From positions 1 to 24,100 of the IMG/VR virus record IMGVR_UViG_3300036768_001570: a stretch of DNA of 24,100 nucleotides. One strand, 5' to 3'. Position numbers and translations under genes: made by a program. The DNA comes from a virus. Shown here piece by piece: positions 1 to 24,100 of this stretch; the stretch's first letter is position 1, and each line of letters starts with the position of its first letter. The notes beneath the pieces were generated by a model, which saw only the letters and a program-made list of their open reading frames with translations, ran no database searches and was not told where the DNA came from.

Positions 1-400
1 AAAAGCTGTTCGTGAATGACGCATATCCTGCATTTTCAGTGTCGCCTACATAAACTAAATCACCTTCACGGGGTCTGATTCTATTTGGAATGCCTAGCTC
101 GATGAATCTTTTTTTACTCAATACGAATGTGGCAGTGTCTGTCATCCGTAGACCAAATTTCGACATTATATCACCTTCACCGCCATAACCTGTAATTTCT
201 TTCAAGTAAACTTCAATCTTGAATGCAGAATTGAACGATGATTTCTTTGGCTCACCAAGTATCGGATCAATTTCTAGATATTCTCGTGGAATATAGAAAA
301 CATCAAATCCTGCATTTCTGATGCTCTCAACCACCAGACTTTCGTAGAAAGACTGTTCTGATTTATTTTTGAGGTGGTTAAAGTAAGGATTTGTAGTCAT
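1..400 (-). CDS. gp14: Neck protein gp14-like (partial, C-terminus off the left edge)
   Basis: I translated this edge gene by hand. It starts at the ATG read from 400 and stays open to base 1, giving about 133 residues. The N-terminus reads MTTNPYFNHLKNKSEQSFYE and continues with YIPREYLEID, a FKIEVYLKEITGYGGEGDIMSKFG segment (shown here only as a landmark) and a TATFVLSKKRF stretch. This layout is typical of the T4-type neck protein gp14, which with gp13 forms the collar that closes the filled head and receives the tail. The ATG follows immediately after the gp13 stop codon at 401-403, so the two genes are almost certainly translationally coupled. Function comes from recognised family resemblance plus gene order; the missing C-terminus cannot be judged. 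Confidence 0.85.
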   Translation of the reverse strand, partial: MTTNPYFNHLKNKSEQSFYESLVVESIRNAGFDVFYIPREYLEIDPILGEPKKSSFNSAFKIEVYLKEITGYGGEGDIMSKFGLRMTDTATFVLSKKRFIELGIPNRIRPREGDLVYVGDTENAGYASFTNSF

Positions 401-1141
401 TTAACCAACCATGAAATCTATAGGTAATTGCCATACATCCTGTAACTCTTCTTCGAGTTGTTGAATTTCAGCATTAGCATCATCAAAAAGTTGTCTGCCA
501 TTTAAAGTAATGCCAGAAGGTAATTGAAACCCATCATATTTGATTAAATTCTGACCCCATTGCCTTTTAATCAGGGCAGACGCATATTTTTTCAGCCAGA
601 TATTATTCCAAACGCTATCATAATCTTCTGGGTCTATGATCACGTAAGCTTCTAATACGATATAATCACCAGGTTTGAAAAGCGTCCAATCGGTATCCAG
701 GAAAAGACGATTTGTGTGACGATTCCAGCGAATCATCTTTTCGCGGTTGAAAAATTCATTAATTGTCTTCAAATATTCTTCAGTGATGGCATAGCTATGT
801 AATCCATCGTTAATTAAACGTTTCACATTCATTATTTCTGTTAAGAAAAATTGATATTCGAGATTTAAGCTACTAGAAATGTTATTGAATGGTAAGATTC
901 GAAGAATCGTTACAATATTTTCAGGAATTGTAATGTAACGATTGGTGATATCATCTGAAGTTAAAGTAACGGTTACAAAATTCTTTTCAGATCCTTCACC
1001 ATGAAATTCCCAAAATTTCTGTAGCGCATCATCGATACAATCATCAATCTGTTCATCAGCAACATTAATTTCGATGACTGGTGCACCAAGTTTTCTTAAA
1101 CAATATTCTGCGAATTGCTGCCGTGTGTAGATGGTTGCCAT
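401..1141 (-). CDS. gp13: Neck protein gp13-like
   Basis: A 246-residue protein. The N-terminus (TRQQFAEYCLRKLGAPVIEI, then NVADEQIDDCIDDALQKFWE) is the hallmark of T4-type neck protein gp13, which forms the ring joining portal and tail after packaging. Length is somewhat below the roughly 300 residues of T4 gp13 but similar to relatives in other T4-type phages. The start ATG at 1141-1139 is supported by a strong AGAGGA ribosome binding site at 1155-1150. The gene is first in a gp13-gp14 pair and has its own late promoter box at 1171-1164. Its ribosome binding site and start codon form one arm of a 17-bp inverted repeat, described separately. Identity rests on family recognition and on gp14 lying directly downstream. 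Confidence 0.88.
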   Translation of the reverse strand: MATIYTRQQFAEYCLRKLGAPVIEINVADEQIDDCIDDALQKFWEFHGEGSEKNFVTVTLTSDDITNRYITIPENIVTILRILPFNNISSSLNLEYQFFLTEIMNVKRLINDGLHSYAITEEYLKTINEFFNREKMIRWNRHTNRLFLDTDWTLFKPGDYIVLEAYVIIDPEDYDSVWNNIWLKKYASALIKRQWGQNLIKYDGFQLPSGITLNGRQLFDDANAEIQQLEEELQDVWQLPIDFMVG

Positions 1142-1244
1142 AGTTCAAATCCTCTTATGTTTTTATTTATCATAATAGTCAAGTAAGAAAATTCATGTGT
1201 TAGTTTATCGATTCATTGTAATTTTTCAGAGGATTTGAACTATG
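1139..1244 (-). promoter_or_regulatory. Inverted repeat that can occlude the gp13 ribosome binding site, with the late promoter in its loop
   Basis: Bases 1139-1155 (CATAGTTCAAATCCTCT) are the exact reverse complement of 1228-1244 (AGAGGATTTGAACTATG): 17 bp with no mismatch, separated by 72 nt. In leftward RNA the 3' arm contains the whole AGAGGA ribosome binding site and the AUG of gp13. RNA entering from the adhesin genes would carry both arms and could pair them, hiding the start. RNA begun at the GATAAATA box (1171-1164), which lies between the arms, has only the 3' arm and stays open. T4 uses this layout for lysozyme e and a few other late genes; its use here is inferred. Confidence 0.6.
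1164..1171 (-). promoter_or_regulatory. T4-type late promoter box GATAAATA for gp13-gp14
   Basis: On the minus strand the bases read GATAAATAAAAAC, matching the T4 late promoter -10 box (TATAAATA, the only element recognised by the phage late sigma gp55) at 7 of 8 positions. Transcription would start around 1158-1156, leaving a leader of about 15 nt that carries the AGAGGA ribosome binding site. The same extended string GATAAATAAAAA recurs ahead of the tail fibre gene. Confidence 0.7.
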
Positions 1245-1301
1245 AAAGAAATGCTAGTGTAAAAGATGGATCTTGCCTTCTCGTTTTAGTATGTTACCGC
1301 A

Positions 1302-1328
1302 TTGATGGTTTCATCAAAGTAATTTTTT
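1302..1328 (+). terminator. Terminator-like hairpin in rightward orientation
   Basis: A 6-bp stem TTGATG/CATCAA (1302-1307 and 1312-1317) with a GTTT loop is followed five bases later by six T residues at 1323-1328. The stem is AT-rich and short. No plus-strand gene is visible upstream, so it may be fortuitous or may stop antisense transcription. Confidence 0.25.
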
Positions 1329-1407
1329 ATAATGTTAGAGCTAGTCCGAGGCAATGACTAAATTGAGAATTTTAACATAATGTCATTTTCAAATCTTATT
1401 GCTTTTG

Positions 1408-2148
1408 TTACCTAAACTCCCAAATTTCGATGTAACCACTGGCGCCTGCGCCGCCGTTACCACCTTTGCTGTTAGGACCGCCTCCACCGCCACCGCCGCC
1501 ACCAGCACCGTAGCCAGTAGCGTCGTTGCCTGGATTACCACTGCAGCCGCCGCAATTACCGCCAGCGCCGCCGAAACCACCATTGTTACCTGGACCGCCA
1601 CCTCCGATGCCCCCGCTGCCGCCATAGGTACCGCCATTGTTGCCAGCTCCGCTGTTACCTCCTCCGATATTGATATAACCACCAGAACCACTACCACTGA
1701 CACCACCATTACCGACGCCATTTTGGCCTCCAAGGCCACCGGAGCTGCCGCCACCGGCATAACCAGCATTGCCACCGTAACCGCCAGTTGCCGTTATCCC
1801 GGCAATAGTCGTACTACCACCGTTACTACCATAGGTGCCATTGTTACTAGCAGCACCGCCACTACCACCGACACCTCCAGCGCCAACAGTATATGAATAA
1901 GATGAAGCAGGGTTAGTAATAATTATCTCAGCATAACCACCCGCACCCCCTCCATGGCCGCCGCCGCCGCCGTAGCTAGCGCCACCGTTACCCCCACCAC
2001 CGCCACCTCCGCCGCCTCCACCACCAACGGCTTTGATTAATAACGCAGTGACATTTGCTGGTTTATTGTATGTCCCACTACCAGGTGTAGTGATGCGAAC
2101 GATATTGACTAGTTTGCCAGGTTGTAAAAATTGCGAGACGTTGCTCAT
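1408..2148 (-). CDS. Glycine-rich adhesin 3 (gp38-like, poly-glycine sandwich type)
   Basis: A 246-residue protein. It opens MSNVSQFLQPGKLVNIVRIT, then carries the conserved TPGSGTYNKPANVTALLIKA segment and a run of twelve glycines. GGYAEIIITNPASSYSYTVG comes next, followed by about 150 residues of glycine motifs split by S, N, A and Y. It ends GYIEIWEFR. This is the architecture of phage distal-fibre adhesins such as S16 gp38, in which glycine-rich motifs pack as polyglycine-II helices and intervening loops bind host receptors. It is the last of three paralogues in tandem and the most distal gene of the fibre operon. The start ATG at 2148 is shared in context with its sister copies. Long antisense reading frames here are by-products of glycine codons. 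Receptor and host are unknown. Confidence 0.8.
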   Translation of the reverse strand: MSNVSQFLQPGKLVNIVRITTPGSGTYNKPANVTALLIKAVGGGGGGGGGGGGNGGASYGGGGGHGGGAGGYAEIIITNPASSYSYTVGAGGVGGSGGAASNNGTYGSNGGSTTIAGITATGGYGGNAGYAGGGSSGGLGGQNGVGNGGVSGSGSGGYINIGGGNSGAGNNGGTYGGSGGIGGGGPGNNGGFGGAGGNCGGCSGNPGNDATGYGAGGGGGGGGGPNSKGGNGGAGASGYIEIWEFR

Positions 2149-2185
2149 GCCAATCTCTTATGTGATTACTCTTTTATTTCTCTTG

Positions 2186-2815
2186 TTAAATGAACTCCCA
2201 GATTTCAATAAAACCACTACCACCCGCACCTCCAGTACTTCCGCTAGCACCAGCACCTCCCCCATTACCTCCCCCTCCACCGCCGCCGCTAGTACCCGCG
2301 CCTCCAGAGCCTCCGCCGCCTCCACCTCCTCCATTGCCTCCAAGACCTCCGTTGCCGTTACTGCCGTTGGGGCCAGCAATAACAATATTACCACCGGCCC
2401 CAACACCACCAACACCACCTGCGCCAGCACTACTACTATTACTGATACCTCCACCGCCTCCAGTACCACCATTTGCTGTCATTCCAGCAATAGTCGTATT
2501 ACCGCCGTTGGCACCATCACTACCTCTACTGCTACCGCTGTTACCCCCAGCGCCTCCAATCCCGCCTGCACCAACAGTATATGAATAAGATGAAGCAGGG
2601 TTAGTGATAATTATCTCAGCATAACCACCTCCACCTCCTCCTCCCCCGCCTCCACCGGCATAACCACCTCCACCTCCTCCACCGCCACCACCAACGGCTT
2701 TAATTAGCAACATAGTGACATTCGCAGGTTTATTGTATGTTCCACCACCGGGTGTAGTGATGCGAACGATGTTAGCTGGTTTACTAAATTGTAAAAATTG
2801 CGAGACGTTGCTCAT
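2186..2815 (-). CDS. Glycine-rich adhesin 2 (gp38-like)
   Basis: A 209-residue paralogue of the neighbouring adhesins. It has the same N-terminus (MSNVSQFLQFSKPANIVRIT), the TPGGGTYNKPANVTMLLIKA block, long glycine runs, the GGYAEIIITNPASSYSYTVG block and the NTTIAGMTANGG segment. It ends GFIEIWEFI. The conserved ends look like attachment and folding parts, while the central glycine motifs and their interrupting residues differ from the sisters, as expected of receptor-binding loops. It sits between the fibre-assembly-like gene (gap 42 nt) and adhesin 3 (gap 37 nt). Its leader (TGTATAAAAATTAATATG) resembles that of adhesin 1, so copies probably duplicated with their leaders. Role in host recognition is inferred from the family. 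Confidence 0.8.
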   Translation of the reverse strand: MSNVSQFLQFSKPANIVRITTPGGGTYNKPANVTMLLIKAVGGGGGGGGGGYAGGGGGGGGGGGYAEIIITNPASSYSYTVGAGGIGGAGGNSGSSRGSDGANGGNTTIAGMTANGGTGGGGGISNSSSAGAGGVGGVGAGGNIVIAGPNGSNGNGGLGGNGGGGGGGGSGGAGTSGGGGGGGNGGGAGASGSTGGAGGSGFIEIWEFI

Positions 2816-2857
2816 ATTAATTTTTATACAATTACTTAATCGTTATTAGATTGAGTT

Positions 2858-3301
2858 TCAATTTGGCCATTGTAGAATTGGAAGCTCTGCCTCGAATTCT
2901 TCCCATGTCGGTATTGGCCGCTGACCTGACTGTACATCATTCAAGATTTCATAACACTTCGCCCAGGTTGCATCGCGCACTTGTACACAATATTGTCCTT
3001 CAGCTGCGAATTTCGAGTTTGTGCTTGCTACATAAGTACATGCTGAGAGAATACCGTCATATCCACGCGTACGCGCAAAAGCATCAAGACGGGCTTGAAC
3101 TTTTGCTGCAAACTCAGCAATGATTTCTTCTGGTGATTTAGTTGGAGGTGGAGGATTGACAAAAGTCAACCCATCCCATGTTGCTCCAATCTGTACCCAC
3201 TCAGGTGCTTCGATAAGTGTGTATAAGTCGCCGTAACAATCAAGGGAAGGAACTTCCCATAAATCTTTTACAATACCGTCTTCGATTCTTGCTGCTCTCA
3301 T
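2858..3301 (-). CDS. Tail fibre assembly-like protein
   Basis: A 147-residue protein. The N-terminal half (RIEDGIVKDLWEVPSLDCYG, then EAPEWVQIGATWDGLTFVNP) resembles the short beta module common in phage fibre-assembly proteins. A PPPPTKSPEE linker leads to a helical C-terminal part: FAAKVQARLDAFARTRGYDG, then ILSACTYVASTNSKF and RDATWAKCYEILNDVQSGQR, and finally IPTWEEFEAELP. This second module is widespread downstream of tail fibre genes in phages and prophages and is usually regarded as a chaperone or small fibre component. Its ATG overlaps the stop of adhesin 1 by 4 nt (ATGA at 3301-3298), indicating coupled translation. The exact role (chaperone or virion part) cannot be decided from sequence. 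Confidence 0.6.
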   Translation of the reverse strand: MRAARIEDGIVKDLWEVPSLDCYGDLYTLIEAPEWVQIGATWDGLTFVNPPPPTKSPEEIIAEFAAKVQARLDAFARTRGYDGILSACTYVASTNSKFAAEGQYCVQVRDATWAKCYEILNDVQSGQRPIPTWEEFEAELPILQWPN

Positions 3302-4002
3302 TGACTGAACTCCCAGATTTCGATAAAACCACTACCGCCCGTACCTCCAGCGCCACCGCTACCATTGCTGTTGCCACCGCCAGCTCCACCACCGCCGCCG
3401 CCTCCGTAGCTACCATTGCTACCACTGCCGCCGTTACCGCTAGTACCCGCGCCCCCACTACCTCCACTACCACCACCAGCTCCACCGCCACCACCGTTAC
3501 TACTACCGACGGTGCCGTTGTTACCACCGTTGCCGTTAACGTTAATATGGCCTTTGGTAGCGGTGGCGCCGCTACCACCACTACCTCCGCCACCGCTACT
3601 ACCACCCGAGGCGGCACTACCACCGTAGCCAAAAGTACCACCATTTGCTGTCATTCCAGCAATAGTCGTATTACCGCCGTTGGTGCCATTACCGCCACCG
3701 CCGCCACCACTGCCCCCACCTCCACCAACCCCACCTGCACCAACAGTATATGAATAAGATGAGGCTGGGTTAGTGATAATTATCTCTGCATAACCCCCCG
3801 CTCCACCACCCCCGCCACCTCCACCTCCGCCACTTCCGCTAGCACCAGCGCCACCTCCACCACCCCCGCCACCTCCACCAACGGCTTTAATCAATAACGC
3901 AGTAACGTTTGCTGGTTTATTATATGTTCCACTACCGGGTGTAGTGATGCGAACGATATTGACTAGTTTGCCAGGCGGGAAAAATTGTGTTAGAGTACTC
4001 AT
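3298..4002 (-). CDS. Glycine-rich adhesin 1 (gp38-like)
   Basis: A 234-residue member of the adhesin trio, encoded directly after the 442-residue fibre (gap of 9 nt). It starts MSTLTQFFPPGKLVNIVRIT and shares TPGSGTYNKPANVTALLIKA, glycine runs of up to ten, GGYAEIIITNPASSYSYTVG and NTTIAGMTANGG with its sisters. It ends GFIEIWEFSQ. Being next to the fibre gene, it is the best candidate for the tip adhesin currently mounted on the fibre; the downstream copies may be alternative or additional tips. It lacks T4 gp38 sequence similarity in the strict sense; the comparison is with the poly-glycine adhesin class seen in S16-like phages. Confidence 0.8.
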   Translation of the reverse strand: MSTLTQFFPPGKLVNIVRITTPGSGTYNKPANVTALLIKAVGGGGGGGGGGAGASGSGGGGGGGGGGAGGYAEIIITNPASSYSYTVGAGGVGGGGGSGGGGGGNGTNGGNTTIAGMTANGGTFGYGGSAASGGSSGGGGSGGSGATATKGHINVNGNGGNNGTVGSSNGGGGGAGGGSGGSGGAGTSGNGGSGSNGSYGGGGGGGAGGGNSNGSGGAGGTGGSGFIEIWEFSQ

Positions 4003-4011
4003 ATCAATCTT

Positions 4012-5340
4012 TTATGCAATTACCCAACCGTAAGTCGAATTGATATAAACTAAACGAAAATTAGCAGACTGTGAATCAACAGTCATATCTTCAGCAAGTC
4101 CCATTATTTTTTGTCCATTTCTACCAATCACGGATGTCGTTCCGCCATTGGCGTTGACTACTCTCACCCAATCTCCTGCTGATGGAGATCCAGGTAATGT
4201 TAACGTGATGCCAGCCGCGTCCAATACATAAGTTTTTGATCTAGTTGCTGTAGTGTTAGTGTTTATTACTGCAACTGAATCTTTGAAATCAACCAGACCA
4301 GATGCTGATAATCCGACTGTGGTGATTGTGCCATTTGATGTAAGATTTGGTACAGAAATACCGCTGGTAAAATTCGGCGCAGTATTTTTAAAAACTAATA
4401 TCGATCCGCCAGTTATATTATATTCACCTGTTCCTCTTGATGTCATCTCAATCCATCCACCGTCGTTTATTGTAATTGAAGTAGGTCCAGTCACTGTTGT
4501 CAAACCAATCGCAGGAGAATAAATGAATTGACTTGCGTTTGTGTTGACTGTGAAACTACCCATGCCATAAATCAATACTCTACTACCAGCTGCTGGATTT
4601 GTTGTCGGGAGCGTTAAGGTTGCGCCTGGTTGAGCTTGAACGACTTTCCCCCAACATGTCGAAGGAAGCGTTCCGGTTGCTTGATTAGGCAATATACCAC
4701 TGTAGTTTCCAACCTGACTGAGCTGAGCTGCATGATCGCTGTTCGTGGCGACCCCAACCGTAATTGGTTGATTGAACGTTGCACTTCCACTTACTTGCAA
4801 TGATGTGAAGTAAGCGGCAATGCTGTTACTGTTGATCCAGTTAGCTAGAGTAGCTTTTATATTTGCCCATGATAGTTTTTTCAAGCTGAATGACGATTGG
4901 CTATCAGCCAAAGCCAATTCATCAGAATCATCTGGAGTTGTTTTTGATGTAGCGCTATCAATTATGGCCGAAATAGATTTCGGCTCATATCTGTTTGTTG
5001 TTGAATTATATGTAGCAACGTTGTTATTTGAAGCTCCACTAGAGGTGATTACACTTTGAATTGCATTTGAAGGAGCCGTCGAAACAAATTTGTTTTGTGA
5101 CGAATCGAAAGCTAGAATATCACCATCATTAGAGCCGCTCGTACTTAAACCAGTACCGCTCGCGATCTCGTTAATTGCGCCAACAATAGAACTCTTATTG
5201 GACGTTGTTAGTGAAGATAATGATCCGATTTTATTATTAAGATCAGTTTCGACGTTAACAACGTCTTCGCTTATTTGATTTGTTTTTTGGCGCCACGTAT
5301 TAAACGTATCTGTTGAGTAAACTGTTTTCTGAGTTGCCAT
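4012..5340 (-). CDS. Tail fibre protein
   Basis: A 442-residue protein from the ATG at 5340; an in-frame GTG three bases upstream (5343) is possible but the ATG sits better after AAAAGAGAAAC. Residues 1-70 are helical and heptad-like (NTWRQKTNQISEDVVNVETD, then SSIVGAINEIASG), typical of a trimeric N-terminal attachment region. A central ALADSQSSFSLKKLSWANIK motif is frequent in myovirus fibres. The C-terminal half holds two beta-rich domains with repeated LTLP-type motifs (TLTLPTTNPAAGSRVLIYG and LTLPGSPSAGDWVRVVNANG). It heads the host-recognition cassette, has its own late promoter and is followed by three adhesins. The role as a fibre shaft is inferred from architecture and context; which baseplate protein it binds is unknown. 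Confidence 0.75.
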   Translation of the reverse strand: MATQKTVYSTDTFNTWRQKTNQISEDVVNVETDLNNKIGSLSSLTTSNKSSIVGAINEIASGTGLSTSGSNDGDILAFDSSQNKFVSTAPSNAIQSVITSSGASNNNVATYNSTTNRYEPKSISAIIDSATSKTTPDDSDELALADSQSSFSLKKLSWANIKATLANWINSNSIAAYFTSLQVSGSATFNQPITVGVATNSDHAAQLSQVGNYSGILPNQATGTLPSTCWGKVVQAQPGATLTLPTTNPAAGSRVLIYGMGSFTVNTNASQFIYSPAIGLTTVTGPTSITINDGGWIEMTSRGTGEYNITGGSILVFKNTAPNFTSGISVPNLTSNGTITTVGLSASGLVDFKDSVAVINTNTTATRSKTYVLDAAGITLTLPGSPSAGDWVRVVNANGGTTSVIGRNGQKIMGLAEDMTVDSQSANFRLVYINSTYGWVIA

Positions 5341-5370
5341 CACGTTTCTCTTTTAGTAAATCGGTTGTTA

Positions 5371-5399
5371 AGTCTAGTTTAGTTCCAGTAACTAAGACT
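5371..5399 (-). promoter_or_regulatory. Hairpin in the tail fibre leader
   Basis: In the leftward leader the sequence AGTCTTAGTT-ACTGG-AACTAAACTAGACT can fold. TTAGTT pairs with AACTAA around a five-base loop, and AGTC pairs with GACT across a four-base bulge. No T-run follows, so it is not a terminator. It lies 30-60 nt upstream of the fibre start and might stabilise the message or affect translation. Confidence 0.35.
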
Positions 5400-5453
5400 C
5401 ATTTCCATTTATTATTTTTCTTATGAGCATGGCACAGTATTCTTTAACATTTT

Positions 5454-5461
5454 TATTTATC
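5454..5461 (-). promoter_or_regulatory. T4-type late promoter box GATAAATA for the tail fibre operon
   Basis: The minus strand reads GCGATAAATAAAAATG, sharing GATAAATAAAAA with the gp13 promoter and differing from the T4 late box TATAAATA only at its first base. It lies in the 153-nt gap after the small coiled-coil gene. The predicted start near 5448 gives an unusually long leader of roughly 108 nt before the fibre ATG. Confidence 0.65.
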
Positions 5462-5493
5462 GCGAAATAATTATGGAAAATTTTGAATCATTA

Positions 5494-5688
5494 TCACTTC
5501 TCTTTTAGTAACTCAAGAATCAAATCAAGCTTCGACTCTAAGTTTTTCACGCGTTTTTCAATGTTATTAAGCCTATCGGCTGATTTTGCACGAAGCAATG
5601 CAGCTCTATATTCTTTATCATTGCGATTTATGATGTAACTGCCATTTACTCTTACATAATCTCTATTATCTTTTATGATCTGTTCCAT
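5494..5688 (-). CDS. Small coiled-coil protein, probable baseplate-associated
   Basis: A 64-residue protein, MEQIIKDNRDYVRVNGSYII followed by NRNDKEYRAALLRAKSADRL and a C-terminal heptad stretch (NNIEKRVKNLESKLDLILEL) ending LKEK. Residues 38-62 are a strong coiled-coil candidate. Its ATG lies one base after the stop of the 1899-residue protein (TAA-T-ATG), so it is translated with it. Similar short proteins with a conserved YVR/IIN start and a coiled-coil tail accompany the large DUF4815 protein in other T4-type phages, but I know of no demonstrated role. It could be a small virion component, a trimerisation partner or a chaperone. Confidence 0.7.
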   Translation of the reverse strand: MEQIIKDNRDYVRVNGSYIINRNDKEYRAALLRAKSADRLNNIEKRVKNLESKLDLILELLKEK

Positions 5689-5689
5689 A

Positions 5690-8600
5690 TTAAGTTATCG
5701 CTATTATCCTAAATCTTTTAAACATTGGAGGATTAGCTGGATTTTTAGAACGTCCCACTATCTTGACTTTGAAAGTACTAAATTCTTTAGTACCAAACAC
5801 GTTTGGCATCAGTTCACTTAGAGTAAATTCAACTTCACGATAATCTAACAAGCTATTACTGATGAAATCCTTCCAGACTCCTTCAATGAGAGTCCAATTT
5901 TTAGTATCTATATCAATATTTTCCCATGGATGGAGAATTTTGATATAAATGTCAAAATCCGTATCTTGAGGCTTATAGACATCTACTAATATTTTTGCGT
6001 CAAGTGCAGGATTACGAAGCACTGCATTGCGTGTCACATATTTGAATACTTCACTTCCATTTACAGGATCAGTTTCAGGAGAGAATTGACTTGTTGCATT
6101 TGGACTTACAGCCATCACAGCAGGATCGGCAAATCCTACTCTATTTGCAACCCCAATTAAGCTAAAACTTTCAACGTTCACCACTGGACTTAATAATTTG
6201 TTAGATGTTTTAAAATTACAAGTAACTTTTATACTGGAATCCCCTGCGAGACGCCGAATTTCATTTAAACGACTCGCGAATTTGAGTGGTTTTCCGACAT
6301 GAGTATCTTGTCCAGGAACGAAAAGTTTGGGCTCTTGACGAACATAATCATCAGACTCAAATAATCCGTTACATGCATGGCCGATGCCTGCTAATCGCCA
6401 TTCATATTCAGTTCCGTGAGCAGTAAAACTGCCGCTCACATTGAACATTTCATAGCGTCGATTCACATCAAGAATTACATCTCCACCCGCAAAACCAGTT
6501 AAGTTGGCAGGTGTAGTGGTTTGTACAATAAAGCTATCTACGCTATCAACTTCAATAACAGTGAGCTCATCATTCAATTCTGCAAGAGGAATGCCATTGA
6601 TATCAATATTGAAATCTTGATTAATAAATCCTGTAACGACATTACTAGGACCTAATGTTACGGGGTGTCCCATGAAATTTGTTACTAAGTAAGCATTATT
6701 TAGATTGGGTACAATGCTTTGTGCAGTGAAAGTCTGGCCTTGTAAGAAATAGCCTTTTATGTTAGTTAATTCACAATCTACTGTATTGTTCTGAGCTGCT
6801 TTCACGCTTCTGATAATCGCAGAACCAGTGCTGGTGGTAATTTTTTGTCCTATTACTAGTTGCCCCGAGCTAGCTGTAACATTCAAACGAGTAAATTCCC
6901 CGATATGGAAACTTACTTTATCACCGACTACTATGCCATGATTTTTGCAATGTACCCGAACTCTATGACTACCTGCTTCTGTTTCGAACGGGTCAGTGAC
7001 TATTTCTTCATCATATAATGGTTTGTTTTTCAGTACAAGATTCATTTGATCATGTTTGAACCTTGCTCGATACATTACGTATTTCAAATCTTCGTATTGG
7101 CTAGCAGTCCATGTCGAGCTATTTTGCGATTTGAAAAGAGTCCCTAATGAAGGTTGTTTATCGATAATGAAACCTGGTCTCGTCACATCTTCTTGTCCTA
7201 GAACTGAAATCCAAACTCGAGTTTCTGGGGATGTAGACCCAACTATCAATGCGTATTCTTTTCCTCCTTCGATAAAGATCGGATAAGGGAAAGTCACGCG
7301 GGTAGAAGTTCTTCCCCTTTCATCAGCATTTATTTGACTCCAATCAAGAAAAGCCTGACCTAACAGAGTTTTGCCTGGATAACCATTTTCGGTATTTTTT
7401 ATCTGAACTACAATACGGTCAGATTTATACACAGAATGGAACCAAAGATCAACTCCCGTGATAAAACAACTTTCATCGGCCCAGAAAGTTTGCGCTAAAG
7501 GATCCCAATCCCAAAATTCTTGGCTTGTTACTCCTAGAATTTGAGTAGTAGTGTTTTCCCATGTTTGTGTTTTAACAGTACTAGTTACTGTATTAACAGT
7601 TTGCATGCTATCATGAACAGTAGTATCAATCAACATAGGTGTTATCACATTCATAGTGGTGGCCTGTTTACTGATATCCAAGCCCCCTGCCCAATAAACG
7701 GCTTCAGCGCTTGTCATCAGCAAATCAGGATCACGACTGTCTTTCGGGTCATTTGTCAGACGGAATGTTTTCTGACCATTGAAAAATCTACCAGGAGGAA
7801 TGCGGAAAACACCAGAAACATTCCCATTACTATCAACGATGATAGGCGTTCCGAATGTGCTTCCGGTAGTCAATGGACGACAATAAGCAGTCACATCAAC
7901 ACCATCAAAGAAAGCATAGAGACGAGTATTGGGTTTCATGCCTGTTGCATGGAACTCAATATCCCTTGATCTCATGTACGGTATAATACTGATATCTGTT
8001 ACACGATCACCTAAGTTGTAAGAAGTAGTGCGAGTATCAAACGTCGTCTTGATACCACTGCGCTGCCAATCAGTAACAGTTGTGGTGGTTGTAGTAGTTT
8101 CTATTCCTCCTACAGTAGTCGTATCTCTACCGGTGGTAGTGGTGACAGTATGACCCCACACACCTGGAGCATTTTCATGCCATCCCAAATTGGGATTAAA
8201 CCAGTAATCAACGCTCGTGTTCGTCCAATCGCGAGAAGTTGAAGAAGACCACGTCTGTTGTGAAGAGCTGGAGGAAACAGTAGAATTGACAGCAGTCCAT
8301 GCGCCCCATTCAATTCCAATGACACCAGCTTTATTCGCGATTCTTTGGATGACATCTATGCCAGTATCGACGTTGACCACAAGATTGGGTTCGCGATGGA
8401 CGTCACCCCACGTGTCATGATCAGGAGATAGAACCATCTTACCTTTTTTCTCATAGACTAAATATGGGTTTGTTGAAATATGTTTACTGGCATATGGCTG
8501 GGCATGCCAAAATTCACTATCATAATCAATCATTACAACATTGCCGAGTATCTTGGCATTAGTTGTGCTAGTAGTATCAACATCAAATCCCGTATGGAAC

Positions 8601-11389
8601 ATCGTATAGGAAGGACGCAACTCAGTCCTTTTCCTGTCCAAAGAAGCACGAAATTCACTACTTTCTAGGTTCGCAGCTTGATAATTCACGAAGTTGTCAG
8701 CCACGAACCCATTTTTGAAACGATCAAAACCATTTTCATCTTTGATTTTTAGTTCGGCAGTTTGCATTTCCAGCATCGTGAAGGTTGTATAATATTCAAT
8801 ATTGGAAATGCGCTCTTCCAATCGACCGATGTCGCGCATAGTATAACGTTTGTTTTCAATGAAACGCAATGAAATATCTTTCTTTATATCATAAACAAAT
8901 GGCTTCATAATAACATGATATATTGCCATTTCATTTCCAGTTTCAATTCGAGGAGGAGATGGGGATTCGCTGCTTACACCTTTTTTCTGATAGACGTCAC
9001 CATTTTTATTCACAACTATTGAATCAGTTCGAGGTAGATAATATTCAACGTCAGTATTGTACAAACTGTTGAGCGCGGGCTGTTTTATGTCAACCGTCGA
9101 GGAATCTAAAATCAAAGGACGAAAATCCAAACAACTCCTCATATCATAAATGAGGCCTGATGTGGATTTGTAGTAAGGAATATCTTCATAACCATAATCT
9201 AAGTTAGGATCATCGACGATGTTTCTGTAACTGTCAACAGAGAAGAAGTCGCCTGGTCCGTGTTCATAATAAGAAAAAGTTACTTCGAATCTGTCAGTTC
9301 CCGACCAGTTCGGAGCAGTAGGTTTCTTAGTTAGAACGATGGGGATATAGGCGAAATCATTTTGACCCATCGTCCAGGTAAAATGTTCTGTTACATCTGT
9401 TTTATTGGCAGGATTTGCTACAGGATATTTTTTTATACTTATAATTTTAAATAAATCAGCTTTAGATAAAGTAATTGTGCCGCTAGATGTGATTTGTAAA
9501 TCAGACTCTGTAGTTGTGATAAGAGTCTTAGTCTTTTCGGTGACGTTGTTCTTTAGTACATTATGATAAAGAATAACTTGTTTACCCGCATGGGAGCTTG
9601 CATTAACAGTAATAGTTGTTTGTGTGATGGTTATGTTAGAAAGAGGAATTTTGGTGAATGATCCATTAGATTCGACAACACCGCAGAGCGTGTAAATTGG
9701 GTTCGCCAGATCGAAAAATTCACCAGAACCTGCATTCCATGTGTATTGGCCAAATGAATTCAAAGTTGCTTTGAATTTTTTGCGCGTGGTGTAATTTAAG
9801 CTACTGATTGTCGGGTTATCGACGTCATGTAAGCTCTTTATATGAGAACGCCCGATATCCCAAATTAGTGTAGATGCATTTGTATTATAGATTTTCGGTT
9901 TACCTGTTGCATCATCATTGACAGTTGTTGCGATGAAAGTAACCAGACCTGTATAATACAAACTTTTGACCATATCATAGGTCTTGTTGGGGTTCATCGT
10001 GATGCTTGCAAAATACAAGCGATACCGATCAACGCCACTTACTGTTGAATCGTATTCGACATCATAAACTTTTATTTTACCAATTACGGAACCTGTCGGT
10101 AAACCGCCACTTACGGGGCCGTCGTACAGATCGACGGTTTGGTTAGTGAAAATACTAGATCCAGTTGAAGCATCTGGAGAGAAAGCGCTGTTAGGTGCTA
10201 ATGTTACCAGAACATAATTCAAGCTACCAATGCGATTGTAGTAGTTTCTGACTTTCCTAGTATCACGCGCCTTTTCAAGGAAAATCATTGATTCGGCTAT
10301 ACGTTCAACTAGATAACCTCTTATGTAGGCTTTACCGTCGCTCACGATTCCTACAAAGAGATTTTCATCACCACCCTCTTCTTTAGTGAAATATCCATTA
10401 GGATCATCTGGAGTTTTCTTCAGATGTTCGAAAAATTTCACTCTGAATGGAACAACTGTATAGTTGCCACTCTCATCATAAGTACGCTCGGCGAGTAGAT
10501 CTAAGAGAGCGGCATAATCGGTACGAGAGCGAACATACTGAACAACACCTTTCGTGACGCGAACAAGAGTGATGAAGTTTTCACCATCCGAGAAATTCTC
10601 AGAACGAACTGCAGGAATTAAGCGAACGCGGGCACGATCTGCTCCATCCGCTGAATAATTGGGATAGCCAAGAGCATTATCATACAGACTTGGATCATCC
10701 TCTGCAGTAACGATGTCTACAACTACATCTAATCCTACCACATAACTTTCTTTATTGGCTGTATATTTTTCAGCTACTAATAATTCATGATCAATATCAA
10801 TAAAATAACCATAAACATAATAAGTACTTTCTGGAATATTCCATAAAGTTCCCTTACCCGTAGGTGACAAATTAGGATAACTGTCGTTACTATTAGGGCA
10901 AGTAGGGCAACGAACCTTAACACTATATGTAACAATATCATTATCATCAACTACATCAATTACTTCTCCGTTCAGAAAAATATGCGTTTCTTGGTCGGCT
11001 CCAGTTAAGGTATAAGCAACGTATAAAGTATCAGGATCATCGTCAGTCGCAGGCACATGTTTTAATAAAACTGCTTCTATTTGACTAGTTTGCCCACGAA
11101 GACGTTTATCGATTAATTTATTGTAATCGATTGGTTTATTATCCCATGGGCTAACTGGATCTATTGTCACATAATGAGCATTCAAACGCGTCGGCGAAGA
11201 ACCATTCACTTTCGCGCCATGTTTGAAAACATGATCAGCAAAACGTTGCAATTGATGGTGTTGAATGCTTTGAATTTGATTTAATTCACGCGCCTGAACT
11301 GGCTTGGATGGCTTAAAAAGAACTCGAACAAAGTTCTTTTTTTCATCGAAGTCATCAAAATACGGCTGTTTATTAAAATTCATTGTCAT
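5690..11389 (-). CDS. Giant baseplate / fibre-anchoring protein (DUF4815 family)
   Basis: This is the largest gene in the window, 1899 residues. The N-terminus MTMNFNKQPYFDDFDEKKNF followed by VRVLFKPSKPVQARELNQIQ is the start of the DUF4815 family found in T4-type phages of marine and freshwater bacteria. A Ser/Thr-rich stretch lies around residues 1065-1110, and a DPLAQTF motif near residue 1295 begins a conserved beta-rich region. The C-terminus is FKRFRIIAIT. The protein lies where T4 has gp9-gp12 and no other gene resembles those, so it likely forms the outer baseplate and holds the fibres. Two start codons are possible (11389 and 11383); neither has a clear ribosome binding site, so coupling to gp8 across 28 nt is likely. 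Structural role is inferred. Confidence 0.75.
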   Translation of the reverse strand: MTMNFNKQPYFDDFDEKKNFVRVLFKPSKPVQARELNQIQSIQHHQLQRFADHVFKHGAKVNGSSPTRLNAHYVTIDPVSPWDNKPIDYNKLIDKRLRGQTSQIEAVLLKHVPATDDDPDTLYVAYTLTGADQETHIFLNGEVIDVVDDNDIVTYSVKVRCPTCPNSNDSYPNLSPTGKGTLWNIPESTYYVYGYFIDIDHELLVAEKYTANKESYVVGLDVVVDIVTAEDDPSLYDNALGYPNYSADGADRARVRLIPAVRSENFSDGENFITLVRVTKGVVQYVRSRTDYAALLDLLAERTYDESGNYTVVPFRVKFFEHLKKTPDDPNGYFTKEEGGDENLFVGIVSDGKAYIRGYLVERIAESMIFLEKARDTRKVRNYYNRIGSLNYVLVTLAPNSAFSPDASTGSSIFTNQTVDLYDGPVSGGLPTGSVIGKIKVYDVEYDSTVSGVDRYRLYFASITMNPNKTYDMVKSLYYTGLVTFIATTVNDDATGKPKIYNTNASTLIWDIGRSHIKSLHDVDNPTISSLNYTTRKKFKATLNSFGQYTWNAGSGEFFDLANPIYTLCGVVESNGSFTKIPLSNITITQTTITVNASSHAGKQVILYHNVLKNNVTEKTKTLITTTESDLQITSSGTITLSKADLFKIISIKKYPVANPANKTDVTEHFTWTMGQNDFAYIPIVLTKKPTAPNWSGTDRFEVTFSYYEHGPGDFFSVDSYRNIVDDPNLDYGYEDIPYYKSTSGLIYDMRSCLDFRPLILDSSTVDIKQPALNSLYNTDVEYYLPRTDSIVVNKNGDVYQKKGVSSESPSPPRIETGNEMAIYHVIMKPFVYDIKKDISLRFIENKRYTMRDIGRLEERISNIEYYTTFTMLEMQTAELKIKDENGFDRFKNGFVADNFVNYQAANLESSEFRASLDRKRTELRPSYTMFHTGFDVDTTSTTNAKILGNVVMIDYDSEFWHAQPYASKHISTNPYLVYEKKGKMVLSPDHDTWGDVHREPNLVVNVDTGIDVIQRIANKAGVIGIEWGAWTAVNSTVSSSSSQQTWSSSTSRDWTNTSVDYWFNPNLGWHENAPGVWGHTVTTTTGRDTTTVGGIETTTTTTTVTDWQRSGIKTTFDTRTTSYNLGDRVTDISIIPYMRSRDIEFHATGMKPNTRLYAFFDGVDVTAYCRPLTTGSTFGTPIIVDSNGNVSGVFRIPPGRFFNGQKTFRLTNDPKDSRDPDLLMTSAEAVYWAGGLDISKQATTMNVITPMLIDTTVHDSMQTVNTVTSTVKTQTWENTTTQILGVTSQEFWDWDPLAQTFWADESCFITGVDLWFHSVYKSDRIVVQIKNTENGYPGKTLLGQAFLDWSQINADERGRTSTRVTFPYPIFIEGGKEYALIVGSTSPETRVWISVLGQEDVTRPGFIIDKQPSLGTLFKSQNSSTWTASQYEDLKYVMYRARFKHDQMNLVLKNKPLYDEEIVTDPFETEAGSHRVRVHCKNHGIVVGDKVSFHIGEFTRLNVTASSGQLVIGQKITTSTGSAIIRSVKAAQNNTVDCELTNIKGYFLQGQTFTAQSIVPNLNNAYLVTNFMGHPVTLGPSNVVTGFINQDFNIDINGIPLAELNDELTVIEVDSVDSFIVQTTTPANLTGFAGGDVILDVNRRYEMFNVSGSFTAHGTEYEWRLAGIGHACNGLFESDDYVRQEPKLFVPGQDTHVGKPLKFASRLNEIRRLAGDSSIKVTCNFKTSNKLLSPVVNVESFSLIGVANRVGFADPAVMAVSPNATSQFSPETDPVNGSEVFKYVTRNAVLRNPALDAKILVDVYKPQDTDFDIYIKILHPWENIDIDTKNWTLIEGVWKDFISNSLLDYREVEFTLSELMPNVFGTKEFSTFKVKIVGRSKNPANPPMFKRFRIIAIT

Positions 11390-11417
11390 TTCTAGTACCG
11401 ATTAAAGAAAGTGTTTG

Positions 11418-12971
11418 TTAGAATACAATCGCGACTTTAATATGTTCTTCCTGGCTTTCAGACCTCGTAACACTCTTAATGTTACTGAGATAGAGGATGT
11501 ATCCAGTTCCAGGAACAATCTTATTTAATGAGCTGGAATTATTTGTAAATTCAGGATGTGCAGGTCCGATGTACTTGGCGCCAAACGCAAAACCTGACGA
11601 GTCTTTTACGTCTGCAATAATTCCAACTTGTCTGAAATCACTGCCTACACCTGTCAAGAAGTATGGATCATTTGTTCCGAGAACTGAGCTGATAATCGCA
11701 GTTGAAGCTCCCAATTCAGTAATAATGTTACTACCGTGACCGTTGATAGGCGCCATGATGGCTTTGGCTACGCAGCCTGCAATACCAGGAATAATCCAAA
11801 CTTTTGCAGTCGTGTAATTCGAGCCACCATTAGTGATTGTTACAGATTGAATTTGGCCGCCAGAAATTGTTACGCTTGCGGTTGCACCCGTTCCGTCGCC
11901 TGTTATAATTGCAATGGCTCCGTCTGTATAACCATTCCCGCCATTAACGACCGTGCATGATGTGATTTGTTTCGTGGTTGGATTTATATTTGCATTAACG
12001 ACAGCCCCCGAACCAGAAACGCCACTTTCTTTCACAATCGCATATGTTTCTGCATCGTAATTCGTTCCAGGAGTTGCAATTAAGACTTGACGAATAGTAT
12101 TTGTTGCAGTTTTCGTTGCGAATGCACTCGCCCCAGTCCCCGTTCCAATGATAGAAACTGACGGAGATGTAAAAGCTCCTGTCTGTGATAAAATTTTAAA
12201 TGTACTGATACTTTTAGGTAGGGCTGCCTGTTGAACTTGCCATTGAGATGAGCCATCATCATATGATTTGTACTCAATCGGTAAGAAATCACTTGTTAAG
12301 AATCCTGCGATGTCCGCGCTATCAACAGTACCCATATACTTCCATGCATAACCGTCAGCGAGGTTTATAACGCCAGTGCTAATTCCTGTAGGCTTACTGG
12401 TTGACGGCGATCCGTTATTATTATTCAAACACTTGTAGATCTTATATTCATCAGTTACAACATAAAAAGGATGTTCATATGCATTCGGATCAAACGGATC
12501 TTTTTCGCTGTCGTATTGAGAATAATATGCGCCGCTTGTCCAATTATATCTTTGAATTCCGAGTTTGATATCGCCTTCTTCTATTTTCTTCAGGCTGATA
12601 ATATTGTTTAACGTGACATAATCTTGAGAATCGGATGTATTTGGGACTGGTGGAGAGTTTTCATCAGCCCAGGGATCTTTCCTCCCAATGAAAACGAACA
12701 GACCGCCTTGGAAATTATCGCTAGAAGGAAGAAATTCTACGAATACCCAGTTAACACCCCCGTCACTTTGAACTCCACTGACATGAGTTGGAGGAATATT
12801 ACCTGTTGTTCCTGAAGAAGAGGCGACGTATTTAGCATTATTGTAATAAACGACCTTACCTTCAGAAACAGTCATGCCAGGAGCCCACAAATCAGGCCGC
12901 TTTGTTCTTAAAGAATTTATGAAGCTGCTAGATGTAAAGCTTCTGATGTTTTGACTAAATTTTGCTGGCAT
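11418..12971 (-). CDS. gp8: Baseplate wedge protein gp8-like
   Basis: A 517-residue protein. Motifs line up with T4 gp8 in order: FVFIGRKDPWADENSPPVP (T4 has a similar FGRSEPW segment), YKIYKCLNN, LADGYAWKYM (T4 GDGYVWEYL) and a final EEHIKVAIVF (T4 ends EEINILFTF). T4 gp8 is 334 residues. The extra length includes an N-terminal module (VSEGKVVYYNNAKYVASSSG, a chitin-binding-like small beta motif) and a central glycine/threonine-rich repeat region around residues 280-400 (VVNGGNGYTDGAI and ITNGGSNYTTAKV). gp8 is part of the six-fold wedge. A GAGGTAAAG site precedes the ATG. Gene order after gp7-like supports the call. Confidence 0.8.
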   Translation of the reverse strand: MPAKFSQNIRSFTSSSFINSLRTKRPDLWAPGMTVSEGKVVYYNNAKYVASSSGTTGNIPPTHVSGVQSDGGVNWVFVEFLPSSDNFQGGLFVFIGRKDPWADENSPPVPNTSDSQDYVTLNNIISLKKIEEGDIKLGIQRYNWTSGAYYSQYDSEKDPFDPNAYEHPFYVVTDEYKIYKCLNNNNGSPSTSKPTGISTGVINLADGYAWKYMGTVDSADIAGFLTSDFLPIEYKSYDDGSSQWQVQQAALPKSISTFKILSQTGAFTSPSVSIIGTGTGASAFATKTATNTIRQVLIATPGTNYDAETYAIVKESGVSGSGAVVNANINPTTKQITSCTVVNGGNGYTDGAIAIITGDGTGATASVTISGGQIQSVTITNGGSNYTTAKVWIIPGIAGCVAKAIMAPINGHGSNIITELGASTAIISSVLGTNDPYFLTGVGSDFRQVGIIADVKDSSGFAFGAKYIGPAHPEFTNNSSSLNKIVPGTGYILYLSNIKSVTRSESQEEHIKVAIVF

Positions 12972-12985
12972 CTTTACCTCAGCTG

Positions 12986-14851
12986 TTATACAAGAGAAAT
13001 TTCAGGATCGATTGTCTCTTGAATTTGTCTTTCTTCGCGCGATTCGAACGCTGCTACTAACGAATCAAAATATCCACTCGGATATGTAAAATTATTTGAG
13101 AATTTGATTATGTCCATGTTATTTATACTGAAAATTGTGCTACCTTTGGTTTCTTCAATATAAGAATTATAAGTTAATTGAGATCCTAAATTTGGCGAGT
13201 AATTATTTGCTGTTGTTGAGAAGATCTCATCGAGATATATATCAATTGTTCTAGATTCTAATGTTTCATTCCTCGTTTCAAGTACTTGTTCTATCAATTC
13301 TCCGAAGTCACCGACAGAATACGCGAATTTATCCAAGAACTTGACAATATCGAGCTCATTCACACTAAATATAGTGCTCTTACCAATTCTCTTGAGATAA
13401 GAGTCGATTTGAATTCTAGAATTAAGAATGATAGGATATATTAGAATCTCTTCAATTCTTCTTATCGATTTGCTCTGATTAAATTTCAGGTATAAGTTGA
13501 GAGGAAGCGCTGTTTCGCTGAGAAAAACATTAAATCTTTTGTATCCTACAGGATGTACTAAGTCATCGACAATATCATTGAATTGTGAACTATCTACTCT
13601 ACTAGTGATGACATACGAAAAGTTCTGGAAATAGTTGCTATCATGAATGAAACAATCATGACCTAGAACACCTTGTTTGTTCTTGAAAATTAATTTTTTC
13701 TCACTCAAACATTTGTTTGTGATAATTTCAAATGAAGCGCCAGTTCCTCTCAGACTTGAGACGGTTACGCTAGGGGTTTCGGAAATGAATTTCCAATATT
13801 CATCAAGAATCTCAATGCTTTTTATTCCGCCGATAGTAGTGGAAGTTCCTATTACTTCTGCACCTGTTCCATTTTCAGAAACAACTACTAGCCGTGGAAT
13901 GTCGTCATAATTGTAACCATGACTCCAAATTTTTACTTTCAATATCTGGCCAAGAGATCCAACTTCACTAACTGTTGCGAAGAATCCTGAACCACTTTTT
14001 GTGTTATTTTCAGCTTTGATGTAGTCACCTACGACATAACCGTGACCGCCGTTTACAATATTGATTCCTGATATTCCGCCTGTGTAGACACTTTTTACGC
14101 GAATAAGTCCTTTAATTTCTGTTCCGTTGATAATAATCTCATCTCCTGGCTTGTACAGAATCCCAGGATCATTAATTTTCAATTTCGCACATTGAAAAAT
14201 CGTTTCAGTTACAGACGTTTCTCCGTCAGTTATGATTATATTTTCGAGCGGAGAGAAATCTTCTTTAGACTCACTTACTAAAATTTGTAAGTATTGAATA
14301 TTATTGAAAACAATAGGAGAGATTTCTTCAACGGATAGAGAAGTTTTACTTCTTTCGCCAACTATCGAAATGTTCGATAATCCGCTCCGAATAATTCTCT
14401 CATACTTATCGCTGCCGAAGTTATTAGCTGTTGTTAAAATCAGATGGCCCGTGACATGTTTCGCGTCACTCAGTGAGAAAAGTTTTTCTCTCGGGTAACT
14501 GATCGCGACATCTTCTCCACCACCAAACAATACTTTGAATAGATATCTAAAACTCTCAAAACTCCCGCGACTCAAATAGAAATCGCGAAGAGTTGAAACT
14601 AGCATACTCTTGCTTATTTTAAGTGGTCGCTTGAACCTCCATCCAAGCTCAGAAATGATTAGATCAACGTAAGGTTCAATCTGGTTATTGACTTCTTGGT
14701 TTTCCCAAAATTCTGTTAGAACGCGAATGAAATTCTCATTAGTTTCAAGCCATCTGTAAAAATCAACAATCAGTTTGTGTGCGGCAGGGTATTCCTGAGT
14801 TATAAAATTCGGAATCCTGCTTTCAATTTTAGGAAAGATTGGGTTACGCAT
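12986..14851 (-). CDS. Baseplate wedge protein gp7-like with duplicated C-terminal module
   Basis: A 621-residue protein from the ATG at 14851. That start overlaps the gp6 stop by 8 nt (ATGCGTAA); an in-frame TTG at 14857 is less likely. The N-terminal region (FITQEYPAAHKLIVDFYRWL, then LRDFYLSRGSFESFRYLFKV and LFGGGEDVAISYPREKLF) is a signature of a wedge protein that sits at the gene 7 position in many T4-type phages. It is shorter than T4 gp7 (1032 residues). The middle contains NGGHGYVVGDYI-type repeats also seen in gp8 here. The last 140 residues contain two related copies of a module with SYLKRIGKSTIFSVNELDIV and SYIEETKGSTIFSINNMDII. Function as the gp7 equivalent is inferred from position and N-terminal family resemblance. 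Confidence 0.7.
   Translation of the reverse strand: MRNPIFPKIESRIPNFITQEYPAAHKLIVDFYRWLETNENFIRVLTEFWENQEVNNQIEPYVDLIISELGWRFKRPLKISKSMLVSTLRDFYLSRGSFESFRYLFKVLFGGGEDVAISYPREKLFSLSDAKHVTGHLILTTANNFGSDKYERIIRSGLSNISIVGERSKTSLSVEEISPIVFNNIQYLQILVSESKEDFSPLENIIITDGETSVTETIFQCAKLKINDPGILYKPGDEIIINGTEIKGLIRVKSVYTGGISGINIVNGGHGYVVGDYIKAENNTKSGSGFFATVSEVGSLGQILKVKIWSHGYNYDDIPRLVVVSENGTGAEVIGTSTTIGGIKSIEILDEYWKFISETPSVTVSSLRGTGASFEIITNKCLSEKKLIFKNKQGVLGHDCFIHDSNYFQNFSYVITSRVDSSQFNDIVDDLVHPVGYKRFNVFLSETALPLNLYLKFNQSKSIRRIEEILIYPIILNSRIQIDSYLKRIGKSTIFSVNELDIVKFLDKFAYSVGDFGELIEQVLETRNETLESRTIDIYLDEIFSTTANNYSPNLGSQLTYNSYIEETKGSTIFSINNMDIIKFSNNFTYPSGYFDSLVAAFESREERQIQETIDPEISLV
13120..13127 (-). promoter_or_regulatory. 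Candidate internal late promoter TATAAATA upstream of gp8
   Basis: An exact T4 late box TATAAATA (context AGTATAAATAACATGG, minus strand) lies inside the gp7-like gene, about 150 nt upstream of the gp8 start. It also encodes Ser-Ile-Asn-Asn, and AT-rich coding DNA can produce it by chance, so promoter activity is only a possibility. Confidence 0.35.
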
Positions 14852-16661
14852 AACCAACAGTTACCGTTACATTATTGAAGATGATTATATTATTCAAGTA
14901 AGTTTCAATGTCAGGTATTTCTGGAACGGCAGTGAATTTCATAGTGCCGTGAGTAGTATCAGCACTATCGCCGCTAGTTATATCGAGATCTAAAATAACT
15001 CGCAGAAGACCTTTTCCATATTCAATTGTGCCAATAGAACGATTTATTGCTTTTATGTTATTATTATCAACGATCCATAGACCGCCTTGCATATCATCAA
15101 CAATTTTACATTTTTGGCGGCCAAAATCAAATTCAGAACTCACTAGCGATCCAGGTTTTACTTTATTTCCGAAGAACACAATATATTCGCTGCTTGTCCT
15201 ATATGTAAACTCCAAGATTTTCGTCATTTTCTTTGCGCTGTATATTCGCGTAATAGATGGCTCTCCTTCGCGAATATAGTCAAGAAAATCTACTTCACTC
15301 AAACCTGCATCAAATCTATCTAACTTCTCAATGCTGTACTGCATAGCCTTATCGAAAACATATTTCTGAAGTTCGCCTATTGTTTTCGATGTTCTGGACT
15401 GACTAAATTTAACAAAAATGTCGACGTCGACAATAAGATATTCAGGATCCACTATCTTGAATTTTGTGCCGACAGTTCCGTACTTTCCTAAAATCTTTTC
15501 GATATCTTCACGAGCAGATCCGCTTAATTTCAAGCCTTTCTTAGGTTTTACACACACAAAAACAGTTCCATAATCTTTAATAAAATTCTTTTCGCCGCCC
15601 CAGACGCTAATACTATCGATATTGCGAAATTCGCTAAGTAAAACAGATTTATAATCGCTTTCAGTGACAATTCTATTTTGTCTGCGATAATGGTGAGGGA
15701 TGTTAAATCTCATCTCATCAATAGTTTCACCTTGCATCCCCCCGTTGCTTACCTCGGTTACAATTGTCGAGAATTCTGTGAAGAGTATGACGGTATTACG
15801 AATTGAATCTATTCGCTGCGGTTTGACAAAAACCATAGACTTACAGCCATTTCCTGACTCACCTTTTGTCGACAGATATACAGCTTCTATAACATTGCCG
15901 CTACTTAGTTTTCTGCCGAATTGATCATTACCGAAAAATATTTCATAATACCCTTCTTCGTTCGTACTCAAGTAGAAGACTTCACTAAGAGCATCTATTT
16001 TGAATAAATTGCTTGCGAGAGAAAATTCTTTCTTTTCTGTTGAATTTTCATTATCGAATACACTAATACGAAGCGTGTCGATGTCTATAGATTCATCTTT
16101 AATAACAAATCGCTGATTGGGATCATTCGCGTCAACTTTGAAACGCCATTTTTTCAGAGTTCCTTCGTAAACGGTAAATTCAGGTGATGTGTAACGAACT
16201 TTGTGATTTCCGTTGCTGATGTATTCTTCTCGTTCAGTACATATAACGTCATCAATAACATAAAATGTTCTGCTATCGTTCTCTGCGTTGGCGCCAGAAA
16301 AATAACTTCCTCTAGGAATGATAACACTTTTGCTATCAGGTTCCTGGTCAATATTGGCAGAACACTTCAAAATTACTTTTGCGCGTGCACTGCGCATACC
16401 CCTAGGGATGTATCCGTTCAATTTTGCTTTACTGAGAAGCGTTTCTCGACGAACCGCGCTATCAATAAAGCTTTCATTCAGTAACATTTTGACATAATAC
16501 CCTATGTAATGGGCATTATAAGCAAAAATATTGATGAGCGAATTTATTCCGCTTGCTTCAAAATTGTAATCTCTGTAGGTGGGGTCTTGTTTTAGAAACT
16601 CAATGAAATTTGCTTTAATTTCATTGAAATCTAATCCGTTAATTGGAAATGAAGGTTGCAT
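14844..16661 (-). CDS. gp6: Baseplate wedge protein gp6
   Basis: A 605-residue protein. The N-terminus FNEIKANFIEFLKQDPTYRD followed by YNFEASGINSLINIFAYNAH and YIGYYVKMLLNESFIDSAVR is the classic gp6 signature; the later NGGMQGETIDEMRFNIPHHY and RRQNRIVTESDYKSVLLSEF segments match the Baseplate_J-like core. gp6 forms the inner ring of the baseplate that holds the wedges together and drives the hexagon-to-star change on contraction. T4 gp6 is 660 residues, so this is full length. Its ATG overlaps the gp25 stop by one base (TAATG at 16663-16659), and its end overlaps gp7-like by 8 nt, as expected for a co-translated wedge module. Confidence 0.92.
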   Translation of the reverse strand: MQPSFPINGLDFNEIKANFIEFLKQDPTYRDYNFEASGINSLINIFAYNAHYIGYYVKMLLNESFIDSAVRRETLLSKAKLNGYIPRGMRSARAKVILKCSANIDQEPDSKSVIIPRGSYFSGANAENDSRTFYVIDDVICTEREEYISNGNHKVRYTSPEFTVYEGTLKKWRFKVDANDPNQRFVIKDESIDIDTLRISVFDNENSTEKKEFSLASNLFKIDALSEVFYLSTNEEGYYEIFFGNDQFGRKLSSGNVIEAVYLSTKGESGNGCKSMVFVKPQRIDSIRNTVILFTEFSTIVTEVSNGGMQGETIDEMRFNIPHHYRRQNRIVTESDYKSVLLSEFRNIDSISVWGGEKNFIKDYGTVFVCVKPKKGLKLSGSAREDIEKILGKYGTVGTKFKIVDPEYLIVDVDIFVKFSQSRTSKTIGELQKYVFDKAMQYSIEKLDRFDAGLSEVDFLDYIREGEPSITRIYSAKKMTKILEFTYRTSSEYIVFFGNKVKPGSLVSSEFDFGRQKCKIVDDMQGGLWIVDNNNIKAINRSIGTIEYGKGLLRVILDLDITSGDSADTTHGTMKFTAVPEIPDIETYLNNIIIFNNVTVTVGYA

Positions 16662-17050
16662 TATCGAACCCTTTGAATGTAGAAACTGATTTTATCTGTT
16701 ATTAGTAGGCTTTTAACTGAATATGATACTGTTATTTCATATCCAGACTCATCATTGGTCAGTTCAACGTTAATATCGTTTACTATTACTCTCGGTTCGA
16801 AGGTTCTTATCAACCATTCAGCTCGCGTTCGAATACTCGCTTTGATGGGATTGCTAGGTGGATCGAACAATGCGTCTCTTAGATGGCTGTGATGGATAGA
16901 TGAAAACGGAACGTCCCATTTCTCCCAAAGAAAGAGATGAAGTAAAGCCCTCTTTACCGCATCTGCGTTTACTTTCGGAGTTATATCACCTGTTAGAGGG
17001 TGAGGTGTTAGAGAAAGATCTAGATCTTTGTATAAGATATTTTCTCTCAT
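16661..17050 (-). CDS. gp25: Baseplate wedge protein gp25 (GPW/gp25 family)
   Basis: A 129-residue protein, the same size as T4 gp25 (132). The family pattern is clear: an early KVNADAVKRALLHLFLWEKW segment, the DALFDPPSN stretch, and the diagnostic EPR motif at residues 85-87 (LIRTFEPRVIVNDINVEL), then a beta-rich end (YEITVSYSVKS). gp25 joins the wedge to the sheath and caps the inner ring with gp6 and gp53; members occur in all contractile injection systems. A GGCGGG sequence at the end of the PAAR gene precedes the ATG, whose first base is 2 nt after the PAAR stop. It overlaps gp6 by one base. Confidence 0.93.
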   Translation of the reverse strand: MRENILYKDLDLSLTPHPLTGDITPKVNADAVKRALLHLFLWEKWDVPFSSIHHSHLRDALFDPPSNPIKASIRTRAEWLIRTFEPRVIVNDINVELTNDESGYEITVSYSVKSLLITDKISFYIQRVR

Positions 17051-17052
17051 CG

Positions 17053-17343
17053 CTACCCGCCAACGAAAACGTTATGGGATCCTGTCGCGACTTTACTTCC
17101 ACAGGCGACTGGATCTCCTACTCTTCCTGCACCCTTTCCGTTAACAAAAACTGACGAACTTCCTTTCTGAAGAACTGAGCTATGACAAGAAAAATTACAA
17201 CAATGTATAGCCCACGAATCACCTTCTCTATGGAAAGGACGACCGTTTACAAAAACATTTGTGCTCCCAGAGACACATTCTCTAGGAGGGAAGCATCCGT
17301 GACCTGTGCACATGTCGTGTAATCTACATGCAGCTTTTCCCAT
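17053..17343 (-). CDS. PAAR-domain spike tip protein
   Basis: A 96-residue PAAR protein, comparable to T4 gp5.4. The pattern shows two PAAR-like halves: GSTNVFVNGRPFHREGDSWA with IHCC following, and GSSSVFVNGKGAGRVGDPVA with CGSKVATGSHNVFVGG following. Histidines and cysteines (CRLHDMC near the start, HREGD, IHCC, SCH) are suited to binding the tip metal ion, as in other PAAR proteins. It caps the gp5 beta-helix and forms the point that pierces the host envelope. It is cysteine-rich for its family (eight visible). It follows gp5 by 8 nt and precedes gp25, matching the 5-5.4 order in T4. Confidence 0.93.
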   Translation of the reverse strand: MGKAACRLHDMCTGHGCFPPRECVSGSTNVFVNGRPFHREGDSWAIHCCNFSCHSSVLQKGSSSVFVNGKGAGRVGDPVACGSKVATGSHNVFVGG

Positions 17344-17351
17344 ACGCCGTC

Positions 17352-18287
17352 TTAATTGAGAAAAATCTTGCTGGCCTTTCTTGCTTCAGTTCCGCCTGTG
17401 TCTGACGTTTGGTTTCCATTAACTTTTAATTGGAAATCGCCTTCTACGGTCAAGTCGTAGTTTCCATGAATGAGCTCTCTACAATTTCCTTTGATTTCAA
17501 TGTCAGCATTTCCTTCAACGAGGATACTACCTTTTCCAACAATATCTACTTTACAATCCCCTTTAATGAGAATGTAACCATCTCCTAAGATTATTTCGTA
17601 ATTATCTGTTACTACTTTATGGACTGTTTTACCATCAGGATGAACTTCTTCGAATGTTCCGGCTTTATGGTATCGATGTAAGCGTTCTGCGCCTGCTGTA
17701 TCATCAAATTCTTCAATATGACCGCTCTCAGTTTCGCGTACGTGATTGAAAGGGTACTTCGCATTGTATGGTGTTGGAGGTTCTTGCCATTCTCCCCCGA
17801 ATGCAATTCTTGCTGTTTCAAGAGATTCTTTCTTTATCTTAACAATAGTTTCGTCAATATTTTCATTGCGAGCTAAACGATTTGTATCTTGTTCGCCATA
17901 AGGATAGGTAGGATATTTGCCGTTTGGATCTTTGAATCCAGCTCCTTCTAGTTGGTTCGGTTGAGGTCTTCCACCGAGTGTTCCTAAAATAATCGGATGC
18001 TGAGCTTCATGACCATCTGCAAAAAATCCTATAACTGTAGTTCCTTCGACGATTCCTGTCGGGCTGAATCCAATGCCACTCATAGCTGCGCTTATAATTG
18101 GTTGTACGGGTATAGCCCAAAACAGATCATCTTTTGGTATCTTACCTGTGTCTGCGGTATGGTACCCATAAATTCGAACGCGCACACGACCGATTTTTTC
18201 AGGATCCATTCGATCCTCCACAACACCAATCCACCAAACAAATTCACCATAACTGAAAGCATTATTTCTTATTTGTCTATTATTCAT
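17352..18287 (-). CDS. gp5: Baseplate spike protein gp5 without a lysozyme domain
   Basis: A 311-residue protein against 575 in T4. Residues 15-115 form the OB-fold (FVWWIGVVEDRMDPEKIGRV, then RVRIYGYHT and EGTTVIGFFADGHEAQHPII). A linker with GEWQEPPTPYNAKYPFNHVR and ETESGHIEEFDDTAGAERLH follows; this is the entry to the triple beta-helix, whose regular repeats run from about 210 to 295 (for example GKGSILVEGNADIEIKGN). The lysozyme domain that T4 gp5 carries between OB-fold and helix is absent, as in many T4-type phages, so peptidoglycan must be opened by another protein. It overlaps gp27 by 4 nt (ATGA) and is followed by the PAAR tip. Confidence 0.92.
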   Translation of the reverse strand: MNNRQIRNNAFSYGEFVWWIGVVEDRMDPEKIGRVRVRIYGYHTADTGKIPKDDLFWAIPVQPIISAAMSGIGFSPTGIVEGTTVIGFFADGHEAQHPIILGTLGGRPQPNQLEGAGFKDPNGKYPTYPYGEQDTNRLARNENIDETIVKIKKESLETARIAFGGEWQEPPTPYNAKYPFNHVRETESGHIEEFDDTAGAERLHRYHKAGTFEEVHPDGKTVHKVVTDNYEIILGDGYILIKGDCKVDIVGKGSILVEGNADIEIKGNCRELIHGNYDLTVEGDFQLKVNGNQTSDTGGTEARKASKIFLN

Positions 18288-19510
18288 TTAATCTTTACCT
18301 CATGACGTTTCTTTATCAACTCATAGTTGATGAAGTATGAATGTTTACCGAAATAGTGACTGATAGCCACGACTAAATATCTTCCTTTGAATTGTTTATC
18401 ATAAACTTCATTTTCGAAATCTTGTTGTGATGGTAGATCTATATCTACCGTGTGGCCTAGTGCTTCCCAACCTTTCACGCCTCCAGGAAGTTGAACGATG
18501 AGCTTATCTTGTTCAAGCTTCATTAGGCTACTTCTGCGACTACCAGACCAATCTGTAGCAGAGTCGAATATTGTTTCTCCGTTCCCAGATAATCCTGGGT
18601 GTTTCGGTAAGAAAGAAATATTAGCATTCTCTTGTTCGAAGAGATCCTCATTTTTCCAGGGTTTCTTTTCGGCATCAGCAGCAACATCGTCGCCGAATTT
18701 GAATTTTTTCTCATTCCAAGTTTTATCGATAAAATTAAATTGCACTAGTTTGTTGGCATATAATCCACTACTTATGTTACTCATCACATCATAATGTTCG
18801 AAATGATAATTCGTTATGCATAAATTATAATCTTCTTCTAAGTTGCCTGATTCGCCACGAATATTCGATGGTCTCATTTTGAATTTGAATATAGGAGATT
18901 CATTATACATACTTTCAATGCTTTTCATCGCATATTTCTTGTCATCTCGCATGAAAAACATCATATCCGCCGCGCCATTACATACAGCTACTTTACACAT
19001 CAGATGCGCCGCAGTAAATGGACTTAGATTCGAAATGATAGTGCTAATTTGATTGCTAGCAGAATCTGCGTCAACTGTGCCGTCTAAGTATTCTTCGATT
19101 ATTGAGCTACAGATTTGATCTGGTTGGCGATTTCTGTAACTTTGTAAAACTCTAATCCCTTGGTTTTTGATGAAATCTTGGGATACGCAGCTGATGGTAT
19201 AAAATTGCTGCATAGAATTTTCAAATTGTTTGTCACCTATCCCGAAAACGACAAATTTGAATGTTTTTTCACCGTCAGTTTCACTCTTTAGATCAGTTTT
19301 GACTGATATGGCCACTTCACTTCCTGGTACAATAGGAACATTCATCATCATATTATTTGTATCGTTCAAATCAATTGACGCAGTCCAAGTAGGACTAAAG
19401 ATATCTTGGAATACCGTCACACTTAAGACAGATTCAGTGATGTCAACGCTATCAATCTTGACCTCGAACTTAGCGAGGTCACCTGGCATTGCGCTCTTTT
19501 CGAAAATCAT
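18284..19510 (-). CDS. gp27: Baseplate hub protein gp27-like
   Basis: A 408-residue protein close to the T4 gp27 length (391). The N-terminal tube-like domain is visible in FEVKIDSVDITESVLSVTVF and FSPTWTASIDLNDTNN. A later beta domain has FKFVVFGIGDKQFENSMQQF, and YTISCVSQDFIKN with SYRNRQPDQICSSIIEEYL is typical of hub proteins of the gp27/VgrG/gp44 group. It ends GRYLVVAISHYFGKHSYFIN. Trimeric gp27 adapts the six-fold tube to the three-fold gp5 spike. Placement directly before gp5, with a 4-nt overlap, strongly supports the role, since the two form one complex. In T4 gene 27 lies in a different cluster; here hub and spike are contiguous. Confidence 0.85.
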   Translation of the reverse strand: MIFEKSAMPGDLAKFEVKIDSVDITESVLSVTVFQDIFSPTWTASIDLNDTNNMMMNVPIVPGSEVAISVKTDLKSETDGEKTFKFVVFGIGDKQFENSMQQFYTISCVSQDFIKNQGIRVLQSYRNRQPDQICSSIIEEYLDGTVDADSASNQISTIISNLSPFTAAHLMCKVAVCNGAADMMFFMRDDKKYAMKSIESMYNESPIFKFKMRPSNIRGESGNLEEDYNLCITNYHFEHYDVMSNISSGLYANKLVQFNFIDKTWNEKKFKFGDDVAADAEKKPWKNEDLFEQENANISFLPKHPGLSGNGETIFDSATDWSGSRRSSLMKLEQDKLIVQLPGGVKGWEALGHTVDIDLPSQQDFENEVYDKQFKGRYLVVAISHYFGKHSYFINYELIKKRHEVKIK

Positions 19511-20052
19511 CTTGTGGCGCCTTCTAGAATTCTCTGATACTCATCAACGAAACGCGCTATAGCCTTCGGGTTGACAACAGATATCTCTCTACGCTTCTCA
19601 TTGAGTTCCAATTCATACTGGTAATTAGTGACAGGAATTATTTCACTCGGGAAATTAGGCGTTCCGACGAGAAGACGTAAACGAGCATCATCGACATCAT
19701 CGCAAATTCTATCTATAGCAGTATCATAAAAATGATGTATGCCATATAAACCGTCGGGATATTTTGCATCAACGAATTTTTCGAGTGTCGAACTATCCAT
19801 GTACCATTCAGTCATAGGATCTATGATGTTATTTATAAACAGGATCGTCCAATAATATTTCGGCGTTTTGTATAGTTTTTCAGAAACACTTTCAGGAAGA
19901 TCGCCATCTTGGATGATATATCTTTGAAAAAGAAATATATCATCCATTCTATTGCGTTTGAGAAGAAACGCCGTTGTAATATTAACAACGTAATTTGGAT
20001 GAGTTCCGTCTACGTTGTAGTTTATTCTCGGAAAGTACTTGAAGAAAGACAT
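19507..20052 (-). CDS. gp53: Baseplate wedge protein gp53
   Basis: A 181-residue protein, near the 196 of T4 gp53. The segment LPESVSEKLYKTPKYYWTIL, then FINNIIDPMTEWYMDSSTLE, matches the conserved gp53 pattern (P..LA..IYG.P.LYWVLL..N...DP...W). A C-terminal ELNEKRREISVVNPKAIARF and VDEYQRILE corresponds to the T4 end (NEKLRQIKII...MNDLIRIME). gp53 clamps adjacent wedges around the hub together with gp6 and gp25. It overlaps gp27 by 4 nt and meets gp48-like at one shared base (20052), so it sits in a tightly coupled string. Confidence 0.9.
   Translation of the reverse strand: MSFFKYFPRINYNVDGTHPNYVVNITTAFLLKRNRMDDIFLFQRYIIQDGDLPESVSEKLYKTPKYYWTILFINNIIDPMTEWYMDSSTLEKFVDAKYPDGLYGIHHFYDTAIDRICDDVDDARLRLLVGTPNFPSEIIPVTNYQYELELNEKRREISVVNPKAIARFVDEYQRILEGATR
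19830..19837 (-). promoter_or_regulatory. Candidate internal late promoter TATAAATA upstream of gp27
   Basis: An exact TATAAATA (context GTTTATAAATAACATC on the minus strand) lies inside gp53, about 320 nt upstream of the gp27 start. It also encodes Ile-Asn-Asn within the conserved FINN segment, so it may be a by-product of protein conservation. Confidence 0.3.
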
Positions 20053-20804
20053 CAGTACCCCTCATTTACATCGTCACGAAGAACGATCTCTATTTCCGTA
20101 AATCGCAAGTTCAGAGTAATTTCAGCAGGAAATCCATCTCGAGTCATGCTCCACATGCCAGAACCAGTATAATCCGTATCAATCCCAACCAAAACGCAAC
20201 GTTTGAATCTATTTAACCATGGATTGCGGTTCTGGCCATAATGATACTCAATGGTAAATTCATTAGGATATCCTAAAAGATAGTCGCCTGATCCTCCTTT
20301 CCCTGGGGGTAATGAAGCCATTCTGAGAGATTTTATCATATCATGAATTGTATCTATGTCTTGGCGGCTGTGAGGATATAATTTGAATGTAAACTCAAAA
20401 GTTCTGAAATCGACGCCACGAAATAACATTGTCAAGTACGGATTAGGAATTTTTTGCTGAGTCGCCCCCATCAAAGTCTCAGCAGAAGCATTGCTGCCCA
20501 TTTTTTGGGCAATTGAGCTGGCTATATTGAATTTTGCCCTTGTGACACCAGCTTGATATATATTAGACAGTGCTGATCCTGCTCCTATTTGTCCGTTCAT
20601 TAATTCCGTACCAAGACCCGCAATAACACCAAGTTTTTCAGCATCCCAGCTAACAGTATTTGGATTTACTAAACGTTCAGGCATGTAGAGAGTATATGTA
20701 TTCGTTGGGCTAGATGAATTCCTATCTTGTCTTTCCCACTCTTGAAACAGAATAAAAGCTTGAAATAGATCTCCTACATTTGCAGGATACTTGTAATCTG
20801 CCAT
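20052..20804 (-). CDS. gp48: Baseplate tail-tube cap protein gp48-like
   Basis: A 250-residue protein. Features match the gp48 group of T4-type phages: a short start MADYKYPANVGDLFQAFILF, TYTLYMPERLVNPNTVSWDA, a small-residue-rich middle, and a conserved PNPYLTMLFRGVDFRTFEFT and FKLYPHSRQDIDTIHDMIKS region. LLGYPNEFTIEYHYGQ and LNLRFTEIEIVLRDDVNEGY follow. gp48 sits on the hub and, with gp54, starts tube assembly. T4 gp48 is longer (364). The gene is first in the leftward unit, with a CATAAATA late box 31 nt upstream of its ATG. A gp54 assignment is the main alternative, since gp48 and gp54 share a tube-like fold; the opposite-strand gene at 21859 is the better gp54 candidate. Confidence 0.75.
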   Translation of the reverse strand: MADYKYPANVGDLFQAFILFQEWERQDRNSSSPTNTYTLYMPERLVNPNTVSWDAEKLGVIAGLGTELMNGQIGAGSALSNIYQAGVTRAKFNIASSIAQKMGSNASAETLMGATQQKIPNPYLTMLFRGVDFRTFEFTFKLYPHSRQDIDTIHDMIKSLRMASLPPGKGGSGDYLLGYPNEFTIEYHYGQNRNPWLNRFKRCVLVGIDTDYTGSGMWSMTRDGFPAEITLNLRFTEIEIVLRDDVNEGY

Positions 20805-20810
20805 GGTCAG

Positions 20811-20818
20811 GATAAATA
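20811..20818 (+). promoter_or_regulatory. T4-type late promoter box GATAAATA for the gp4 unit
   Basis: GATAAATAGC on the plus strand differs from the T4 late box only at the first base. A start near 20824-20830 would give a leader of about 25 nt carrying GAAAGAG ahead of the gp4 ATG at 20854. Confidence 0.65.
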
Positions 20819-20826
20819 GCTTACTG

Positions 20827-20838
20827 AATACATGTATT
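20827..20838. repeat. 12-bp perfect palindrome in the divergent promoter region
   Basis: AATACATGTATT is its own reverse complement. It lies between the two late boxes, covers the predicted transcription starts of both units and overlaps four bases of the minus-strand box. It could be a protein-binding site or a consequence of the two promoters sharing sequence. Confidence 0.45.
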
Positions 20839-20842
20839 TATG
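20835..20842 (-). promoter_or_regulatory. T4-type late promoter box CATAAATA for the gp48 unit
   Basis: CATAAATAC on the minus strand lies 31 nt upstream of the gp48 ATG, with a predicted start near 20829-20824. It faces the plus-strand box at 20811-20818, so each box falls in or next to the leader of the opposite transcript. Confidence 0.65.
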
Positions 20843-20853
20843 AAAGAGTTTAG

Positions 20854-21324
20854 ATGTCTCGAGAACATTACCAAGGAAGATACAGGGTTCGAAATCCTGA
20901 AAAATATGTAGGGGATGTGAAGGATGTAGTTTTCAGGAGTCTCTGGGAAAGAAAATTCATGATCTGGTGTGATACTAATCCTAGCGTTTTGAAATGGGGC
21001 AGCGAAATTTATCCAATTCAGTATTATAGTAAAGTCGACGGAAAGGTTCGTAGATATTTTATCGATTTCTTCGTACAAATAAAGAAAGCTGACGGATCTA
21101 TTCAGAATCTCGCAATTGAAATAAAACCATTTTCGCAAACTCAGCCCCCTGTTCGTGGAAAGAAAAGAGAAAAGACATATATACAAGAATGTCTAACTTA
21201 TCAAATCAACCAAGATAAATGGGCAGCAGCTCGTGAGTGGGCCAAGAAAAATGACTTTGAATTCATCATTCTGACCGAGTACGACTTAGGACTCGCAAAG
21301 AAAAATGAGAAAAAGAAAGATTGA
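20854..21324 (+). CDS. gp4: Head completion protein gp4 (nuclease-fold)
   Basis: A 156-residue protein, the size of T4 gp4 (150). The start GRYRVRNPEKYVGDVKDVVF matches the KNPEKYKGD-type opening of the family. Residues suited to a PD-(D/E)xK nuclease core are present: E32 in WERKF, E51 after KWGS, D71 in YFIDFF, and E89-x-K91 in AIEIKP. The QTQPPVRGKKREKTYIQECL and TYQINQDKWAAAREWAKKND segments complete the match, and the protein ends with FIILTEYDL. gp4 acts after DNA packaging to make heads competent for tail joining. In T4 gene 4 also lies beside gene 53. The gene opens the rightward unit and overlaps the next gene by 20 nt. Confidence 0.9.
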   Translation: MSREHYQGRYRVRNPEKYVGDVKDVVFRSLWERKFMIWCDTNPSVLKWGSEIYPIQYYSKVDGKVRRYFIDFFVQIKKADGSIQNLAIEIKPFSQTQPPVRGKKREKTYIQECLTYQINQDKWAAAREWAKKNDFEFIILTEYDLGLAKKNEKKKD

Positions 21325-21862
21325 GGATAAAGTAAGGAAAAGCGGCAATAATGCCAAAAAGCTTGCGGCTAACAGCTTGAAATGGTTTTATAATCAAATC
21401 AAAAGTACTGCGAGTGCTTTCCCGAAAAATACTTTCAAGCCAGTCAAGGATCCTTTCATTGGCGGAATGTTTCATTTCATTTATGACCCTAAATGGAAAG
21501 AAGAATTGCCTTATTGGGATAAATTTCCTCTAGTAATTCCCATAGAAGCTTATAACGACGGTTTCTTGGGATTAAATCTCCATTATCTTCCACCAATACT
21601 GAGAGCTAAACTACTTGACGCATTGTTAGAATTAAAAGAAAAGAGTCCAACCAATCAATCATACATGCGCGTAAGTTACGAAATTCTCAAAGGGACGGTT
21701 AAACAAAATCTCTTTCAGCCTTGCTTGAAACGTTATCTTGCAAGTCATATAAGAAGTAATATCGTTAGCATAAATGAAGATAGCTGGGAAGAGGTTGCTT
21801 TTCTTCCAACACAACAATTCCAAAAAGCCTCGCATAACGAAGTTTGGAGAAATGCGAGATGA
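21305..21862 (+). CDS. Conserved T4-type phage protein, function not established
   Basis: A 185-residue protein. The start is basic (RKRKIEDKVRKSGNNAKKLA). A conserved-looking core reads FIGGMFHFIYDPKWKEELPY, then WDKFPLVIPIEAYNDGFLGL and NLHYLPPILRAKLLDALLEL. A C-terminal part has CLKRYLASHIRSNIVSINED and SWEEVAFLPTQQFQKASHNE. I recognise this core from many T4-type phages, where it lies near head and tail completion genes, but I cannot name a demonstrated function. T4 gene 2 (DNA end protector) is a neighbour of gene 4 in T4, so a gp2-like role is possible but unproven. It starts 20 nt inside gp4 and ends in an ATGA overlap with the tube-like gene, so the three genes act as one coupled unit. 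Confidence 0.7.
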   Translation: MRKRKIEDKVRKSGNNAKKLAANSLKWFYNQIKSTASAFPKNTFKPVKDPFIGGMFHFIYDPKWKEELPYWDKFPLVIPIEAYNDGFLGLNLHYLPPILRAKLLDALLELKEKSPTNQSYMRVSYEILKGTVKQNLFQPCLKRYLASHIRSNIVSINEDSWEEVAFLPTQQFQKASHNEVWRNAR

Positions 21863-22479
21863 AGAATGATGTCAGTATAAAAAGTTTTTTAGCAAAACTC
21901 GGAACAGGATTGGCCAAACCTTGTCGTTATCGAGTTGAATTCAATTTACCTCATGGTCTTGATGTTAATCCTGATACACCAAACATGAATAGTGATAGTG
22001 CAGCTGCTCGCATCAGATCCGTGGAGAAAGAATTTAACCAAAATGGTTTAGTGAATGTGTTATGTCATACATGTAATTTTCCACAGCGTTCTTTGTTAAC
22101 TTATGAGCATAAACAATTATCAGCTCCCTACAGAGTTCCATATTCACAGGCTTATGATCCTGTTACATTTAGTTTTTATGCTGATTCAGATTACATTGTG
22201 AGAGAATATTTCGATGTCTGGCAAAACGCAGTTGTAAACATTGGGGATAATACAATAAATTACTACAATGAGTTCACTAGTGATGTTAAAATTTATGCTA
22301 TAAATGCAGCAGGTAAAGATACTTATTCTGTTACTCTTTATGAAGCATACCCAATTAATATCGGTATAGTTGATCTCAGTTATAGTAACATGAATGCGAC
22401 GCAAACAGTCACGGTAACTTTGAGTTATAAGTATTGGGCTTCGAATTACAATGACACGGCTGAAAATAGAACCCAATGA
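21859..22479 (+). CDS. Tail-tube-fold protein, gp54/gp19-like
   Basis: A 206-residue protein from the ATG at 21859, which overlaps the previous stop by 4 nt (ATGA) and follows a GGAG site; an upstream in-frame TTG at 21844 is less likely. The body follows the tube fold shared by T4 gp19, gp48 and gp54: PCRYRVEFNLPHGL, then NVLCHTCNFPQRSLLTYEHK and YDPVTFSFYADSDYIVREYF, DVWQNAVV, and the final IGIVDLSYSNMNATQTVTVT followed by LSYKYW. The last two segments resemble the gp19 C-terminus (VGELQLDWDSNNEIQTFEVT). Sheath and main tube genes are usually neighbours and neither is nearby, so a baseplate tube initiator (gp54) fits better than the main tube. The exact assignment is open. Confidence 0.65.
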   Translation: MKNDVSIKSFLAKLGTGLAKPCRYRVEFNLPHGLDVNPDTPNMNSDSAAARIRSVEKEFNQNGLVNVLCHTCNFPQRSLLTYEHKQLSAPYRVPYSQAYDPVTFSFYADSDYIVREYFDVWQNAVVNIGDNTINYYNEFTSDVKIYAINAAGKDTYSVTLYEAYPINIGIVDLSYSNMNATQTVTVTLSYKYWASNYNDTAENRTQ

Positions 22480-22955
22480 CATCTAAGTTGTATGAAAATC
22501 CGTGGCTGTTTAATGGAGAGCCATTTCTGGATTGTGGCAAATACGCAGGTTTTGTTTATTTGCTAATAGATAAGGTGACTGGTAAACGATATATTGGTAA
22601 GAAATTTTTCTGGTGTAAACGTAAAGTACCAAACAAAAAACGTCGCGTGACTGTTGAGAGTAATTGGCGAGAATATTATAGCTCATGTGATGAAATCAAG
22701 AGGTTAGTCAAAGAGCATGGTAAACAGAGATTTGAACGGCATATCCTGAGTATACATGAACTTGAGCGAGATGTAAATTACATGGAAATCAAACTTCAGT
22801 ATATGCTAGGAGTTTTAGAAAAAACAGATGAAGAAGGAAATATGCTCTATTACAATGGAAATATCTCAGGAAAACATCATGCTCATCTAGTCAAAGGAAT
22901 TGAAGAAAGAACCAAAACCGTTGATTCTGAAGTTTTGAGAACTTTAGTAGTCTGA
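22476..22955 (+). CDS. GIY-YIG-like endonuclease
   Basis: A 159-residue protein. Residues 24-42 (AGFVYLLIDKVTGKRYIGKK) fit the GIY-YIG pattern with the signature in the forms FVY and YIG, followed by basic residues. A YYSSCDEIKRLVKEHGKQRF segment and RHILSIHEL, then NYMEIKLQYML (with the glutamate expected of the fold) and a final YYNGNISGKHH also fit. Free-standing GIY-YIG genes in T4-type phages are often homing endonucleases of the Seg type. However, this one is embedded in a coupled structural operon (4-nt overlap with the tube gene), which also allows a conserved virion or packaging role. I see no clear additional DNA-binding domain. Its end overlaps the convergent P-loop gene by 12 bp with no terminator between. 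Confidence 0.6.
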   Translation: MTSKLYENPWLFNGEPFLDCGKYAGFVYLLIDKVTGKRYIGKKFFWCKRKVPNKKRRVTVESNWREYYSSCDEIKRLVKEHGKQRFERHILSIHELERDVNYMEIKLQYMLGVLEKTDEEGNMLYYNGNISGKHHAHLVKGIEERTKTVDSEVLRTLVV

Positions 22956-23531
22956 ATTTAGTTTCTCCATAACATACCTCACACGATCTTCAAGATTGAT
23001 CATTTGTAATGGAATGACGTGAAATTTCTCAGGATGTAGATAGTTAACTCCGAATGCTAGTATGTTGTTGTTAATTGCGGTCCTGTAAATATCTCCCAGA
23101 AAAATCTCTCCTTCTTTACCGACTTCAGGCACTACAGGAATGCCTGGTTGTACAAGAAATATCTTATCAAAATGTTTCTGAGCTAAATCAATTACTTCGT
23201 CGACATAGGATCTCGTGGCATTGGACCATAAATTGCTACACGTATGATCCAGAAAAGCAAATAGATACCCAAGCAAGTCAAGAGGAGTCCTATCAGCGAC
23301 GAAGGCTTTTTCTGCTTTTTCATATTGTCCTCTTAAGTAATCTAGTAAACCAAACTGAATCTTCAACCTTTCAGAAAATACAACAATATCGGAAGGAGAG
23401 GTTTGAGTCTCCTTCCAGATAGGAGCTTGACTAACATTAGTAACAAGAAAATGAATTCCTAGTTGATCAGCAATAATTCGAGCGAGTGTAGACTTCCCTG
23501 TCCGATGTGCTCCACAGAAACCAATTCTCAT
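22944..23531 (-). CDS. P-loop kinase-like ATPase
   Basis: A 195-residue protein from the ATG at 23531, chosen because GAAGG lies about nine bases upstream; a TTG at 23540 is in frame but less likely. Residues 3-15 (IGFCGAHRTGKST) form a Walker A loop with G7, G12, K13 and S14. FVADRTPLD with D80-R81-T82 and D85 looks like the acceptor-side DR motif of nucleoside or nucleotide kinases, and a beta-strand KIFLVQPG follows. Similar small kinase-like ATPases (AAA_28 or thymidylate-kinase-like) occur in T4-type phages, where a role in nucleotide or cofactor metabolism is assumed. The true substrate cannot be read from sequence. It is the last gene of the right-hand leftward set. Confidence 0.6.
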   Translation of the reverse strand: MRIGFCGAHRTGKSTLARIIADQLGIHFLVTNVSQAPIWKETQTSPSDIVVFSERLKIQFGLLDYLRGQYEKAEKAFVADRTPLDLLGYLFAFLDHTCSNLWSNATRSYVDEVIDLAQKHFDKIFLVQPGIPVVPEVGKEGEIFLGDIYRTAINNNILAFGVNYLHPEKFHVIPLQMINLEDRVRYVMEKLNSDY

Positions 23532-23543
23532 ATCACGCAACCT

Positions 23544-23732
23544 TCAATTATTCACTTTCTTGACTTCGCAAGTACTTACGAATTTTTTGAATTTTCCTTC
23601 TTGCGTCAGTTCAGTAGTGAACGTGTCGTTTTTACAGTTCATCAAGTAGGATCTGAAAGCACTCTCAGTCGCCTGACGAGCATCACAACCTGTGATTATG
23701 ATGGCTAAGATCAAAACAAAAAGAGATCTCAT
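23544..23732 (-). CDS. Small lipoprotein
   Basis: A 62-residue protein. The N-terminus MRSLFVLILAIIITGCDARQ is a lipoprotein signal peptide with a lipobox ITGC, C16 being the lipidated residue, which would leave a 47-residue mature protein containing two further cysteines. A strong GGGAGGAA ribosome binding site lies at the end of the preceding gene, and the ATG is separated from that gene's stop by one base. It resembles no family I can name. By size and context it could be an outer-membrane spanin partner, a superinfection-exclusion protein or an envelope modifier; the first is only suggested by the adjacent membrane protein. Confidence 0.65.
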   Translation of the reverse strand: MRSLFVLILAIIITGCDARQATESAFRSYLMNCKNDTFTTELTQEGKFKKFVSTCEVKKVNN

Positions 23733-23733
23733 T

Positions 23734-23940
23734 TTATTCCTCCCGTTTCATAAAAATTTCTACTAGAATAACTTCTACAACCAGAAACAAGGTGTAGAAA
23801 ATCAACACAGAGATGTAATATAGCAGCAGATATGAGACGAATTCATGATAATTTATACTGACCAATTTATCTTGAGGAATTGCAGTCAACAAAAAGATGA
23901 ATGCGCAAAAGTTAGCCAAGACAACTGAAAAGAATCTCAT
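23734..23940 (-). CDS. Small two-helix membrane protein
   Basis: A 68-residue protein if started at the ATG at 23940, which is preferred because AAGGA ends nine bases upstream; the ATG at 23949 would leave that site too close. Two membrane segments are clear: residues about 3-20 (FFSVVLANFCAFIFLLTA) and about 35-60 (VSYLLLYYISVLIFYTLFLV and onward), with a charged MKREE tail. It is coupled to the lipoprotein gene by its end sequence. Candidates are a holin-like or immunity (T4 Imm-like) membrane protein, but no residue pattern decides this. Confidence 0.6.
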   Translation of the reverse strand: MRFFSVVLANFCAFIFLLTAIPQDKLVSINYHEFVSYLLLYYISVLIFYTLFLVVEVILVEIFMKREE

Positions 23941-23976
23941 ATTCTTCATTCCTTATGAGCCAACATGCAGTCTTAT

Positions 23977-24100
23977 TTACTTGATCACCGAAATCGCAGC
24001 GCTGGCGCTATTGCCTGCCGCATCGCTCGCTTGCGCCTGGATGGTGTGGGTGCCAGCGCTAGCACTGCGCGTGTTCCAAGTATAGCTTAAGGTAGAGCTA
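23977..24100 (-). CDS. C-terminal end of an Ig-like-domain protein (partial, off the right edge)
   Basis: The reading frame is open at the window edge and ends at TAA (23979-23977), giving 40 residues: SSTLSYTWNTRSASAGTHTI, then QAQASDAAGNSASAAISVIK. The pattern W-N-T, G-T-H-T-I, A-x-D-A-A-G-N and alternating hydrophobic end is the last half of a bacterial Ig-like beta-sandwich, as found in repeats of large surface or secreted proteins and in some phage fibres. G+C is about 57 percent by my count, with codons such as GCG, GGC and CAG, unlike the AT-rich genes beside it. It could be a recently acquired gene, an Ig-decorated virion protein, or the edge of a misassembly; only the C-terminus is visible. 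Confidence 0.6.
   Translation of the reverse strand, partial: SSTLSYTWNTRSASAGTHTIQAQASDAAGNSASAAISVIK

Follow-up and report, generated by a model that had tools for sequence, protein, structure and literature searches.

Start-hiding hairpins in T4 and a predicted counterpart at gp13

A hairpin that hides a translation start from some transcripts but not others is an established device in T4-like phages. In the T4 genes e, soc, 49 and I-TevI, the ribosome-binding site (RBS) and/or the AUG lies in a helix on the longer RNA, and the late RNA lacks the 5' strand of that helix, as set out in PMC3014915 and PMC2988022. The homing endonuclease genes I-TevI, I-TevII, I-TevIII, segB and Aeh1 mobE have a late promoter beside an RBS-sequestering hairpin and sit in early or middle transcription units (PMC2988022). 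The principle is thus already known from T4 genes and from several homing endonucleases, but the portions of PMC3014915 and PMC2988022 consulted do not name gene 13 among the T4 hairpin cases.

The locus considered here lies on a 24,100-base contig of an uncultivated T4-like phage, equal to the whole of its record and hereafter called the window. On the minus strand, baseplate genes are followed by related glycine-rich adhesin-like genes, gp13 and the next neck gene (Table 1). A sequence-only reading of the window had claimed that an exact 17-bp inverted repeat pairs the RBS and AUG of gp13 with an upstream copy, that a late promoter lies between the arms, and that such a match would hardly arise by chance. 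All three points are borne out. The arms are complementary at 17 of 17 positions and 72 nt apart; the 3' arm reads AGAGGATTTGAACTATG on the minus strand and spans exactly -14 to +3 of gp13 (AGAGG...ATG); and the box between the arms, GATAAATA, is a variant of the T4 late-promoter consensus. No other perfect inverted repeat in the window is as long, the runners-up having 15 and then 12 bp, and none of 200 dinucleotide shuffles of the window reached 17 bp (largest 15). Of the 22 gene starts in the window, all but that of gp13 have at most eight complementary bases upstream. The repeat also tops the 2,038 start regions of all the T4-like loci fetched, for which a control with exchanged starts gave a maximum of 13.

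Table 1. Features around the gp13 start in the window
Feature	Position	Strand	Basis
3' arm: Shine-Dalgarno AGAGG through gp13 AUG, -14 to +3	1139..1155	-	17/17 complementary to 1228-1244
5' (blocking) arm; only in RNA entering from upstream	1228..1244	-	complementarity and predicted folds
72-nt loop with the promoter inside	1156..1227	-	distance between arms
Late promoter box of T4 type, GATAAATA, within the loop; 30 nt to the ATG	1164..1171	-	motif; spacing to start similar in L009/L010
Predicted late transcription start, 5 nt after the box (box = -13 to -6)	1158	-	rule from PMC2988020
gp13, neck protein (head-tail adaptor Ad2)	401..1141	-	PHROG 211, E 1.8e-45
Start of the next gene, gp14 by synteny; ATG 400-398 abuts the gp13 stop	1..400	-	translation; gene order in relatives
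266-nt gap, adhesin stop to gp13 start; no homologue or terminator-like site found	1142..1407	-	
Last adhesin-like gene upstream, glycine-rich	1408..2148	-	PHROG 863 'tail fiber assembly'; weak Pfam Gly_rich_2
Box GATAAATA resembling a late promoter, upstream of the adhesin genes; presumed source of read-through, putatively active	5454..5461	-	motif

No tRNA or known RNA family was detected at the repeat. Elsewhere in the viral collection the 17-mer has four single hits, about the number expected by chance on a rough estimate, and none is a useful relative. The gap that contains the repeat gave just short or weak matches; the sole repeated one, of 32 nt to E. coli T4-like phages near the gene for single-stranded DNA-binding protein, was taken as coincidence. 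On the plus strand, the upstream arm reads as an RBS followed by a six-codon mini-ORF (1242-1262, ATGAAAGAAATGCTAGTGTAA). Further upstream, three tandem adhesin-like genes (1408-4002) share stretches of DNA that are 76-79% identical, which suggests adhesin gene duplication.

The sequence-only reading had invoked the logic of T4 gene e, and the arrangement is indeed the one described for e, soc, 49 and I-TevI in PMC3014915 and PMC2988022. With e, soc and 49 the window shares an RBS/AUG helix on the longer RNA and a late promoter that leaves out its 5' strand (PMC3014915), and with the homing endonucleases a late promoter beside an RBS-sequestering hairpin, though here in a virion operon rather than an early or middle unit (PMC2988022). 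What is new in the window is the long loop, the position of the 5' arm wholly upstream of the box, and the inclusion of the AUG in the 17 bp; in T4 e, by contrast, the arm overlaps the box. The blocked RNAs of T4 are, furthermore, mainly early or middle ones, whereas that of the window would be late.

Predicted folding and a proposed translational switch by promoter choice

For minus-strand RNA from 1264 to 1119 the predicted folding energy is -24.5 kcal/mol, where shuffles average -13.4 (z = -3.9), and the predicted fold has a helix of 17-18 bp that contains both the Shine-Dalgarno sequence and the AUG. The hairpin is still predicted in a 367-nt context, where the total energy is not unusual (z = -1.1). 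T4 late boxes occupy positions -13 to -6 relative to the transcription start (PMC2988020), and the window's box lies downstream of the 5' arm, so that RNA from this promoter would lack that arm; in the predicted fold of RNA starting at 1158, the hairpin is gone and the gp13 start region is open. The mean unpaired probability of positions -14 to +3 is 0.005 (0.5%) in read-through RNA and 0.65 (65%) in promoter-born RNA, these being predictions that vary with the RNA ends chosen. Under the same procedure the leader of T4 gene e, used as a positive control, gave 0.19 against about 0.34-0.48 in shortened RNAs, the latter value being a range because two boxes occur there. In silico, then, the contrast between long and promoter-born RNA comes out as the sequence-only reading had anticipated.

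We consider the best explanation, with a probability of about 0.6, to be a cis-acting translational switch that works by promoter choice and guards the neck operon against read-through. RNA derived from the adhesin genes would carry the blocking arm first and the gp13 start region after it, and the 17-bp helix would hide the Shine-Dalgarno sequence together with the AUG; gp13, and probably the abutting gp14 too, would remain untranslated from such RNA. RNA begun at about 1158, from the late promoter in the loop, would have no blocking arm and would allow gp13 to be translated. The neck operon's late promoter, rather than transcription of the variable adhesin cassette, would thereby govern the operon's output.

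The repeat, the promoter motif, the order in which they lie and the predicted folds are established; that the promoter is active, that transcripts read through, that translation is repressed in the cell and that the phage benefits, we infer. Read-through from the adhesin operon into gp13 is plausible, since a late-promoter-like box (5461-5454) lies upstream of the adhesin genes and the stretch before the arm showed no terminator-like site. The adhesin stop and the arm are 163 nt apart, so the helix should not be opened by ribosomes terminating there. Further support comes from hairpins of similar logic, apparently built independently, at gp13 in other T4-like phages (see below). The timing rationale of T4 does not transfer directly because the upstream transcript here would also be late. 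Insulation might be favoured by an effect of neck protein dose or timing on head completion or, alternatively, because frequently swapped fibre cassettes may bring in read-through that is hard to predict. If the proposal is correct, start-codon hiding extends beyond lysozyme, soc, gene 49 and the homing endonucleases to an essential virion operon, and assembly should be sensitive to the dose or timing of neck protein, such that a premature or excessive supply could do harm.

Close relatives and alternative explanations

The closest relatives do not share the hairpin. In L006 and L007, whose gp13 is 97% identical in amino acids and 92-93% in nucleotides, and in L008 (93% and 87%), neither promoter nor hairpin is present, and a different upstream gene ends 3 nt before gp13. 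The more distant L009 and L010 (76% and 72%) keep the late promoter and the RBS at nearly equal spacing, but the upstream arm is absent. No gp13 relatives were found in the genome collection, and the 17-bp repeat is carried by one contig only.

The sequence-only reading had named as evidence against itself the finding of relatives that keep the RBS but not the upstream arm. L009 and L010 are of this kind, and L006-L008 lack the promoter as well; the idea of a closed read-through RNA and an open promoter-born RNA is partly supported, with the predicted folds in its favour and the nearest relatives against it. The gene e structure is kept among T-even phages, but the window's is absent from L006-L010, and the hairpins of other clades are analogous, not homologous; we file the element as one that works like the gene e switch, not as a proven homologous member of that class. 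Compensatory changes in the exact 17-bp element cannot be sought, since no relative carries it. The lack of a hairpin in the nearest relatives makes the element lineage-specific; it is not conserved and may be of recent origin. Given that the upstream region is wholly different where gp13 is 92-93% identical in nucleotides, the cassette junction lies at or near the ATG, and this sequence change suggests that the element arrived with or after an adhesin cassette exchange.

The same observations feed the main rival explanation, in which the repeat is a functionless scar: while the adhesin cassette was being exchanged, a template switch or a short inverted duplication would have copied the gp13 start upstream and left an unselected hairpin. 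What speaks most for such a scar is that close relatives lack the element and that the sequence changes at the ATG, and a gap without homologue and a repeat still perfect are both compatible with a recent copying event. Against a scar stand the bounds of the copied piece, which are exactly the start of the Shine-Dalgarno sequence and the AUG, the promoter in the loop, and the location at the single gene for which selected hairpins with this logic occur in other lineages; a harmful block would, moreover, carry a cost, the gene being essential. On balance we think the scar unlikely, while taking it seriously.

It is decidedly improbable that the hairpin affects the fate of the RNA rather than initiation, whether by attenuating transcription or by serving as an RNase III-type processing site at the border of adhesin and neck genes. 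A helix of 17-18 bp is a possible RNase III substrate, and some related gp13 hairpins, those of L099, L083 and the cultured Synechococcus phage S-H9-2, end in T runs and look terminator-like. The window's hairpin, whose loop is 72 nt long and whose arm is not followed by a T run, does not fit the GC-rich, short-loop hairpin followed by a T run that defines an intrinsic terminator, and cleavage within the stem would cut the RBS itself.

Inverted repeats flanking a promoter might also let the intervening 72-bp segment flip as a DNA switch that turns gp13 on and off, but switching off a neck gene that is essential has no evident use, the main proteins of the window included no recognised recombinase, and the promoter has the identical orientation in L009 and L010, so that we give this very little credence. 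Chance or an assembly artefact, to which the restriction of the repeat to one contig might point, is just as hard to credit in view of the shuffles and exchanged starts described above and because assembly k-mers are usually longer than 17 bp and each flank is unique, which would argue against misassembly.

Hairpins in other gp13 leaders

Translational control by promoter choice gains from a comparison across T4-like phages. We gathered gp13 leaders from about 250 viral contigs and compared them with those of other late genes. One partner in the pairing assessed was the late-promoter box end together with the next nine bases, the other was the rest of the leader, and arms exchanged between loci served as the null. 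The gp13 leaders had a mean duplex energy of -4.76 kcal/mol against -2.72 (sd 0.15) for the swap null, with 25% below -8; the other late genes, represented by flanks only since the loci were fetched by gp13, had a mean of -2.76 against -2.46, with 4% below -8. On a gp13 tree the promoter-overlapping hairpins are found mainly in two large clades, inside which the share below -8 is 85% for gp13 leaders and 6% for other late genes. Many T4-like gp13 leaders have no hairpin.

In the clade hairpins (for example at L106 10001, L099 2700, L122 1226, L054 1388 and L216 4001, in L221 and in others), the box end and a 5-nt spacer pair with the Shine-Dalgarno region of gp13, and the arms vary in a compensatory manner. 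Arm pairs include GTTCC/GGAAC, GTCCC/GGGAC, GTCTT/GAGAC, GCCTC/GAGGC and GGCGGAA/TTCCGCC. Within each of the two clades, none of 1000 arm swaps matched the observed energy. In an 18-sequence alignment of one clade, 82% of cells in the helix are paired, with 17 double-sided changes, against at most 43% and at most 7 in slid controls; the count of pair types in the clade alignment of 18 sequences did not exceed that in shuffles. RNAalifold gave no consensus pairs on the alignment of the MANP clade, for which reason the case for covariation rests on the named structure and the arm-swap energies. The MAFFT alignment of the GGAG clade (A5) was out of structural register and was not counted.

Like the window, these gp13 hairpins of uncultivated phages pair the Shine-Dalgarno sequence with sequence that, as the box occupies -13 to -6, would mostly be lost from promoter-born RNA. 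They differ in their short loops, in a 5' arm formed by the box end and 5-nt spacer, and in being of unrelated sequence. It is this class, in which an arm includes the box end, that is enriched; arms flanking the box show no clear enrichment as a class (mean -11.84 against a swap null of -11.26); in this flanking-arm test the window's own box-flanking hairpin came out at 0.0013 per leader.

Box-in-loop leaders at gp13 were seen in the mutually related L230 and L235 and in S-H9-2. All three have the late-promoter box in a hairpin loop before gp13, as in the window, but the loops are small and a T run follows the 3' arm in terminator-like fashion. In L230 and L235 a duplex of about 20 bp is predicted around the box, and it takes in the Shine-Dalgarno region of gp13. 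In S-H9-2 (L270, NC_070960; gp13 at 701), the hairpin that has GATAAATA in its loop resembles a terminator and is followed by a T run, so that a promoter box is nested in a terminator-like structure; here the arm misses the start codon and the predicted accessibility of the start region is not lowered.

That gp13 has repeatedly acquired varied hairpins around its late promoter, making the border between fibre and neck genes a preferred site of insulation with neck protein made only from the promoter, is a tentative proposal, for which we would put the odds a little short of even. A fibre-like gene lies just upstream of gp13 in the hairpin-bearing L106, L099 and L230, but not in others such as L200. 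If the proposal holds, such hairpins are a repeated, selected trait of T4-like neck operons, with a testable rule: gp13 should have its late promoter within or next to a hairpin that hides the RBS. We found no description of a gp13 leader hairpin in the open literature, subscription papers lying outside the search, and the gp13-centred recurrence of hairpins appears to be undescribed.

In L200 the gene directly upstream of gp13 (1903-3966) matches two Pfam domains, CHASE2 (E 1e-35) and guanylate/adenylate cyclase (E 2e-22), and a start similar to that of this gene is present in L201, L055 and L082. Late-promoter hairpins were also seen over the RBS of genes in L133 (3703-4437) and L162 (about 4796) that by eye resemble GIY-YIG-type homing endonucleases, a likeness for which Pfam gave no match; such genes of T4-like phages are already known to have hairpins of this sort. 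Lastly, in phage T2 (L267), a GC-rich hairpin, GGGGCC-GCAA-GGCCCC, stands between wac and gene 13, just before the gp13 ribosome-binding site.
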